A stretch of 64,000 nucleotides of DNA from Mucilaginibacter gossypiicola (lineage in GTDB: Bacteria > Bacteroidota > Bacteroidia > Sphingobacteriales > Sphingobacteriaceae), in NCBI RefSeq assembly GCF_900110105.1, contig NZ_FOCL01000004.1:466495-530494 (forward strand), in the 5' to 3' direction. Numbering within the stretch: position 1 is the first letter of the stretch; the number at the start of each line of letters is the position of its first letter. The translations under genes were made by a program, and so were the position numbers. The notes under the pieces were generated by a model. It had not been told where the DNA came from and searched no databases. It saw only the letters and a list, made by a program, of their open reading frames with translations. Of the stretch, positions 1 to 64,000 are shown piece after piece.

Positions 1-51
1 ACTTTTAAAATTGAACACTCCTGTATTTGCATATTAAACCTACGATATAAA

Positions 52-1245
52 ATGAGTGATACCAATACAAGCAATACTTTCAGCATGGTCAACACCATGC
101 GTTGGTATGGCCCCAATGATCCTGTGAGTTTAGCCGATATCAGGCAGGCCGGATGTACCGGCGTAGTAAGTGCCCTGCACCAAATCCCCAATGGCCAGGT
201 ATGGACAGTTGAGGCTATCAACGAACGCAAAGCGATTATCGAAGCGGCCGGCCTTACCTGGGACGTAGTGGAAAGTGTACCCGTACATGAGGCTATCAAA
301 ACCCAAACCGGCGATTATCAGCAATATATCGAAAACTACAAGCAAAGTTTGCAAAATTTAGCAGCCTGTGGTATCCATATCGTTACCTATAACTTTATGC
401 CGGTACTCGATTGGACCCGCACCGATCTGAGCTTTACCGTTGAAGATGGCTCCAAAGCACTCCGCTTTGAAAAAGCCGCCTTTATTGCTTTTGATGTATT
501 CATGCTGCAAAGGCCATGTGCCGAATGGGAGTATACCAGCGATGAACTTGACCGCGCCAAAGCCCGTTTTGACAGCATGACGGAGGATGATAAACAATTA
601 CTGCAGCGTAATATAATAGCAGGTTTACCAGGCAGTGAGGAAAGTTTCACACTGGATAAATTCAGGGAAGCTTTGGCTGCTTACGATGGTATTGATGCCA
701 AGCGGTTAAGGGAAAACCTCATTTATTTTCTGAGCGAGATCATCCCCGTTGCAGATGCCCACAATGTTAAAATGGTGATCCACCCCGATGATCCGCCATA
801 TGCTATTTTGGGCCTGCCAAGGGTAGTAAGTACTGCCGAACATATTAACGCGCTTATTGAAGCCGTACCTTCGTTAAACAATGGTTTATGTTTCTGCACC
901 GGATCATACGGTGTAAGGCCGGATAATGACCTGCCTGCCATGGTTAAACAATTTGGCGACAGGATCAATTTCATCCACTTGCGCAGTACCCGCCGAAATG
1001 GATTTGGCGATTTTTATGAAGATAACCACCTGGAAGGTGATGTGGATATGTATGCGGTGGTGAAAGAATTGGTACAGGTAATGAAGCAACGTAAATTAAG
1101 CATCCCAATGCGCCCCGATCATGGTCACCAGATGCTGGATGATCTGAAAAAGAAAACCAACCCCGGTTATTCTGCCATCGGAAGGCTGCGTGGCCTTGCC
1201 GAGTTGAGAGGCCTTGAACTGGGTATCATCCGCTCAATGGAATAA
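52..1245 (+). CDS. uxuA: Mannonate dehydratase UxuA
   Basis: Removes water from D-mannonate to give 2-keto-3-deoxy-D-gluconate in cytoplasmic glucuronate breakdown. The 397-residue length matches the family (about 390-400). Family signatures are visible: the N-terminal [10 protein letters not shown] stretch followed by [10 protein letters not shown] and [15 protein letters not shown] in the middle, a Cys-rich LCFCTGSYG segment, FIHLRST, and the C-terminal [10 protein letters not shown] that carries metal-binding His and Asp. No signal peptide is present. It begins right at the window edge, so upstream partners such as a fructuronate reductase cannot be seen. A strong hairpin terminator follows, so it is the last gene of its transcript. 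The family call is firm. Confidence 0.97.
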
Positions 1246-1267
1246 AATATTTTTTAATACAATCCGG

Positions 1268-1304
1268 AAACGGGAGGTTCAAAAGAGCCTCCCGTTTTTG
1301 TTTT
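1268..1304 (+). terminator. Rho-independent terminator after uxuA
   Basis: A perfect 10-bp inverted repeat, AAACGGGAGG (1268-1277) and CCTCCCGTTT (1288-1297), encloses a 10-nt loop and runs into a T-rich tract. It lies about 20 nt after the uxuA stop codon. Confidence 0.85.
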
Positions 1305-1422
1305 ATGGATATATACATTTTTTGAAATTATGGTGTACTTAAATGAAATGCCAGTGTAATTGTAAGTTTATTGATGTGCATAGCTTTAGTTAATTATTAA
1401 AACCAATTAATTAAATCAAATT

Positions 1423-2106
1423 ATGAAAAAACAATTAAGCAAACTGATGTTTGGCAGCTCGTTGCTGCTTTTAACCCTGGTATCGGCATGTAGCAAAGAC
1501 GCAAGCAAGCCCGCCGCTACCAATGGCAACACCACCGCGCCGCGGGCCGCTGTACCTCAAAGCGGTTTTAGTTTATGGGGAACCTGTAATGGAGCGCCCT
1601 ATAACATTTCGGGGACTAACGGTATAGCTATTCCCGTAGGGAATTGTAGCACCGATATTGATGCTGCACAACAAAGCACAGGGCAAAACGCTACCGGACT
1701 GCAGTTTAATGGTTGCTTTAAAGGGGGGACAAGCGCTTCCAGTTCGGCAAGTGAGCAGGCAGTTTTCCTGTGCGATAACGTTTCGCAATGGAATGGTAAC
1801 GAAATGGGCTTCGTGAAAACCCTGAATGATAATGCCCTGAAAGGGTATTTACAGGGAGGCGGGCAGTACATTACCCAGGTAATATCTGTTGGCGACAACG
1901 GCTACCACACTTTTAAATGCCAGGCCCGTTCGGGCAACGTGCACCAGGTTGATTTTTATGTGGATGGGACATATAAATTCACCCTTACCAACAACAGCGG
2001 CACCTACTGGAACAACTGGTATTACTTTGTTGGCACCAATCACTGGTATGGCGGTTCAAGCAATACCGGTCAGCAAATTGAAATGTACAACATGACCACT
2101 TTTTAA
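1423..2106 (+). CDS. Secreted lipoprotein of unknown function
   Basis: I do not recognise this 227-residue protein. It begins with a lipoprotein signal peptide: a charged MKKQ start, a Leu-rich core, and the lipobox LVSAC with the lipidated Cys near residue 23. An Ala/Thr/Asn-rich linker follows. The mature domain is rich in Gly, Asn and aromatic residues, contains several Cys (around LWGTCNG, VGNCSTD, NGCFKGG, FLCDN and FKCQAR), and ends in a Trp/Tyr-rich segment with WYYFVGTNHWYGG. The paired Cys and beta-rich composition suggest a compact extracytoplasmic beta-sandwich, possibly carbohydrate-binding, but that is inference. It stands alone between two terminators. Anchoring to the outer membrane is likely. 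Confidence 0.8.
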   Translation: MKKQLSKLMFGSSLLLLTLVSACSKDASKPAATNGNTTAPRAAVPQSGFSLWGTCNGAPYNISGTNGIAIPVGNCSTDIDAAQQSTGQNATGLQFNGCFKGGTSASSSASEQAVFLCDNVSQWNGNEMGFVKTLNDNALKGYLQGGGQYITQVISVGDNGYHTFKCQARSGNVHQVDFYVDGTYKFTLTNNSGTYWNNWYYFVGTNHWYGGSSNTGQQIEMYNMTTF

Positions 2107-2127
2107 TTTTTGCTATCCCTGGTAAAT

Positions 2128-2163
2128 AACAAAAGGCCTTTGCGGAGAGCGAAGGCCTTTGTT
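2128..2163. terminator. Bidirectional terminator between convergent genes
   Basis: Inverted repeat of about 12 bp with one bulged A (AACAAAAGGCCTT and AAGGCCTTTGTT) around an 11-nt loop, with A/T-rich flanks on both sides. It sits between the lipoprotein gene and the convergent NTF2-like gene and can serve both. Confidence 0.75.
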
Positions 2164-2185
2164 GCTTATTATTGGTTAGGTGCTC

Positions 2186-2548
2186 TTAGCCCATGTTATA
2201 AAAAAACTGCTCGGCTATAATTTTTCCGTCTTTTACTTCATAAACGGCTATTTCGTTCATCGGCATACGGCCGCCTTCTTTGTAAGTAATATCCATATCC
2301 ATGGTTACCGAGAAAAAATTACCGGTAACTATCGGGTCAGAAACCTCTCCGCTGTGCACTTCCTGTACCGAGGCATACCAGTATTCCGTTTTGCCTTTAA
2401 CTGCTTCCTTACCTTCGGTTAATTCCATTGGCGAACCTTTCGGTTCACGGCTCACAATATTATCTGCATAAAGTTCATCAATAGCCTGGGTATGCTGGCC
2501 TTCGCGGCAATACTGTACTAATTTTTCTGCTACTTCGGTGGTAGTCAT
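2186..2548 (-). CDS. NTF2-like / SnoaL-fold protein
   Basis: A 120-residue cytoplasmic protein of the nuclear transport factor 2 superfamily. The opening helix (EVAEKLVQYCREGQHTQAI), the ELYADNIVSREP segment, and the C-terminal strands (NEIAVYEVKDGKIIAEQFFY) follow the typical SnoaL-like cone fold, and the length is standard. Members range from isomerases and hydrolases to non-catalytic ligand binders, so the substrate cannot be named. The gene is monocistronic, convergent with the upstream lipoprotein gene. A Bacteroidota-type promoter lies just before it. Confidence 0.85.
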   Translation of the reverse strand: MTTTEVAEKLVQYCREGQHTQAIDELYADNIVSREPKGSPMELTEGKEAVKGKTEYWYASVQEVHSGEVSDPIVTGNFFSVTMDMDITYKEGGRMPMNEIAVYEVKDGKIIAEQFFYNMG

Positions 2549-2573
2549 GATCTTATGGTTTTAATTGTTGACA

Positions 2574-2602
2574 TAAAGTTAGTTAATAACGCTTCAAACC
2601 AA
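2574..2602 (-). promoter_or_regulatory. Candidate Bacteroidota-type promoter for the NTF2-like gene
   Basis: Read on the minus strand, TTG (2600-2602) and TAACTTTA (2574-2581) are separated by 18 nt. This fits the Bacteroidota TTG-N19-TAnnTTTG pattern with only the last base off. The start codon lies about 25 nt downstream. Confidence 0.4.
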
Positions 2603-2730
2603 TTGTATTTTTGGTTTAAATTTCTGTTAAGTTTGATCTGCAATAACATCTCCCGAAAAAAAATAAAAATTTTCTGTAACCATTTTCTGCCGCCGAAGTA
2701 CTTAAGGTATATTACATAATTACAAACTGA

Positions 2731-3279
2731 TTGAACACGCTTACAGACAATGCCATTATGCTAAAGGTGAAAGCCGGCGACCTTGACAGGATGGGTATGC
2801 TCTTTGAACGCTACAATCGGCAGTTGTATGGCTTTCTGTTTCACATGACCTATCAGCGCGAACTGAGCGAAGATATGGTGCAGCAGGTGTTTTATAAGAT
2901 GCTTAAATACCGGCATACCTTTACCGGTACCGGCGAATATATCCACTGGATGTACTCCATCGCACGCAATGTTTTGAAAGATCACTGGCGCAAAAACAAA
3001 CAGCAGGTACAGCACGAGGGTGTGGAAGCTGCGGAAACCATAGCCGGGGGACTGGTACCCGACGAAGCTTTTGAAAAAAAGCAAGCCAAGGCCGAGCTGC
3101 ACCGGGCCATGGAAAAGTTAAGTGAAAGTCAGCGGGAGATTTTGGCCCTGAGCCGGTTTCAGGAGTTAAAATGCCAGGAGATAGCTGAAATATTGGGCAT
3201 GACCGAAGGTACAGTAAAAGTGCGCATTCACCGGGCCATGCAGGAGCTTAAAAGTATTTATGTGAAAATGGAACGATAA
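2731..3279 (+). CDS. ECF-type RNA polymerase sigma factor
   Basis: A 182-residue sigma-70 family factor of the extracytoplasmic-function class. Region 2 is visible at roughly residues 20-90 (FERYNRQLYGFLFHMT, EDMVQQVFYKMLKY, IHWMYSIARNVLKDHWRK). Region 4 is a C-terminal helix-turn-helix (LSESQREILALSRFQ, EIAEILGMTEGTVKVRIHRAM). TTG at 2731 is taken as the start because NTLTDNAIML fits the usual N-terminus; an in-frame ATG lies 9 codons later. It is followed after 11 nt by its likely zinc-finger anti-sigma factor and two DUF4097 proteins, so the four genes form one operon and this factor probably drives its own operon. Confidence 0.9.
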   Translation: MNTLTDNAIMLKVKAGDLDRMGMLFERYNRQLYGFLFHMTYQRELSEDMVQQVFYKMLKYRHTFTGTGEYIHWMYSIARNVLKDHWRKNKQQVQHEGVEAAETIAGGLVPDEAFEKKQAKAELHRAMEKLSESQREILALSRFQELKCQEIAEILGMTEGTVKVRIHRAMQELKSIYVKMER

Positions 3280-3290
3280 AACAGTATAAG

Positions 3291-4106
3291 ATGAAATGTG
3301 AGCTATATGAAGAACTGTTTACCGGTTGGATAAACAAAGAATTAAGTGCCGAAGAAAAGGGGGCGCTGGAACAACATATATCGGGCTGCGACAGTTGCCG
3401 CAATGAGTTGCAGGCTTTGCAGCAGCTATGGGGCCATATGGGCCAAATTGAAACGCCCGAACCATCGGCCAATATGAGTGTGAAGTTTTACGCGATGCTT
3501 GATACTTATAAAGAATCTGTAAAAGAGCAAAGGAGTTTATGGGCCGATATCAAATACCACATAAGCCGCATATGGGAGTGGCAGCCACGCTGGCCAATGG
3601 CCTATAACCTGGCAATGGTTGTTATTTTAGTGGGGTCTGGCTACCTGTTTTTTGGGAAAAATAAAAGCGATGATCAGGATAAACAGTTAAAGGCCTTAAG
3701 CTCGCAGGTACACGAGCTTAAACAAACCATGATGCTGGCCCTGCTTGAAAATCCTTCGGCATCTGAACGGATCAGGGGGGTAAGCTATACCAGTGAGATC
3801 AAACATGCCGATAAGCAGGTGATAGATGCTTTATTAGCTACGCTAAATAACGATCCTAATGTAAATGTACGCCTGAGCACACTTGATGCATTGACTCATC
3901 TTGCCGGTCACGCGGAGGTAAGGGAAGGCCTCATCAAATCAATAGTTGAGCAAGATTCGCCGCTGATGCAACTGGCCATTGCTGATGTGATGCTTAAACT
4001 GCAGGAAAAAAGATCGGTGGGTTCATTCAGGGAGCTATTGAAACAAAAAGACCTTGATCATGGCGTACGCGATAAAATCAAACAAACAATAACCCAACTT
4101 ATTTAA
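3291..4106 (+). CDS. Zinc-finger anti-sigma factor with HEAT-repeat C-terminus
   Basis: A 271-residue membrane protein that probably sequesters the preceding ECF factor. The N-terminus has a zf-HC2-like motif (EEKGALEQHISGCDSC, with the His-x3-Cys-x2-Cys pattern). One transmembrane helix follows near residues 103-120 (NLAMVVILVGSGYLFF). After a coiled-coil-like stretch (QLKALSSQVHELKQTMM), the C-terminal third has HEAT-like alpha repeats (PNVNVRLSTLDALTHLAG, DSPLMQLAIADVMLKLQ). That region would lie outside the inner membrane if topology is standard, and could sense a periplasmic partner such as the DUF4097 proteins encoded next. The anti-sigma role is inferred from the motif and the 11-nt spacing. 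Confidence 0.83.
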   Translation: MKCELYEELFTGWINKELSAEEKGALEQHISGCDSCRNELQALQQLWGHMGQIETPEPSANMSVKFYAMLDTYKESVKEQRSLWADIKYHISRIWEWQPRWPMAYNLAMVVILVGSGYLFFGKNKSDDQDKQLKALSSQVHELKQTMMLALLENPSASERIRGVSYTSEIKHADKQVIDALLATLNNDPNVNVRLSTLDALTHLAGHAEVREGLIKSIVEQDSPLMQLAIADVMLKLQEKRSVGSFRELLKQKDLDHGVRDKIKQTITQLI

Positions 4107-4121
4107 AAAATAAACCAAATC

Positions 4122-4988
4122 ATGAAAAGATCATTAATGCCTGTTTTAACAGGTCTGGGGCTGTGCCTTGCCCAAATTTCGGCCCAAGCCCAGGATTATA
4201 AAGAGCATGTTAGCAAGCAGTTTACCTTACAGGGAACGGCTTCAGGTACCACCCTGGCTATTTACAATGTTTTTGGATCCATAAATGTGCAGGGGTATTC
4301 AGGCAACCAGGTATCTATCGAGATAGACGAAACCATCAGGGGTAACGAGTCTTCTGATGTGGAGCAAGGTAAAAAGGAATTTAAACTGGGATTTGAACAG
4401 AAAGCTGATAGCATAATTGCTTACACAGCTGAGCCTTATGACAGTCGCCCGCGCCGCAATTGGAACAGGGACGAGGAGCACAGGCATGTTCACTATACCG
4501 TAAAACTGGAATACACGGTGAAAGTGCCTTACGGCATGAACCTCTGCGTATCTACAGTAAACGATGGTAATGTTGAAGTTAAAGATGTTTACGGCGCCTT
4601 AAAAGTTAATAACGTAAATGGTGGTATTACTATAGCCAATGCTAAAGGCACAACCAGTGCACATACCATCAACGGACCGCTTAGCGTAACTTACCTGTCG
4701 GTACCGCCGGATGCTTCAAGTTACTATACGCTTAACGGGAAGCTCGAAGTAACTTACCCGGCCAATTTAGCTGCCGATCTGGAATTTAAAAGCATGAACG
4801 GCCAGTTTTATACTGATTTTGCGGATGCCGAAGTCTTGCCTACCCGGGTAAGTAAAACCGAATCAAAAAGTGGTGCAGGTACAACTTATAAACTCAGTAA
4901 AAACAATGGCGTGCGTATAGGGGCAGGAGGGAAGCTGTTTAAGTTTGAAACCCTCAATGGAAATATTTATATCAAAAAACAACAATAA
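4122..4988 (+). CDS. DUF4097-family exported beta-repeat protein (first copy)
   Basis: A 288-residue protein with an N-terminal signal peptide (LTGLGLCLAQISAQAQ) and a body of short beta-strand repeats of the DUF4097/adhesin-like kind. Examples are NVFGSINVQGYSGNQV, STVNDGNVEVKDVYG, VNNVNGGITIANAKG, HTINGPLSVTY and FETLNGNIYI, where an xxNG or xxDG turn recurs about every 18-20 residues, typical of right-handed parallel beta solenoids. There is no catalytic motif. It is the third gene of the sigma/anti-sigma operon, 15 nt after the anti-sigma gene and 11 nt before a shorter paralogue. It is likely an envelope protein controlled by that sigma factor. Confidence 0.85.
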   Translation: MKRSLMPVLTGLGLCLAQISAQAQDYKEHVSKQFTLQGTASGTTLAIYNVFGSINVQGYSGNQVSIEIDETIRGNESSDVEQGKKEFKLGFEQKADSIIAYTAEPYDSRPRRNWNRDEEHRHVHYTVKLEYTVKVPYGMNLCVSTVNDGNVEVKDVYGALKVNNVNGGITIANAKGTTSAHTINGPLSVTYLSVPPDASSYYTLNGKLEVTYPANLAADLEFKSMNGQFYTDFADAEVLPTRVSKTESKSGAGTTYKLSKNNGVRIGAGGKLFKFETLNGNIYIKKQQ

Positions 4989-4999
4989 AAGATAAAAAC

Positions 5000-5821
5000 A
5001 TGAAAACGATAAGATTTACAGGAATATTGATGCTAACTGTGCTGCTGAGCGCGAGGCTTTGGGCACAGGAAGATAAAGGGCAGCTGGTTGTGCCTTTGAG
5101 CGAGCCGGGGAAACCTTATAAGCTGGATATAAGTTTGGTTAATGGTTCAATAACAGTGACCGGCTATGAGGGTAAAGATATTATTATTGATGCCCAGGGT
5201 GAAGAAAGGAAGCATCGTGAAAAAGAGGCAGCTCCCGGAGGAATGAAGCGTTTATTTGCCGGGAATAATTTAGACGTGCAGGCACAGGAAAATAATAACC
5301 AGGTAAATATTCATGGCAGCCCCAATAAAACTACTAATTTGACTATTAAAGTCCCCATGAATAGTACCAGTGTAAAGCTGTCGACCGTAAATAATGGTAA
5401 TATCAATGCCTCAAATCTAAACGGCGATCTGGAAATCAGGAATGTTAACGGTTATATTAAACTGAACAATATTTCAGGATCTGTTGTAGCCAACACGGTT
5501 AATGGCAATGTAGAAGTTACTTTTAAAAGTATTGATGCTAAAGCGGCTATGGCTTTTTCAACACTTAACGGTAAGGTTGATGTTACTTTTCCGGCAAGCC
5601 TTAAGGCTAATGTGAAATTAAAATCAGATCAGGGCGATATTTTTACCGATTTTGATGTGGTTACTGAACAGCGCAAACCGGTTGTTACCAAAAATACAGG
5701 TGAAAAAGGAATGTACAGCCTGAAGATGGAGGATTGGGTTTACGGAAAAATTGCCGGCGGTGGTCCCGAATTATTGATGAAAACTACTTTTGGCAGTCTC
5801 TATATCCGCAAGGCAAAATAA
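5000..5821 (+). CDS. DUF4097-family exported beta-repeat protein (second copy)
   Basis: A 273-residue paralogue of the preceding gene. It has a signal peptide (GILMLTVLLSARLWAQ) and the same ladder of turns: VNGSITVTGYEGKDI, STVNNGNINASNLNG, IRNVNGYIKLNNISG, NTVNGNVEVTF, STLNGKVDVTFP and TTFGSLYI. The shared order and near-identical ending (GSLYIRK here, GNIYIKK in its neighbour) point to local duplication. It closes the four-gene operon. No terminator is visible immediately after it; the nearest T-tailed hairpin on this strand is about 345 nt downstream. Confidence 0.85.
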   Translation: MKTIRFTGILMLTVLLSARLWAQEDKGQLVVPLSEPGKPYKLDISLVNGSITVTGYEGKDIIIDAQGEERKHREKEAAPGGMKRLFAGNNLDVQAQENNNQVNIHGSPNKTTNLTIKVPMNSTSVKLSTVNNGNINASNLNGDLEIRNVNGYIKLNNISGSVVANTVNGNVEVTFKSIDAKAAMAFSTLNGKVDVTFPASLKANVKLKSDQGDIFTDFDVVTEQRKPVVTKNTGEKGMYSLKMEDWVYGKIAGGGPELLMKTTFGSLYIRKAK

Positions 5822-6166
5822 AATTGGCAACATCAGTTAGTTATTGGGAAACTGTGGGGAATTTTGTCGGCAAATTTGGGCTGATGATCAATGACTCACG
5901 AATTTTAAGAGCTTGGATAAGGCAAAATCAAACAGCCAGGTTGTAAATGACATTCTGCATACAATACGATGACCGGCCAGTTAATAATAACGATCTGTTG
6001 AGCGCAGATGTGCTGAAAAGAGGTATTGTCTACTGTTAATATCTAAATTTTCGTTCATTAGTTCAAAAGCAAATGTTTGAATATGAGATGAAATGATAAA
6101 ATGAAGAAATTAGGTCAGAACAGGTGCAATTAAGTACAGTTTAAGTATACAATTAGTGTAAAATTG
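5822..6166. other. Gene-poor AT-rich spacer
   Basis: These 345 nt hold only short open frames with no domain-like composition. The spacer ends in a T-tailed hairpin and could be a long 3' untranslated region or encode a small RNA. I see no clear promoter motif that would support the second reading. Confidence 0.3.
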
Positions 6167-6199
6167 GCGTTCCGATACCAAATACGGAGCGCTTTTTTT
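6167..6199 (+). terminator. Rho-independent terminator upstream of the RRM gene
   Basis: GCGTTCCG (6167-6174) pairs with CGGAGCGC (6185-6192) through one G-T wobble, with a 10-nt loop, followed by seven T residues. It ends transcripts coming from the DUF4097 side. Confidence 0.75.
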
Positions 6200-6253
6200 A
6201 CAAATAAGCACCCAACTGACCGTTGAGCAATAGGCTAAACCATTTTTGTGCAC

Positions 6254-6261
6254 TATATTTG
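6254..6261 (+). promoter_or_regulatory. -7 promoter element of the RRM gene
   Basis: TATATTTG matches the Bacteroidota -7 consensus TAnnTTTG exactly. It lies 35 nt before the ATG at 6297, which argues for that start over the in-frame TTG at 6246. No TTG is present at the ideal -33 spacing. Confidence 0.45.
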
Positions 6262-6296
6262 CTGACTGGTTACCTGTTGCAATTACAAAGTATAGT

Positions 6297-6716
6297 ATGG
6301 TTAAACTTTTTATCGTGGGTTTTCCGCGAGACATGGAAGAAATTGAACTTGTTGAACTGTTCAGTGCTTATGGCACGGTAAGCACCGTGCGGATAATTAC
6401 CGATAAAGACAGTGGCATAAGTAAAGGTTATGGTTTTTTAGAAATGACCGACGAAGCGGGAGCCCAGCGGGCAATTGACGCTATGAACGGTGCTACTATT
6501 GATGAGCGTGAAATAAGCGTTAGGATAGCAGAGCAAAAACATCAGCCACAACAAAAACAACAGCAGCAGTTTGCAAGACCCAAACCTGGTTTCAATAAAG
6601 TAAAACCACAGGGTTATAATAAACCCCGTTTCCCGAGGGAAAATAACAACAGGTTTGAGCAACAGGAAGCTGCCACCCCGGCAAGAGCAAAACGTCCGCG
6701 CAGGCAGCAGCCATAA
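6297..6716 (+). CDS. RRM-domain RNA-binding protein
   Basis: A 139-residue protein with one RNA recognition motif at residues 2-80. RNP2 is KLFIVGFP and RNP1 is KGYGFLEM, both with the aromatic positions that stack on RNA. A Gln/Lys/Arg/Asn-rich low-complexity tail follows (repeated Gln runs, then KPRFPRENNNRF and a basic RAKRPRRQQP end), which resembles glycine-rich cold-shock RNA-binding proteins. Such single-RRM proteins are common in Bacteroidota and are thought to act as post-transcriptional regulators or RNA chaperones. The ATG at 6297 was chosen because a -7 element lies upstream of it and because the RRM begins immediately after. It is monocistronic. Confidence 0.93.
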   Translation: MVKLFIVGFPRDMEEIELVELFSAYGTVSTVRIITDKDSGISKGYGFLEMTDEAGAQRAIDAMNGATIDEREISVRIAEQKHQPQQKQQQQFARPKPGFNKVKPQGYNKPRFPRENNNRFEQQEAATPARAKRPRRQQP

Positions 6717-6802
6717 ACTTTTTCGAAAGCTTAAAGCAAAACGCGTAAGGCTAAAAGCTAATAAATTGATTTTTTAATTTACAGCACCTTAGCCTGCTCA
6801 TT

Positions 6803-8146
6803 TCAGGAAGTATAAAGTTCGTTTGCTAAAAACTGGTTCCTGAACTTTCCGTGCGGATCATATTCGGCTACCATTGCTTTAAAGGCGTCCATTTTTTCGT
6901 AGCGTGTCGCCAGTGTTTTAGCTGGTATGGTAAAAATTTTACCCCAGTGCGGCCTTGCTTTAAATGGAGAAAGTTCCCGTTCAATTTGGGGAAGTAACTT
7001 CAATACGGCTTCTGTTTCCTGTTTCCAGGTAAAATGGATAGCTACTGATTTTTGATTGTGGGCCGGGCTCATCCAAAGATCATCGGCAGCAATGGTGCGA
7101 ATCTCGGTGATGAAAAGGTGAGGGCCTATTTGCCTGCCCAATTTTGCCACAGCCTCAATAGCTTCAACTGCATGGTTAAACGGAATAAAAAATTCTGATT
7201 GCAGTTCTTTTCCGCTGCTTGGGGTAAAGCCCATTTTAAAATGTGGTAAGCGTTCATACCATGGTCCCGGAACCCCCATTTGCTCGGTGCAGTTCTCGGC
7301 AGAGAGCCCTATAATCGGGTGCAGGTTTTTTGTAGCTGCTTTTGCCCCGTAAAATTCTTTTAGGTTTTCGTCTTTATCTGTACCTATCCGGCTTTTTATC
7401 CAAACCTCGTTAATATGGTCGCTTTGCCAGTCGGTAAACAGGCTTACGCTATATCCTGCCGAAACAATTTTTTCAAAATGCTGCTTTAGCTCACTCATGG
7501 GCAGCTCGGTAAAAACATGTTGTTTCATCATGTAAGTTGGCTGTATTTGCAGCGTAACTTTGGTGATTACACCCAATGCCCCAAGCCCCACCACAGCGGC
7601 ATTCAGCTTAGCCGCGTCTTTGATTTTTGAAAGGTGAACAATACTGCCATCAGCCTTAACAATTTCCAGGCCCACCACTGCACTTGAAAGATTGCCGTTT
7701 TTTACACCCGAGCCATGCGTTGCTGTGGTAATTGACCCTGCTACTGATATATGCGGCAACGACGCAAGGTTATGCAGGGCGAAGCCTTCTTTATGAAGAT
7801 ATGGGGCAAGTTCTCCATATTTTATGCCGCCTTCAACAGTAACGGTGTGGTTTTGCCTGTCGATAGATACGACTTTGTTAAGATCGCGGGTTGAAAGCAG
7901 GTTGTCCCTGCTATCGGCAATGTTATTAAAACAATGCCTTGTACCCAGAGCTTTTATTTTATCGTGTTTTTTGATAAGCTGCTGTACTTCTTCAACTGAT
8001 TTTGGATAAAACACATTGTCCGTGCTGTAAGTTAAATTGCCCGACCAGTTTTGCAGGCGAGGTTGTTGCGCAAATGATTCGATAGATGATAATAAGGGAG
8101 ATGCCATTAAGGTAGTACTTAATTGAATGAAAGTTTTTCTTTTCAT
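6803..8146 (-). CDS. FAD-linked oxidoreductase, aldonolactone/alditol oxidase family
   Basis: A 447-residue oxidase of the VAO/PCMH flavoprotein superfamily. The FAD-binding half shows YPKSVEEVQQL, the GTRHCFN segment near the flavin, VEGGIKYGELAPYL, and the pyrophosphate-binding stretch SVAGSITTATHGSG. The C-terminal ALO domain ends in the family motif RPHWGKIF and an EYDPHGKFRNQF tail. Enzymes of this group oxidise alditols (xylitol, sorbitol) or aldono-1,4-lactones with O2. A signal-like N-terminus (LSTTLMASPLLSSIESFAQ) suggests export, although no twin-arginine is present. It is divergent from the CBM9-like/sugar transporter pair, so a shared sugar-related role is possible but unproven. 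Confidence 0.9.
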   Translation of the reverse strand: MKRKTFIQLSTTLMASPLLSSIESFAQQPRLQNWSGNLTYSTDNVFYPKSVEEVQQLIKKHDKIKALGTRHCFNNIADSRDNLLSTRDLNKVVSIDRQNHTVTVEGGIKYGELAPYLHKEGFALHNLASLPHISVAGSITTATHGSGVKNGNLSSAVVGLEIVKADGSIVHLSKIKDAAKLNAAVVGLGALGVITKVTLQIQPTYMMKQHVFTELPMSELKQHFEKIVSAGYSVSLFTDWQSDHINEVWIKSRIGTDKDENLKEFYGAKAATKNLHPIIGLSAENCTEQMGVPGPWYERLPHFKMGFTPSSGKELQSEFFIPFNHAVEAIEAVAKLGRQIGPHLFITEIRTIAADDLWMSPAHNQKSVAIHFTWKQETEAVLKLLPQIERELSPFKARPHWGKIFTIPAKTLATRYEKMDAFKAMVAEYDPHGKFRNQFLANELYTS

Positions 8147-8398
8147 AACAAATTGGTTAGTACAAGGTAGCTAATTATTAAGCAGAACTGAAAGAGAAAT
8201 TACAGGTGCTTCGCAAGCAGGTGCAAGGATTAAAAAGTTTTTATATTTTTTTAATAAGTAAAAATAGATTTTTAAATAATTTATAAACTTTTTGTTTATT
8301 TTGGTAAAATAATTAACGTTTACCTGTTAATTCGGTGTTAGCTTTTGGCTAAAGGTGAGTTTTTGGTAAATTGAAACTGAAATATTTATAAAATAGCT

Positions 8399-9043
8399 GT
8401 GAAGGAAGTTTACGTCCCGTTTATTCCGGGTAATTACAATGAAAATAACCTCGACGAGTTGTCCGCTTTACTCAACCGGGAGCAAAAGCACGGTATCGAT
8501 AATCTTTTATGGACGGATACGGGGTATTTTCCGTCGGTTAGTTTTTCAATTGCCTATGTTAATAACAATATAGCGCTAAAATACTTTGTAAAGGAACAGC
8601 ATACCCGTGCAACTTATACAGCAGTAAACGACCCTGTTTATAAAGATAGCTGCGTAGAGTTTTTTTTAGGTTTGGGTGATGACGGTGATTACTATAACCT
8701 GGAGTTTAATGCCCTCGGAACGGCGTTGGTTGGTTTCGGTAAAGATCGTAATGGAAGGCAGGCTATACCTGATGATAAAGTGCGTGACATAAAGTCAATA
8801 AGCAATATCAATAGGACGGAGAACGCAGCAGAGTTTAACACATGGGAGTTAACCTTATTGATCCCTTTTTCGGTTTTTATTTATCACGATATTAAAACAT
8901 TAAAAGGAATTACAAGCAAGGCAAACTTTTTTAAATGCGGCGATGAATTGCCCGAACCGCATTTCATAAGCTGGAATAATATCGATAGTCCCGTACCCAA
9001 TTTTCACCTTTCTAAGTTTTTCGGTACGATAAAGTTCAATTAA
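8399..9043 (+). CDS. Carbohydrate-binding family 9-like protein
   Basis: A 214-residue protein that reads as a single CBM9-like beta-sandwich: SVSFSIAYVNNNIALKYFV, then DSCVEFFLGLG, YYNLEFNALGTALVGFG, TWELTLLIPFSVF, and the closing NFFKCGDELPEPHFISWN. In this family such modules usually sit on secreted xylanases or stand alone. No signal peptide is visible. GTG at 8399 is the only plausible start because an in-frame TGA lies 18 nt upstream with no ATG between. It is followed after 31 nt by a sugar MFS transporter, and the two are probably cotranscribed. A cytoplasmic sugar-binding or epimerase-like role would be speculation. Confidence 0.85.
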   Translation: MKEVYVPFIPGNYNENNLDELSALLNREQKHGIDNLLWTDTGYFPSVSFSIAYVNNNIALKYFVKEQHTRATYTAVNDPVYKDSCVEFFLGLGDDGDYYNLEFNALGTALVGFGKDRNGRQAIPDDKVRDIKSISNINRTENAAEFNTWELTLLIPFSVFIYHDIKTLKGITSKANFFKCGDELPEPHFISWNNIDSPVPNFHLSKFFGTIKFN

Positions 9044-9074
9044 ATTAAAATACCTCTAATCAAAACAAACTAAT

Positions 9075-10367
9075 ATGGCCCAAACAGCAACAGTAATCGA
9101 ATCGCCGGTAAAAAAATCAGCGATAAACCCGATTGTAATTATCGGTGCTTTATTCTTCATTTTTGGTTTTGTAACCTGGATGAATGGTACGCTCATTCCC
9201 TATTTAAAAATAGCCTGTGAACTAACTACCAAGGAAGCTTATTTTGTAACCACTGCTTTTTATATTGCTTACGTTGTAATGGGTATCCCCGCGGGTAAAA
9301 CCATTAAAAAGTTTGGTTTTAAAAACGGTATGGCCATAGGCCTGTTTGTAATGGCAATAGGGGCATTGATATTTATACCTGCCGCAATGAGCCGTACTTA
9401 TGGCATATTTTTAATTGGTTTGTTTGTTCAGGGTACAGGTTTAACTGTATTGCAAACGGCGTCAAACCCATATATCACTATTTTAGGCCCCGCCGAAACC
9501 GCTGCAAGGCGAATCAGCATTATGGGGATCTGCAACAAAATTGCCGGTGCTTTGGCCCCGGTTATCCTGGGTACTGTTGTACTTGCCAATATTGATTCAA
9601 TAACTGAAAAGCTTAAGACTTTAAGTGCCGGTGAAAAGGCGCTGGAACTTAACCAGCTGGCATCGAGGGTAATATTGCCTTACGGTATTATGGTAGTTGT
9701 TTTAATTTTATTGGCCATCCTTATTTATTTTTCATCATTACCAGAGATTAACACCGAGCATGAAGACGAAACCGTAGCTGCGGCAAACACTAATAAAACA
9801 AGCATTGTGCAATTCCCGCATCTTATGCTGGGGGTGGCAACTTTGTTTGTTTATGTAGGGGCTGAGGTTATTGCAGGCGATTCAATTTCACTTTATGGCA
9901 CTTCGCAGCACATTCCGTTATCAACAGCCAAATTTTTCACATCATGTACTTTGATCTCCATGATAGTAGGGTACCTGGTTGGTGTTTTTTGTATTCCAAA
10001 ACTGATAACACAACAGAAGGCATTGGTAGCTTCGGCAATTTTGGGTATCCTTTTAACGCTGGCAACCTTGCTTACCCATGGTTATGCATCGGTGTTTTGT
10101 ATTGCATTGCTTGGTTTAGCCAACTCGTTAATGTGGCCGGCAATATGGCCGCTTGCATTGGCCGGTTTGGGCCGGTTTACCAAAATAGCATCATCATTGT
10201 TGGTTATGGGTATTGCAGGTGGTGCAGTTTTACCTCCGTTGTATGGCTATTTTTCGGAGAAGTTTTCGGCACAGTCGGCGTATATCATGCTTATCCCTAT
10301 TTACCTATTCATTTTATATTATTCAACTATAGGGCATAAAGCAGGCAGAACCAACGTAAAAGCTTAA
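9075..10367 (+). CDS. Sugar MFS transporter, FucP family
   Basis: A 430-residue major facilitator with about 12 hydrophobic segments. FucP/GluP-family signatures are present: FIFGFVTWMNGTLIPYLK in helix 1, YVVMGIPAGK, GLFVQGTGLTVLQTASNPYI with the conserved Asn-Pro, and RISIMGICNKIAGALAP. The family imports fucose, glucose/galactose or related hexoses by proton or sodium symport. The exact sugar cannot be read from sequence. It follows the CBM9-like gene by 31 nt and is ended by a hairpin about 25 nt after the stop. Family assignment is firm. Confidence 0.93.
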   Translation: MAQTATVIESPVKKSAINPIVIIGALFFIFGFVTWMNGTLIPYLKIACELTTKEAYFVTTAFYIAYVVMGIPAGKTIKKFGFKNGMAIGLFVMAIGALIFIPAAMSRTYGIFLIGLFVQGTGLTVLQTASNPYITILGPAETAARRISIMGICNKIAGALAPVILGTVVLANIDSITEKLKTLSAGEKALELNQLASRVILPYGIMVVVLILLAILIYFSSLPEINTEHEDETVAAANTNKTSIVQFPHLMLGVATLFVYVGAEVIAGDSISLYGTSQHIPLSTAKFFTSCTLISMIVGYLVGVFCIPKLITQQKALVASAILGILLTLATLLTHGYASVFCIALLGLANSLMWPAIWPLALAGLGRFTKIASSLLVMGIAGGAVLPPLYGYFSEKFSAQSAYIMLIPIYLFILYYSTIGHKAGRTNVKA

Positions 10368-10390
10368 TCAGAATAATTTTATCTTCTATA

Positions 10391-10441
10391 ACCAAACCGG
10401 GTATCATCAGTTCTCAAGCTGTTGCTATCCGGTTTTGTTGT
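10391..10441 (+). terminator. Probable terminator after the MFS gene
   Basis: An imperfect inverted repeat, ACCAAACCGGGTA (from 10391) with TATCCGGTTTTGTT (10426-10439), encloses a loop of about 22 nt and runs into a T-rich stretch. Confidence 0.5.
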
Positions 10442-10482
10442 TTAATAGTGTTATGTGTTTGATAGATAGCTGATTGCCTTTT

Positions 10483-10528
10483 TAGCTATATATCGTTACA
10501 TGCCTGTTTTTTTTGCGATATATAGCTA
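10483..10528. repeat. 13-bp perfect inverted repeat in the intergenic region
   Basis: TAGCTATATATCG (10483-10495) and its exact complement CGATATATAGCTA (10516-10528) are separated by 20 nt that include a run of eight T. It lies about 170 nt before the small hypothetical gene. It could be an operator for a dimeric regulator or a transcript hairpin. Apart from this and the preceding terminator, the 328-nt gap holds nothing I recognise. Confidence 0.55.
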
Positions 10529-10695
10529 TTAAATTTACATTATGTTTTCTTAACTTTCTGTATGCTAATGTGTTGTGATTTTGGTTCGATTGTTGGCTTA
10601 AAACGGATAAAATGAACAACATTTGCCGGAATATTAGTTCATAAATTATGATGAGCTATGCTAAAAACAGGGGTAATTAATTAAAAATCAACGCT

Positions 10696-10986
10696 ATGAA
10701 AAATGTAAAAACCTGCAAAAAGCTTAATCGAACTTTAACCAAATGGGTTATAGATCTGCATGGCAAAGGTTATATAAACGATTTTTCGCAAATAAATAAT
10801 CAAAGATTACGCTGTGTTCAAAACTGCGAAGATTTTTCGATTACCGACCTCAATATCAATGTTATTGATGAAGCTTTTGACCAGTTAACCCAAACATATA
10901 AGTATATCCATACTATTGAAACAATGGATGGCGACAAAGGTCTGCTTGTGGTTGAAGCTTTATGCACCCCACCACTTGTAAATTAA
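10696..10986 (+). CDS. Small hypothetical protein
   Basis: A 96-residue, probably cytoplasmic protein with no signal peptide or membrane helix. I cannot name a function. The layout (basic start, DLHGKGYINDF, then LRCVQNCEDFSITDLNINVIDEAF, then a strand-like YIHTIETMDGDKGLLVVEALC) vaguely recalls small Bacteroidota proteins of about 100 residues with a DF...C...F pattern, but this is a weak resemblance. It has clear spacers on both sides and a hairpin about 80 nt after the stop, consistent with a real, independently transcribed gene. Confidence 0.7.
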   Translation: MKNVKTCKKLNRTLTKWVIDLHGKGYINDFSQINNQRLRCVQNCEDFSITDLNINVIDEAFDQLTQTYKYIHTIETMDGDKGLLVVEALCTPPLVN

Positions 10987-11067
10987 TCGGGGTATAATAA
11001 TTATTGAATCCCTCTGTAATAGTATAAACAGCTAAGGGAGTAACATATCTTTATCTTATTTATCTAA

Positions 11068-11101
11068 AAGCCTGAAAATTGCGAGTTCATTTTTCAGGCT
11101 T
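11068..11101 (+). terminator. Hairpin after the small hypothetical gene
   Basis: AAGCCTGAAAA (11068-11078) pairs perfectly with TTTTCAGGCTT (11091-11101) across a 12-nt loop. The tail (TCGTTGTTTA) is only moderately T-rich. The rest of the stretch up to about 11330 shows no further structure that I can identify. Confidence 0.6.
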
Positions 11102-11332
11102 CGTTGTTTAGTACTGGTTCAAATGCAATGGAAAATGTGGTATGTATCTATAACAGAACCGCTTGTTTATTACCAATAATCGTTATATAACCATAAAAGC
11201 TCGAAATATAGTAAATTTTAGTCCGTTGGTTTTTGTTTAATGTGTTGATAGTTAAATGTTTATGTTGATGGCATGCGATGTGCATAAGCTCTTATAACAA
11301 ATCAAACCAAAACATCTAAAAAAATAACAGCT

Positions 11333-11443
11333 ATGGAAATGTGTATATTTTGGATAACCCGTTTAGTGTTGCTTGCCTGCCTTGCCGTGCTTGTTTATAT
11401 GATAATGCCAAATTACACCGAACAAAGCGACGGGTGGGATTAG
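11333..11443 (+). CDS. Putative 36-residue single-pass membrane peptide
   Basis: ATG at 11333 opens a 36-codon frame ending in TAG at 11441-11443. The product is a short N-terminus, a hydrophobic helix of about 20 residues (ITRLVLLACLAVLVYMIM), and a polar acidic tail ending in SDGWD. This is the shape of a small inner-membrane peptide. It precedes the DUF3606/LigD pair by about 100 nt on the same strand. Evidence is limited to the helix and the open frame, so it could be spurious. Confidence 0.45.
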   Translation: MEMCIFWITRLVLLACLAVLVYMIMPNYTEQSDGWD

Positions 11444-11545
11444 GTGGCAATAATCAGTAAGTTTTATTATAACAATTTATTAATTAATACTCAAACCTTT
11501 GTCAGGGAGTATCTGTTAATATTTTATTCAGTTATAAAACTAATC

Positions 11546-11722
11546 ATGGACAACAGGAGTAAAGCAGGATGGCCCGACAACAGCCTCATTAATACCAGCG
11601 AAAATTATGAAGTTGAATATTGGGCAAACAAATTTGGTGTTCGCCCCGAGAGATTGAAAACGGCGGTACGTGCTGTTGGAAATTCGGCGGCAGCAGTAGC
11701 CAAATATTTAAACAACAAATAA
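11546..11722 (+). CDS. DUF3606-family small protein
   Basis: A 58-residue protein. The family pattern is clear: a short polar N-terminus, then YEVEYWANKFGV, PERLKTAVRAVGNSA and AAVAKYL, which is the usual DUF3606 arrangement of E-x-x-Y-W, an L-x-x-AV helix and VGNS. Function is unknown in the literature I recall; members are small, often basic, and look like compact helical proteins. ATG at 11546 was chosen because the family begins a few residues before the EYW motif; the longer in-frame extension upstream is hydrophobic and unlike the family. It lies 12 nt before ligD, so the two are probably cotranscribed, which hints at a DNA or stress context. Confidence 0.85.
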   Translation: MDNRSKAGWPDNSLINTSENYEVEYWANKFGVRPERLKTAVRAVGNSAAAVAKYLNNK

Positions 11723-11734
11723 AGAATCTCCATT

Positions 11735-14461
11735 ATGGGCCTGGAAAAGTATGCAGAGAAACGCGATTTCAGCAAAACTAAAGAGCCCAAAGCGGGCAGG
11801 AGCAAAGACAAAGATCACCTGATGTTTGTGATCCAAAAGCACGATGCTTCGCGTTTACATTATGATTTCCGGCTTGAGATGGATGGCGTATTGAAAAGCT
11901 GGGCTATCCCCAAGGGGCCTTCAACTGATCCTAAGGTAAAACGTCTTGCTATGATGGTTGAGGATCATCCTTTTGATTACCGGAACTTTGAAGGTATCAT
12001 CCCCAAAGGCGAATATGGCGGCGGCACCGTTATTGTTTGGGACGAAGGTACTTATGAGCCTATAGATGAAATCAAAGGAAAAAAAGCGCAGGAGAAATAT
12101 CTGCTTAAACAACTTGAAACCGGCTCGGTAAAGATCAAACTTCATGGCGAAAAGCTGGAGGGCGAATTTGCCCTTGTGAAAACGCATGGTATGGGCGAAA
12201 ATGGCTGGCTGCTCATTAAGCACAATGACGAGTTTGCGTCGGCCAAAGACATCACTAAAAAAGATAAATCCATCCTTTCCGGCAAATCCATAGAGAACAT
12301 GGAGAAAACGAGCGAAAAGGTTTGGCAGCATGGCCATGAGGAAGGCTTAGAAAAACCTAAAAAGTCAGGTAAAAAAAAAGCCCTGAACGAACCAGTTAAA
12401 GAGCTGGAAGATAAAGTTGATACCAACGATACTGAAGATTTTGATGTTGAGGAGCTACTTAAAAAAGCTCCCAAATCGAAAGCACCCACCAACATCAAGC
12501 CCATGAAGGCCACCCTGGTTGATGAGCCTTTTGACGATCCCGACTGGCTTTACGAGGTTAAGTGGGATGGTTATCGGGCTATTGCAGTGATCGACAAAAA
12601 AGGAGCGGAGCTCATCTCTCGTAATAATCTTCCTTTCGATAAATATTACCCGATCAATAAATTATTGAAAGATTGGCAGATCAACGCAGTAATTGATGGC
12701 GAGATCCTGGTATTGAATGATAAAGGAATCTCCGACTTTGGAGCGCTGCAAAACTGGCGAAGCGAGGCTGATGGCAATTTGGTTTATTACGTGTTCGATA
12801 TCCTTTGGTATGAGGGCAAAAACCTGATGGATTTGCCCCTTAAACAACGTCAGGCTATATTGACATCTATCCTCCCCACAAATGACGACCGCATTCGGCA
12901 AAGTAAGGTTTTTGATACCGGCGGCATCGAATTTTTTAATGCTGCTGAACGCATAGGCTTAGAGGGGATCATCGCCAAAAAAGCAAGCAGTGTTTATACT
13001 TCTGATCTCCGCTCAAAGGAGTGGCTTAAAATAAAGGTGCATCGCAGACAAGAGGTGATCATTGCAGGCTTTACTAAAAATGCAGGCACCTCCAAATCGT
13101 TCAGTGCATTGATATTGGCTTTGTATGATGGTAAAGGCAAGCTGCAATATGCTGGCAAAGTGGGTACAGGTTTTTCTGATAAACTGCAAAAGGAAATGAT
13201 GGAGCAGTTTAAGCCGCTTATTACCGATAAAAGTCCGTTTGAGGTTGAACCTGATGTAGATAAACCATCACGGTTCAGGCCGCAGCGTTTAGGTGCCAAG
13301 CCTACCTGGCTCAAGCCCGAGTTGGTTTGCGAAGTTGCATTTGCCGAAGTAACCGGCGATGGCGTGTTCAGGCAAGCCTCCTTTAAGGGAATGCGTACTG
13401 ATAAAAAGGCAAAAGATGTAGTGCTGGAAACCCCAAAGGATACTACCGAGACGGTAGAAGAAGTTGAAAGGACTGATAACGATACTCACGCTAAAGCTAT
13501 TAAACCCGTGAAAGATACAGATCGTAAAACCCTGCTTAACCCTAAGGAGGAAACCCAGGTACGCAAAATTTGCGGACACGAGCTGAAATTCACCCATTTG
13601 AGCAAAGTTTACTGGCCCGAAGATGGCGTAACCAAGCGTGATATGTTTAATTACTATTACCAGGTTGCCGATTACATTCTACCTTATTTAAAGGATAGGC
13701 CAATGTCGCTCAACAGGTTTCCCAATGGGATTCATGGGCCAAGTTTTTATCAAAAGGATGTGAAAGGCAAAGCACCCGACTGGATCACCAAGACTTTTCC
13801 GTACACCAATGGGGAAGGAGAGCATAAAGAATATTTAGTAGGCTCTGATGAATCATATTTACTTTGGATGGCCTCATTAGGATGCATTGAAATGAACCCC
13901 TGGTTTAGCCGGGTGAAATCGCCGGATAACCCGGATTATTGCGTGATCGATCTCGACCCTGATAAAAATACCTTCGACCAGGTTATTGAGGCTGCTTTGG
14001 AGGTAAAGAAGGTGTTGGATGCTGTGGATGTGCCATCCTGCTGCAAAACATCGGGCTCAACAGGGATGCATATTTATATTCCGCTGGGTGCTAAATATGA
14101 TTATGATCAATCGCAGCTATTTGCACGGCTGGTTGTGGATATTGTGCACAAGCAAATTCCAGGTTACACCAGTCTGGAACGCATGGTAGCCAACCGGAAA
14201 GGTAAAATGTACCTCGATTTTCTGCAGAACCGCCCGGGGGCTACCATTGCTGGCCCATACTCATTAAGGCCAAAACCAGGGGCGACAGTTTCCATGCCCC
14301 TGCATTGGGACGAGGTTAAACCGGGACTTACCATGAAAGATTTTACCATTTTCAATTCTATTTATCGCCTTAAGGAAACCGGCGATCTTTTTAAAGGTGT
14401 ATTAGAAAAAGGTATCGACTTGGAGAAAACTATTAAGAAGGCGAAGAGTGTTTTTGATTGA
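11735..14461 (+). CDS. ligD: Multifunctional DNA ligase D
   Basis: A 908-residue non-homologous end-joining enzyme with three domains in the order phosphoesterase, ligase, polymerase. The phosphoesterase (about 30-160) keeps H36, H42 and D44 in HDASRLHYDFRLE and the KGEYGGGTV motif. The ATP-dependent ligase (about 255-555) has the nucleotidyl-transfer lysine K276 in EVKWDGYRA, followed by DGEILVL and EGIIAKK. The C-terminal primase-type polymerase (about 620-905) has D739 and D741 in VIDLDPD and the HIYIPL strand. A charged linker (about 195-245) separates the first two. It repairs double-strand breaks together with Ku. No Ku gene is present in the window. Confidence 0.97.
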   Translation: MGLEKYAEKRDFSKTKEPKAGRSKDKDHLMFVIQKHDASRLHYDFRLEMDGVLKSWAIPKGPSTDPKVKRLAMMVEDHPFDYRNFEGIIPKGEYGGGTVIVWDEGTYEPIDEIKGKKAQEKYLLKQLETGSVKIKLHGEKLEGEFALVKTHGMGENGWLLIKHNDEFASAKDITKKDKSILSGKSIENMEKTSEKVWQHGHEEGLEKPKKSGKKKALNEPVKELEDKVDTNDTEDFDVEELLKKAPKSKAPTNIKPMKATLVDEPFDDPDWLYEVKWDGYRAIAVIDKKGAELISRNNLPFDKYYPINKLLKDWQINAVIDGEILVLNDKGISDFGALQNWRSEADGNLVYYVFDILWYEGKNLMDLPLKQRQAILTSILPTNDDRIRQSKVFDTGGIEFFNAAERIGLEGIIAKKASSVYTSDLRSKEWLKIKVHRRQEVIIAGFTKNAGTSKSFSALILALYDGKGKLQYAGKVGTGFSDKLQKEMMEQFKPLITDKSPFEVEPDVDKPSRFRPQRLGAKPTWLKPELVCEVAFAEVTGDGVFRQASFKGMRTDKKAKDVVLETPKDTTETVEEVERTDNDTHAKAIKPVKDTDRKTLLNPKEETQVRKICGHELKFTHLSKVYWPEDGVTKRDMFNYYYQVADYILPYLKDRPMSLNRFPNGIHGPSFYQKDVKGKAPDWITKTFPYTNGEGEHKEYLVGSDESYLLWMASLGCIEMNPWFSRVKSPDNPDYCVIDLDPDKNTFDQVIEAALEVKKVLDAVDVPSCCKTSGSTGMHIYIPLGAKYDYDQSQLFARLVVDIVHKQIPGYTSLERMVANRKGKMYLDFLQNRPGATIAGPYSLRPKPGATVSMPLHWDEVKPGLTMKDFTIFNSIYRLKETGDLFKGVLEKGIDLEKTIKKAKSVFD

Positions 14462-14483
14462 GCTTATGGTCACGAGTAAAATT

Positions 14484-14575
14484 ATGTCATTGCGAGCGTA
14501 GCGTGGCAATCGCACGGAAGCAGAGCCGCCCTGTATAGTATGCGATTGCTTCGTCGTTCCTCCTCGCAATGACAT
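14484..14575. repeat. Palindromic interspersed element, copy 1
   Basis: A 92-bp element with 13-bp perfect terminal inverted repeats (ATGTCATTGCGAG and CTCGCAATGACAT) and an inner pair, GCAATCGCA with TGCGATTGC, so the whole unit can fold into a long hairpin. It lies between the ends of two convergent genes. Near-identical copies are at 38054-38145 and, inverted, at 48818-48904; diverged copies are at 37898-37991 and 56340-56456. Confidence 0.85.
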
Positions 14576-14611
14576 GGTGTATTATCTCACATATTTAATA
14601 ATAACTTGTTA

Positions 14612-15118
14612 CTAAGCCACAGCCGCTGACAAAATAACCCCATTGTGCGCATTTTCTACGCCATTGGCATAACCATTACTATCGATAAACATCTTTTCAT
14701 TTTCAATCAGGAAATGTGCCCCGCCAACAAAGAAATTCCCTTTAATGGTGACCACATGATCAGGGTGCTGCGCATGAATTTCATTCAGCACGTGGCTTGA
14801 AAGTCCATGATATTCATGCGGATCGAACTGGTAAACATCCAGCACTGGTTCGGCATGACCGGGTTGAAATACTTTGATGCGGCCGCTGGTTACATTAAGC
14901 TGCACGTTAGCATCGTTTTCGTTGTTGTTAGCGCTTATTCTGATGACTTCGCCGTTTGGCGTGTTGATATTGGCATCAATGGTAAGCACCTTGCCTTTTT
15001 GGTTGTCATAAAATGACAGGATCCTCAAAAACTCAATATTACTAAGCCCATCACTATAGGTGAGCGTGTTTCGTTCGCTCAAAAATATAGTAGTCCCAAA
15101 AATGAATGCATGTTTCAT
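14612..15118 (-). CDS. Hypothetical protein, beta-rich
   Basis: A 168-residue protein that I do not recognise. It has no clear signal peptide; the N-terminus MKHAFIFGTTIFL is mildly hydrophobic. The sequence alternates short strands and turns (KVLTIDANINTPNGEVIRISANN, VQLNVTSGRIKVFQPG, DHVVTIKGNFFVGGAHFLIENEKMFIDSNGYANG) and looks like a beta-sandwich or barrel. The start was placed at the Met at 15118, because the longer in-frame extension overlaps the intergenic side of the HD gene and has no conserved look. It follows the HD-domain gene by about 70 nt on the same strand and may be cotranscribed with it. Confidence 0.65.
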   Translation of the reverse strand: MKHAFIFGTTIFLSERNTLTYSDGLSNIEFLRILSFYDNQKGKVLTIDANINTPNGEVIRISANNNENDANVQLNVTSGRIKVFQPGHAEPVLDVYQFDPHEYHGLSSHVLNEIHAQHPDHVVTIKGNFFVGGAHFLIENEKMFIDSNGYANGVENAHNGVILSAAVA

Positions 15119-15188
15119 AACGGAAATTTTTAATTGGTTAATTGATAATGATACAATTACCAAAACCGCAAAATGTTTTAAAATTCCG

Positions 15189-15839
15189 TTATTCTTTCCA
15201 TGGCGAATGCAGGATGCAATCACAAAAGTTTTTCCTATGAAAATGGGGGATCATATACGCACAAACATCGGCTTTGATATTACCGAAAGTAGTTTCGGTT
15301 TTATGCTCAAATCCGCCAAAAAATGTAGGGATAATCTTCTTTTTAAAATCATTGCGCGGGAATGCTGTAATGATCTCTTCCCTGTTGGCATCGCTTAAAT
15401 TTTCATACCCTTCACCCATTACATCAAGACCAACGCCCGAATACATCAGGGCAACCTCGGGTTCTTTATGCTCGGCTATACCAATGGTGGTGTGCAGGGC
15501 AATGGTATCCCAAACCAGTTGCAACTGATCTTTAGGTAAGCCATAGCTTGTTAAGAAATCGCGTGCTGCATTAGCACCATCTACCTCAAAACGCTTATCG
15601 GGACTGCTGTAATGCGGTGTTAAACCCAGATCATGAAATATGGAGCTCACGTACAGTAATTCAGGGTCGTATTTTAATTGTTTGCGTTCGCCGTTGAGGG
15701 AAGAGAAAATGAACACCCTAAGCGAGTGGTTATAAATAAATTCGGTGCCATGCTCTAATAAAAGTTCGGTGGCATGATTGGCGATAGTGCTGTCGGGAAT
15801 GATGATCCCGGCTATGGTTTTTGCTTTAGTTACTGACAT
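15189..15839 (-). CDS. HD-domain phosphohydrolase-like protein
   Basis: A 216-residue cytoplasmic protein. HD-superfamily metal ligands are visible: the first His in YNHSLRVF, the paired His-Asp in SIFHDLGLT, and a later His in ALHTTIGIA. The body matches stand-alone HD proteins of about 200-230 residues that often carry a cyanamide-hydratase-like or nucleotide phosphohydrolase annotation. The substrate is unknown. ATG at 15839 begins MSVTKAKTIAG; nine upstream residues in the same frame are less likely. It lies about 70 nt after the AraC-type regulator gene on the same strand, which may control it. Confidence 0.85.
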   Translation of the reverse strand: MSVTKAKTIAGIIIPDSTIANHATELLLEHGTEFIYNHSLRVFIFSSLNGERKQLKYDPELLYVSSIFHDLGLTPHYSSPDKRFEVDGANAARDFLTSYGLPKDQLQLVWDTIALHTTIGIAEHKEPEVALMYSGVGLDVMGEGYENLSDANREEIITAFPRNDFKKKIIPTFFGGFEHKTETTFGNIKADVCAYMIPHFHRKNFCDCILHSPWKE

Positions 15840-15909
15840 AATTTTAATGGAATTAATATGCCTCAAAATTATGCCGCTACTGCCGGTTAAAAATGTTAAA
15901 ACCGGCTAA

Positions 15910-16773
15910 TCACATGCCAATATGTACAAAGTGTGAGCGGTACTGATGGGGCGATACCAGCGTATTTTTTTTAAAGAAATGGCTGAATTGCTCAGGCGTT
16001 GAAAAGTTAAGATAATAGGCAATCTCCTTCACAGGCTTCGCCGAAAATTGCAGCGACCGCTTCGCTTCGGATATCAGTTGACCGTTAATAATGTCTTTAG
16101 CGCCTTTGCCGGCACAACGGTTGCAAAGCTCAGTTAGTTTACGTGTAGAGATGCCCATCTGCTTTGCAAATTCAGCAACCTCGTGGGTGTTTTGATATTG
16201 GCGGCTAACCAGCTCCAGGAACTGGCGGTATAGCTGGTTATCATAACTATCAAATCCTTTACTCAGCGAGGCATTGATATTGGCTGTTTTGATCATGATG
16301 ATCTTCAAGTAGGCAGCCATGGCATCCAGCTTGTTGATGTAGCCTGGTTTAATAAACTCTGTATGGAGGGTTTTAAAAAGCGGGTTTAGTTCTTGTGCAT
16401 CATCGGCTGTTAGCGGGATCTGCTGGTTATCCGAAGCATTATTGAATAATACCGCCTTGCAATTATTGGCGCTATCCGGAGCCCTTTCCCAAAAGCAATC
16501 GCCAAAGCTTATCGCGTAGCCGGTTAAAACGGTTTCGGCAGAAAAGGTAAAAAGCTGACCTTTTGATATAAGCAACAATTGATCGCCGACAATAGGATAG
16601 GGGGCAGTATCGATAACTACCTGACCCGACCCCGTAGTAATTAGAAAAATACGGTTATAAGTAGCCCTGTGCACCCGTTGATCATCAAAATGCTGTTCCT
16701 TCCAATTTTCGACAGAGAAAGAATCTCTGATGTCCCGATCGGCAATGATATTCAGATGCTCAGGCTTTTTCAT
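15910..16773 (-). CDS. AraC-family transcriptional regulator
   Basis: A 287-residue regulator with an N-terminal cupin-like sensor domain (RIFLITTGSGQVVI, LLLISKGQLFTF) and a C-terminal double helix-turn-helix. The latter shows EFAKQMGISTRKLTELC for the first helix pair and VKEIAYYLNFSTPEQFSHFFKK with PHQYR for the second, the canonical AraC/XylS signature. The ligand is unknown. It lies 10 nt after the DUF1543 gene on the same strand and 70 nt before the HD gene, so regulator and neighbours form a likely operon. Family assignment is firm. Confidence 0.95.
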   Translation of the reverse strand: MKKPEHLNIIADRDIRDSFSVENWKEQHFDDQRVHRATYNRIFLITTGSGQVVIDTAPYPIVGDQLLLISKGQLFTFSAETVLTGYAISFGDCFWERAPDSANNCKAVLFNNASDNQQIPLTADDAQELNPLFKTLHTEFIKPGYINKLDAMAAYLKIIMIKTANINASLSKGFDSYDNQLYRQFLELVSRQYQNTHEVAEFAKQMGISTRKLTELCNRCAGKGAKDIINGQLISEAKRSLQFSAKPVKEIAYYLNFSTPEQFSHFFKKNTLVSPHQYRSHFVHIGM

Positions 16774-16783
16774 GAGGTTACTG

Positions 16784-17338
16784 TTATAAATTGCTCAACT
16801 TAAAATAACCAAGTGTGATCTTATCCTCTGGAAGGTCGGAATTCGGGATAAGTTCGATCTGGTATTTTCCTTTTTGAGCAGGATTTAAAATATCTTCTAC
16901 ATTATAAATATCATCAACATCAACGCCGTATTTATCATCGATGTGGGAGTTAGCCCCGGCAAAATGATTGTGCTTAAAGAAAAATGTTTCCTTAGCATTT
17001 TTAGAGGCCGAAGCAAAATCGTTCTGAACGGTTAGTACAACGTAATGCTGCTCTTCAAATTTATTAGGCTGGTAACCGCCAAGGTTGATGAAAAACAATT
17101 TATTACCCTGAGAAATGTTATTACCACGTGGGGCGATCTTAACGGCATATCCATCAACCGTATTTACTTCACGCCAGGCATCGATATGGATTTTTTCGGG
17201 CTCTGGCCAAAATGCCTGGATGTCAGGTACCAGGTCACGAAGCGATGGCGCTATCCCAAAGAACACGTCATGTTGTTCCACGTGCCTTCCGGGTGGTTTG
17301 CAGCCCAGCATCAGCATAAACAGTTTAAGGTTTTCCAT
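16784..17338 (-). CDS. DUF1543-family protein
   Basis: A 184-residue cytoplasmic protein. The family opening is clear: LFMLMLGCKPPGR, EQHDVFFGIA, then a second half-repeat LFFINLGGYQPNKFEEQHYVVL. The two halves resemble each other (LGG/LGC, then EQHDV/EQHYV), so it looks like a pseudo-duplicated domain, as known for this family. No function is established. It is the first gene of the minus-strand group DUF1543-AraC-HD, divergent from msrA. Confidence 0.88.
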   Translation of the reverse strand: MENLKLFMLMLGCKPPGRHVEQHDVFFGIAPSLRDLVPDIQAFWPEPEKIHIDAWREVNTVDGYAVKIAPRGNNISQGNKLFFINLGGYQPNKFEEQHYVVLTVQNDFASASKNAKETFFFKHNHFAGANSHIDDKYGVDVDDIYNVEDILNPAQKGKYQIELIPNSDLPEDKITLGYFKLSNL

Positions 17339-17412
17339 AGGCTAAAGTTAGTATAAGCAGTAAAGCGAAAATAGGCGTTTTGTCAAACAACTATCACAAA
17401 GTGTTAAAATGG

Positions 17413-17420
17413 TAACTTTG
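17413..17420 (+). promoter_or_regulatory. -7 promoter element of msrA-msrB
   Basis: TAACTTTG matches TAnnTTTG exactly and lies about 70 nt before the msrA ATG at 17491. No TTG lies at the ideal upstream spacing. Confidence 0.4.
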
Positions 17421-17490
17421 TTCAACGTTAGCTATGTTTTTTACGTTAGTTGCTATAAATACGCACCGTATTAAAACCTATTTGATATAC

Positions 17491-18099
17491 ATGAAAAAAG
17501 TAATTTGTTCAATAGCCGTGTTGTTAACGGCTTGTTTCTCTGTTTTTGCGTCCGGCCCTAAAAAGGGTTTGGATACCGCCACCTTTGCCACCGGCTGTTT
17601 CTGGTGTACCGAAGCCAAGTTTCAGCAATTGAAGGGGGTTGAAAAAGTGATCTCCGGATTTTCCGGCGGGCACGTGGCCAATCCATCCTATGAGTTGGTT
17701 TGCACCGGCACAACAGGTCATGCCGAAGCTTGTAATATTATCTATGACCCTACCAAGATCACGTACGATGAACTGATTGCTGCATTTTTTGTAGCGCATG
17801 ATCCAACCCAATTAAACAGGCAGGGTAATGATGTGGGTACACAATACCGCTCGGCTATATTTTATCATAATGCCCAGCAAAAGCAAAAGGCCCAATATTA
17901 CATCACTAAACTGAATGCCGAAAAAGCTTATAAAGATCCGATAGTAACGCAAGTAGTGCCATATAAAAATTTTTATAAGGCCGAAGACTATCACCAGAAT
18001 TACTTTAACCAAAACGGCAGCCAGCCTTACTGCAAATATGTGATCCAGCCCGAGCTGGAAAAATTTAAAAAGGTGTTTAAAGATAAACTGAAACAATAA
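17491..18099 (+). CDS. msrA: Exported peptide-methionine (S)-S-oxide reductase MsrA
   Basis: A 202-residue enzyme that repairs the S epimer of methionine sulfoxide. The catalytic Cys36 lies in the hallmark GCFWC, followed by family blocks VISGFSGGHVANPSYE, GHAEACNI and FFVAHDPTQLNRQGNDVGTQYRS, and the C-terminal DYHQNYF. A signal peptide (ICSIAVLLTACFSVFA) sends it to the periplasm; the Cys in that signal is not in a good lipobox. ATG at 17491 was chosen because it opens the signal peptide; the longer frame adds a non-conserved 19-residue extension. It overlaps msrB by one base (TAATG), implying translational coupling. Confidence 0.96.
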   Translation: MKKVICSIAVLLTACFSVFASGPKKGLDTATFATGCFWCTEAKFQQLKGVEKVISGFSGGHVANPSYELVCTGTTGHAEACNIIYDPTKITYDELIAAFFVAHDPTQLNRQGNDVGTQYRSAIFYHNAQQKQKAQYYITKLNAEKAYKDPIVTQVVPYKNFYKAEDYHQNYFNQNGSQPYCKYVIQPELEKFKKVFKDKLKQ

Positions 18100-18617
18100 T
18101 GAAAGCGGTATATATCATAGCAGCCCTGTTCTGTTTCACTGTAGGAGCATTTGCACAGCAGCCCAAGACAATAAAAGGACACGAGAACAATCCTTATTAT
18201 TCCAATACAGACACCAAACATTTAAACGTGTCAAACGCCGAATGGAAAAAAATCCTGCCACCTGCTTTATACGCTACTGCAAGAGAACAGGAAACAGAAC
18301 GTGCATTCACCGGCAAATACTGGAACAAGGATACCAAGGGTACTTATTATTGCGCGGTATGCGGTAATAAGCTTTTTCGCTCGGATGCTAAGTTTGCAAG
18401 TGATTGCGGCTGGCCAAGTTTTTATGAGCCGGTACGCAAAAACAGTGTGATCTACAAAGAAGATAATTCATACGGTATGCAGCGCACGGAAGTAATTTGC
18501 GCCCGTTGTGATTCGCACCTGGGGCATATATTTGATGATGGTCCGCCGCCAACACATAAAAGGTTTTGTATGAACTCCGTGTCGCTTGATTTTGTGCCTG
18601 AGGGGTTTGGGTTGTAA
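18099..18617 (+). CDS. msrB: Exported peptide-methionine (R)-S-oxide reductase MsrB
   Basis: A 172-residue partner of MsrA, acting on the R epimer. The zinc-binding pairs C85/C88 (CAVC) and C134/C137 (CARC) are present, as are GWPSFYEP and the catalytic Cys157 in RFCMNSVSLDF. A signal peptide (YIIAALFCFTVGAFAQ) indicates a periplasmic enzyme, matching the signal on MsrA. The ATG shares one base with the msrA stop. Together the two genes form a periplasmic oxidative-damage repair pair for envelope proteins. A large nested hairpin element follows within 40 nt and may end the transcript. Confidence 0.96.
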   Translation: MKAVYIIAALFCFTVGAFAQQPKTIKGHENNPYYSNTDTKHLNVSNAEWKKILPPALYATAREQETERAFTGKYWNKDTKGTYYCAVCGNKLFRSDAKFASDCGWPSFYEPVRKNSVIYKEDNSYGMQRTEVICARCDSHLGHIFDDGPPPTHKRFCMNSVSLDFVPEGFGL

Positions 18618-18653
18618 CCCGATAATATCGGCTAACTGAAGGAAAAACTATGC

Positions 18654-18781
18654 CATTGCCGTTGACTTTAGTCGACGGTTAAAGAAACGAGTATACGGGC
18701 TTTAGCCTAAATGTCGCTTGCATTTAGGCTAAAGCCCGTTGCTTTTTAGCTCTATTCCGTTGATTAAAGTCAACGGCAATG
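18654..18781. repeat. Nested inverted-repeat element
   Basis: Outer arms of 25 bp (CATTGCCGTTGACTTTAGTC.. at 18654 and its near-complement ending at 18781, 23 of 25 positions matching) enclose an inner 19-bp perfect inverted repeat (18695-18713 and 18721-18739) with a 7-nt loop. It has no coding content. Possible roles are a miniature mobile or REP-like element, or a strong terminator for msrAB. With about 170 nt of unremarkable leader before the aldolase gene, it fills the 334-nt gap. Confidence 0.8.
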
Positions 18782-18951
18782 AGTTATTTTACGGGATACC
18801 CAACCGGCTTTTTTTACCGATATTTCGAAGTTTTGTTACATCAATTCACCAGTTAAAGTCATCCATAAGTAAAGCTGCAATATTCCCTGCGCTGCTTAAA
18901 ACAAGTATGAATTAACTTGTGTTTATCCACCAACAATCAAGCAAATTACTT

Positions 18952-19983
18952 ATGGAACTGCAAAGCCTGAAAGATATCGCAAAACAGCTGATGGCCGGGA
19001 ACAAAGGCCTTTTAGCCATGGACGAAAGTACCGCCACCTGCAACAAACGTTTTAAAGCATTGAACATCCCGCAAACGGAAGAATATCGCCGTAAATACCG
19101 TGATCTGATCGTAAACACGCCGAAGTTGGAAGAAGCCATCAGCGGGGCCATTTTGTTTGATGAAACTATAAGGCAAAGCACTGCAGATGGTAAACCATTT
19201 GTCGAGATCCTGAAAGAAAAAGGGATTATCCCCGGTATCAAAGTAGATGAAAGCGCAAGGGACATGGATGGTTTCCCCGGCGAAAAAATAACTGAAGGAT
19301 TGGACGGTTTGCCTGAACGCCTGGCCGAATATTATAAAATGGGCGCACGTTTTGCCAAATGGCGGGCAGTTATAACCATCGGCGAAAACACCCCCACAAG
19401 CGGCAGTATCAAGGCTAACGCATTTCTGCTGGCCCGCTACGCGATCATGTGCCAGGAAGCGGGCATTGTACCCATTGTAGAACCCGAAGTTTTAATGGAT
19501 GGGGATCATTCGCTTCAAACCTGCGCTGATGTAACCAACGAGGTTTTACATGCGGTATTTAATCAGTTGTATCAGCAACGGGTGAATTTTGAGGGAATGA
19601 TACTGAAGCCTAATATGATTGTGCCCGGTATTAAAGCAGCACAGCAGGATAGCGCAGAAGTGGTGGCCGATGCAACTATCAATTGTTTTTTACGCTGTGT
19701 ACCAGCCTCCGTACCTGGCATCGCGTTCCTTTCGGGCGGGCAATCTCCCGAACTGGCTTCTGAGCGGTTAAATGCTATGCACGTACGCTTTAAAGATAAA
19801 ATGCCATGGGCTTTAACATTCTCGTATTCAAGAGCTGTACAACAGCCTGCTCTTGAAAAATGGGCTGGAAAGGATGAAAATATTGAAGAGGCGCAAAGAC
19901 TATTATATGAACGTGCCCATATTAATACCATAGCCCGCGATGGCAAATATACACCGGAGCTGGAAAAGCACCCGGTAGCATAA
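18952..19983 (+). CDS. Class I fructose-bisphosphate aldolase
   Basis: A 343-residue glycolytic enzyme that splits fructose 1,6-bisphosphate through a Schiff base. The family blocks are plain: GLLAMDESTATCNKRF near the N-terminus, GIIPGIKVDE, ARFAKWRAVI, PIVEPEVLMDGDH, the Schiff-base lysine K219 in MILKPNM, and FLSGGQSPELA. This is the animal-like class I type, found in many Bacteroidota. ATG at 18952 was chosen over a GTG 33 nt upstream because the protein normally begins just before the KDIAKQL helix. It is monocistronic with a terminator at its end. Confidence 0.97.
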   Translation: MELQSLKDIAKQLMAGNKGLLAMDESTATCNKRFKALNIPQTEEYRRKYRDLIVNTPKLEEAISGAILFDETIRQSTADGKPFVEILKEKGIIPGIKVDESARDMDGFPGEKITEGLDGLPERLAEYYKMGARFAKWRAVITIGENTPTSGSIKANAFLLARYAIMCQEAGIVPIVEPEVLMDGDHSLQTCADVTNEVLHAVFNQLYQQRVNFEGMILKPNMIVPGIKAAQQDSAEVVADATINCFLRCVPASVPGIAFLSGGQSPELASERLNAMHVRFKDKMPWALTFSYSRAVQQPALEKWAGKDENIEEAQRLLYERAHINTIARDGKYTPELEKHPVA

Positions 19984-20019
19984 AACGGGAAAGCCGCCCG
20001 AATAAGGCGGCTATCTCGT
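19984..20019. terminator. Terminator between aldolase and alginate lyase-like genes
   Basis: AGCCGCC (19992-19998) pairs with GGCGGCT (20006-20012) across a 7-nt loop, with partly complementary flanks (AACGGGA and TCTCGTT). It sits between two convergent genes. Confidence 0.65.
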
Positions 20020-20029
20020 TTATAAGAGT

Positions 20030-21127
20030 TTATAAACCCTTAACCTTGTAATGGGTATAAGTAGTAAAGCCTAAAAATGTATTATCGATAGGGACGCCAA
20101 GCGGTGCTTGTAAATCCCTTAGATATTTCAAGTTGTCAGTATTGTACTGCCCATAAGCAACTTCGACTCCGGGAAAAATACGGCTGTTTAAATCGCAATA
20201 ATCACAGCCTGTTTTTTGCTCATAAGCTTTCCGCATAAAATCATAGCCAAGGCTGATGTTTTTATTGCTGATCTCCCATAAACTATCATCACCCTGTATT
20301 TTGGCGATGGCAGCGGCATAAGCATAGGCCGTTAACGAGTATTGATAATGAACACAATCTTTACGCACACAAAGTTCAGGCAGCGTACCATCCAATTGAA
20401 TGACATTTGGCAATTCTTTTACCAATAAGTCATGCCCTGCACGATAAGCGGTATCGTTATTTAAAAATACGCCGATAGCCATTTTAGCATATCCTGCCGA
20501 TGCATCCCAGTTGTTTTTATAGTCGGGGATCTTATTGATGTAATTATCCTTTACGTTAACAAGGTACTTGCTGAACTGCTCGATATCGGCAGCGGCCCAT
20601 CCGGCAGATTTACCCTTTACCTTATAATGCCTGATGATCTCCGCGGCAGCCACAAAACTTGGGGTTGTCCATGATGCTTCCAGATCTGGCTGGTTAGGAT
20701 TGGTTTTTCCTGCCAGCAGGCCATAATCCTTAAAAGCGTAAGCCCATCCGTTCAGTAATCCGATTGCCTTCTTAGCACAGTCTGTATTGCCGGTAGCAGC
20801 CCAGGCCAATGCAAAGGCATAAACCAGTTCGCAATCCTTCCTGATCTGCGTTTTTGAAGGAGAGGTAGCCCCGTTTGAACCTACAACTATAGTTGACGGA
20901 AAAGAAGTCGGGTATTCATGATCTTTAATAAAATCAAGCACTTTTTGATATGCTGCAGTTCGCATGGTGTCACCTGCCTTCAGCTGCGTGCTAATGAGGT
21001 CCAAACTGGCCCGGGTATTTAAAATACCCGGGTGCACAAATTTGGTTTTATTATTTTCCTGTGCTTTCAGGCTGAAGCTAAAGAGCATCAGCAAGAGCGC
21101 CAGCAAAATTATTTTACAGTCTCTCAT
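20030..21127 (-). CDS. Alginate lyase-family protein, exported
   Basis: A 365-residue protein with a signal peptide (IILLALLLMLFSFSLKAQ) and an alpha-toroid body of the alginate lyase superfamily. Typical spots are VHPGILNTRASLDLI at the start, YAFALAWAATGN with AIGLLNGWA, NNWDASAGYAKMAIGVFLNN around the expected Asn cluster, and DCVHYQYSLTAYAYAAAI with the likely catalytic His and Tyr. It probably cleaves uronic-acid polysaccharides in the periplasm by beta-elimination. ATG at 21127 was preferred because it opens the signal peptide; the longer frame overlaps the upstream M28 stop. It lies 7 nt after the M28 peptidase gene, so the two are likely cotranscribed. Confidence 0.82.
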   Translation of the reverse strand: MRDCKIILLALLLMLFSFSLKAQENNKTKFVHPGILNTRASLDLISTQLKAGDTMRTAAYQKVLDFIKDHEYPTSFPSTIVVGSNGATSPSKTQIRKDCELVYAFALAWAATGNTDCAKKAIGLLNGWAYAFKDYGLLAGKTNPNQPDLEASWTTPSFVAAAEIIRHYKVKGKSAGWAAADIEQFSKYLVNVKDNYINKIPDYKNNWDASAGYAKMAIGVFLNNDTAYRAGHDLLVKELPNVIQLDGTLPELCVRKDCVHYQYSLTAYAYAAAIAKIQGDDSLWEISNKNISLGYDFMRKAYEQKTGCDYCDLNSRIFPGVEVAYGQYNTDNLKYLRDLQAPLGVPIDNTFLGFTTYTHYKVKGL

Positions 21128-21134
21128 CTTCAGC

Positions 21135-22697
21135 CTACTTATCCAATCCGCCACGTCGCGTTGCTTTAACCTGTGCCGGCCATTTAATGCCTTCGGTTTT
21201 GGTGTTAACGGTTTTTTGCGGGTCTTCGCTGGCCATGTAAGCCATGATCGCAGCTAAAATGGCATTGTTTTTCAAATCATCAAATACTACTTTATCATAA
21301 GTATCGCGGTTGGTATGCCATGTGTATGATCCGTACGACCAGTTAAGCGAGCTCAAAGAAAAGCCCGGTGCGCCAACGGCTACAAATGATGCGAAGTCGG
21401 ATCCACCACCGCCCGGCTGGCCCGGAAAATTTGTTTTGATCCGGTTTTTGATGGTATCTGGTACAGCAGCAAGCCATCTGCTTAAATAATCCTTAGCCTC
21501 AACAAAGCCCTGGCCGGTAAGGTTCACGACACGGCCTGTGCCATTATCCTGGTTAAACAGGGCTTGCAGGTTGCTTACAATTTCGGGATGATCCTCAACA
21601 AAAGCACGTGAGCCGTTTAATCCTTCCTCTTCGCTGCCCCAGTGACCTACCAGTATGGTACGTTTTGGGTGCGGGTAGAATTTTTTTAACAAGCGCATAG
21701 CTTCCATCATGGTCAGAGTACCAGTACCGTTATCGGTAGCGCCGGTGCCGCCATCCCATGAATCAAAGTGAGCGCTTAGCATTACATATTCGTTTGGTTT
21801 TTCGGTACCCTTGATCTCGGCAATAGTATTGAACGTTGGCACTACGCCTAACTCTTTTGATTCGCAATGAATACTGATCACTGGTTTGTTTCCCGATTCG
21901 CTCAGTCGATAGAGTATGCCATAATCTTCCAGCGAAATATCAACGGTGGGTACAATTTTGGTATAAGCAGCAAAGATCTTATCAACCCCAAACCCTGCCG
22001 ACCAGTTATTGGTCAGGATGCCAGCTGCTCCCGCATTTTCCAATGCCACGGGTAATGTTTTATTGGTAAAGCCTGTTTTGCTGATGCGTTTTTTCCAGGC
22101 ATCGGTTTGAGCGGTGCGGTCGGCCTTCATTTTATCAAATGATTCTTTCAGGGCAAATTCCTGCCAGTTATAATCGGGCCTGCCGGTTGGCTGGAGCATG
22201 GAGATCATTACAAATTTACCCTTAACATTGGGTAGCCATTGCTGAAACGCCACAGAATCGGCCACATCCGGCAAAATGATCACTTCGGCAGTGGTGGTTT
22301 TTTTGCCCATGCCGGGGCTCCAGGCCAGTTGCATGCCTTCTAATGATTTTACCCTTGGCGATACCATGTCAATATGCGATATGCCGCGTTCCCATCCACG
22401 CCATTCGCCCCATTTTTCGTTTTTTGCCTGGATATCCCAGCTTTTATATTTAGCTACAGCCCAGTCATTAGCCTGTTTCATTTGCGGCGTACCCACCAAA
22501 CGCGGGCCGATGCCGTCAAATAATTCATGCGCCAGCTTTTCCAGTTGCGAGTTATTGGTTTCCTCGGTCATGATGCTGTTTATAACTGGGTTTGTTGATT
22601 GTGCCGAAGCTATGCCACTGCAAAGCAGCATGGCAAGAACAAGAGGCTTCGCCCTGTTCAAAAGGTTGTTGCAGGTATGATGGTAAATATGTTTCAT
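21135..22697 (-). CDS. M28-family metallopeptidase, exported
   Basis: A 520-residue zinc aminopeptidase or carboxypeptidase-like enzyme. After a signal peptide (LVLAMLLCSGIASAQ) it has a protease-associated insert (about 150-290) and the catalytic M28 domain. The expected zinc ligands are visible in order: His in SAHFDSWD, Asp in GATDNGTG, Glu-Glu in WGSEEEGLNGS, Asp in NQDNGTG, and His in YTWHTNRDTYD. It acts in the periplasm or at the surface on short peptides. ATG at 22697 opens the signal peptide; the 23-residue upstream extension is not signal-like. It is the first gene of a pair with the alginate lyase-like gene. Confidence 0.93.
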   Translation of the reverse strand: MKHIYHHTCNNLLNRAKPLVLAMLLCSGIASAQSTNPVINSIMTEETNNSQLEKLAHELFDGIGPRLVGTPQMKQANDWAVAKYKSWDIQAKNEKWGEWRGWERGISHIDMVSPRVKSLEGMQLAWSPGMGKKTTTAEVIILPDVADSVAFQQWLPNVKGKFVMISMLQPTGRPDYNWQEFALKESFDKMKADRTAQTDAWKKRISKTGFTNKTLPVALENAGAAGILTNNWSAGFGVDKIFAAYTKIVPTVDISLEDYGILYRLSESGNKPVISIHCESKELGVVPTFNTIAEIKGTEKPNEYVMLSAHFDSWDGGTGATDNGTGTLTMMEAMRLLKKFYPHPKRTILVGHWGSEEEGLNGSRAFVEDHPEIVSNLQALFNQDNGTGRVVNLTGQGFVEAKDYLSRWLAAVPDTIKNRIKTNFPGQPGGGGSDFASFVAVGAPGFSLSSLNWSYGSYTWHTNRDTYDKVVFDDLKNNAILAAIMAYMASEDPQKTVNTKTEGIKWPAQVKATRRGGLDK

Positions 22698-22905
22698 AGT
22701 GCCTAAATTATGAAAAAAGTAGTCGTGGTAATACGTTTTAGCTAAAATGATATCGCCGGGTAACATAATTATTGCAAAACGTTATGTTGTTAATAGGTTA
22801 ATATCGAACAGGGTTTGTTCTTTTAGATTAAATTATTGTTATAGAGTTAACAATAGGTTTACATGATGCGGGTTCTTTTGCAGAAGTTAATCAATCACCG
22901 ATCAA

Positions 22906-24192
22906 ATGAAAAAACAACTACTCAGCGTCATTGCCGTATCGGCGGTGATCCTTTCATCCTGTCATGACGATAATAAGGTAAATCCGTTCAGCTATCCTGA
23001 TATGGCCGAGGCTCAAAACCCGGCGGTACTTTTCACTACGGCCGATGGCGTAAAGGTGTATAATGGCGGCTTTGGTTCGGCAGTTGCGGCGGATCCAAAA
23101 CAGAAAGACATATTTTATTTGCTTACCGATCGTGGTTCAAATGTTGCCGGTCAAACAGCAAATTCAATCATCATCGGTAAACCGGATTTTGATCCGCTGA
23201 TAGGTAAATTCAGACTAACAGAAGGCAAGCTCTTTTTAGAACAAACTATCGAACTTAAAAACGCTAACGGCGGCAAATTGAATGGGCTGCCAAATCCTAA
23301 GGGTATGGGCGATTCAGGCGAAATTCCTTTTGATTTGAGTGGCAACCAGCTGTCGCCAAGTGCAGACGGGATCGATTCGGAAGGCTTGGTTTTAGCAGCC
23401 GACGGTACTTTTTGGGTAAGCGATGAATACGGTCCGCATATTGTACACTTTGATGCCAGCGGTAAAACCATTGAGCGCATTAATCCTTACGGCTCAGGAA
23501 CCGGCGGCCGTAAAATCCCGGCTGTATTTGCTACCCGCAGGGCTAACCGCGGTATGGAAGGTTTGGCCATTACGCCTGATGGCAAAACATTGGTAGGCAT
23601 GATGCAATCGCCAATGTATAATCCATCAAAAGCAAAAGTTGCTAACTCAACTGTATTGCGCATCCTTACTTTTGATATAGCTACAGGGGCTACAAAACAG
23701 TATGCTTACCTTATGGACAACACCTCATTAACGGGAGTGAGTGATATAACTGCAGTGAGCGCAACCACATTTTTAACCATTGAGCGCGACGGTAATTTTG
23801 GTGGCGCGCCAACCAATCCGGCTACGTTTAAAAAAGTGTTTAAGATTGATCTTAGCAACGCGACCGATATTTCTGACCCTGCCAATGGTGCTAACGGTAA
23901 ATTATTTGGCGGCAAAACCGTTGAAGAACTTAATGATGCCGCTGGTTTGCAGGCAGCCGGTATTACCCCGGTTACCAAAACGCAGGTGCTTGATCTGTTA
24001 AAAGATTGGCCAACCGTTTATCCGCATGACAAAGCCGAAGGTTTGGCTTTGTTGCCCGGCAATATCCTGGCAATATCTAACGATGATGACTTTGGTGTTA
24101 TTGATAATGGTAAAAATGGTTTCGCAGCCAAGATTTTACCGGCTACCAATTCGGTTGACAGAAACCGGATTTATTTTGTTAAGCTTAAATAG
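22906..24192 (+). CDS. Phytase-like esterase lipoprotein
   Basis: A 428-residue protein with a lipoprotein signal (LLSVIAVSAVILSSC, with the Cys near residue 19) and a beta-propeller of the phytase-like esterase family. Clear blocks are GGFGSAVAADPKQKDIFYLLTDRG, DSEGLVLAADGTFWVSDEYGPHIVHFDASG, NRGMEGLAITPDGKTLVGMMQSP, and AEGLALLPGNILAISNDDDFGV. The acidic motifs fit calcium and phosphate-ester binding. It likely acts on phosphorylated or esterified substrates at the outer membrane. It has its own terminator and precedes the SusC/D locus by 410 nt. Confidence 0.87.
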   Translation: MKKQLLSVIAVSAVILSSCHDDNKVNPFSYPDMAEAQNPAVLFTTADGVKVYNGGFGSAVAADPKQKDIFYLLTDRGSNVAGQTANSIIIGKPDFDPLIGKFRLTEGKLFLEQTIELKNANGGKLNGLPNPKGMGDSGEIPFDLSGNQLSPSADGIDSEGLVLAADGTFWVSDEYGPHIVHFDASGKTIERINPYGSGTGGRKIPAVFATRRANRGMEGLAITPDGKTLVGMMQSPMYNPSKAKVANSTVLRILTFDIATGATKQYAYLMDNTSLTGVSDITAVSATTFLTIERDGNFGGAPTNPATFKKVFKIDLSNATDISDPANGANGKLFGGKTVEELNDAAGLQAAGITPVTKTQVLDLLKDWPTVYPHDKAEGLALLPGNILAISNDDDFGVIDNGKNGFAAKILPATNSVDRNRIYFVKLK

Positions 24193-24214
24193 CAGTTTTC
24201 GATTTTAATTATAC

Positions 24215-24245
24215 AAAGCCTCCGCATCACCGGAGGCTTTTTCTT
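24215..24245 (+). terminator. Rho-independent terminator
   Basis: AAAGCCTCCG (24215-24224) and CGGAGGCTTT (24231-24240) form a perfect 10-bp stem with a 6-nt loop, followed by a T-rich tail. Confidence 0.88.
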
Positions 24246-24489
24246 TATATCCTGTCCGACAGATTCTAATCTGTTTTCTTACGTAAGATTTAATTTTATT
24301 GTTAAAATAACATTTATTCACTGATTTAATTTTAACATTGATGTGTATTATTTTATCATGATTGCGATAATATATAGGCTTCGAGTTTTGTTTTTTATTT
24401 GTAATTAATTGATAATTAGTCATTTATTATTTAAATATACTGTTTTTAGTTTATGTTAAAATAATACAAAAAACCACTCATATCGTATT

Positions 24490-24501
24490 ACAATCGATTG
24501 T
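24490..24501. promoter_or_regulatory. Candidate LacI-type operator upstream of susC
   Basis: ACAATCGATTGT is a perfect 12-bp palindrome about 100 nt before the SusC start, in an AT-rich intergenic region. The core AATCGATT recurs upstream of the DUF1080 gene at 33128-33135. LacI-family repressors typically bind such CG-centred palindromes, and one LacI gene lies at 56490-57521. The link is inference. The rest of the 410-nt gap holds the preceding terminator and AT-rich sequence only. Confidence 0.4.
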
Positions 24502-24602
24502 TACCTCTGGCTACATTTACTTAGCATATAATCTCTTTGGCAATAACTGTTAAAAAGTGATCATGTGCTTCAAACCAATTTTAACAATTTAAAGTAAAAT
24601 GT

Positions 24603-27600
24603 ATGAGAGGAAAACTACGCATCAAAAAAGCTGTGGCCTTCATCTGTCTAAATTTATCGCTTGTGCTGATAAGTTTTTCAGGTTATGCTCAAAGTAAACA
24701 GATAACCGGTAAAATCACCGGTTCGGATAACGGACTCCCTTTACCAGGGGTTACCGTTAGGGTAAAAGGTAGCACACAAGCTGCCGGTTCTAAACCCGAT
24801 GGTACTTACTCAATAACTGCCGGAAGCAATGAAACGCTTGTTTTTAGCTTTGTTGGTTTTTTAAACCAGGAAGTTGCCATAAACGGCAGATCAGTTGTTA
24901 ACGTATCATTATCACCCGATAATAAAACGCTTACAGAGGTTGTTGTTGTTGGTTACGGTACTACCAAACGTAAAGATTTAACAGGTTCGGTTAGTTCGGT
25001 TACTGCCGAGCAAATTGCTAAAGTGCCTGTTACTGCTTTAGATCAGGCTTTGCAAGGCCGTTCATCAGGCGTACAGGTTACCAATAATGACGGCGCACCG
25101 GGTGGTGGCGTTAGTGTACAGATCAGGGGTATTGGTAGCTTGGGTAATAATGATCCATTATATGTAGTGGATGGTTATCCTATTACAGGTGGCCTTAACA
25201 ATATCAACCCAAATGATATTGCTTCAATGGATGTGTTAAAAGATGCATCGGCTACCGCTATTTATGGTGTAAGGGCATCAAATGGTGTTGTTATCATTAC
25301 AACCAAAAAAGGCAAAAAAGATGGCGTGCAGGTATCATTAGATGCTTATGCCTCGCTGCAGTCTGAGCCAAAGAAATATAAAGTGCTTAATGCACAGCAA
25401 TGGGCAACATTGGCAAATGACGTTCACGCTACCGATGGGTTTGACGAGTTACCTCAATGGACAACGCCATCTTCATTGCATAATGTCGACTGGCAGAATG
25501 CAGTTTATCGTAAAGGTTTAAAACAGGATTATAACCTGGCTATCCGTGGGGGTAATGATAAAGTTCAGTCCGCATTTTCTGCCGGTTATTATGATCAAAA
25601 GGGTATAGTGCTGGGCTCATTCTTTAAAAGAATTAACCTTGGTATGAACATCGATTATAATATAAGTAATTGGTTAAAGTCATCGACAAGCGCTAAATTT
25701 TCAAGGCAAAACTCTAAAAATCCTTTCGGAACAGGTTCGTTGGCGCAATTGAGCGAACTGATCCCAACGTTGGACGGGGGTAACAAGCTTACCAATGAAG
25801 TTAAAGATTCAAACGGCAACTATGGTTTCTTTAACCCGGTAAATATTTACACCAAAAGCTGGAACAACCCTGTTTACTCTATCGAAACACAGGATATTAA
25901 AAATTTACAAAATTACTTTTTAGGTTCTACCTCGTTGGAGGCTACCTTGTTTGAAGGTCTGAAAATCAAAAGTAATTTAGGTATCAACACAAGTGATTTT
26001 TCGGGCTATTATTTTCAGCCTGAAGATAACAGGTCAAGCGAACAGTATAACTTAGGTGGCGCAAACCAGCTAAGCGTTTACTCGCAAAATGCCAGCAATA
26101 CATACGAGTGGCTATGGGAAAACACCATTTCATACAGCAAAACATTTGGTCAGCATGCCATTGATTTTGTAGGCGGTGTATCTGAACAGGAAAATACAGG
26201 CAGGCAGGTAGGTGGTAGCGGTAATAATTTGCCAAGTAACGCTATCAGGGATTTAAGTCAGGTGCAAAACCTTACTGCTTACGGAGGTCAGCAAACTTAT
26301 TCACTGGCGTCACAATTTGCCAGATTGAACTACAAATTTGCCGATAAATATCTGGTTACTGCCACTGTAAGGCGCGATGGTTCATCGAAGTTTTATCAGG
26401 GACATAAATACGGTACATTCCCTTCGGGTTCGGTAGCCTGGAAAGCAAAAGAAGAATCATTTTTAAAGAATGTAAACTGGTTATCCGATTTGAAATTCCG
26501 TGGCAGCTACGGTACTGTTGGTAACCAGTCAAGCATTGGCCTGTTTCAATATTTGGCACGTTACACATCGGGTGGACCTGCCGCATCGGGTACCAACGTT
26601 GGTTATCCGTTCAATAAAATTTACCAGGGTGGTTTAGCGCTTACGAACCTTGACAATGTTAATCTTAAATGGGAAACATCCAAACAAACAGACGTTGGTA
26701 TGGATGTAGCTTTCTTGAATAATAGCTTAACATTTACTGTTGATTACTACAAGAAAGATTCGAAAGATTTTTTATTAAACCTGCTTACCCCAGCTCAAAC
26801 CGGCTTTACATCGGCAACACAAAATGCGGGTAGTATAAGCAATAAAGGTTTTGAGTTTGCCTTAAACTACAGACATTCTATCAGAGATTTTAATTATGGT
26901 GTTGGTGTAAACATTACCACAGTTAACAATAAGCTGGTAAGTATTAACAAGGATACCAAGTTTATAACTAATCTGGTTAACTTACCTTTGCCTGCAAACG
27001 GATGGGCAACATTTAGTGAAACCAATATTGGTCAGCCTGTAGGCGAATTCTACGGTTATCAGTCATTAGGGATTTTCCAAAACCAGGCTGAAATAACTGC
27101 ATTAGATTCAAAATCACCAACCGGGCATTATCAGGGTACGGCTTCACAGCCAACCAAACCGGGCGACCGTAAGTTTAAAGATGTAAATGGTGATGGTCAG
27201 ATTACTGCTGATGACAGGGTTAGTTTGGGCAGCCCGTTGCCTAAATTTTATGGAGGCTTAAATATTGATCTTTCTTACAAAGCATTCGATTTTAACGCGT
27301 TTTTTTACGGCAGCTACGGTAACAAGATCTTCAACTACCAGGAGCGTAATCTTGAAAGTTTCCAGGCACCTGGCTTTGTTGGAGTTCAAAACGTTAGCGA
27401 GCAATATTATTTAAACCGCTGGACACCAACAAATCCATCAAATCGCTTTGCGAGGGCTACCTATAATGATGACGTTAGCGCCAATAACGTTGCATCAAGC
27501 GTATATGTTGAAAATGGTAGCTACCTGCGTTTAAGGAACGTTACGTTTGGTTATACTTTACCTGCTGCACTTACCAAAAAAATGAGTGTTACTAAAATCA

Positions 27601-27791
27601 GGTTTTATATAGCAGCTCAAAACTTGTTTACGATCACCAAATACACTGGTCTTGATCCGGAAATTGGGCAAGCTACCGGTACCGATCCAATTACAGGTGC
27701 CTCTATCACCAATCCAACAGGTTCAGGTATCGACTTAGGTACTTATCCTTCATCAAAATTTTACACCTTAGGTTTAAATGTAACTTTCTAA
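24603..27791 (+). CDS. SusC/RagA-type TonB-linked outer-membrane transporter (first locus)
   Basis: A 1062-residue outer-membrane barrel. After a signal peptide (ending FSGYAQ) comes a carboxypeptidase-regulatory-like fold (ITGKITGSDNGLPLPGVTV), then the SusC signature LTEVVVVGYGT leading into the plug (ITAEQ-like region, VQIRGIGSLGNNDPLYVVDGYP, DVLKDASATAIYG), then a long beta-barrel ending in FYTLGLNVTF with the terminal aromatic. There is no STN domain, so it lacks the sigma-regulator arm found in the second SusC of this window. It pairs with the SusD-like lipoprotein 27 nt downstream to bind and import an oligosaccharide or glycoconjugate. Confidence 0.97.
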   Translation: MRGKLRIKKAVAFICLNLSLVLISFSGYAQSKQITGKITGSDNGLPLPGVTVRVKGSTQAAGSKPDGTYSITAGSNETLVFSFVGFLNQEVAINGRSVVNVSLSPDNKTLTEVVVVGYGTTKRKDLTGSVSSVTAEQIAKVPVTALDQALQGRSSGVQVTNNDGAPGGGVSVQIRGIGSLGNNDPLYVVDGYPITGGLNNINPNDIASMDVLKDASATAIYGVRASNGVVIITTKKGKKDGVQVSLDAYASLQSEPKKYKVLNAQQWATLANDVHATDGFDELPQWTTPSSLHNVDWQNAVYRKGLKQDYNLAIRGGNDKVQSAFSAGYYDQKGIVLGSFFKRINLGMNIDYNISNWLKSSTSAKFSRQNSKNPFGTGSLAQLSELIPTLDGGNKLTNEVKDSNGNYGFFNPVNIYTKSWNNPVYSIETQDIKNLQNYFLGSTSLEATLFEGLKIKSNLGINTSDFSGYYFQPEDNRSSEQYNLGGANQLSVYSQNASNTYEWLWENTISYSKTFGQHAIDFVGGVSEQENTGRQVGGSGNNLPSNAIRDLSQVQNLTAYGGQQTYSLASQFARLNYKFADKYLVTATVRRDGSSKFYQGHKYGTFPSGSVAWKAKEESFLKNVNWLSDLKFRGSYGTVGNQSSIGLFQYLARYTSGGPAASGTNVGYPFNKIYQGGLALTNLDNVNLKWETSKQTDVGMDVAFLNNSLTFTVDYYKKDSKDFLLNLLTPAQTGFTSATQNAGSISNKGFEFALNYRHSIRDFNYGVGVNITTVNNKLVSINKDTKFITNLVNLPLPANGWATFSETNIGQPVGEFYGYQSLGIFQNQAEITALDSKSPTGHYQGTASQPTKPGDRKFKDVNGDGQITADDRVSLGSPLPKFYGGLNIDLSYKAFDFNAFFYGSYGNKIFNYQERNLESFQAPGFVGVQNVSEQYYLNRWTPTNPSNRFARATYNDDVSANNVASSVYVENGSYLRLRNVTFGYTLPAALTKKMSVTKIRFYIAAQNLFTITKYTGLDPEIGQATGTDPITGASITNPTGSGIDLGTYPSSKFYTLGLNVTF

Positions 27792-27818
27792 TTAAACATT
27801 TAACATAACAGTAAAGAA

Positions 27819-29438
27819 ATGAAATTCAATAAGAAATATATATACGTACTTTCAGTTGGACTGACAGTATTGCTCCCGCTAAGCTGTAAGAAGAACTTTC
27901 TGGATCAAACAGATTCACAGCACCCAACAGCTTCGACATTGTTTAATAAGCCGGGGGATGGCGTTGCACTGGTAAATGCTATTTATGACACCTATCAAAA
28001 TGCCGATTTGTTAAAAAAATCGCTTTGGTATTATGCCAACTTTCAATCGCATGATTTTTTTAACTGGGGTAACGACAGGTTTTATAACACCTACGCCATC
28101 CCATCAACATTCGGCGCTATTGAGGTGTTTTGGACACGTGCTTATGTTGGTATAGCCCGCGCTAACTCGGCCTTGCCAATCATTGCAAAAATGAAAGCTA
28201 ACGGTGTTTTAACCGCGGCCCTTGCCGACAGGCTTACCGGCGAAGTTTACTTTTTGCGCGGCATGACCTATTATTACCTGGCTGCAAGCTTTGGTGGTGT
28301 TCCGTTGGAGTTAAAGGACGGCACAAACCTTGGCTTAACACCAAGAAGTACCCAGGATCAAGTATTTACCCAGGTTGTATCTGATCTTACTGCTGCCTCG
28401 GGCTTATTGCCTTGGAAAGAAGCATTGGCAGATGCAGATAAAGGCCGCGCCACCAAAGGTGCTGCATTAGGTTACCTGGGTGCTGCGCAAATGTGGTTGA
28501 AAAAATACGCCGATGCTTTAACTTCATACAATCAATTAACAGGAAAATATACCCTGTTGCCTAATTTTATTGATGTAAATGAATATGATAAGCAAAATAA
28601 TGACGAGTCGCTTTTTGAGGTACAGTTTGATGTTGCAGGTACCCAAAGCTGGGGCGCCAGTAACGAGGTAGCCTGGATCAGTACTTTTGGTATGCCCGAA
28701 GAAGTAACCAACTTTGGTTATGATTATGCTAATGCTGCTTTGGCAAGCTCATTCCAGGATGGCGATTTACGCAGAGTGGCAACTGTAATTGGCCCCGGCG
28801 ATGAAAATCCAAGCCCAGGTATCAAAGCCCGTGGCGGTATTAAATCATATCCCCTGGTAATTTCGGGTTTTGCAAGCACCGACCCGGCCGTGAAAGCAAA
28901 ATATACAGGCGATGACGGCAAGATCATCAATACCTGCGGTACAAAAACCCGTCCTTGGGTAGGTTCGGATAATTCACAGTTGAGGACTGGTTATTACAAC
29001 GAAAAATTCTGGCGTGATCCTACCCTGGTAGGTAACTCAGGCGATCAAACCATATTTGGCGCTCAAAACCAGGTTTTGTTAAGGTTTGGCGAAGTATTAT
29101 TGAGTAAAGCTGAATGTCAGGCCCGTACCGGAGACGCTGCAGGTGCATTGGCAACGCTGAAACAGGTTCGGGATCGTGCTTTTGGTGGTTCGGCACCTCT
29201 TACTTTTATCAGTGATGGTAAAGTGGTGACTGATCCATTACAAATGGTTTACAGCGAGTACAGACATGAACTATCTGGTGAGTATTCAACTTTTTATGAT
29301 TTGAGAAGGGCTGGTGTAGCAACTGATTTTGTGAAGAGTGTATACGGTGTAACTATACCTGCCGGTCGTGAGTTATATCCAATTCCTCAGTTTGAAATTG
29401 GCCTTAACCCTAATCTGACTCAAAATCCTGGTTATTAA
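27819..29438 (+). CDS. SusD/RagB-family nutrient-binding lipoprotein (first locus)
   Basis: A 539-residue surface lipoprotein. The signal ends in the lipobox LPLSC (Cys near residue 23). The family's N-terminal FLDQTDSQHPTASTLF and VNAIYDTYQNADL regions, the TPR-like helices (GEVYFLRGMTYYYLAASFGGVPL), and the C-terminal YSEYRHELSGEYSTFYDLRRAG and LYPIPQFEIGLNPNLTQNPGY are all present. It acts as the lid that captures substrate over the SusC barrel encoded 27 nt upstream. A terminator hairpin follows directly, so downstream genes may be expressed at a lower level. Confidence 0.97.
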   Translation: MKFNKKYIYVLSVGLTVLLPLSCKKNFLDQTDSQHPTASTLFNKPGDGVALVNAIYDTYQNADLLKKSLWYYANFQSHDFFNWGNDRFYNTYAIPSTFGAIEVFWTRAYVGIARANSALPIIAKMKANGVLTAALADRLTGEVYFLRGMTYYYLAASFGGVPLELKDGTNLGLTPRSTQDQVFTQVVSDLTAASGLLPWKEALADADKGRATKGAALGYLGAAQMWLKKYADALTSYNQLTGKYTLLPNFIDVNEYDKQNNDESLFEVQFDVAGTQSWGASNEVAWISTFGMPEEVTNFGYDYANAALASSFQDGDLRRVATVIGPGDENPSPGIKARGGIKSYPLVISGFASTDPAVKAKYTGDDGKIINTCGTKTRPWVGSDNSQLRTGYYNEKFWRDPTLVGNSGDQTIFGAQNQVLLRFGEVLLSKAECQARTGDAAGALATLKQVRDRAFGGSAPLTFISDGKVVTDPLQMVYSEYRHELSGEYSTFYDLRRAGVATDFVKSVYGVTIPAGRELYPIPQFEIGLNPNLTQNPGY

Positions 29439-29455
29439 TATAGTTTGATTTAAGA

Positions 29456-29490
29456 AAAAGGGTTTCTTCCTGCCGGGGAGAAACCCTTTT
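29456..29490 (+). terminator. Hairpin terminator after susD
   Basis: AAAAGGGTTTCT (29456-29467) pairs perfectly with AGAAACCCTTTT (29479-29490) around an 11-nt loop. It lies only about 20 nt before the next ATG, so it may attenuate rather than fully stop transcription. Confidence 0.75.
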
Positions 29491-29509
29491 AGTATTTTAA
29501 GTTTTGTCA

Positions 29510-32500
29510 ATGAAGAGATTTTTACCCGTCGTTTTATTGTGTTCGTCTGTTTTATTATCCTGTAAAAAGCCTGCGTTGTTTCAGCAGGTATCATCATCTC
29601 ATTCGGGGATCCATTTTAAAAATGAGATCATCGAAAATGATTCGATAAACCCCTTAGACCTGGTAAATATTTACAATGGCGGCGGTGTAGGAGTTGGCGA
29701 CTTTAATGGCGACGGTTTGCAGGATTTGTACTTCACCGGTAACATGGTGTCAAGCAAGTTATATCTCAATAAAGGCGATTTTAAATTTGAAGACGTTACC
29801 GACGCGGCGGGTGTAACCGGAGCAGGCCGGTGGAACAGGGGAGTTGCTATTGTAGATATCAATAATGATGGCTTGCCCGATATTTACGTTTGTAATACCA
29901 TTAACAAAGATTCCCTAAAACGGCAAAACTTGCTTTATGTAAACCAGGGTAAGGATAAAGAGGGCATTCCGCATTTTAAGGATGAGGCTGCCGAATACGG
30001 TTTACAGGCAGGTGTGCAATCAACCATGGCCAGCTTTTTCGACTATGATAACGATGGCGACCTGGATATGTATTTAACTGTGAATACAGCATCGGCAAGT
30101 TATAACCCGAGTATCTTTGGAGCATCGAACGCTTCAAACCGCAGTACTGGCAGGCTCTATCGTAATGATTGGGACGCGAAACTTAAACACGGTGTATTTC
30201 GCGATGTATCGGCGCAGGCCGGGATCACTCTTGATGGATATGGACATGCTGCTACAACGGTAGATATTAACAATGATGGCTGGAAAGATATATATGTTTC
30301 TAATGATTTTATTTCGGCCAACATTCTGTATATCAATAACCATGATGGCACATTTACTAATCGTACCAAAGAGTACTTTAAACATACATCATACAACGCA
30401 ATGGGGCAGGATGTTATTGATATCAATAACGATGGACTGCCCGATGTGGTTGAACTGGATATGAACCCGGAGGATAACTATCGCAAAAAAATGATCCTCG
30501 GCGCTAATAGTTATCAAACCTACCAAAACTTTGACTTTTATGGTACGCAATATCAGTATGTGCGCAATACCCTGCAATTAAACCAGGGGCCGCGCCTGGG
30601 GCAAAATGGGGCCATTGGTACCCCCGCCTTCAGCGAAATAGGTTTTTTAAGCGGCATCGCCCAAACAGACTGGAGCTGGACACCGCTGGTAACTGATTTT
30701 AATAACGACGGCTACCGCGATATGATCGTAACCAACGGTTTCCCGAAAGATGTGTCTGATCATGATTTTATGACCTATCGTGAGCAGGCTTATGCCGTTA
30801 CTTCCAAGCAAAAAGTTTTAGATCAGATCCCCGAAATTAAGCTGCATAACTACGCATTTGTTAATAACGGCAATCTCACCTTTAGTGATGTAAGTAAGGA
30901 TTGGGGGTTAAGCTTACCTACTTTCTCAAACGGCGCTGTATACGTCGATCTGAACAATGATGGAGCTATGGATATGGTAGTTAACAATATCAACGATGAG
31001 GCTTTAGTTTATCGCAACACATCCCGCGATGATAAAAATAACCTCGATAAAACGCACTATCTGCAAATAAGCTTTAAAGGCGACAAGCAAAATATCAATG
31101 GATTGGGTGCAACAGCCGAGATCTTTTATGACAAAGACAAAAAACAGGTTTATGAAAATGACCCTTACCGCGGATATATTTCAACGGTGCAGGATATTGC
31201 CCACTTTGGTTTGGGTAAGGTGCCCCTGGTAGATTCGGTGTTGATCAAATGGCCAAATGGAAAACAAGAGAAACTGACAAACGTAAAGGCCGATCAGCAA
31301 ATAAAAGTAAATATTAATAACGCTAAAAGTCCGTATTCATTTATCCAACCGCAAATAGCTGCAAACGCTTTATTTAAAGAAGTAACAGATTCTATCGGGA
31401 TTCATTACACCAACAAGGGCTCCGGTTTTCTTGACTTTAATATCCAGAAACTGCTTCCGCATAAATTATCTGATTATAACCCTGCTTTAGCCGTTGGCGA
31501 TATTGATGGCAATGGTTTTGATGACTTGATTGTTGGAGGAAGTGCTTATGACCAGGCCCAGATATTTTTCCAGATGCCCGATGGTAAATTTAATCGCCGT
31601 AACCTGTTAACAGGCAATATCAATCCCACTCATAATTTTAAAGACGAGGGTCTGCTGCTTTTTGATGCCAACGGCGATGGCAAACTGGATTTGTACGCAG
31701 CCAGCGGCGGTTATGAATTTGCTGCTAATGGCCCTGAATACCAGGACAGGCTTTACCTAAACGATGGCAAAGGCAATTTTACACTTGCCACGGATGCTTT
31801 ACCTGCAAACCTTACCAGTAAGCTGTGCGTACGGGCCTGTGATTATAATAAAGATGGCAAGCTCGATCTGTTTGTATCTGGCAGGGTTGAACCCTGGAAG
31901 TATCCTAACCCGGTTTCGAGCTTCATTTTGAGGAATGATAGTCAAAATGGTCATGCTAAATTTACCGATGTTACAGTGCAGGTTGCCCCGTCACTAAAGA
32001 ATATAGGTATGGTTTGCGATGCACTGTTTACCGATTATGACAATGATGGCTGGCCCGACCTGATCATGGCCGGTGAATGGATGCCGGTTACGTTCCTTAA
32101 GAATGATCATGGCAAGTTTGTTAATACTACCTCTCAATCCGGCTTAAGTAACAAACTGGGTTGGTGGAATTCATTAGTGGCCGGAGATTTCAGGCACACC
32201 GGTCGTACAGATTATATTGTGGGGAATTTAGGTGAAAACAGCCTGATTAAAGCCAGCGAACAATACCCTGTTTACATTACGGCTAAAGAGTTTGATAAAA
32301 GCGGTATCTATAGTGCTATTCCGTCTATCTTCCTGCCCGATCAAAATGGCGATAAAAAGGAGTTTCCGATGTATGGCCGCGATGATATGTTGAAGCAGAT
32401 GATCAGCATGAAGAAGAAATTTACTAATTACAAATCGTTTGCATTGGCAACTATGGATGAGGTGCTTTCGCCCGAACAAAGAAGCGGCGCGCTCAGGCTA

Positions 32501-33076
32501 AAAGCTAATACCCTGCAATCATGTTTTTTAAGGAACGATGGAAACGGAAAGTTTACTGTGATCCCACTACCGGTTGAAGCCCAGGTATCGGTGTTAAACG
32601 GTATGGAAACCGGCGATTTTGATGGCGACGGAAATCTTGATGTAGTTATCAACGGCAATGATTACGGTGGCGACGCTACCATCGGCAGGTATGATGCACT
32701 TAATGGCTTGATGCTGAAAGGCGACGGGAAAGGCAATTTCAAGCCGCTAAGCATTATGCAAAGCGGTATATATATCCCGGGAGATGGCAAGGCTATGGTG
32801 AAGTTCAGGGACAAAAACGGGCAGGTGATATTGGCTGCCAGCCAGCATAAGGATGTCCTGAAAATTTTCCGGTCAGAAAGTAAGGGAAAAACTATCCCGG
32901 TTAAAGCAAACGATGTTTATGCCCTTGTCAAATATAAAAACGGGAAAACCTCAAGGCAGGAGTTTTATTTTGGCTCGTCGTTTCTGTCGCAATCGGCCCG
33001 TTTTATACAGTTTAATGACAAAGTACTAAGCGTAACCGTTTTTGACGACAGGGGGAACCAAAGGCTTGTAAATTAA
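29510..33076 (+). CDS. Giant VCBS/FG-GAP and ASPIC/UnbV-domain lipoprotein
   Basis: A 1188-residue surface-type lipoprotein. The signal ends at SVLLSC with the Cys near residue 18. The body holds many calcium-binding-like FG-GAP/VCBS repeats, seen as DFNGDGLQDLYF, DINNDGLPDIYV, DYDNDGDLDMYL, DINNDGWKDIYV, DANGDGKLDLYA and DYDNDGWPDLIM, which build beta-propellers. An ASPIC/UnbV segment sits near the middle (LGATAEIFYD, then VQDIAHFGLGKV). Such proteins often follow SusC/SusD pairs in Bacteroidota; their function is not settled, but a surface glycan- or protein-binding role is usual speculation. ATG at 29510 was chosen over the TTG two codons before. Confidence 0.92.
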   Translation: MKRFLPVVLLCSSVLLSCKKPALFQQVSSSHSGIHFKNEIIENDSINPLDLVNIYNGGGVGVGDFNGDGLQDLYFTGNMVSSKLYLNKGDFKFEDVTDAAGVTGAGRWNRGVAIVDINNDGLPDIYVCNTINKDSLKRQNLLYVNQGKDKEGIPHFKDEAAEYGLQAGVQSTMASFFDYDNDGDLDMYLTVNTASASYNPSIFGASNASNRSTGRLYRNDWDAKLKHGVFRDVSAQAGITLDGYGHAATTVDINNDGWKDIYVSNDFISANILYINNHDGTFTNRTKEYFKHTSYNAMGQDVIDINNDGLPDVVELDMNPEDNYRKKMILGANSYQTYQNFDFYGTQYQYVRNTLQLNQGPRLGQNGAIGTPAFSEIGFLSGIAQTDWSWTPLVTDFNNDGYRDMIVTNGFPKDVSDHDFMTYREQAYAVTSKQKVLDQIPEIKLHNYAFVNNGNLTFSDVSKDWGLSLPTFSNGAVYVDLNNDGAMDMVVNNINDEALVYRNTSRDDKNNLDKTHYLQISFKGDKQNINGLGATAEIFYDKDKKQVYENDPYRGYISTVQDIAHFGLGKVPLVDSVLIKWPNGKQEKLTNVKADQQIKVNINNAKSPYSFIQPQIAANALFKEVTDSIGIHYTNKGSGFLDFNIQKLLPHKLSDYNPALAVGDIDGNGFDDLIVGGSAYDQAQIFFQMPDGKFNRRNLLTGNINPTHNFKDEGLLLFDANGDGKLDLYAASGGYEFAANGPEYQDRLYLNDGKGNFTLATDALPANLTSKLCVRACDYNKDGKLDLFVSGRVEPWKYPNPVSSFILRNDSQNGHAKFTDVTVQVAPSLKNIGMVCDALFTDYDNDGWPDLIMAGEWMPVTFLKNDHGKFVNTTSQSGLSNKLGWWNSLVAGDFRHTGRTDYIVGNLGENSLIKASEQYPVYITAKEFDKSGIYSAIPSIFLPDQNGDKKEFPMYGRDDMLKQMISMKKKFTNYKSFALATMDEVLSPEQRSGALRLKANTLQSCFLRNDGNGKFTVIPLPVEAQVSVLNGMETGDFDGDGNLDVVINGNDYGGDATIGRYDALNGLMLKGDGKGNFKPLSIMQSGIYIPGDGKAMVKFRDKNGQVILAASQHKDVLKIFRSESKGKTIPVKANDVYALVKYKNGKTSRQEFYFGSSFLSQSARFIQFNDKVLSVTVFDDRGNQRLVN

Positions 33077-33126
33077 GCTAATTTGATTGGTGAAAATTAA
33101 ATCAGGTATTGATAAAATATTATTCG

Positions 33127-33136
33127 TAATCGATTG
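33127..33136. promoter_or_regulatory. Candidate LacI-type operator upstream of the DUF1080 gene
   Basis: TAATCGATTG shares the palindromic core AATCGATT with the site upstream of susC at 24490. It lies about 90 nt before the start codon, within a 145-nt non-coding gap. Confidence 0.35.
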
Positions 33137-33221
33137 CGTAAATTATTATCTTGCGGTATAAATGTAAGGCCGACATTACTATGCGCCCTTAGCCAATAAA
33201 CCATATTATAATTAAAAACCA

Positions 33222-35057
33222 ATGCATTGCTTTAATCAATCTCCTAAACTCTTTGGCAAAAAAAGGTTTTGGATAGCGTGTGTATGCCTGTTGGGTTGCC
33301 AGCAACTCAAGGCCCAAAATGCGGTATCCCTTAATGACCTTTCTTTTTTTGATAATCCCTCATCAAACTGGAAAGTAGCAGCCAATGCCCAGGCCGATAT
33401 TACACAGGACGAAGTCTTAACAACTAAAGATGGCAGCGGAATCCTGGTAAACCTGCCTGGCAAAAAGGGAGCAAAGGACCTGTTCACTAAGACTGTTTAC
33501 GGAGATGCTGACCTGGAGCTTGATTATATGATGGCCAAAGCTTCCAATTCGGGCATTTATTTACAAGGCCGTTACGAAATTCAGCTATTGGATAGCTGGG
33601 GAACGGTGAACCCCAAATCGGGCGATAACGGCGGAATTTATGAACGCTGGGACGATAGTAAGCCAGACGGGCAGCAAGGTTATGACGGCCATGCGCCAAG
33701 GCAAAATGCCAGCCGTGCACCGGGTTTGTGGCAACACATGAAAATTTCATTCCAGGCGCCACGCTTTGATGCGAATGGGCAAAAAATTAGCAACGCTAAA
33801 GTGCTTTATGTTTGGCTCAACGGTGTTTTGATTCAGGATAATGTGGAGCTTGCGGGGCCAACCCGCGGGGCTTTTGATAGTAAAGAAGCTGCAACGGGCC
33901 CGTTGCGTTTACAGGGAGATCATGGTCCTGTAGCTTTTCGTAATATCAGGATAACCAGCTATGATAAACCGCATCCAGCGTTATCAAATCTCAAATATTG
34001 GGTTTACAAAGGAGGCGAAATTGCAGGCGATAGTTATAAAAAGCTGAAACCTGAATCTGAAGGGACTTCGCCTGTACTATCTTCAAACCAGAGCAAGCTT
34101 AATAATGACTTTTTAATTCGTTACACAGGTAATATACAGATTAAAGAAGCAGGCGAGTACGCCTTTAAACTGAGTGTACCCGGTGGAAAGGGTGTATTTA
34201 GGATTAACGGTAGCGATGCAGTAGCATTAGCCGAAAACAGGGGCGAAGGAAAGATACAATTGCAACCTGGCGATCATCCATTTGAATTACTCTATTCAAA
34301 AACTGTCGACTGGGCTAAGCCGGCGCTGGGGCTTACCGTAGCCGGTCCGGGTGTACGGGAGTATCTGTTGAGTGATGCCAACGTGAGCAATAACGATCCT
34401 GTTGATCCTATTTTAATTAATGCTACCTCAAATACCATTTTGCGCAGTTTCTCCGATTTGCCGGGTGGCATCAGGGTTACACATGGTGTAAATGTGGGCA
34501 GTTCGGAGCAGTTGCATTACACTTATGATCTGGATAAAGGAATGATTGTAGAGATTTGGCGCGGCGGTTTTTTAGATGCTACGCCGATGTGGCATGACAG
34601 GGGAGATGGTTCATCGCGCCCTTCCGGTTCTGTTCAATATCTTGGCAAGCCTGTGCCTGCCATTGAAAAACTAAGTGATGCAAGTGCAGCCTGGGCTTTG
34701 GATACCGCCGGTACAGGATACCGGCCTAAGGGTTATGTTTTAAATGCTGATGACGTTCCTGCTTTTAAATACATCGTTTACGGATCGCCAGTAACTGATG
34801 CCAGCAGCGTTATGGATAAAGGGCAGGGGATTCACAGGGAAATAACCCTCGCCAATGCTGTTGATGGTTTGTTTTATCACCTCGCGTCAGGCAACATCGA
34901 AGCGCTTGGCAACGGATTGTACGCCATTGATGATAAATCGTACTATATCCGTATTGATGATGCGGCGGGAGCTAAAGCCGTTGTTCGCGATGCCGGAGGT
35001 AAGCAGGAGCTTATTATCCCTATCCAAAAGAAATTAACCTATTCCATCATTTTTTAA
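33222..35057 (+). CDS. DUF1080 (3-keto-glycoside hydrolase family) multidomain protein
   Basis: A 611-residue exported protein. The first half is a DUF1080 jelly-roll: DLELDYMMAKASNSGIYLQGRYEIQLLDSWG, GGIYERWDDSK, PGLWQHMKISFQAPRFD, and the closing GPLRLQGDHGPVAFRNIRI. A PA14-like sandwich follows at about 255-385 (SKLNNDFLIRYTGNIQIKEAGEYAFKLSV, INGSDAV, LQPGDHPFELLY). The last third is an unassigned beta domain (DKGMIVEIWRGGFLDATPMWHDRG). The signal-like N-terminus includes an LLGCQQ stretch that may be a weak lipobox. Family members hydrolyse 3-keto-glucosides or bind glycans. It lies 12 nt before the cytochrome gene, so the two are cotranscribed. Confidence 0.87.
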   Translation: MHCFNQSPKLFGKKRFWIACVCLLGCQQLKAQNAVSLNDLSFFDNPSSNWKVAANAQADITQDEVLTTKDGSGILVNLPGKKGAKDLFTKTVYGDADLELDYMMAKASNSGIYLQGRYEIQLLDSWGTVNPKSGDNGGIYERWDDSKPDGQQGYDGHAPRQNASRAPGLWQHMKISFQAPRFDANGQKISNAKVLYVWLNGVLIQDNVELAGPTRGAFDSKEAATGPLRLQGDHGPVAFRNIRITSYDKPHPALSNLKYWVYKGGEIAGDSYKKLKPESEGTSPVLSSNQSKLNNDFLIRYTGNIQIKEAGEYAFKLSVPGGKGVFRINGSDAVALAENRGEGKIQLQPGDHPFELLYSKTVDWAKPALGLTVAGPGVREYLLSDANVSNNDPVDPILINATSNTILRSFSDLPGGIRVTHGVNVGSSEQLHYTYDLDKGMIVEIWRGGFLDATPMWHDRGDGSSRPSGSVQYLGKPVPAIEKLSDASAAWALDTAGTGYRPKGYVLNADDVPAFKYIVYGSPVTDASSVMDKGQGIHREITLANAVDGLFYHLASGNIEALGNGLYAIDDKSYYIRIDDAAGAKAVVRDAGGKQELIIPIQKKLTYSIIF

Positions 35058-35069
35058 GCCGCCTTGATC

Positions 35070-37034
35070 ATGAACAATACTTTAAAACAAATGATAAACA
35101 AGGGCGCATTTTTATTTACGCTTGTAGTTGTAGCGCTGTTAAGCGATATCAAAAATACCTTTGCCCAGGCCGAATCGCCAAAGGAGGACGATTTTTTCAA
35201 GATCATGAAAGTGCCCGCACCCGAAGGTACCATACTGGAGGTTGGCGGTTTGTGCACGCTGCCCAATGGTACTTTGGCAGTAACCACCCGTCGCGGTGAT
35301 ATTTTTATGGTCGAAAACCCAACCGGGCAGCATCCTTTCTTCCGCAAGTTTGCTTCAGGCTTGCATGAGGTTTTGGGAGCGGCATGGAAAGACGGCGCTT
35401 TATACGTTGTTCAACGCGGCGAATTGACCAAGCTGGTTGATACCAATATGGACGGTAAGGCCGATGTTTTTGAAACTATCTATGCCTGGCCATTATCAGG
35501 CAACTATCATGAATACAGCTTCGGACCTAAAATTGCTCCCGATGGCTCCTTCTTTGTGACCTTGAACCTGGGCTTCCCTCCTGATTGGTGGCACCCTAAA
35601 AGCTTTGTGCCTTACCGGGGTTGGGCTTTAAACATCAAGGAAGATGGAACAGTTACCCCATGGGCAGCCGGTTTTCGCTCGCCTTGCGGGATCAGTATGA
35701 TTGATGGTGAACTTTGGTATGCCGATAACCAGGGCGACTGGGTAGGCTCAGGTAGTATCATGCCAATCAAAAAAGGTGCATTCATGGGGCATCCTTCAAG
35801 CCTGGTGTGGACTGGTTTGCCTAACTCGCCGTTGAAACTTACGTCCGAACAATTCTTCGCTAAAAATAACCCGCGGATAGAGTTTGATAAAAATGGGCAA
35901 CCGGTTAAACCGCAGGATGTGGTTAACGAGAAATTCAAGACCGAATTTGAGGCCAAAAAAGAAATTCCTGAACTGCAGTTACCAGCTGTTTGGTTGCCGC
36001 ACGGCATCCTGGGGATTTCGAACTCCGAGATTGTTAAAATTCCGGAAGGCGCGTTCGGCCCTTTTGCCGGTCAGTTGTTGATCTGTGACCAGGGGCAAAG
36101 TATGGTTGACAGGATTTTTTTAGAGAAAGTTAACGGCGAATACCAGGGTGCTGCCTGGGCCTTCAGGAGCGGTTTTCAGTCGGGAATTGTAAGGTTGGCC
36201 TGGTTACCTGATGGTTCATTAGCAGCCGGCGAAACCAACCGTGGCTGGGGATCGGCAGGGGAGGCTACCATGGGCTTGCAGCGTTTGGTATGGAATAATA
36301 AAGTTCCGTTCGAGATGCGCGCCATCCGTGCCATGCCCGACGGCTTTGAGATAGAGTTTACCAAGCCGGTTGATAAAAAGGTGGCTGAAGATATTGCATC
36401 TTATTCAGTAGAAAGCTTCATTTATAAATATCATGGCGTGTATGGTAGTCCGCCGGTAAATACCGAAAAATGCCCTATAGTGGGTGTTAAGGTATCAGCT
36501 GATGGTTTAAAAGCACGTCTTATTGTAAATAACCTGCGGAAGTATTATATCCATACTATTACCCTTGCCGCTATTCGTGATAAGGAAAATTATTTTAATC
36601 TCGTCCATCCAACGGCATATTATACATTGAATAACATCCCTGAGGGGCAAAAGCTTTCCATGACAGAAGTTAGTACAGTGAACTCGGCCCAAGCAACAGC
36701 TTCAACCGATTTAAAGAAGGGCACTGTTGGGAAGAAAGGAGCGGCAGTAAAACCTGCTGCGCCCGTAAATGCAGTCCCAACATATGCTGAGATACAACCT
36801 ATCTTGTTGAAAAATACCTGCCTGTCATGCCATAATGCTACAAAAAGGCAAGTAGGACCGGCTTATGTTGATGTTGCAAAACGGAAATACAGCGTAGCCG
36901 AACTGATCCAGTTGATCCATAGCCCAAAACCTGAACATTGGCCTGATTATTCAACACCAATGCCACCTATGCCACAGGTGCCTAAGGATGAAGTCCGTAA
37001 GATAGCTTTATGGATTAAATCGCTGGCTAAATAG
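35070..37034 (+). CDS. Beta-propeller dehydrogenase-like protein fused to cytochrome c
   Basis: A 654-residue exported protein. The signal (FTLVVVALLSDIKNTFAQ) is followed by a sorbosone/PQQ-dehydrogenase-like propeller (LEVGGLCTLPNGTLAVTTRRGDIFMVENP, GLHEVLGAAWKDGALYVVQRGEL, AGFRSPCGISMIDGELWYADNQGDW). A low-complexity Lys/Ala/Pro linker (about 545-570) leads to a cytochrome c domain with C584-H588 as CLSCH and Met631/Met634 in TPMPPMP as axial ligand candidates. It likely oxidises a sugar or alcohol in the periplasm and passes electrons to a respiratory carrier. ATG at 35070 was chosen over the TTG two codons upstream. It sits between the two DUF1080 genes. Confidence 0.87.
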   Translation: MNNTLKQMINKGAFLFTLVVVALLSDIKNTFAQAESPKEDDFFKIMKVPAPEGTILEVGGLCTLPNGTLAVTTRRGDIFMVENPTGQHPFFRKFASGLHEVLGAAWKDGALYVVQRGELTKLVDTNMDGKADVFETIYAWPLSGNYHEYSFGPKIAPDGSFFVTLNLGFPPDWWHPKSFVPYRGWALNIKEDGTVTPWAAGFRSPCGISMIDGELWYADNQGDWVGSGSIMPIKKGAFMGHPSSLVWTGLPNSPLKLTSEQFFAKNNPRIEFDKNGQPVKPQDVVNEKFKTEFEAKKEIPELQLPAVWLPHGILGISNSEIVKIPEGAFGPFAGQLLICDQGQSMVDRIFLEKVNGEYQGAAWAFRSGFQSGIVRLAWLPDGSLAAGETNRGWGSAGEATMGLQRLVWNNKVPFEMRAIRAMPDGFEIEFTKPVDKKVAEDIASYSVESFIYKYHGVYGSPPVNTEKCPIVGVKVSADGLKARLIVNNLRKYYIHTITLAAIRDKENYFNLVHPTAYYTLNNIPEGQKLSMTEVSTVNSAQATASTDLKKGTVGKKGAAVKPAAPVNAVPTYAEIQPILLKNTCLSCHNATKRQVGPAYVDVAKRKYSVAELIQLIHSPKPEHWPDYSTPMPPMPQVPKDEVRKIALWIKSLAK

Positions 37035-37119
37035 TAAGGAAGCTTAAAGCTGAAGGCAGAAAGCTAAAAGCTATTTATAAGTTACTGTTTAGGATGTTAA
37101 TGTTTTTATATAAAGTTCA

Positions 37120-37890
37120 ATGAAACACAAAATTATTTTGACTGCTTTATTAGCAGGTAGCTCATTAGCCGCGCTTGCTCAACAAAATGCTAAGCCTGAA
37201 GATACCGAGATCTGGTCGCCGGTACCTGCCGTGGTTACGCCCGGTAAAACTTTGGGAGATGCCCCGTCCGACGCTATTGTTTTGTTTGATGGTAAAAATC
37301 TCGATGAATGGGTAGTCACCAACGATACCACATCAAACCATAAATGGAATGTGGCGGATAAAATAATTACCGTTGATAAAAGCGCGGGCGATATTCAAAC
37401 CAAACGAAGATTTATGGATTTTCAGCTGCACATTGAATACCGGATCCCATCAAACATAACCGGCAGCGGACAAGCACGCGGCAACAGCGGTATTTTCCTG
37501 GCAGCCCTGCCATGGGGAGCCGGTGGTTACGAACTGCAGGTCTTGGACAATTATAACAATAAAACCTACGTTAACGGGCAGGTGGGTAGTTTGTACAAAC
37601 AGGCAATTCCGCTTGCTAATGCTTGCCGTAAACCCGGCGAGTGGCAAACTTATGATGTGATTTGGACAGCTCCGCGTTTTAATGAGGATGGCTCGTTGAA
37701 ATCGGCAGCACGCGCCACGGTGCTTCATAATGGAATATTGGTGCAAAACAATACTTCATTAATAGGCGATACTCCGTATATCGGTAAGCCAGAGTATCGT
37801 AAGCATGGCGCTTCGCCAATTAAGTTACAGGCCCATGGTGATAAAAGTGAGCCTATCAGTTATCGGAATATTTGGGTAAGGGAACTATAA
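37120..37890 (+). CDS. DUF1080-family exported protein
   Basis: A 256-residue single-domain member of the 3-keto-disaccharide hydrolase (DUF1080) family. A signal peptide (LTALLAGSSLAALAQQ) precedes the jelly-roll: AIVLFDGKNLDEWV, DIQTKRRFMDFQLHIEYRIP, GNSGIFLAALPWGAGGYELQVLDNY, GEWQTYDVIWTAPRF and a C-terminal PIKLQAHGDKSEPISYRNIWVREL. The LFDGKNLDEW and LQAHGD-x-YRNIW ends are diagnostic. It probably hydrolyses 3-keto-glycosides in the periplasm. It closes the 24.6-37.9 kb locus and is convergent with the MFS gene across a repeat-rich spacer. Confidence 0.92.
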   Translation: MKHKIILTALLAGSSLAALAQQNAKPEDTEIWSPVPAVVTPGKTLGDAPSDAIVLFDGKNLDEWVVTNDTTSNHKWNVADKIITVDKSAGDIQTKRRFMDFQLHIEYRIPSNITGSGQARGNSGIFLAALPWGAGGYELQVLDNYNNKTYVNGQVGSLYKQAIPLANACRKPGEWQTYDVIWTAPRFNEDGSLKSAARATVLHNGILVQNNTSLIGDTPYIGKPEYRKHGASPIKLQAHGDKSEPISYRNIWVREL

Positions 37891-37897
37891 ATAAAGT

Positions 37898-37991
37898 CGT
37901 CATTGAGAGGAACGAAGCAATCCCAAACTGTACAGAGAGACTTGCATAGCTACTTTGCTTATCGGGGATTGCTTCGTACCTCGCAATGACG
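37898..37991. repeat. Palindromic interspersed element, copy 2 (diverged)
   Basis: A 94-bp element, CGTCATTGAGAGG ... CCTCGCAATGACG, with inner arms GAAGCAATCCC and GGGATTGCTTC. It belongs to the same family as the 92-bp elements but differs in the central part. It lies directly after the DUF1080 stop, between convergent genes. Confidence 0.75.
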
Positions 37992-38018
37992 CGTTATTAT
38001 TGCGACTATTTTCCTCTT

Positions 38019-38039
38019 GCGCTCGTTTGTAACGAGCGC
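38019..38039. repeat. Short perfect hairpin between two palindromic elements
   Basis: GCGCTCGTT and AACGAGCGC are exact complements around a TGT loop, with partly complementary CTC/GAG flanks. It sits between copies 2 and 3 of the interspersed family. Confidence 0.6.
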
Positions 38040-38053
38040 GAGTAAAATAAAAA

Positions 38054-38145
38054 ATGTCATTGCAAGCGCAACGTGGCAATCGCACGGAAGCATATCCATT
38101 CTCTATAGTATGCGATTGCTTCGTCGTTCCTCCTCGTAATGACAT
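38054..38145. repeat. Palindromic interspersed element, copy 3
   Basis: A 92-bp copy in the same orientation as copy 1 and clearly similar over its whole length, with TIRs ATGTCATTGCAAG and CCTCGTAATGACAT (a few substitutions). Like the others, it lies between convergent gene ends. Confidence 0.85.
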
Positions 38146-38157
38146 GACTTTTTAACC

Positions 38158-39390
38158 TTAGCCTTTCGCCACTTTCTTCCCTTCAATATTTGGCAGCAAG
38201 CCGGTAAAAATACCTATCAGCGGCAAATAGGCACAGATCTTAAATACATAATTGATGCTGGTCATATCCGCTACTTTTCCTAACACAGCCGAGCCTAAAC
38301 CGCCCATTCCAAAGGCCAGGCCGAAGAATAAACCCGCTATCAATCCAACTTTTCCTGGCACCAGTTCTGTGGCGTAAACTAAAATCGCTGAAAAGGCCGA
38401 CGAAAGGATCAGTCCGATAAATACTGATAAAACGCCTGTCCAGAATAAGGATACGTAGGGCAGGAGCATGGTAAATGGAGCTACACCCAATATCGAGATC
38501 CAGATGATGTATTTACGGCCGAAACGATCACCCAATGGTCCGCCAAAAAGTGTACCGGCCGCTACTGATCCTAAAAACATGAACAGGTAAATTTGTGATT
38601 GCTGAATGCTTAAATGAAATTTATTGATCAGGAAGAAAGTGTAGTAGCTGGTGATACTGGCCAGGTAAAAATATTTGGAGAAGATAAGCACCAATAAGAT
38701 ACCTAACGAAAATATCACCCGCCTTTTTGATAAATTTAAATGTGAGACTTCGTTAACGCTCTTGTTCTTTGCCTTAAGGCTTAAGTGTTCAGCATACCAT
38801 TTAGCTATGCGCAGTAATACCAATATGCCGGCAAGGGCTATGAGGCAAAACCAGATCACGTTTGATTGCCCGTAAGGGATTACAATAAGGGCCGCCAGCA
38901 GCGGACCGACAGCGCTGCCAGCATTGCCGCCCAATTGGAAAATAGATTGTGCCAACCCCTTTTTACCCCCGGATGCCAAATGTGCAACCCGCGATGATTC
39001 CGGGTGAAATATAGATGAGCCTATCCCGATAAGGCTTACGGCTATCAGCACAATATAAAAGTTGCTTGCAAAAGAGGCCAGCATCAGTCCCGATAAGGTA
39101 AAACCCATGCCAATTGCGAGGGAATACGGTTTTGGTCTTTTATCGGTGTAAAGCCCTACAAAAGGCTGCAGAATAGAGGCTGTAATTTGATAAGTGAAGG
39201 TTATTAGCCCTATTTGCGTGAAATTCAGACTGAACCGTTGCTTGATGAGCGGGTATATGGATGGTATAACCGATTGCAGCATGTCGTTAATAAAATGGGC
39301 CAGACTTATGGTAAACAAAATTGAATACACGGTTTGCTGAACCAATTTTTTAGGCTCGGTGGTAGTAATTGTTGGCGATGTAGATTCCAT
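38158..39390 (-). CDS. MFS transporter, fosmidomycin-resistance (Fsr)-like
   Basis: A 410-residue transporter with about 12 membrane helices. It fits the Fsr subfamily: LAHFINDMLQSVIPSIYPLIK in helix 1, FTYQITASILQPFVGLYTDKRPKPYSL, GIGSSIFHPESSRVAHLASGGKKGLAQSIFQLGGNAGSAVGPLLAA, and GPLGDRFGRKYIIW. Members export drugs or metabolites, but the true substrate here is unknown. A FadR-type regulator gene ends 57 nt upstream on the same strand, and the gap carries a palindromic site identical to that upstream of the regulator itself, so this gene is probably under its control. Confidence 0.9.
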   Translation of the reverse strand: MESTSPTITTTEPKKLVQQTVYSILFTISLAHFINDMLQSVIPSIYPLIKQRFSLNFTQIGLITFTYQITASILQPFVGLYTDKRPKPYSLAIGMGFTLSGLMLASFASNFYIVLIAVSLIGIGSSIFHPESSRVAHLASGGKKGLAQSIFQLGGNAGSAVGPLLAALIVIPYGQSNVIWFCLIALAGILVLLRIAKWYAEHLSLKAKNKSVNEVSHLNLSKRRVIFSLGILLVLIFSKYFYLASITSYYTFFLINKFHLSIQQSQIYLFMFLGSVAAGTLFGGPLGDRFGRKYIIWISILGVAPFTMLLPYVSLFWTGVLSVFIGLILSSAFSAILVYATELVPGKVGLIAGLFFGLAFGMGGLGSAVLGKVADMTSINYVFKICAYLPLIGIFTGLLPNIEGKKVAKG

Positions 39391-39422
39391 TTAGTGACAG
39401 ATTAAATTATAAAACATTATAA

Positions 39423-39435
39423 CATCAGATGAATT
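39423..39435. promoter_or_regulatory. Candidate GntR operator upstream of the MFS gene
   Basis: CATCAGATGAATT, with near-palindromic core CATC-A-GATG, lies 33 nt before the MFS start. The same 13 bases occur upstream of the adjacent GntR gene at 40110-40122. Confidence 0.55.
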
Positions 39436-39447
39436 TGTTGAAAATTT

Positions 39448-40101
39448 TTAATGTTGATGAATTTCGAGAACTGTATTCCAGGCCTGTTTCGAATCGCAAT
39501 CGAGGATGTTTTTCAGAAGCTTTTCGTGAAGGTGCTGTGTGTCGATAAAAATACGTGTATCAGGGTGGATTTCAGTAAACCAGTTTTTTAAATGGACGGC
39601 AGCTGTTTTATATAAATCGCTCAGGATCTCATTTTTTGACGCTTCGGCAATAGCAATGTGAAATTTAACATCGGCATCAATACATTCTTCCAATAGCCCG
39701 GCGTCGGCAGTTCTTTTCCGCGTTTCCAAATGGCTTTTCATGGTGAAGATATCCTTTTGTGAGCGGTTTATAGCTGCTTTTTCAGCTATTTTCATCTCCA
39801 GAAGCTGCCTTACCTCGTCAAGGTCCTGTGACCGGGCGCGCTTTATACGGGCCTCCATTGGTTCGGGGTTAACAGTTGTACGTTCTACAAAAGTTCCCGC
39901 ACCCTGCTGGATCCTGAGCAAGCCCGATTGTACCAGGCTTTTTGTTGCCTCACGAATGCTTGAACGACCAACGCCAAACTCGGCCATAAGCTCCGGTTCG
40001 GTAGGTAGTTTATCATTTATTTGATACCGGCCATCGGCTATCTGTTCCTTCAGTTTTTCAGCAATCTCCTCAGCCAGCGACTTTTTAATAATCTTTCTCA
40101 T
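39448..40101 (-). CDS. FadR-type GntR transcriptional regulator
   Basis: A 217-residue regulator. The N-terminal winged helix (LAEEIAEKLKEQIADGRYQINDKLPTEPELMAEFGVGRSSIREATKSLVQSGLL) is standard GntR. The C-terminal FCD ligand-binding domain is all-helical and has the expected Asp and His metal or carboxylate sites (around ECIDADVKFHIAIAEAS, and a later HLHEKLLKNILD). FCD regulators sense organic acids or sugar acids. It lies upstream of the MFS gene on the same strand. A palindrome overlaps its own transcription start, suggesting autoregulation. Confidence 0.93.
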   Translation of the reverse strand: MRKIIKKSLAEEIAEKLKEQIADGRYQINDKLPTEPELMAEFGVGRSSIREATKSLVQSGLLRIQQGAGTFVERTTVNPEPMEARIKRARSQDLDEVRQLLEMKIAEKAAINRSQKDIFTMKSHLETRKRTADAGLLEECIDADVKFHIAIAEASKNEILSDLYKTAAVHLKNWFTEIHPDTRIFIDTQHLHEKLLKNILDCDSKQAWNTVLEIHQH

Positions 40102-40108
40102 TTGTAAA

Positions 40109-40131
40109 TCATCAGATGAATTGCAAAGGTA
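40109..40131 (-). promoter_or_regulatory. GntR promoter with overlapping operator
   Basis: On the minus strand, TACCTTTG (40124-40131) matches TAnnTTTG. Just downstream, where transcription would start, lies TCATCAGATGAATT (40109-40122), the same 13-bp site as upstream of the MFS gene. A bound regulator would cover the start point, which suggests negative autoregulation. Confidence 0.5.
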
Positions 40132-40285
40132 TAAGTTTGTTTGAAAAATAAAAGTTATTTTGGGCGTAAAATCTATTTTTAAAAAATAGTACCAATTATT
40201 AGCCGGTGTTTTCTAAAGCATTAATATATATTTAAATTTAGCTTAACATTCGTGCCGTTACTTTGATGCCATAAAAATACCCCTT

Positions 40286-40894
40286 GTGAAACAATATTCG
40301 GATGCACAACTTCTTCTTGAACTGCAGGGCGGTAATGATGGGGCATTCAGGGAAATTTATGAGCGCTATGCCGATAAATTAATTGCCTTCGCATTAAAGA
40401 AAACACAAAACGAGGATGAAGCGATGGATATGGTACAGGAGCTGTTCCTTTCCATATGGAAAAACCGCCTTACTATCCAGGTAAATGGTGCGCTTGAAGC
40501 TTACCTTATGGTTTCTGTTAATTACATGAGCTATAAGTGGTACAAAAAGCAAAGCACAAAGCCGCGCTCATTAGACGATGTTTCCGAATTGCAGGAAACT
40601 TACGAACATAGCACCGATCAAAAGCTTTCCCTTGCCGAATTACACCTGTTAATAAACAGGGAAGTAGCGGATATGCCCGAAAAGATGCGCCAGGTTTACC
40701 TGTGCAGCCGTGAGCAGGATATGACCGGGCCGCAAATTGCCGAGTTTTTAGGCTTATCGCACCAAACCGTGCGCAACCAGATCAGCAATGCCTTAAGCCG
40801 GCTGAAAAAGTCTGTTCAGAAATATTATAACGTTATTCCCTTCGATAATTACAGCAGATTTTTGCTGCTGATAATTTTTTTCAAAAAGTTATAG
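40286..40894 (+). CDS. ECF sigma factor of the SusC-linked (FecI-like) class
   Basis: A 202-residue sigma factor. Region 2 is visible (FREIYERYADKLIAFALKKTQNEDEAMDMVQELFLSIWK), followed by a linker and the region 4 helix-turn-helix (MRQVYLCSREQDMTGPQIAEFLGLSHQTVRNQISNALSRLKK). The start is a GTG at 40286, in line with the usual MKxYSDAxLL opening. It is followed 49 nt later by a FecR anti-sigma gene and then an STN-bearing SusC, the classic Bacteroidota cell-surface signalling cassette. It should activate the downstream transporter genes when the SusC reports substrate. Confidence 0.94.
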   Translation: MKQYSDAQLLLELQGGNDGAFREIYERYADKLIAFALKKTQNEDEAMDMVQELFLSIWKNRLTIQVNGALEAYLMVSVNYMSYKWYKKQSTKPRSLDDVSELQETYEHSTDQKLSLAELHLLINREVADMPEKMRQVYLCSREQDMTGPQIAEFLGLSHQTVRNQISNALSRLKKSVQKYYNVIPFDNYSRFLLLIIFFKKL

Positions 40895-40943
40895 TACACT
40901 CTCCTTTGTTCGGTCACTTAACAGGTATAAAGCCCCCTGTTAG

Positions 40944-41882
40944 GTGAATCAAAAAGAAATAAAAAGATTACTCGATAAGTTTAACGCCGGTAAGTGCACC
41001 GACGAGGAATTGCAGCTTTTACAACAAATGATGCATGAACTTGATACGGACACCAACACCGATAACAATATTAAAGCCCTTAAGCAACCACTTTGGGAAC
41101 GTATAGAAAAACAAACTATAGCTAAAGGGAAGGTCCGCAGGTTAAACACTACCTGGTTAAAAGTTGCAGCGGCGGTTTTAGTGGCTGTGTGCGTTGGTTT
41201 GTTCTATTCAAAAATAGCTACCCATAAAAATGAGCAGGTTGCCTACCAGGTAATTACCGCCCCCAAAGGCAGCATGAAGCAGATCATGTTGCCCGATAGC
41301 ACAACTGTGCAGTTAAATGCAGGCACATCCATAAAATTCCCTGTTAGTTTCAGCGGTTCAAAAAGAGAAGTGACGCTTATTAATGGCGAGGCGTTTTTTG
41401 ATGTGAAGCATGATGTGAAGCGGCCATTCATGGTGCATACGGCAAAGGTTACCACGCAGGTATTGGGTACATCGTTTAATATCAAATTCTACAATGAATT
41501 GCCCGACCTGCAGGTTTATGTGAATAGCGGCAAGGTAGAGGTGCATGATCAGCGTCATACTTTGGGGTTTTATACCCCGAGGCAGCAGCTAACCTACAAC
41601 AAACAACATGAAAGCTTTACACGCCAGGAACTAACGGCCGATCATTCGTTAAGCTGGATGCATGACGAACTGATACTAGATAATGCATCATTTAAAGAGA
41701 TTACAGTTTACCTGCAAAATCGCTATAGCGTGAATTTTAAATACAATGAAAAACGGCTGGCGCAGCAGCATTACTCGGTTAGGTTTTCAAATAAGTTGAA
41801 TATCAGGCAGGTGCTGGATATTCTTCAGTTTATTGATGGCCACAAGTATAAGTTAAACGGAGATATAGTAAATATTAAATAG
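40944..41882 (+). CDS. FecR-family anti-sigma factor
   Basis: A 312-residue inner-membrane protein. The short cytoplasmic N-terminus (LLDKFNAGKCTDEELQLLQ) should bind the sigma factor. One membrane helix follows near residues 72-90 (VAAAVLVAVCVGLFYSKIA). The periplasmic part has the FecR domain (ITAPKGSMKQIMLPDSTTVQLNAGTSIKFPVSF, EVTLINGEAFFDVKHD, VTTQVLGTSFNIKFY) and a C-terminal STN-like region (ILDNASFKEITVYLQNRY). It is the middle component of the sigma/FecR/SusC relay. The start is a GTG at 40944. It precedes susC by 110 nt. Confidence 0.94.
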   Translation: MNQKEIKRLLDKFNAGKCTDEELQLLQQMMHELDTDTNTDNNIKALKQPLWERIEKQTIAKGKVRRLNTTWLKVAAAVLVAVCVGLFYSKIATHKNEQVAYQVITAPKGSMKQIMLPDSTTVQLNAGTSIKFPVSFSGSKREVTLINGEAFFDVKHDVKRPFMVHTAKVTTQVLGTSFNIKFYNELPDLQVYVNSGKVEVHDQRHTLGFYTPRQQLTYNKQHESFTRQELTADHSLSWMHDELILDNASFKEITVYLQNRYSVNFKYNEKRLAQQHYSVRFSNKLNIRQVLDILQFIDGHKYKLNGDIVNIK

Positions 41883-41898
41883 CAATATAAAAGGAAAA

Positions 41899-41924
41899 CC
41901 AATGCCTGCTCCAACAGGCACTGG
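41899..41924 (+). other. Small hairpin between fecR and susC
   Basis: CCAATGCCTG (41899-41908) and CAGGCACTGG (41915-41924) form a 10-bp stem with one mismatch around a 6-nt loop. There is no T-run, so it is more likely an RNA-stability or attenuation element than a terminator. Confidence 0.3.
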
Positions 41925-41992
41925 CTCAATTAAGTGTAGCTGCCAAAACTAAAAGCCAACAGGCAGTTACTAATCACTTTAAAAACAAATGT

Positions 41993-44900
41993 ATGGAAAA
42001 ATCTTTAACCCGGATTTCAAGAAGATTAATCTCAGCAATTTTGTTGCTGGTAACAACCCTGACGGCAGTATTGCCCTCACGCGCCTTCGCCGAGCGTAGT
42101 GTGTCGCTGATGGATCAGCCGGTAACCGTAAAGTTTGCCGACGAGACCATGGATGCATCGCTCGAGAAACTCAAAAAAGCGGTCAATACCGTTGCATTTA
42201 ACTACAAGATCGATGATGTGGCCGCGGTAAAAGTAAAGGCAAATTCATTTGTTAACAAGCCATTAAAAGATGTACTTAACGCTTTAACCGCCAATACGCA
42301 ATTGGAGTACCGCGAAAAGTACGGCACAATCATCATTTCACACAAGAAGATGGTACGTGCACCCGAAAAAATCACCGTTACAGGCAGTGTGACCGATAAG
42401 GATGGGCCGCTTGCCGGTGTAGCTGTACGCAGCAAAACTTCAACTGCCGCTACCTCAACCGACGTTAACGGTAATTTTAAAATTATCGTTGAAAAGGGCG
42501 AAGTGTTGGTATTCAGCTTTATCGGCTACAAAAGCCGCGAAGTTGCTGCCGGTCAATCGCCGCTTAACATTACGCTGGAAGCCGATGTTACCGGTCTTAA
42601 CGCGGTTGTAGTGGTAGGTTACGGTACACAGAAAAATACCGACGTAACCGGTTCTGTAGGTTCATTGAAAGTAACCAATGTTAAAGATCGCTCTGTAGGC
42701 TCGGTTACCGAAATGCTGCAGGGACAGATAGCCGGTGTTACGGTTTTGAACGAAGGTGGCGACCCAACTTCGGGCCCGAGCATCAGGTTACGTGGCCAAA
42801 GCTCTTTTAATAACGAAGGCCCGCTGATGGTTGTTGACGGTACTATTTACAATGGTGGTCCTATCGATCCTTCGGATATAGAATCTATCGATGTGTTGAA
42901 AGATTCATACGCTGCTATTTACGGTGCTAAAGCTGCCGGTGGTGTAATTTTGATCACTACTAAACGTGGTAAACAAGGCAAAACCAATCTTGACATTACT
43001 GCTAAAGGCGGTGTACAAAACGCCTTGAAAATATTACAGGCTTTAAATGCTGCTGATTATGCAGATGCGATAAATACTGCTTATGATAACGCGGGCAAAA
43101 CCCGTTTACCAGCGTTTGATGCTACTATAAATCCTGACTCACGCGTAACACGCACCAACTGGACAGATGCTTTGTTCAGAACTGGTTATATCCAGGATTA
43201 TAACATGAACATCAGCGGCGGTACAGAAAAATCTAACTTTTATGTATCAGGCGGCTATCGTAAAAACGATGCTATCCTGTTAAATACCAATGCTATTCGC
43301 TACAATTTTCGTGTAAACTCCGATCACCAGATCAATAACTGGTTAAAGATTGGCGAGAGCATGTCATACTCTTATAACAACGGACAGGGTGCCAACACTA
43401 CCAGTGCTTACACAGGTGCTATATTATCAGCTATATTTTATCCGCCTAACGCGTCGATTTACAACGCCGATGGTAGCTTCGGTGGTGTACCTGCACAATA
43501 CGCAGGTTCTTATGGTGACGTTATTAACCCTGTTGCCTATTTAAAACGCTTGGATAACAGCGACGCTGTAAACAGCTTTAATATCAATCCTTATGTTGAA
43601 ATAAACCTGATTAAAGGTTTGAAATTTCGTTCGAACCTGGGCATAACCAAAAACCTGGAGACCATCAAAAATTTCAGCACAAGGGTTTTAGAGCCAGGTA
43701 AAAAGTTTTTTGATAACTTCCTGTTCCAGGAGCAATACAATGCCCGCACTATCCTTGCCGAGCAAACTTTAAACTACGACAGGACTTTTGGTAACCACCA
43801 CGTAAGCGCTTTAGCAGGTTACACTTATCAGAATGATACACAGGAGTTTTTTAGTGTTAATACCGATAACTACCTGAGCGAAGATCCCGCTTACCGTTAC
43901 ATTATCAATGGCAGTCTTAACCCAACTGGCGTACCATTACAGGGTAACAAAAACGAATCTGCTTTGATCTCATACCTGGGCAGGATTGGTTATGACTATG
44001 CTGGTAAATACTTCATCAACGGTATCATCCGTCGTGATGCTACTTCATTATTAACAAGTAAAAACCGTACTGAGGTTTATCCGGGGGTATCTGCAGGTTG
44101 GTTAATCAGCAAAGAATCATTTTTTCCTACAGACGCATTTGTATCATTTGCTAAGTTGAGGGCAAGTTATGGTCAGTCAGGTAACCTTGCAGGTTTGCCA
44201 AGCTTCCCAACATCGGTTTCGTTAACTAAAACTGCCGGTTATTTAGGTAGCCCGGCCGCTGCCATCACAGGTTCGGCTGTTGATGGTTTAGCTAACCTTG
44301 ACCTTAAATGGGAAAAAGCTACGCAAACCGATATCGGTGTTGATTTAGGTTTGATGAACGGCAAGATCAATGTTACTGCCGATGTGTTTCAAAAAAGAAA
44401 TACCCGTTTCCTGTTCCAGCCTCCCGTTGCAGCGGTTTATGGTGTGTCAAATCCCCCGTTTGTTAACGGCGGCCAGATCACAAACAGAGGTATCGAATTA
44501 GCTGTTAAATACCAGGGTGCTGTTGGCGAATTCCGCTATAATTTAGCAGCTAACGGATCATACATCAAAAACAAAATTGATAATATCCTTCCAGGTCAGC
44601 AAACCATCCTTTCAAACCCAACAGTAAGGGATAACCTGGTGCCGGTTTGGTTGCAACAAGGTTACTCACTGTACTCTTTCTTTGGTTTAAAAACAGCTGG
44701 CTTGTTCCAATCTCAGGATGAGGTGAACAATTATAAAGATGCTTCAGGAAACCTGATCCAGCCAAACGCTAAAGCAGGCGATATCAAATTCCAGGACCTT
44801 AACCATGATGGTAAGATAACCGAAGCTGATAAAACTTACCTGGGCACACCATTCCCTAAGTTCAGCTACGGTTTTACAGCAAACTTCAGCTACGGCCCGT

Positions 44901-45346
44901 TTGATATGAGTGTGTTTTTACAGGGTATTGCTGGAAACAAACTTTTCAATGCTGTTAAATACACTGGTTTAAACGCCTCTATCCAAAACTATAATCTGCT
45001 GGCCGATGCTAAAAACGCATGGACCCCAACTCATACTAATACCAATATTCCGCGGTTATCTGCAAGTGATGCAAACGGCAACTTTGGCAACGTATCTGAC
45101 TTTTATGTTGAGAATGGCTCATATATGCGCATAAAAAACGTAACCCTTGGTTATACACTGCCAAAAGCACTGATGACTAAAATTGGCGTACGCAGCGCCC
45201 GCATTTTTGCTAACGCGCAAAACCTGGCAACATTTACCAAATACACAGGTCTTGACCCGGAGGTTGGTATCAACCAAAACGGTGTTGACTTAGGTTTGTA
45301 CCCACAGTCGAGGATTATTTTAATAGGTGTTAACGTAGGCTTATAA
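41993..45346 (+). CDS. SusC/RagA-type transporter with N-terminal STN signalling domain (second locus)
   Basis: A 1117-residue outer-membrane receptor. A long signal peptide (ending LPSRAFA) is followed by an STN domain at about 45-118 (VTVKFADETMDASLEKLKKAV, NKPLKDVLNALTANTQLEYREKYGTIIIS), then a regulatory-like fold (VTGSVTDKDGPLAGVAV), the VVVVGYGTQKNTDVTGSV plug entry, and a beta-barrel ending in RIILIGVNVGL. The STN domain contacts FecR, so this transporter both imports substrate and signals through the sigma/FecR pair upstream. It is coupled to a SusD and to the GDPD/phosphatase fusion downstream. Confidence 0.96.
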   Translation: MEKSLTRISRRLISAILLLVTTLTAVLPSRAFAERSVSLMDQPVTVKFADETMDASLEKLKKAVNTVAFNYKIDDVAAVKVKANSFVNKPLKDVLNALTANTQLEYREKYGTIIISHKKMVRAPEKITVTGSVTDKDGPLAGVAVRSKTSTAATSTDVNGNFKIIVEKGEVLVFSFIGYKSREVAAGQSPLNITLEADVTGLNAVVVVGYGTQKNTDVTGSVGSLKVTNVKDRSVGSVTEMLQGQIAGVTVLNEGGDPTSGPSIRLRGQSSFNNEGPLMVVDGTIYNGGPIDPSDIESIDVLKDSYAAIYGAKAAGGVILITTKRGKQGKTNLDITAKGGVQNALKILQALNAADYADAINTAYDNAGKTRLPAFDATINPDSRVTRTNWTDALFRTGYIQDYNMNISGGTEKSNFYVSGGYRKNDAILLNTNAIRYNFRVNSDHQINNWLKIGESMSYSYNNGQGANTTSAYTGAILSAIFYPPNASIYNADGSFGGVPAQYAGSYGDVINPVAYLKRLDNSDAVNSFNINPYVEINLIKGLKFRSNLGITKNLETIKNFSTRVLEPGKKFFDNFLFQEQYNARTILAEQTLNYDRTFGNHHVSALAGYTYQNDTQEFFSVNTDNYLSEDPAYRYIINGSLNPTGVPLQGNKNESALISYLGRIGYDYAGKYFINGIIRRDATSLLTSKNRTEVYPGVSAGWLISKESFFPTDAFVSFAKLRASYGQSGNLAGLPSFPTSVSLTKTAGYLGSPAAAITGSAVDGLANLDLKWEKATQTDIGVDLGLMNGKINVTADVFQKRNTRFLFQPPVAAVYGVSNPPFVNGGQITNRGIELAVKYQGAVGEFRYNLAANGSYIKNKIDNILPGQQTILSNPTVRDNLVPVWLQQGYSLYSFFGLKTAGLFQSQDEVNNYKDASGNLIQPNAKAGDIKFQDLNHDGKITEADKTYLGTPFPKFSYGFTANFSYGPFDMSVFLQGIAGNKLFNAVKYTGLNASIQNYNLLADAKNAWTPTHTNTNIPRLSASDANGNFGNVSDFYVENGSYMRIKNVTLGYTLPKALMTKIGVRSARIFANAQNLATFTKYTGLDPEVGINQNGVDLGLYPQSRIILIGVNVGL

Positions 45347-45379
45347 TCAATCAGGAACCATAATTAAGAAGATACAGAG

Positions 45380-46894
45380 ATGAAATTCAAAAATATAATT
45401 AGCAAAGGCTTAATGGGTGTAATGGTTATTGCACTGGCCCAAAGCTGTAAAAAAGGTACTTTAGATAATATTAAACCAACCGGCACTCCAACCAGTACTA
45501 ACTTCTGGAAAACAGCCGACGATGCGCAGGCAGCTGCCAACGGTTTATACGAAAAACAAAGCAACAGCGAAGATCTTTACGGTCGCGGTTTCTTTTGGTT
45601 CATTAACGCCAGTGATGATATGGTTGTAGGCCGTACATCTGCCGACAGGGAAAATATCAAAAACTTTATATGCACTGGTAACGAGAGTAGTATTTACGCG
45701 CCATGGCAATTGCACTTTGTGGTGATGAAACGTGCTAATGACGTGATCAACAATGTGCCAAACATTAACATGGATGCGGCTACCAAAAACTTTATTTTGG
45801 GCCAGGCGTACTTTATCCATGCAGTAATGCACCTGGAGATAGCCGATTTGTACGGTTCAGATAAACAAGGTGCTCCTTTACAAAACCGTACCAATCCGTT
45901 GGCGTTCCCGGCTCAATTGCCTTCAGTTAAAGATAACTATGCCTACATTGAGGCTGATTTGAAAAAAGCAGCTTCTTTATTGCCTTACTTTGATAAGCTG
46001 GCCGCTACCGATTATGGTCGCGCGCATAAAACTGCTGCCTATGCATATCTGGCTAAAACTTACCTGCATGCTAAGGATTATGCCAATGCCGAAAAATATG
46101 CCGATTCGGTTATTCTGAGCGGTAAACATGCGTTGTTAAGCAATTATGCCGATGTATTTAAGATTGCTAATAACTATAGCTCCGAGTATATCTGGTCGGT
46201 AGCAAGTAACCTGAACGGGCAAAGCATTTTACCGGGTGCTATGCTGGAGAACAAGGGATGGGGCTTATATAATGGTTTCGGTTACTATCAGCCTACCAAA
46301 GAGCTTGTCGACGAATTTGAAACCGGCGATAAAAGGCTTGCTGCTACCATCCTTCAAAAAGGTGACAGCTTCCAGTATTTCGGTCAAACTTATACTTACC
46401 CAATCGGCGGTAAAAGCAATAGCTTAACCGGTTACCAGTTTAACAAATACATGGAGCCGTTTAGCTATGCTGGTGGTATTCACGTAAGCCCTAACGGTGA
46501 TGAACCATCAACAGATTTAAACGTGCCATTGTTACGTTATGCCGAAATCTTGCTGATCAAAGCCGAAGCCCAGATTATGCAGGGAAAAAATGGTGACGCC
46601 GCGCTTAATCAGGTACGTGTACGTGCCGGTTTAAAGCCAATCACTAATGCTACTATGGTTAATTTGAAACATGAGCGTCGGGTCGAATTAGCTGGCGAGT
46701 GGAGTGATCGTAACTTCGACCTGGTACGTTGGGGGGATGCACAGGCAATTTACGCAAAACCGTTACACGGTTCGGATGGCTCAGTTGTGTGGAAAGCACG
46801 TAACTTTGACCCGGCGAGGGATAACGTTTGGCCTATTCCGCCAAAGGATATCCAGATAAGCCAGGGCCAGCTGAAACAGAATGCCGGCTGGTAA
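45380..46894 (+). CDS. SusD/RagB-family lipoprotein (second locus)
   Basis: A 504-residue surface lipoprotein. The lipobox is LAQSC with the Cys near residue 23. The family start (TSTNFWKTADDAQAAANGLYEKQ), the AYFIHAVMHLEIADLYGSDKQGAPL helix pair, and the typical C-terminal blocks LLRYAEILLIKAEAQIMQG, KHERRVELAGEWSDRNFDLVRWGDA and NVWPIPPKDIQISQGQLKQNAGW are all present. It binds the substrate of the neighbouring STN-SusC, 33 nt upstream. A terminator follows, but the phosphatase gene starts only 58 nt after the stop codon. Confidence 0.96.
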   Translation: MKFKNIISKGLMGVMVIALAQSCKKGTLDNIKPTGTPTSTNFWKTADDAQAAANGLYEKQSNSEDLYGRGFFWFINASDDMVVGRTSADRENIKNFICTGNESSIYAPWQLHFVVMKRANDVINNVPNINMDAATKNFILGQAYFIHAVMHLEIADLYGSDKQGAPLQNRTNPLAFPAQLPSVKDNYAYIEADLKKAASLLPYFDKLAATDYGRAHKTAAYAYLAKTYLHAKDYANAEKYADSVILSGKHALLSNYADVFKIANNYSSEYIWSVASNLNGQSILPGAMLENKGWGLYNGFGYYQPTKELVDEFETGDKRLAATILQKGDSFQYFGQTYTYPIGGKSNSLTGYQFNKYMEPFSYAGGIHVSPNGDEPSTDLNVPLLRYAEILLIKAEAQIMQGKNGDAALNQVRVRAGLKPITNATMVNLKHERRVELAGEWSDRNFDLVRWGDAQAIYAKPLHGSDGSVVWKARNFDPARDNVWPIPPKDIQISQGQLKQNAGW

Positions 46895-46914
46895 TTGACA
46901 TATTGAAACTTACA

Positions 46915-46937
46915 AAACCGGGCACAGCCCGGTTTTG
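46915..46937 (+). terminator. Short strong hairpin after the second susD
   Basis: AAACCGGGC (46915-46923) and GCCCGGTTT (46927-46935) form a 9-bp perfect stem with a 3-nt loop and a short T tail. It lies 16 nt before the next ATG, so some read-through into the phosphatase gene is likely. Confidence 0.65.
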
Positions 46938-46952
46938 CTATATCTATACCAA

Positions 46953-48788
46953 ATGAAAAAAAGTACTACCCTTATTACGCTGGCAGCGCTGCTGGCAAAC
47001 GCCGGCCTGACGGCCAACGCGCAGGTTAAAAACTACACTGTAGCCGACGCACATTCCCACAACGATTACAAAAACAACATCCCTTTTTACCGGGCCTATG
47101 AAAAAGGTTTCGGTTCTATCGAGGCCGACTGTTATGCCGTTAACGGGCAACTGATGGTGGCACACGATAAAAAGGAGATCGACGCCAAACGGTCATTAAA
47201 GATCTTGTACATAGATCCGCTGATTGAAAAGTTTAAACGAGACCCGCAACGTCATTTAAGGCTGCTTATCGAAATTAAGGAAGATCATAAGGCAGTATTG
47301 CCGCTGGTGATTAAAGAGTTAAAACCGCTTGAACAGTATTTTGATTATGAAGGCCACCCGGGCAGGTTATCGATAGTTATGACAGGGGCAGTGCCACCTC
47401 CGGCAGAGATGACCAACTATCCGGCCTGGATCTCGTTTGACGTAGATCATATGAACGGTTTTACGGCTGAGCAGTGGAAAAAGATTGGCCTGGTAAGTTT
47501 TCCGTTTGGCAAATACATGCACTGGAACGGTAAAGGTGTATTGAATAACGAAGAAATTGCAAGGATAAAAGCGGGGATTGATAGTGTACATAACTCGGGT
47601 AAAAAGGTTCGTTTTTGGGAAACGCCCGATACCAAAAGCAGCTGGCTGGCCCTTATCCGTTTAGGTGTTGATGTAATTGGCACCGATAAAATAGAGGAGC
47701 TTGGCGATTTTCTGGATAAGAAACCCAAAAGCGAATACACTGCGCCGCAGCCATATGCTATTTATAAGCCAACTTATAAATCGGACTGCGCGGTTAAGAA
47801 AGTTAAAAACATCATTTTGTGTATTGGAGATGGTATGGGTTTATCGCAGATCTACTCAACCTATACGGCTAATCGCGGTCAGCTGAATATTTTTCAGATG
47901 CTGAATATCGGCTTTTCGGTAACCAACTCAGCTGATGCTTACATTACTGATTCGGCGGCAGGAGCAACTGCTTTTGCATCTGGTCAGAAAACAAATGACA
48001 GGGCTATCGGTGTTGACCCATCAGGCAAACCTTTAAAATCTCTAGCTGATTATAGCGCTGATGCTGGTAAAAAAGTAGCCGATATTGCTGTTTGCGAATT
48101 AACAGACGCCACTCCGGCTGCTTTTTACGCTCATGATTCGGAGCGGAGTCATTCAGTAGCTATTGCGAGTCAGATCACATCTTCGCCAGTAGATATATTT
48201 TTGGGTTCGGCTTACAAAGATTTTACGCAGCCTGCTAATGGTGAAACTACCGTTGATAAGATGAAAAAAAGAGGATATGCCGTTATCCGTAACTTTGATG
48301 ACTTTTTAAATAGTTCATCGCCAAAGATACTGGCCCTGATGGACGATAGTGTAACCCGCCCTAAAATGGAGGGTAGGGGTAACTACCTGCCGCTGGCATT
48401 CAATAAAGTAACTCAAACATTTAAGAATGCACCAAAAGGTTTTTTTATGATGATTGAGGGTTCGCAGATTGATCACGGTGGTCATGCCAATAACCTCAAG
48501 CAAATAATCACCGAAAACGGCGACTTTGACCGGGTAGTTGGCGACGCCTTGAAATTTGCCGATGAAGATGGTGAAACCCTGGTAATTGTAACTGCCGATC
48601 ATGAAACCGGAGGTTTAACCCTGCTTGATGGCAGCATAAATAACGGCTACGTATGGGGCGATTTTAGTACCAATGATCATACAGGTACCCCGGTTCCTGT
48701 ATTTAGTTACGGGCCGCATTCGTTGGATTTCAGGGGAGTTTATAGTAATACGGAGATCTTTAATAAGATTAAGGCTTTATTGCAATAG
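46953..48788 (+). CDS. Glycerophosphodiesterase-like domain fused to alkaline phosphatase
   Basis: A 611-residue exported two-domain phosphoesterase. A signal peptide (residues 1-24) precedes a PI-PLC/GDPD-superfamily barrel with H34 and H36 in HSHNDY, the E57-x-D59 pair in SIEADCY, and H71-D72 in AHDK, the expected acid-base and metal residues. From about residue 285 comes an alkaline phosphatase domain: D293 in IGDGMG, the nucleophile S334 in TDSAAGATA, H508-H511 in IDHGGHANN, and D549-H550-E551 in TADHETGG. It could cleave glycerophosphodiesters and then remove phosphate. It follows an STN-SusC/SusD set and lies near glpFKD. ATG at 46953 opens the signal peptide. Confidence 0.92.
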   Translation: MKKSTTLITLAALLANAGLTANAQVKNYTVADAHSHNDYKNNIPFYRAYEKGFGSIEADCYAVNGQLMVAHDKKEIDAKRSLKILYIDPLIEKFKRDPQRHLRLLIEIKEDHKAVLPLVIKELKPLEQYFDYEGHPGRLSIVMTGAVPPPAEMTNYPAWISFDVDHMNGFTAEQWKKIGLVSFPFGKYMHWNGKGVLNNEEIARIKAGIDSVHNSGKKVRFWETPDTKSSWLALIRLGVDVIGTDKIEELGDFLDKKPKSEYTAPQPYAIYKPTYKSDCAVKKVKNIILCIGDGMGLSQIYSTYTANRGQLNIFQMLNIGFSVTNSADAYITDSAAGATAFASGQKTNDRAIGVDPSGKPLKSLADYSADAGKKVADIAVCELTDATPAAFYAHDSERSHSVAIASQITSSPVDIFLGSAYKDFTQPANGETTVDKMKKRGYAVIRNFDDFLNSSSPKILALMDDSVTRPKMEGRGNYLPLAFNKVTQTFKNAPKGFFMMIEGSQIDHGGHANNLKQIITENGDFDRVVGDALKFADEDGETLVIVTADHETGGLTLLDGSINNGYVWGDFSTNDHTGTPVPVFSYGPHSLDFRGVYSNTEIFNKIKALLQ

Positions 48789-48817
48789 CTGCAATTAACA
48801 GAAACGATAATAAACCC

Positions 48818-48904
48818 ATGTCATTGCGAGGAACGAAGCAATCGCATGCTATACAGGGGCGGATCGGCTTCCGTGCGATTGCCACGCTGCGCTCGCAATG
48901 ACAT
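48818..48904. repeat. Palindromic interspersed element, copy 4 (inverted)
   Basis: An 87-bp copy whose reverse complement aligns with copy 1 along its length. TIRs are ATGTCATTGCGAG and CTCGCAATGACAT, and inner arms are GCAATCGCA and TGCGATTGC. It lies between the convergent phosphatase and T9SS-protein genes. Confidence 0.85.
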
Positions 48905-48931
48905 GTTTTAGATTTAACAGATAGGGAATGA

Positions 48932-50827
48932 TCAACCTATAATCTGTACCCATCCCGAGTAAACAGTGCCATTCTTCAGGTCGATCTTGTAATAGTAAGT
49001 TCCCGGGGGCAGCCTTTTGCCGTTGTAGGTTCCATCCCATGCCTTCGTGTAGCCTTTAGTACTATATACTATTGTTCCGTATCGGTTAAAAACCTGTGTA
49101 ATGGCATTGTCGTAGGCTCCCAGCGCATCTATTTGCCAGGTGTCGTTTATACCATCGCCATTAGGAGTAAACGTGTTGGGGATGGTGAATTTATCAATAA
49201 CCTTTACCTCAACAGCAGCTTTAGATTCCAGGTTGCACGATCCGGGTTGCAGTACATGCAAAATATAGGTGATGTTGCTGGTTGGAAATACAAAGGGTTC
49301 TAAAGATGTGGTATTGCTGATGTTTTCATTGGGTGTCCAGTAATAAGAAACATTTTCGCCACTTACCTGGGCATGAAGCTGAATCCTATCACCTTTCATG
49401 ACTTCACGTGTGGCGGTGGCGTAGGCTCCGGGGCCCTGGTTTACTGTTAAGGTTACAGCGCTCTTGGCTTTGCAGCTGTTATTGGTCACTTCAACGGTAT
49501 AGGTGGTAGTTTCTTCCGGGGATGCCATTGGGTTGGCAATGTTTGGGTTTGACAGGCCGGTTGCGGGATACCATTTATAGGATGTTCCGCCCGCTGCGTG
49601 GAGCTGGGTTTTATCGCCTTTGCAAATCGCCTTGTTATCGCCAGCATTGGCAACTACAGGTGCGTTTACGTTTACTGTAACCGCAGGCGCAATACTTGAG
49701 CATCCGTTTTTAAATACCGTTACATGATATTGCCCGCTCATGGCCACCGTTGCACTGTTAATCACCGGATTTTGTTGTGCAGACGTAAAGCCGTTCGGCC
49801 CCGTCCAGCTATAACTATCGCCCGTGGATACCGTAAGATAAATATTTTCGCCGGGGCATACCGGCGAACTTGCAGTGGCTGTAACCGGTTCCGGGTTAAT
49901 GATGCTTAACGTTACAGCCGATGAGATCAACCTGCATTGCGCCGAGTTTGTATTACCTTGCTGGGCAACTAATACCCTGTATTGATAATTGCCGGTGGTG
50001 GTAGGTTGATGGAGCGGGTAGGAGCCAGATACAGCGCCGGGAATATTTATCCATCCGTTTGGTGTACTTATTTGCCACTGATAAACAGGATTTTCATAAG
50101 GTAGATCGGATGCGGCGCTAACATTCAAGGTGTAAAACTTATCAGCTTCAGCGCATCCCTGTGCTGTTATGGCTGTTTTGTCGTTTCCAAAATAGGTAGT
50201 AAGTGCAGGGCCGTAGGGGCGTAGTGATATATCGTCAAGGGCTACATCATTGCCGTAACCACCGCTGGCGTTATTGGTCATTTTAATGGTTACATCGCCG
50301 CCGGTTGATGGGGTGTTAAAAGTAATGTTGTATTCCAGCCATCCTAAACCATTATCAATTGGCCCGGTATGATTTGTTTTGGTTTCGAGAGATGTGGTTA
50401 CGGAGAATGTAATATCCGGTTTGATGCCGCCTTGTCTCATCAGGTTAAGCACATAAACGCTGAACCTGTAAGTTGTACCGGGGCACAAAGTTTTAACAGT
50501 TCTTTTATAAAACTCGTCAATAGTATTGGTAGCATCCACAATCATCATGTAGCCATTGGGCCGACCCGGCGTATGATTGCCTGTTTGCAGCCACGATTCG
50601 GGGTACATGCCGGTAGTGGAGTTGGCAATAGTATAGCTGCCTTCACCCGGCTGTGATGGTATGTAATTATAGGTAGTAGAAAAATTCCCGTCATTAATTT
50701 TCGGGCCTATTTGAGCCGATCCGGCCCCAAAGTCCTCAATTAATACCGGTTCCCCCTCCTGCGCTTTCAGGCGCAGGGCGAACTGTGGCGATAGGCATAC
50801 TATCGCCAATAAAGTGATAAATTTCAT
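48932..50827 (-). CDS. Secreted protein with type IX secretion (type B) C-terminal domain
   Basis: A 631-residue extracellular protein. A signal peptide (LLAIVCLSPQFALRLKAQ) is followed by a jelly-roll-like region (about 25-200) and then several Ig/PKD-like beta modules (VTASSPVCPGENIYLTVSTGDSYSWTGPNGF, AGDNKAICKGDKTQLHAAGGTSYKWYPATGL, TREVMKGDRIQLHAQVSG). The last 90 residues are a gliding-motility-type sorting domain: PNTFTPNGDGINDTW, then VFNRYGTIVYST, WDGTYNGKRLPPGTYYYKIDL and GWVQIIG. It should be exported by T9SS and attached to or released from the surface. It is monocistronic. Confidence 0.93.
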   Translation of the reverse strand: MKFITLLAIVCLSPQFALRLKAQEGEPVLIEDFGAGSAQIGPKINDGNFSTTYNYIPSQPGEGSYTIANSTTGMYPESWLQTGNHTPGRPNGYMMIVDATNTIDEFYKRTVKTLCPGTTYRFSVYVLNLMRQGGIKPDITFSVTTSLETKTNHTGPIDNGLGWLEYNITFNTPSTGGDVTIKMTNNASGGYGNDVALDDISLRPYGPALTTYFGNDKTAITAQGCAEADKFYTLNVSAASDLPYENPVYQWQISTPNGWINIPGAVSGSYPLHQPTTTGNYQYRVLVAQQGNTNSAQCRLISSAVTLSIINPEPVTATASSPVCPGENIYLTVSTGDSYSWTGPNGFTSAQQNPVINSATVAMSGQYHVTVFKNGCSSIAPAVTVNVNAPVVANAGDNKAICKGDKTQLHAAGGTSYKWYPATGLSNPNIANPMASPEETTTYTVEVTNNSCKAKSAVTLTVNQGPGAYATATREVMKGDRIQLHAQVSGENVSYYWTPNENISNTTSLEPFVFPTSNITYILHVLQPGSCNLESKAAVEVKVIDKFTIPNTFTPNGDGINDTWQIDALGAYDNAITQVFNRYGTIVYSTKGYTKAWDGTYNGKRLPPGTYYYKIDLKNGTVYSGWVQIIG

Positions 50828-50882
50828 GTGTTTTTACGCATGTCGGCCAGACTTGCAACGCGCTCGCTTGTCTTGCTTAAAA

Positions 50883-50924
50883 GTTTAATCAATGCGGCCG
50901 GGGGACAGCCGGTATTGATTAAAC
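50883..50924 (-). other. Long hairpin upstream of the T9SS gene
   Basis: GTTTAATCAAT (50883-50893) and ATTGATTAAAC (50914-50924) are perfect complements around a GC-rich inner stretch that can extend the stem. It lies 56-97 nt before the start codon and may be a leader hairpin or an operator. Confidence 0.4.
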
Positions 50925-51414
50925 CTGGGTTAATGTTGTGTTTTTTGAAGGGTAGGTTGCAAAAGGAAAGCCATGCCAGAGGCTTAAAACAATGAAGAGT
51001 AGATATGTGCAGCGTGTGAAAATGAAATTTGGCGATTGGCGAAAAATAAATTTGTAAAAAGTACACTAAGTAGCTGTGTTATACTTTTTTTGAAAGTTAT
51101 TGTTTTGAAATATATAGCACAGGTTGTAAAATGTTGTTCACGAAAAATGAATTTCAATGGCGCGATTTTTGTAAGGCTGATGGATTTGATTTTTGATGGT
51201 ATTGTAGCTTGTTTTCTACCATGGATCTCATTGTGGGGAAATAAGTCTACGGTGTCTGGCCTTTTTATTCCATGCAAATGCTATTCCTGTTAGCTCTTTG
51301 CTTAAGTTTTAATTAAATGAACAACTTGAACAAGCGGTATATTAAAGGCACAAAAGGAACGGAATGAACAGGGGAGGGTTTTTAAGAGCCGGGGAGGCGT
51401 AATAATGAGTTTAA
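50925..51414. other. Gene-poor spacer
   Basis: About 490 nt between the T9SS gene leader and glpF. Short open frames on both strands have no domain or signal-like features. I see nothing else beyond the hairpins at either end. Confidence 0.3.
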
Positions 51415-51447
51415 AGACTTACGAAGCTTTTAAAACTTCGTAAGTCT
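51415..51447. terminator. Perfect hairpin after glpF
   Basis: AGACTTACGAAG (51415-51426) and CTTCGTAAGTCT (51436-51447) enclose a 9-nt loop that is itself partly self-complementary (TTTTAAAA). It lies 20 nt beyond the glpF stop on the minus strand. It lacks a clear T-run in that direction, so it could also be a REP-like palindrome. Confidence 0.5.
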
Positions 51448-51467
51448 GGGCCTGTGTCAAATGAGAA

Positions 51468-52199
51468 TTATTGTTTGATTGAAAGATACAATACCGCAGC
51501 AATGGAAGCGCCAACCAACGGAGCAATAACGGGGATCCAGGCATACGCCCAGTCACTGGTACCTTTGCCTTTTATCGGCAACAGCATATGCATGAAACGC
51601 GGGCCGAGGTCGCGGGCAGGGTTTATAGCGTAGCCGGTAGTGCCACCCAATGACAGGCCTATTACCCAAACTAAAAATGCCACCGGAATTGCTCCAATAG
51701 AACCAAGGCCGACAGGTGTTTTAGCCGGCGTAATTTCCGCGCCTGCTATATAGAAAATGGTAAACAGTAATACAAAAGCGCCAATCACTTCACTGGCAAT
51801 GTTTGATACATAATTACGTACGGCGGGGCCAGTGCAAAATACAGCCAATATAGAAGCCGGGTCGTTAGTGCGCTTGAAGTGATCGTAATACATTATCCAT
51901 ACTAAAAAAGCACCTATACACGCACCTGCAAATTGGGCAATGATGTAGGGGATAACATTTGCCCAGGCAAACTTGCCCGCAATGGCAAGCGCCAAAGTTA
52001 CGGCTGGGTTAAGGTGGGCGCCGCTATATGGGCCTGCAACTACTACCCCAACAAAAACGGCCAGGCCCCAGGCCGTGGTGATCACTATCCACCCGCCGTT
52101 ATTTCCTTTGGTATCTTTTAAAACTACGTTGGCCACTACGCCATCGCCTAATAATATAATGAGCATGGTGCCTATCAGTTCGGCTACAAATGGAGACAT
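51468..52199 (-). CDS. glpF: Glycerol uptake facilitator GlpF (aquaglyceroporin)
   Basis: A 243-residue MIP-family channel with six helices and both half-helix motifs: NPA in GAHLNPAVTLA and NPARD in YAINPARDLGPR. The Asp after the second NPAR is the residue usually seen in glycerol-conducting members. It lets glycerol cross the inner membrane by facilitated diffusion. It is the last gene of glpD-glpK-glpF, 25 nt after glpK, in an order where kinase trapping and channel entry are tightly linked. Confidence 0.95.
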   Translation of the reverse strand: MSPFVAELIGTMLIILLGDGVVANVVLKDTKGNNGGWIVITTAWGLAVFVGVVVAGPYSGAHLNPAVTLALAIAGKFAWANVIPYIIAQFAGACIGAFLVWIMYYDHFKRTNDPASILAVFCTGPAVRNYVSNIASEVIGAFVLLFTIFYIAGAEITPAKTPVGLGSIGAIPVAFLVWVIGLSLGGTTGYAINPARDLGPRFMHMLLPIKGKGTSDWAYAWIPVIAPLVGASIAAVLYLSIKQ

Positions 52200-52224
52200 G
52201 TTTAAAGTATTTTAATGGTGGATA

Positions 52225-53739
52225 TTAAATAGCAGATACAGGATAACCGGAATTAGACCAACATTGGGCAGTGCTCACAGCGCGTTTCCAACCCGCAATA
52301 CCGGTTTTTACTTCATCAAGATCATTACCCGGATTGAACTCGGCTTCAACTGCCCATAGATGCTGAATTTCAGCTATATCCTTCCAGTAACCAACGGCTA
52401 ACCCAGCCATATAGGCTACGCCAAGCGCTGTGGTTTCGGTAACTTCCGGCCGGATCACTTTACAGTTCAATACGTCCGATTGAAATTGCATCAGCAGGTT
52501 ATTGGCCGTGGCGCCGCCATCTACACGTAATTCTTTAATTTCCATACCGGCATCGGCTTCCATTGCTTTAAGTACATCCATGGTTTGATAGGCAATGGAT
52601 GCCAGTGCCGCTCTTGAAATGTGGGCGGCTGTAGCCCCGCGGGTTAGCCCGACTATAGCGCCACGCACTTCCGGGTCCCAGTAGGGGGCACCAAGGCCAG
52701 CGAATGCAGGTACAAAGTAAACGCCGGCGGTATCTTTTACGGATGTGGCCAGTTTTTCAATATCCGCCGATGTTTTGATAATGCCGAGACCATCGCGCAG
52801 CCATTGAACAACCGCTCCGCCAATAAAAATACTGCCCTCAAAGGCGTAGGTGATCTCGCCATTTATTTTCCAGGCAATGGTAGTAAGCAGGTTGTTTTTT
52901 GATTTGATAAACTCGTGCCCGATATTCATCAGCATAAAACAGCCGGTACCATAAGTGTTTTTCACCATGGCTTTATCAATGCACATTTGCCCGAATAAGG
53001 CTGCGTGCTGATCGCCGGCTATGCCCGCAATCGGAATCCTTTGCGCAAATATGTTATTGGCGGTATGGCCATATAATTCGCTTGATTGTTTTACTTCGGG
53101 TAGTATACTTTTGGGGATATTGAAGAGTTGTAGCAGTTCATCATCCCATTGCTGGGTGCGGATGTTGAACAGCATGGTTCTGCCTGCGTTGGTTACATCG
53201 GTAGCATGCACTTCGCTGCGGGTTAACTGCCATATGAGCCAGCTGTCAACCGTGCCAAAAGCCAGTTCACCGGCTTCCGCCTGCGCCCTTGCACCTTCAA
53301 CGTTATCTAAAATCCATTTGATTTTTGAACCCGAAAAATAAGCGTCTATCACAAGCCCGGTTTTATCACGGATCATATCGCTGTAGCCGTTTTGTTTTAG
53401 CTCATCACAGAAGGCGGCAGTGCGCCTGTCCTGCCAAACAATGGCGTTATGGATGGGTTCGCCGGTTTTGCGGTTCCATACTATAGTTGTTTCGCGCTGG
53501 TTGGTTATGCCTATGGCTTTGATGTTTCCACCGCCTAAGCCTGCTTTTGCAATTGCTTCTACAGCTACAGAGATCTGGCCGGCCCAAATCTCGTTAGGAT
53601 CGTGCTCAACCCAGCCCGGTTTAGGGAAGTACTGCTTAAATTCTTTTTGCGCCGAAGTAATGATCTTGCCCGCATGATCAAAAATTATGGCCCGCGAACT
53701 GGTAGTGCCCTGGTCGAGCGCTAAAATATATTCCTGCAT
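52225..53739 (-). CDS. glpK: Glycerol kinase
   Basis: A 504-residue FGGY-family kinase that makes sn-glycerol 3-phosphate from glycerol and ATP. The N-terminal [15 protein letters not shown], the [13 protein letters not shown] segment, [46 protein letters not shown]-site NTYGTGCF, and [18 protein letters not shown] all match glycerol kinase closely. The length is standard. It lies 57 nt after glpD and 25 nt before glpF, the usual GlpD-K-F set, and is probably controlled by the divergent DeoR-type regulator. Confidence 0.97.
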
Positions 53740-53796
53740 AATTTGGTTTGGTTTACCTTGGTTTATTTATTGAATATCACATTAAATTTGTTCATT

Positions 53797-55377
53797 TTAA
53801 TGTGGTGTTAGTATATAATTTTTTGCTGTTTCGTTAAAGGCTTTAACCTGTGCTTGTTCCCATGCAACATCTTTTCCTAATTCGCCGGCCATGAGGCGGG
53901 CTACTTCGGGTGCCATTGCCGTAGCCAGGCGGGCATCTAAAAATAACACCCGGGTACGTCGCGCCAGTATATCTTCAACAGTACGCGCCATCTCGTTTCT
54001 TACCGACCAGATGACCTCGCCTTTAGTATAGCTGCTTCCAGCATGAACGAGGTTTTTCCAGTCTGGGTTCTCCTTGTACAAAGCCAAAACGTTTTCAATA
54101 TCGGCACCATAAACAAACATAGGATTTGTGCGGTCGGGGTTGGGGCGATTACCGTGGATAGGTAAGAATGCAGTTTTACACGGTATATTATTTAGTCCGC
54201 CTGTTTCAATAGCCTTGTCAACTATGTCCTCGGCCATTTTGCGGTAAGTAGTCCATTTACCGCCCGTTATAGTAATTAGTCCCGACGCAGAAACGATCAG
54301 CTTATGGCTCCTGGAAATTTCCTTTGTTTTTGACGAACCATCCTGCGGGGCAGCAAGCGGCCTTAAACCTGCAAAAACGCTTAAAACATCTGCACGGGTA
54401 GGGGCTTTGGTGAGGTATTTGCCTGCTGTTCTTAATATAAATTCCACTTCTTCGCGCAGTGCTACCGGTTCAAGGCTGTGCGAGTCGATAGGGGTGTCGG
54501 TGGTACCTATCAGTAATTTCTCATGCCATGGAACGGCGAAAAGTACGCGCCCGTCTTCGGTTTTGGGGATCATCAGTGCATCTTCAGCCGGCAAAAATGA
54601 ACGGTCGAGCACAAGGTGTACGCCCTGGCTTGGCCTAACCATCGGCTTCTTCTCGGGGGTATCCATTTTAAGTACGTCGTCAACGAACACACCGGTAGCG
54701 TTGATCACTGTTTTTGCCTTTAATTGGTAATTGACTCCGGTTTCTGTATCCGTGGCTTTTACGCCTGTGATTTTATTGGTAGTATCTTTGATCAATCCGG
54801 TTACTTTAAAGTAATTGAGTAGGGTTGCGCCTTGTTCAATAGCTGTTTGTGCCAGGTTAATTGCAAGCCTGGAATCATCAAACTGCCCGTCATGATAAAC
54901 AACACCACCGTGAAGTCCTTTTTCCTGGATGCCGGGCAATCGTTTAATGGTTTCTTTTTTAGAAATGTGTTTTGCCCTACCGAAACTTAGCTTCCCAGCC
55001 AGCAGATCATAAATGCTGAGGCCGATAGTGTAAAAAACACCGTCCCACCAGGAGTAATTGGGAATAATAAAACTTTCATTTTTTACAAGATGCGGTGCGT
55101 TTTGTAATAACAGGCCCCGTTCGCGTAAAGCTTCACGCACCAGGCCGATGTCGCCCTGTGCCAGGTACCGTACTCCGCCATGTACTAATTTGGTAGCCCG
55201 GCTTGAGGTGCCTTTGGCAAAATCAGCCTGTTCCAGTAATAATGTAGAGAAGCCACGGGAAGCTGAATCGACAGCCGCGCCAAGTCCGGTAGCTCCGCCA
55301 CCTATGATGACGAGGTCCCAGATCTTTTCGGTATCGTCAAGGTGGTTGAGATTCGCTTCTCTTGTAAATGGATTCAT
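53797..55377 (-). CDS. glpD: FAD-dependent glycerol-3-phosphate dehydrogenase
   Basis: A 526-residue membrane-associated flavoenzyme that oxidises glycerol 3-phosphate to dihydroxyacetone phosphate and feeds electrons to quinone. The FAD-binding fold is clear: DLVIIGGGATGLGAAVDSASRGFSTLLLEQ and GTSSRATKLVHGGVRYL. Other family blocks are INATGVFVDDVL, RPSQGVHLVLD, VPWHEKLLIGTTDTP and SASGLITITGGKWTTYRKMAEDIVD. ATG at 55377 was chosen over a TTG seven codons upstream because a 13-bp operator-like repeat reaches exactly to this start. It is first in the glpDKF operon. Confidence 0.96.
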   Translation of the reverse strand: MNPFTREANLNHLDDTEKIWDLVIIGGGATGLGAAVDSASRGFSTLLLEQADFAKGTSSRATKLVHGGVRYLAQGDIGLVREALRERGLLLQNAPHLVKNESFIIPNYSWWDGVFYTIGLSIYDLLAGKLSFGRAKHISKKETIKRLPGIQEKGLHGGVVYHDGQFDDSRLAINLAQTAIEQGATLLNYFKVTGLIKDTTNKITGVKATDTETGVNYQLKAKTVINATGVFVDDVLKMDTPEKKPMVRPSQGVHLVLDRSFLPAEDALMIPKTEDGRVLFAVPWHEKLLIGTTDTPIDSHSLEPVALREEVEFILRTAGKYLTKAPTRADVLSVFAGLRPLAAPQDGSSKTKEISRSHKLIVSASGLITITGGKWTTYRKMAEDIVDKAIETGGLNNIPCKTAFLPIHGNRPNPDRTNPMFVYGADIENVLALYKENPDWKNLVHAGSSYTKGEVIWSVRNEMARTVEDILARRTRVLFLDARLATAMAPEVARLMAGELGKDVAWEQAQVKAFNETAKNYILTPH

Positions 55378-55420
55378 TTTATTTCGATATTTATTCAAAT
55401 ATATAAAATCGAAATAAAAT
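55376..55420 (-). promoter_or_regulatory. glpD promoter inside a 13-bp inverted repeat
   Basis: ATTTTATTTCGAT (55376-55388) and ATCGAAATAAAAT (55408-55420) are perfect complements separated by 19 nt. Within the spacer, on the minus strand, lies TATATTTG (plus 55396-55403), an exact TAnnTTTG -7 element for glpD. The left arm overlaps the ATG. The TTCGAT/ATCGAA cores resemble DeoR-type sites. A regulator bound here would block transcription, consistent with repression by the divergent GlpR-like protein. Confidence 0.6.
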
Positions 55421-55455
55421 AAAACTAAATGAAATTAAAAATAATTTTATTTGGT

Positions 55456-55463
55456 TACATTTG
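55456..55463 (+). promoter_or_regulatory. -7 element for the glpR-like gene
   Basis: TACATTTG matches TAnnTTTG and lies about 70 nt before the ATG at 55530, on the opposite strand to the glpD promoter. Confidence 0.35.
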
Positions 55464-55529
55464 ACTAATAGAAGCGATCGCATACTCTATCAAACATTAC
55501 AATCAAGTTTTCTGTTTAATTTAGCGATT

Positions 55530-56294
55530 ATGAGCAAAAACACCGACCGTCATAAGTTTATCCTGCAAAAAGTTGATACAGATGGGTTTGTGAATGTGCA
55601 GGACTTAAGTAACCAGTTAAGTGTTTCGGAGGTTACCATCCGAAAGGACCTGAAACTTTTAGAAGATAAAAACCTGCTTTTCAGAACGCATGGCGGTGCA
55701 AGCAAAACAAATCCATACGCCAATGACCGGCCGGTATCCGAAAAGGAAAAGCTGAATGGCCCCGAAAAGGAAAAAATTGCCTTCGAAGCTGCGACGAGGA
55801 TAGGAGCCAATGACTCTGTTATCATCGCCTCGGGTACTACCATGCTCGCCCTTGCCCGTGCTATGCAGCCCAATAAACACCTTACTATTGTTACTGCTGC
55901 ATTGCCGGTAGCTCTTGAACTTCTTCAGCATCCGCAGGTTGATATTGTTCAATTGGGAGGGCAAATGCGTAATACATCGTCGTCAGTAACCGGCAACTAT
56001 GCTGAACTGATGCTGGATGATATGCTATGCGGGGTTTTGTTTTTAGGTGTTGACGGTATCGACCCGGAAATTGGATTGACCACCACCAATTTATCCGAAG
56101 CCAGGCTTAATCAGAAAATGATCAATGCAGCTCAAACTACCATTGTACTGGCCGATAGTACTAAATTCGGAAAGCGTGGATTAGCGAAGATTTGTTCGTT
56201 GGATCAGATCAATGAGATCATTACCGATAGCGGCATTAGTCCGGCAATGCTAAATATGCTGGAAGAAAAAGGAGTGAAGGTGACGGTTGTTTAA
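55530..56294 (+). CDS. glpR: DeoR-family regulator, GlpR-like
   Basis: A 254-residue repressor. The N-terminal winged HTH is DGFVNVQDLSNQLSVSEVTIRKDLKLLEDKNLLFRTHGGA, followed by a sugar-phosphate-isomerase-like sensor domain (IGANDSVIIASGTTMLALARAM, VQLGGQMRNTSSSVTG, LFLGVDGIDPEIGLTTTN, VLADSTKFGKRGLAKICSL) that binds phosphorylated sugars such as glycerol 3-phosphate. It is divergent from glpD with a shared 152-nt intergenic region that contains the repeat described above. The glycerol role is inferred from position. ATG at 55530 begins just before the HTH. Confidence 0.9.
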   Translation: MSKNTDRHKFILQKVDTDGFVNVQDLSNQLSVSEVTIRKDLKLLEDKNLLFRTHGGASKTNPYANDRPVSEKEKLNGPEKEKIAFEAATRIGANDSVIIASGTTMLALARAMQPNKHLTIVTAALPVALELLQHPQVDIVQLGGQMRNTSSSVTGNYAELMLDDMLCGVLFLGVDGIDPEIGLTTTNLSEARLNQKMINAAQTTIVLADSTKFGKRGLAKICSLDQINEIITDSGISPAMLNMLEEKGVKVTVV

Positions 56295-56339
56295 GTAGAT
56301 ATTTCGTTGGTGATGGCAGGTGTTGGAAGCATGAAAAAA

Positions 56340-56456
56340 ATGTCATTGCGAGCGAAGCGCGGCAATCTCGTCGCTAATGCATGTCCGATCTGTATTGCTA
56401 CGAGATTGCTTCGGCGCCCCAGATGCTTTTGCCCATGCTGCTCCTCGCAATGACAT
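56340..56456. repeat. Palindromic interspersed element, copy 5 (long form)
   Basis: A 117-bp element with the same 13-bp TIRs (ATGTCATTGCGAG and CTCGCAATGACAT) and an inner pair GGCAATCTCG with CGAGATTGCT. It is longer than the 92-bp form through extra sequence inside the right half. It lies between the convergent glpR-like and LacI genes. Confidence 0.8.
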
Positions 56457-56489
56457 GGGTTTTAATAACGCTTTAACATTCTAAGTTCT

Positions 56490-57521
56490 TCAAATAGCTT
56501 TCACTGATGATGACCTTACTATCAATTGTGTATCCACCTTCTCAGTAGTAAACTCCTCAACAGGCCATTTGCTTTCAATGGTTTTAATAAGCATTTCGGT
56601 GGCCATTTGTCCTATCTGAAAGGCAGGCTGGCGTACAACGGTTAAGGGGGGATCAAACAGATCAACCACATCCGAATTGGTGAACCCGGCTATCGCAATG
56701 TCTCCGGGAACTTTTAAGCTCCATTTTTTTAATATCGACATGCTGCTGATGGTAAGCCGGTCGCTGCCACTAAAAATAGCCTCCGGTTTATCATCCAATG
56801 CCAGCAATTCTTTCAGCACAGTCTCCACTTCGTCGTGTATCATGCCGCCATGGTTACAATGCTTAAGGTATTCGGGCCTGAATTCGATGCCGTGTTTATC
56901 AAGTGCGGCCTTGTAGCCTTCAAAGCGCTCATGGCTTATAAGGAGATTGTTTGAGTTAGTGAGATGGGCTATTTTGGTAAAGCCCGAGTTAATCAATGCT
57001 TCCGTTCCGTTAAACGAACCCTGGAAGTTATTGGCTATCACTTTGTGTGTATTCAGGTCGGGCGCGGCCCTGTCAAAAAATACGATGGGGAAGCCTTTAT
57101 CCAGCAGGTATTTATATTGTGAGGTGTCGGTTGTTTGGGCCGATAGCGATACCAGTAATCCATCCACATGCCTTGATAGTAAATGTTTTACATTGGCGCT
57201 TTCCCTGTCAAATGATTCGTGTGTTTGCGTAATGATAACGTGGTACCCCCGGTTATAAGCTATGGATTCAATACCGTTAATAGCCTGCGAAAAATAATCG
57301 TTAGCCACCTCGCATACCACTACGCCTATAGAGTGGCTTTTTTGCTCTTTAAGGCTTAAAGCAATAGGGTTGGGCCGGTAGTTTATCTTTTCGGCGTACT
57401 CAAGAACAAGCTTTTTGGTTTCGGTGCCTATTTCATAACTTCCGTTCAGTGCACGTGATACCGTTGATGTTGACACACCCAAAGCCTTGGCAATATCCTT
57501 GATAGTAACTGATTCAAACAT
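56490..57521 (-). CDS. LacI-family transcriptional regulator
   Basis: A 343-residue repressor. The HTH and hinge are textbook (TIKDIAKALGVSTSTVSRALNG and YRPNPIALSLK). The periplasmic-binding-like sensor domain follows with IGVVVCEVANDYFSQAINGIE, GYHVIITQTHESFD, IVFFDRAAP, and a C-terminal PPLTVVRQPAFQIGQMATEMLIK. The ligand is probably a sugar but cannot be named. It is transcribed alone. A matching palindrome is not obvious directly upstream of its own start, although AATCGATT sites occur upstream of two starts in the SusC/DUF1080 locus. Confidence 0.95.
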   Translation of the reverse strand: MFESVTIKDIAKALGVSTSTVSRALNGSYEIGTETKKLVLEYAEKINYRPNPIALSLKEQKSHSIGVVVCEVANDYFSQAINGIESIAYNRGYHVIITQTHESFDRESANVKHLLSRHVDGLLVSLSAQTTDTSQYKYLLDKGFPIVFFDRAAPDLNTHKVIANNFQGSFNGTEALINSGFTKIAHLTNSNNLLISHERFEGYKAALDKHGIEFRPEYLKHCNHGGMIHDEVETVLKELLALDDKPEAIFSGSDRLTISSMSILKKWSLKVPGDIAIAGFTNSDVVDLFDPPLTVVRQPAFQIGQMATEMLIKTIESKWPVEEFTTEKVDTQLIVRSSSVKAI

Positions 57522-57644
57522 AATTTAACGTGGCAGCAGGTTTAATTATTCAGGAAAACATTTGATGCGGGCTAAGTTATTTTTAAAAAATGAAATATTC
57601 CCGTGTTTTTCGATTTTAGGGGAGCATAACGTTAATTAAATTAT

Positions 57645-57678
57645 AAAAAAGGGGTTGCGGAAAGCGCAACCCCTTTTT
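57645..57678 (-). terminator. Strong terminator of the ABC operon
   Basis: A 14-bp perfect stem, AAAAAGGGGTTGCG (57646-57659) and CGCAACCCCTTTTT (57665-57678), with a 5-nt loop. On the minus strand it is followed by a T-run. It lies directly after the fused permease gene. Confidence 0.9.
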
Positions 57679-57682
57679 GCTG

Positions 57683-60600
57683 TTATAGCTCTTTGATGTT
57701 ATCGTTAGGGTTCCTGTCAATCAGTTTGCTAAACGGATCAACTCCTACCGAAGCCGGCTGGCCTTTAACAATAACGCTGAATTGCTGTTGCCCGCGTTTA
57801 AGTTTATACTTCTTAAGGTATAAGGTATTACTTACCATACGGTTACCCGCACCTTGAACCTGCTTGCCAAATATCCCGATATCTATATAGTCATTCATGT
57901 TTACGGCCGGGATATCGTTGTTTTTGGCGTCCTTCCATGCTTTATCAATATTTATTTTGAAAGTAACCTTGTATTCATTTTTATTACCTGTTGGCTTACT
58001 GCTTGCATCAACCACCCTGTTATCATACAGCGTGATCTTTTGCCAGGTATCGGTAAGGTAATACTGCAGCGAATCGGGTACGTGCTTTTGGAGGTATTGA
58101 TAAAGGTTATTTGCTCCAGGAAAAGGGGCATTAGTTTTAAAAGCATAGGACTTTTTAAATTCGCGGAGGGCCACGTTTAGGCTGTCTTCACCAATCAGGT
58201 CGCGCAGGCCATATAAAGCTACGCTTGCCTTGCCTCCCCATAAAAACCAATTGTTTGCTTTTATTAAAGGGTGCTCGTTTTCATTGAGGTGCCGCCTGAT
58301 AAACAGGTAATACCATAATTGGTCCAACACAATGTAACGCATGTTATCCTTGCCATATTTATGCTCAGACATTACCAGCTGATCATAATTTGACAAACCT
58401 TCGGGGATCACCAAACTTCCTACCGTACTGTTTGGCGCTGTCTGGAAACGCCACCATTGCTGGGATAATAATCTTGTAGTATTGGCATAGCAATAATCAA
58501 AGCTGTTGGGATCTCTGAAATCGGCATTCCAGCCAAAATATTCGGCGTAGGTATTCAGTGTTGTCATCGAGGCATCTTGTGGGCCATAAACAGAAGTTTC
58601 CACCAGGCGGATATCATTAAACGGATAGTTGCCGTAAACTTTGCTGTAATAGGCTAAACCATCTTTATAAGCAGCAATATATCTGTCGATATTAATGTTG
58701 TGCTCAGGATGATAATAAACCTCAATGTTCACCTGGTGATCCAATTGAACACTCGCTTTTTTTACGGCCAGTTTTTCGGATATAATACCCATTGGCATGT
58801 ACATGCCCGGTTTATCCTGCACATAGTGGAAATAATTGCGGCCATCCTGCTGCCAGTTTTTTACAAGCCGACCTGGGGCAATAGCGGTTTGATCGGTGAG
58901 CGTGCCAACTGTTACATCAAGTTTCAGGAGATCGGCGGCCCTTCCTGCTTTAAGCGTGTTGATGCCTTCAGGGTTATCCTGTTGAATTTCCTCTTCCTTT
59001 TTTTCGGGCAGACCGGCCTTTTTTCGTTCATATGGGCTTCCCAGTTCGTCATCTTCGTCATAACCTAAACCTGGTAATCCGCCGTTGAAAAATGTGCCGT
59101 TGTTAATGAGGGCTGCAGCATACATCCCATTGGTAAATCCTTTGTGAACTATTTCTGAGTTGATCTCCAGCACTAGCGAATCGCCGGGCATCAATGGTTT
59201 TATAAATTTATATAAACGGAAGTCGGCAGTATCCATTTTCGGCCTGAACCAGTTGAAAAATCCGCGGGTATACAACAGCGGGGCAGTAAAGGGAACTAAT
59301 ACACCATTAGTTTTAAGCGAATAGGCAGTCAGATCATCGCCATCGAGCAGCATTTGCGATATGGCAACTTTGTTTTTATTGGTGATGGTTACCCATGCGT
59401 GTGTAGAAACCTGCTGTTTATCGGGATAAAGTTCTACCTGCATTTTTATACCGATTACTTTAGGAAGGGGAAGATGTTCATATTTCTTCAGCGATTTCTC
59501 ATATTGCACGGCCCTCGCGGTATTTTCATACTTTATGAGATAGCTGTTTAAAAAGCTCACATTGTAATAATTCCATGCGCCTACTGCCAAAAATGCTATG
59601 GCCACTATTGCGGTGATCAGGGCTGTACTACGATTGAAACGCTGAGGGAGCAGGCGTAATCGTTCTTTAAAAGATGAGGTTACCCCACGATAGTAAAACA
59701 GTGCTGAGGCAATAATGAGCAGCCCTGCAAACAACAGCCAATACAGGTTAAACCAATTGATAGGTGTTACCATGTGACCCATGCCTGTCATATCGGAGAT
59801 TCCTGAGGATGGGGTGTATGAATATAGTAGCAGATTGTAGTCAAAGGTGCCCGTTTTACGCAAAAAGAAAACGATAACCCATAAAAACACCCCTATGCCG
59901 TGTGCTGCAAATTTGTTATTGATAATAACGTGTACTACATAGCAAAATACAACCATCTCCAGCAAAGCAGGCAGCAATATGCAGGCTATGTACAGAAAGT
60001 ACACAGATAGATTCAATGTGTGATAACCTTTTAATAATTGAACAATAACCCCGGTTAGTATGGGTAGGAAGGATAAGCCGGTACCAATAAGCAATAAGGT
60101 GATTAGTTTTGATCCATTCAGGATCCAGTTTGGCGGCGGGAGCGAATCATTGATAAATGCGTAGCGGGTTGTCCTGTCGCGGTGCAGGGTTTCGCCGGTA
60201 TAAAACATCAGGATAAAGAAAATGAAGAAAGGAAAGGCTTCATTAAAAATTCCAAGTAATGTAACCGTACGCGGGAAATCAGGTACACCATTTCTGTTGT
60301 CGCCAAGCCAGAGTACAAAGCCAAGAAATAAGCTGCCACTGATCAATATGATCCAGAAGTAATTATCGCGAATGATATTAAGCAATTCAACCTTTACCAG
60401 GTTGCTCAACGTGTTCCGGTTGTATTTGCCCGTAAAGCTAACAGCCGGCTTAATAGTTATGGCGTTCTTGGTTTTAGCACCTACTTCATCAATAGCCGCT
60501 TTGTCGCGCCGGCCACTAAAAAAACGCTCGAAGTTAAACCGCAAATAAGTAAAAATTACAATAAGCATTCCTATACCTCCCCATACTATCCGGTTAAGCA

Positions 60601-61321
60601 TAAACGTGCCCGTTACCGGGAACAACGTGGTGTTTTGTTCAATAGTGCTTGAAGAGCTGGTTTGCAGCCTGATGCCGTTGAGACCAAAAGGATCGCTTAG
60701 GTTGATTACCGTTGGATTGTTGATATGGTTGAGGAAAAACAGCGCAATAAAATAAAACAGAAACAACAGGATACCACCAAAGTAAATCACCTTTACGTTG
60801 CGTGTAATAGCCACCAGGCCAAAAAACAACGAAGAAGTGAACAAAACGTTGGGTAGCCCGATAGTAAAAAACGGGTGCAGGTAGTAAATGAGGTTATTGG
60901 GGCCGTATTGTTTTACATCCGTCCATCCCACAGCTGGGCCAAGTTTGGTGCCTATAAATGCACCTATAATAACTGCCGATGCTATGAAGATCATGAAAAC
61001 GAAGGAGCCAAGGTAACGGCCCCAGAAATAACCAGCTTTTGTAATAGGGTAGGTTAAGTAATAATCTTTTGTGTTATACTCAATATCGCGATATAATGCA
61101 GTACCCATGATGGAGGAACTCACAAGTGTTATCATCATGGTGATACCCGAGCACCACAAGGCAAGTACATATGGTGCATTAATGTGCTCTTTTTCGCCCA
61201 GCGGTAATGAACCTGTTGAAAAAGTAAACACTGTAAATATGAGTGCTGCCAAAAAATATAGGTAAACGGCTGGCCTGCGGACCCGATTTTGGATCTCGAA
61301 CAGAAATATTTTAAGAAACAT
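57683..61321 (-). CDS. ABC-2 permease fused to a degenerate M1-peptidase-like domain
   Basis: A 1212-residue protein. The N-terminal half (about 1-600) holds two sets of membrane helices of ABC-2 permease type. The C-terminal half has the beta-sandwich and catalytic-domain layout of M1 aminopeptidases (VQLDHQVNIEVYYHPEHNINIDRYIAAYKDGLAYYSKVYGNYPFNDIRLVET). Where M1 enzymes carry HExxHQWW, this protein reads R950-L-L-S-Q954-QWW, and the GxMEN loop reads ASMTT, although E974 in PEGLSNY is kept. The zinc site is therefore lost and the domain is probably a non-catalytic sensor or scaffold. Gene order places it last in an operon with its ATPase 22 nt upstream. Confidence 0.88.
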   Translation of the reverse strand: MFLKIFLFEIQNRVRRPAVYLYFLAALIFTVFTFSTGSLPLGEKEHINAPYVLALWCSGITMMITLVSSSIMGTALYRDIEYNTKDYYLTYPITKAGYFWGRYLGSFVFMIFIASAVIIGAFIGTKLGPAVGWTDVKQYGPNNLIYYLHPFFTIGLPNVLFTSSLFFGLVAITRNVKVIYFGGILLFLFYFIALFFLNHINNPTVINLSDPFGLNGIRLQTSSSSTIEQNTTLFPVTGTFMLNRIVWGGIGMLIVIFTYLRFNFERFFSGRRDKAAIDEVGAKTKNAITIKPAVSFTGKYNRNTLSNLVKVELLNIIRDNYFWIILISGSLFLGFVLWLGDNRNGVPDFPRTVTLLGIFNEAFPFFIFFILMFYTGETLHRDRTTRYAFINDSLPPPNWILNGSKLITLLLIGTGLSFLPILTGVIVQLLKGYHTLNLSVYFLYIACILLPALLEMVVFCYVVHVIINNKFAAHGIGVFLWVIVFFLRKTGTFDYNLLLYSYTPSSGISDMTGMGHMVTPINWFNLYWLLFAGLLIIASALFYYRGVTSSFKERLRLLPQRFNRSTALITAIVAIAFLAVGAWNYYNVSFLNSYLIKYENTARAVQYEKSLKKYEHLPLPKVIGIKMQVELYPDKQQVSTHAWVTITNKNKVAISQMLLDGDDLTAYSLKTNGVLVPFTAPLLYTRGFFNWFRPKMDTADFRLYKFIKPLMPGDSLVLEINSEIVHKGFTNGMYAAALINNGTFFNGGLPGLGYDEDDELGSPYERKKAGLPEKKEEEIQQDNPEGINTLKAGRAADLLKLDVTVGTLTDQTAIAPGRLVKNWQQDGRNYFHYVQDKPGMYMPMGIISEKLAVKKASVQLDHQVNIEVYYHPEHNINIDRYIAAYKDGLAYYSKVYGNYPFNDIRLVETSVYGPQDASMTTLNTYAEYFGWNADFRDPNSFDYCYANTTRLLSQQWWRFQTAPNSTVGSLVIPEGLSNYDQLVMSEHKYGKDNMRYIVLDQLWYYLFIRRHLNENEHPLIKANNWFLWGGKASVALYGLRDLIGEDSLNVALREFKKSYAFKTNAPFPGANNLYQYLQKHVPDSLQYYLTDTWQKITLYDNRVVDASSKPTGNKNEYKVTFKINIDKAWKDAKNNDIPAVNMNDYIDIGIFGKQVQGAGNRMVSNTLYLKKYKLKRGQQQFSVIVKGQPASVGVDPFSKLIDRNPNDNIKEL

Positions 61322-61343
61322 AAACTATTGGTTTATAGTGGTT

Positions 61344-62231
61344 TTAAATGGTATCTACATCTATTCGTGTAGCGATGTTGCTGAAGTACACATCTTCGAG
61401 GTTGGGCGTGCTACTGATAAAACCGTTGCCGGGTTCGGCTTCGCTGATAATGCGGATATGGAGCTTACCGGTTTTAAGCTGCGTTGATATTACCTGGTAG
61501 TCATCTTTATAAAAGCCCAACTCCGATTGGGTGATCACCTTGCTATAGATCTTCCCGTTCAACTCATTTACGGCGCTTTCAGGGTCGCCGGCATATAAAA
61601 CTTCGCCCTGGCAAATGATGGCAAAATTGGCGCAAAGCGTACTCACATCTTCAACAATATGGGTTGAAAGGATCACGATGGTATTTTCACCCAAACGGCT
61701 TAACAGGTTATAAAAGCGGTTTCGCTCGGCTGGGTCAAGGCCCGCGGTAGGTTCATCAACAATGATAAGTTTGGGGTTACCAATTAATGCCTGTGCTATT
61801 CCAAAGCGCTGTTTCATACCGCCGGAGTAGGTGCCGAGGTGTTTTTTTCTGTCTTTATACAGGTTTACGCTTTCCAATAATTGCAGCACAAGGTCTTTAC
61901 GTTCAGCACTGTTGCCAACACCTTTGAGCTGGGCAATATGATCGAGCATGCGTTCGGCTGATATTTTAGGGTATACACCAAACTCCTGGGGCAGGTACCC
62001 GAGTAGCTGTCTAACTTCTGTCTTGCTTTTCAATACATCCAGTTCATCTAAAAAAATACTGCCTTTATCAGCCTCCTGGAGGGTGGCTATGGTACGCATG
62101 AGCGATGATTTACCGGCGCCATTAGGGCCAAGCAAGCCAAACATGCCGTTATTGAGGGTAAGCGAAACATCTTTTAAAGCATGCACGCCGTTGGCATAGG
62201 TTTTAGATAGTGAGTTGATTACTAATTTCAT
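61344..62231 (-). CDS. ABC transporter ATP-binding protein
   Basis: A 295-residue ATPase. Walker A is GPNGAGKSS (G35 to S43), the signature is SGGMKQR, Walker B is LIIVDEPTAGLDP, and the switch His is in STHIVED. A Q-loop lies at LGYLPQEFGVYP. A C-terminal extension of about 75 residues follows the core. It powers the fused ABC-2 permease encoded next. The gene order GntR, unknown exported protein, ATPase and permease on one strand resembles YtrA-type stress-responsive ABC operons. Confidence 0.95.
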   Translation of the reverse strand: MKLVINSLSKTYANGVHALKDVSLTLNNGMFGLLGPNGAGKSSLMRTIATLQEADKGSIFLDELDVLKSKTEVRQLLGYLPQEFGVYPKISAERMLDHIAQLKGVGNSAERKDLVLQLLESVNLYKDRKKHLGTYSGGMKQRFGIAQALIGNPKLIIVDEPTAGLDPAERNRFYNLLSRLGENTIVILSTHIVEDVSTLCANFAIICQGEVLYAGDPESAVNELNGKIYSKVITQSELGFYKDDYQVISTQLKTGKLHIRIISEAEPGNGFISSTPNLEDVYFSNIATRIDVDTI

Positions 62232-62248
62232 GATTTGCTAAGTTTTGG

Positions 62249-62986
62249 TCATTTATTGTTGCGGATCTTTCTTGTATTTCCGTTTAGGATAAGTTTGGCA
62301 CTGTCGGCAAGTTTGTAGCTTATATTGCTGAGGCTGTCATCCTTGATCCATAAACGGCTTTTGTTCCGGATATCGAGATTGGTTTTACCGAATTGGTTGC
62401 CTGTTTCAATAGATAGGTTTGAAGCGCTGCTACCGCTTTTGCCGATAATGGCATTTAATATATTGAACTTGTTGTTTTTTAGTAAGACGGTGGAGGCATG
62501 GTCCTGGATAATATCGAGTTTATTTCCGCTGAAACCGCTGATAGTAGTAACGCGCCAGTTGAAGTCTTGTGCGGCTACCGTATCTATAATTTGAGCATCA
62601 CCCGCCTTGTATTTTGCATCAGCGTAAAAGGCATCCAATTGCGGAAGGGATATGTACAAAACGTTTGGAGGTTGTACATTATGAAAGTTATCTTTAAACA
62701 CTGCACGTATAAAGAGCGAATCGTGCCGTTGCTCAATTTTCATAAACTCCATAGCTTGAGGGGCGGCAAGCACCTTGAACGGGCCTTTTTCAAGCATAAT
62801 GTTTATTGCTGTTGACGAACCGAGGTCAATAATTTTAAAGTTTTTGAAATTCAGGCTGCTGAAGCCATTGTAAGGGTTTTTGTACTCGCCTTTCAAATAT
62901 TCTGCTTTCAGCTGAAAGTCATAGATCCCCACTGAAACTATGAGTAGTAACACCGCGGTAAGTAAAAATTTATTGCTTGTTTTCAT
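62249..62986 (-). CDS. Membrane-anchored beta-repeat protein, GIN/DUF2807-like
   Basis: A 245-residue protein with an N-terminal signal anchor (LLTAVLLLIVSVGIYDF) and a beta-solenoid-like body (KIIDLGSSTAINIMLEKGPFKVLA, NVLYISLPQLDAFYADAKYKAG, TISGFSGNKLDIIQDHASTVLL). It resembles the head-GIN (DUF2807) group seen near Bacteroidota ABC and sigma operons, but the match is my impression and the function is unknown. It overlaps the GntR gene by 17 bp (62970-62986) and lies 17 nt before the ATPase gene, so the three are translationally linked. Confidence 0.75.
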   Translation of the reverse strand: MKTSNKFLLTAVLLLIVSVGIYDFQLKAEYLKGEYKNPYNGFSSLNFKNFKIIDLGSSTAINIMLEKGPFKVLAAPQAMEFMKIEQRHDSLFIRAVFKDNFHNVQPPNVLYISLPQLDAFYADAKYKAGDAQIIDTVAAQDFNWRVTTISGFSGNKLDIIQDHASTVLLKNNKFNILNAIIGKSGSSASNLSIETGNQFGKTNLDIRNKSRLWIKDDSLSNISYKLADSAKLILNGNTRKIRNNK

Positions 62987-63377
62987 CGTGGCTGGCCTGG
63001 TTTAGTTCATTATTTTGTTGTGCCTGAAAATTTTGATATTGCAGGCTGATCTCATCTATTGAAATACCCAACAGGTACATATTTTTAAAAAGTTCGGGCA
63101 GGTTTTGACGTACAAAGTTTTCTTTACGGTAAGCTTTTACTTTATCAAAACCGTCATCGGCCACAAATAAACCCAGGCCGCGTTTGTTATATATAATTTC
63201 GAGCCCCTGCAAAAATTCGTATGATCGCATAACCGTATTGGGGTTTACTTCCAGTTCTACAGCCATATCGCGTACCGATGGGATTTTTTGCCCGGCAGGC
63301 CATTTGCCCATCAGGATCTGATCGCTCACAAAAGCCGCTATCTGGAGGTATATCGCTTCGTTATCTTTAAATTCCAT
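62970..63377 (-). CDS. GntR/YtrA-type regulator
   Basis: A 135-residue short GntR regulator. The winged helix is present: AIYLQIAAFVSDQILMGKWPAGQKIPSVRDMAVELEVNPNTVMRSYEFLQGLEII followed by NKRGLGLFV. The C-terminal tail is short and without a large ligand domain, as in the YtrA group. Such regulators control ABC transport operons in response to envelope stress. It sits 12 nt after an ABC-2 permease gene and overlaps the next gene, so it is embedded in the operon it probably regulates. Confidence 0.92.
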   Translation of the reverse strand: MEFKDNEAIYLQIAAFVSDQILMGKWPAGQKIPSVRDMAVELEVNPNTVMRSYEFLQGLEIIYNKRGLGLFVADDGFDKVKAYRKENFVRQNLPELFKNMYLLGISIDEISLQYQNFQAQQNNELNQASHDENKQ

Positions 63378-63389
63378 TATCGTCTTTTT

Positions 63390-64000
63390 TTAAGCCTGTT
63401 TTTCCTTGAGTTTAAAATATGCCGCTATCCAAAACAGCAGTGATATAAGGGGGACTACAATAAAAACCCAGGCAGATTGCTGTGCATTTAAACCAACGGA
63501 GTAAAAGTTTATGCCATCCTGGAAATTCAGAAATGAAAAAGGCATTACCGGTTTGATAGGCCTGCCAACAATAAATCTTACAAATACAGTATTCACAAGG
63601 ATTAGCAGCGCATAAAAAATAAAGAAACTGAACCCTGTTTTTATGAAATGTAGTTTTTCGAACCGGATTGCTCCGTATAACGTGACGGAATGCAGGAATG
63701 AAAATAACATCATCACCAGCACAAATTTATCCTGAAACAACGACAGTATTTCACTTTGGTGCCCGGGCCAGGGTTTTAGATTCATCAGTATAAATAATAC
63801 CAGGTAAAAAACGCCTGTATAAACCAACAGAAATATAATGTACGAATAGATCCAGCTAACCATAAATTTCTCGAGTTGCGATGCAGGCAGGGTTAGTATC
63901 GGAATAGCCCTTCGTTTGTCGCCCAGGTCAGCAAAAATGGTGCTTGTAAATAATGGCCCTGCTATCAAAATAAGCACCCCGAATATGGCCATCTGAAAAC
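63390..64000 (-). CDS. ABC-2 type permease (5' partial)
   Basis: The last 200 or so residues of a membrane protein that runs past the window edge. It is rich in transmembrane helices (LILIAGPLFTSTIFADLGDKRRAIPILTLPAS, WIYSYIIFLLVYTGVFYLVLFILM, FFIFYALLILVNTVFVRFI, WVFIVVPLISLLFWIAAYFKL). The ADLGDKRRAIPILTLPAS stretch, with short hydrophobic loops around it, fits the ABC-2 permease pattern. The Met at 63992 is in frame with the edge and no stop lies between, so it is unlikely to be the true start. It is first in the visible part of the operon, 12 nt before the GntR gene. Confidence 0.75.
   Translation of the reverse strand, partial: FQMAIFGVLILIAGPLFTSTIFADLGDKRRAIPILTLPASQLEKFMVSWIYSYIIFLLVYTGVFYLVLFILMNLKPWPGHQSEILSLFQDKFVLVMMLFSFLHSVTLYGAIRFEKLHFIKTGFSFFIFYALLILVNTVFVRFIVGRPIKPVMPFSFLNFQDGINFYSVGLNAQQSAWVFIVVPLISLLFWIAAYFKLKEKQA

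Follow-up and report, generated by a model that had tools for sequence, protein, structure and literature searches.

What becomes of an M1-type peptidase domain that has lost its zinc site and stays fused to an ABC-2 permease? The question is raised by a gene in a 64,000-nt stretch of the Mucilaginibacter gossypiicola genome (the window), whose product (the query) reads RLLSQQWW where M1 peptidases carry HExxHQWW (Table 1). The ABC-2/M1 fusion itself is already known: in TC 3.A.1.145, an ABC-2 exporter is fused to an M1 peptidase, and the Myxococcus xanthus member, Q1D520, is described as zinc-dependent in the excerpted account (PMC3924187). As far as that account goes, the two proteins are alike in length (about 1200 residues), in the predicted number of membrane segments (13) and in having the ABC-2 half ahead of the M1 domain; the query differs in lacking the zinc site and the catalytic tyrosine and in belonging to a GntR operon, Q1D520 being compared by its description.

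Table 1. Features of the fusion gene and its neighbours in the window
Feature	Position	Strand	Basis or remark
Fusion gene, ABC-2 permease and M1-like pseudopeptidase domain, 1212 aa	57683..61321	-	ATG start, without internal stop
Permease half, residues 1-585	59567..61321	-	13 membrane segments, read from hydropathy
M1-like domain, residues about 600-1212	57686..59524	-	family profile and predicted structure
Residues 950-957, RLLSQQWW, former HExxHQWW site	58451..58474	-	string and alignment
Residues 917-921, ASMTT, place of GxMEN in M1 aminopeptidases	58559..58573	-	string and alignment
E974, third zinc-ligand position	58400..58402	-	kept in query and 50/56 distinct clade rows
Gly1029, column of catalytic tyrosine in HExxH relatives	58235..58237	-	alignment
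ATP2, ABC ATPase, 295 aa	61344..62231	-	adjoins fusion whether or not the locus has HExxH
Membrane-anchored protein, 245 aa, DUF2807-like (weak)	62249..62986	-	anchor read from N-terminus
GntR-family regulator, 135 aa, YtrA-like	62970..63377	-	PF00392 E 1.4e-9; short C-terminal part; operon
PERM1, second ABC-type permease, runs past window	63390..63998	-	without Pfam match; assigned from size and place after ATP1

The M1 origin of the C-terminal half emerged from profiles and structure. Searched alone, the query hit no M1 model, either in Pfam at E up to 10 or in NCBIfam at E up to 1, so that annotation at these thresholds overlooks the domain, and a phmmer search of PDB returned no M1 chain, only two chance-level matches. 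A profile of the C-terminal half built from 27 relatives matched ERAP2 (E 4.6e-16) and placed its HExxH columns over AHELAHQW. When the AlphaFold2 model of residues 570-1212 (pLDDT 89.0, pTM 0.88) was searched, M1 peptidases made up all 50 matches listed, both with Foldseek (best E 1.8e-25, TM 0.57 by query length) and with VIA (best Z 24.8, 498 residues, rmsd 5.5 Å). Both components of the M1 family fold, the beta domain at the N-terminus and the thermolysin-like catalytic domain, were recognised; the comparison with M1 enzymes called for by an earlier, sequence-only reading of this DNA thus indicates that the peptidase fold is kept. The Foldseek, VIA and ERAP2 results were all built on alignments that include HExxH relatives, and because the AlphaFold2 alignment includes them too, the model says little about details specific to the query's clade.

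The permease half was assigned by a family profile that matched NosY (E 0.0021) and by Pfam, in which 15 of 26 family members matched ABC2_membrane_4 at E<=0.01; the query itself scored 12.4 bits against ABC2_membrane, below the cut-off of 27. Its membrane segments were counted from 15 raw hydropathy peaks, two neighbouring pairs of which were merged by hand. The full-length model reached pLDDT 83.1 and pTM 0.77, and the M1-like domain probably lies on the outer, extracytoplasmic face of the permease. Over its full length the query is 37% identical to an HExxH-bearing fusion (L014).

We aligned 173 full-length fusions, of which 167 were distinct after removal of six duplicates. The many weaker matches among those listed, ordinary M1 peptidases, were set aside, and fragments or broken matches were left out (for example G369, G375, G194:C8:1030 with five stops and G397 with one stop); among partial loci, L021, L099, L121 and L027 carry HExxH and L023 ends short of the site. 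The query, which shares the layout of the TC 3.A.1.145 kind, was thereby aligned with 116 HExxH rows, TC 3.A.1.145.1 itself lying outside the alignment. Of the 167 distinct fusions, 111 retain the full set (two zinc histidines, two glutamates and the catalytic tyrosine), and the zinc site and tyrosine are absent in the remaining 56. The latter come from Mucilaginibacter, some Chitinophagaceae and unclassified Bacteroidota MAGs, and they form a single clade on the tree (SH-aLRT 100); HExxH is lost in 56/56 distinct rows inside the clade and in 0/111 outside it.

Within the query, RLLSQQWW, ASMTT and PEGLSNY (973-979) occur once each, and a string search of all 1212 residues found no HExxH. String and alignment agree that RLLSQQWW occupies the M1 site as had been claimed: R950, L951 and Q954 stand at the zinc-site positions, and of the HExxH plus downstream glutamate set only E974, rightly reported as kept, remains. 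A motif at a shifted position, which the sequence-only reading had named as a possible refutation, was ruled out, since HExxH occurs nowhere in the 57 rows without the site and all 116 motif-bearing rows align it to query columns 950-954. We take the Gly1029 column to be that of the catalytic tyrosine, which in M1 enzymes lies in a Y-x-K-G motif; the invariance of the column supports this assignment, with tyrosine in 116/116 HExxH rows and 0/57 others. The replacement of GxMEN by ASMTT was read correctly but fails as an argument: GxMEN is absent from the HExxH-bearing fusions as well (98/116 have AQ[SA]F there, and column 920 is Glu in 0/116), and the sole G.MEN string among the 173 rows lies inside the permease of L112.

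Loss of catalysis might mark a copy on its way to becoming a pseudogene, a reading for which the earlier note itself had supplied the condition, namely that homologues nearly all keep HExxH. That condition does not apply to a motif kept in 111/111 fusions outside the clade and lost in 56/56 inside it. Part of the catalytic region is indeed relaxed, but dN/dS of the M1-like half is low, at 0.044-0.047 against the five closest relatives and within the permease range; the frame is intact in all 56 distinct clade rows (rows chosen as open frames, among which broken copies would be missed), and a second copy in the window's own genome is intact too. Single-clade loss, low dN/dS and sharing across 56 rows contradict decay, which we find hardly credible. 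Only 6 of 76 strongly conserved columns are lost in the clade, all at or adjoining the active site; since this loss is coupled with purifying selection, the domain is, on the sequence evidence, a fixed pseudopeptidase and not a decaying copy.

A fixed pseudopeptidase could still be purely structural, stabilising the permease or docking a partner such as the DUF2807-like protein, with the old cleft free of ligand. This would agree with a catalytic subregion that is less constrained in the clade than in HExxH relatives, where (in 20 pairs) the catalytic region mostly evolves more slowly than the N-terminal beta region, a contrast that shrinks in the clade, and with the variability of the former site (R, Q, K, A, N, T, F or V at column 950). 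Against it, 56 of 250 catalytic-region columns remain at least 90% conserved in the thinned clade set, some of them newly so (for example W931, G975 and H1080), and E927, Q955, W956 and W957 are retained in all 56 distinct clade rows. We regard a purely structural role as unlikely, if still worth weighing. Chemistry independent of the HExxH zinc, through another metal site or a metal-free hydrolase, appears quite improbable. The persistence of E974 and the clade-special acidic positions D660, D662, D755 and D757 would suit it, but E974 is gone in 6 clade rows, H1080 is the only histidine found in 90% or more of them, and HxxxH, HxxEH and HExxH strings in the clade domain do not recur, each appearing in one row. 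A relocated metal site was rejected because no histidine pair recurs in the clade domain.

The gene neighbourhood changed along with the active site. In 75 of 76 HExxH loci the fusion comes after one type of ATPase gene, and an upstream regulatory module, comprising a second ABC transporter and a GntR regulator, is present in 39 of 41 clade loci (38/40 distinct, L202 and L043 being duplicates) versus 0/76 HExxH loci. These counts set aside loci with less than 4 kb upstream (16 clade, 38 HExxH) and 12 loci excluded by name as repeats of loci counted elsewhere, mostly refetched with longer flanks; the two clade loci without the module within 6 kb upstream are L061 and L063. The 245-aa protein occurs in 31/41 clade loci (blastp 1e-8). 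Its DUF2807 membership is weak: the window's protein did not match PF10988, 5 of 27 orthologues did so at E<=0.01 (best 23.9 bits, cut-off 24.2), and a PDB profile search for a solved relative gave chance-level matches only. Because site loss and module gain fall in one clade, their link counts as one or few events, not many.

YtrA-type regulators combine a GntR HTH with a short C-terminal part of about 50 aa and lie in operons with ABC transporters (PMC4494728). The window's regulator has its HTH at residues 10-72 and about 63 residues beyond it, and ABC genes accompany it in 39/41 clade loci; its best NCBIfam matches, MocR-like PdxR and PmtR, fall below cut-off. ATP1 and the putative operator lie past position 64000 and were located in L083 (10648-11496 and 11503-11524). 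Predicted from sequence, GTGTA-N12-TACAC precedes ATP1 in 37/53 loci, is not present as an exact repeat in the other 16, and occurs in 0/122 HExxH loci; the shuffles used preserve base make-up and not sequence kinship, so shared descent adds to the count. As a long palindrome in which GT and AC stand well away from the centre, this putative site fits a YtrA-type operator.

We lean slightly towards a history in which a regulated envelope operon took in a peptidase-coupled exporter, whose M1 domain became a non-catalytic binding or gating domain; rather than cut a molecule, this domain probably holds or senses one. The domain would have turned pseudopeptidase once, in the ancestor of the clade of Mucilaginibacter and some Chitinophagaceae. 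The sequence has lost the general base and the catalytic tyrosine as well as the two zinc histidines, and M1 metallopeptidase action would have gone with them. At the permease's outer mouth, the former substrate cleft would serve to hold or sense either a peptide-like ligand or a precursor of the cell envelope, with coupling of this to transport. The fusion would work with ATP2 in an operon holding the second ABC pair, the YtrA-like regulator and mostly a DUF2807-like membrane protein; by analogy with ytr, the regulator would act at GTGTA-N12-TACAC to hold operon expression down until an effector or envelope stress intervenes. The net change would be from a peptidase-coupled exporter to a regulated exporter or sensor without catalysis. 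The sequence-only reading had proposed that the fold became a sensor or substrate gate; the one clade-wide loss, the permease-like dN/dS and the confinement of lost columns to the active site support its non-catalytic part, and the sensor or gate role fits the operon content (GntR regulator, second ABC transporter, DUF2807-like protein).

Known systems parallel parts of this arrangement, as far as the excerpts of the cited sources describe them. Bacillus subtilis ytrGABCDEF, likened by operon make-up, also combines a small GntR repressor and two ATPases with membrane proteins and a component outside the cytoplasm (PMC12772383, PMC8060467), but that component is MacB/FtsX-like and not M1 (PMC8060467). 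Toastrack (DUF2807/DUF4097/DUF2154)-GntR-ABC operons near the PSP envelope-stress network share a membrane-anchored Toastrack-type protein, an ABC ATPase, a permease and a GntR regulator; their authors proposed an extracellular solute-binding partner, a DUF2884 lipoprotein (PMC11237479), in whose stead the present operon has a second ABC pair bearing a pseudo-M1 domain, the Toastrack likeness being limited by the weak DUF2807 assignment. Tma108, a yeast M1-family protein reviewed as a pseudopeptidase, is proposed to bind peptide chains through the substrate pocket of its M1 fold (PMC11266112), but is eukaryotic and without a transporter fusion.

The general pseudoenzyme pattern, in the excerpt of the same source (PMC11266112), would also allow the dead domain to regulate a catalytically active M1 peptidase in its cell, or to present substrate to it. 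Shorter M1-like matches were found in all 13 genomes searched, and one genome, G021, holds both fusion kinds (L011 and L026). The HExxH fusion is, however, missing from 12 of the 13 genomes with the zinc-less form, the window's included (some are incomplete), and the idea that the domain assists an active fusion encoded in its own genome was rejected because such a fusion exists in only 1/13. We consider the helper role highly improbable.

The literature searched yielded neither the zinc-less operon version nor an explanation of what the peptidase domain contributes to transport. In this widespread, uncharacterised exporter-peptidase family, one branch gave up catalysis and retained everything else, a clean natural experiment in which sister proteins with and without HExxH, in differing operons, could reveal the role of the peptidase domain in transport. 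Tentatively, and with more doubt than the binding or gating reading carries, catalysis may have been traded for regulation when a repressor-controlled ABC/DUF2807 module was wired in ahead of the gene pair, the dead domain becoming the extracytoplasmic ligand sensor in an inducible system for the envelope or for peptide export. Such wiring would have happened or been renewed more than once, because the ATP1 tree requires two changes for association with the fusion, and L077 and L080 pair a Mucilaginibacter-like fusion with a Chitinophagaceae-like ATP1. The regulatory module also occurs without the fusion.

The zinc-less fusion lies in an 8.2-Mb genome, and its closest named matches, at 90-92% identity, are from Mucilaginibacter. 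The motifs that a sequence-only reading had reported at the M1 signature positions were borne out, and no HExxH occurs anywhere in the 1212-residue protein. Hydropathy analysis of the permease half gave 15 peaks; with two pairs of adjacent peaks each counted as one, this makes 13 membrane segments, and the loop charges on this reading would place the M1-like half outside. The query's own Pfam permease match fell below the Pfam cut-offs; ABC2_membrane_4 was matched at E<=0.01 by 15 of 26 family members, and NosY, an ABC-2 permease, was the single PDB chain matched by the permease family profile (E 0.0021). Passages in PMC3924187 place a Myxococcus xanthus ABC-2/M1 fusion of 1200 residues and 13 segments in TC 3.A.1.145.1.

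Coordinates of the fusion gene, its motifs and associated features
Feature	Position	Strand	Remark
Window	G000:C10:466495-530494		
Fusion gene (query)	window 57683..61321	minus	zero internal stops
ASMTT	residues 917-921		
RLLSQQWW	residues 950-957		
PEGLSNY	residues 973-979		
Putative query operator	L083 11503-11524		before ATP1, ~1 kb past window end
Second complete operon copy (L084)	G000:C14:425000-443000		
Glycerol-3-phosphate-dehydrogenase-like gene adjoining a divergent DeoR-like regulator	window 53797-56294		named by eye from translations

Relatives were drawn from the query's own genome and 60 relatives, GTDB contigs (53 loci) and 395 genomes of the class, giving a full-length alignment of 173 rows (167 distinct). 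In all 111 distinct HExxH rows, columns 950, 951, 954, 974 and 1029 (query numbering; 1029 is the catalytic tyrosine column) read H, E, H, E and Y. The loss proposed from the query alone proved to be shared: the remaining 56 distinct rows all lack H950 and Tyr1029, and E951 is found in 3 and H954 in 1. These rows nevertheless keep E927, Q955, W956 and W957 (56/56), K1031 (55/56) and E974 (50/56). One clade member, L069, retains the second histidine (QLAHQWW) and has lost the first histidine, the glutamate, the tyrosine and E974. Loss of the GxMEN loop did not hold up as a sign of the dead site, because HExxH rows lack it too: columns 916-919 read AQ[SA]F in 98/116 of them, Glu at 920 occurs in 0/116, and across the 173 rows G.MEN appears just once, in a permease half. 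For this reason the whole fusion family, HExxH members included (e.g. L014, L016 and L018 across columns 914-926), may not be ordinary aminopeptidases.

The query alone gave no M1 match in Pfam, in NCBIfam, or in the PDB by phmmer, but a profile of 27 relatives matched ERAP2 (E 4.6e-16), with AHELAHQW under the HExxH columns. An AlphaFold2 model of residues 570-1212 reached a mean pLDDT of 89.0 and a pTM of 0.88; since the alignment behind it includes HExxH relatives, the modelled fold is that of the family. Among the matches listed for this model, M1 peptidases filled all 50 rows with both Foldseek (IRAP, E 1.8e-25) and VIA (puromycin-sensitive aminopeptidase, Z 24.8; a two-domain Deinococcus enzyme, Z 23.4, rmsd 3.2 A over 392 residues). 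In larger M1 enzymes the match spans roughly the N-terminal two thirds, and judging from these match ranges their C-terminal helical domain seems to be absent from the query's domain.

A quick LG+G4 tree search without bootstrap, with the site columns omitted, covered 33 clade and 56 HExxH rows; it grouped all rows lacking the site in one clade (SH-aLRT 100), with L087 and L090 among the adjoining HExxH proteins. The thinned HExxH set has 76 columns with conservation of 90% or more (positions 586-599 excluded). In the clade, six of these fall to no more than 10%, and every one (A916, H950, E951, H954, Y1029 and G1032) lies in or beside the active site. Against its five closest relatives, the query gave dN/dS of 0.044-0.047 for the M1-like half and 0.040-0.062 for the permease. 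Among clade pairs, the 40 closest gave values of 0.031 to 0.147 for the M1-like half, which exceeded that of the permease in 17 pairs, fell below it in 19 and matched it in 1, with 3 pairs undefined. In most of 20 HExxH pairs, amino-acid changes are clearly rarer in the catalytic region than in the N-terminal beta region; this contrast is smaller in the clade, so the old cleft is somewhat relaxed there, which counts against our own reading.

The fusion is the last gene of a six-gene minus-strand operon encoding, in order, an ABC ATPase (ATP1), a second permease (PERM1), a YtrA-like GntR regulator, a 245-aa protein, a second ATPase (ATP2) and the fusion. Neighbouring genes overlap slightly or stand no more than 22 bases apart; the window ends inside PERM1, so that its start and ATP1 fall outside. 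The second copy's fusion is 57% identical to the query, and its locus is flanked by genes that by eye resemble parts of a mobile island (a recombinase end and excisionase-, primase- and relaxase-like genes). Using HMMs from clade proteins on 6 kb of same-strand upstream sequence (loci with at least 4 kb), we found ATP1, PERM1, GntR and ATP2 all upstream of the fusion in 39/41 clade loci (one duplicate pair included; exceptions L061 and L063); the 245-aa protein was detected by blastp (1e-8) in 31/41. At HExxH loci, GntR, ATP1 or PERM1 occurred in 0/76 and ATP2 alone in 75/76, L189 having none of the four. Close HExxH sisters re-fetched with flanks were likewise ATP2-fusion pairs, two of those listed (L138 and L200) with a small frame in between. 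L117 and L122 show a tandem pair of HExxH fusion genes following a single ATP2 gene. DUF2807, one of the Toastrack models, was matched by 5/27 orthologues of the 245-aa protein, with none seen above cut-off, and the GntR protein matched, below cut-off, the model of PmtR, a staphylococcal GntR regulator.

Upstream of ATP1, 37/53 loci (including duplicate L202 and L228, a module without fusion) carry a putative GntR operator, GTGTA-N12-TACAC, which begins 23-41 bases ahead of the inferred start of the gene; it occurs nowhere else in those loci, nor in 122 HExxH loci (1,339,184 bases including repeat fetches). The discovery scan found this dyad in 35/47 upstream regions, whereas no dyad occurred in more than 3 in 20 shuffles, which do not keep the kinship of the sequences. 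In the second copy both arms are changed together, by eye, to GTGTG-N12-CACAC. Passages in PMC4494728 describe long palindromes with distant GT/AC arms, and also ABC operons, for YtrA-subfamily regulators.

The clade has kept the fold and its selection, lost the catalytic residues and gained a regulatory module. The outer domain, at the mouth of the permease, probably holds or senses a ligand, and a signal that the GntR protein reads would induce the operon. Parallels are the Bacillus subtilis ytr operon, tied to the lipid II cycle in passages of PMC12772383 and PMC8060467, and the Toastrack-GntR-ABC operons, for which a passage in PMC11237479 proposes an extracellular solute-binding partner. 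PMC11266112 reviews candidate M1 pseudopeptidases; searches of open-licence PMC papers, mostly at the level of search listings, found no description of the zinc-less fusion or of this operon.

G034 (L227), G007 (L228) and G023 (L230, 245-aa match weak) have the module from ATP1 to the 245-aa protein with no fusion beside it, and versions of the module lacking GntR are present in G016 and G021; an HExxH fusion lies elsewhere in G034 (L017). On the ATP1 tree, where several rows sit on long branches, the state "with fusion" requires two changes, forced by starred branches. The fusion of L077 is nested among Mucilaginibacter, but its ATP1 groups with Chitinophagaceae; L080, 86% identical to L077, is split likewise by its identities (ATP2 79-80%, fusion 58-60%, ATP1 41%). 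Given the two changes and this split, module and fusion were probably joined, or their pairing renewed, on more than one occasion; gene transfer is an alternative. Both loci look like mosaic operons, in which Mucilaginibacter-like ATP2 and fusion genes follow Chitinophagaceae-like ATP1, PERM1 and GntR.
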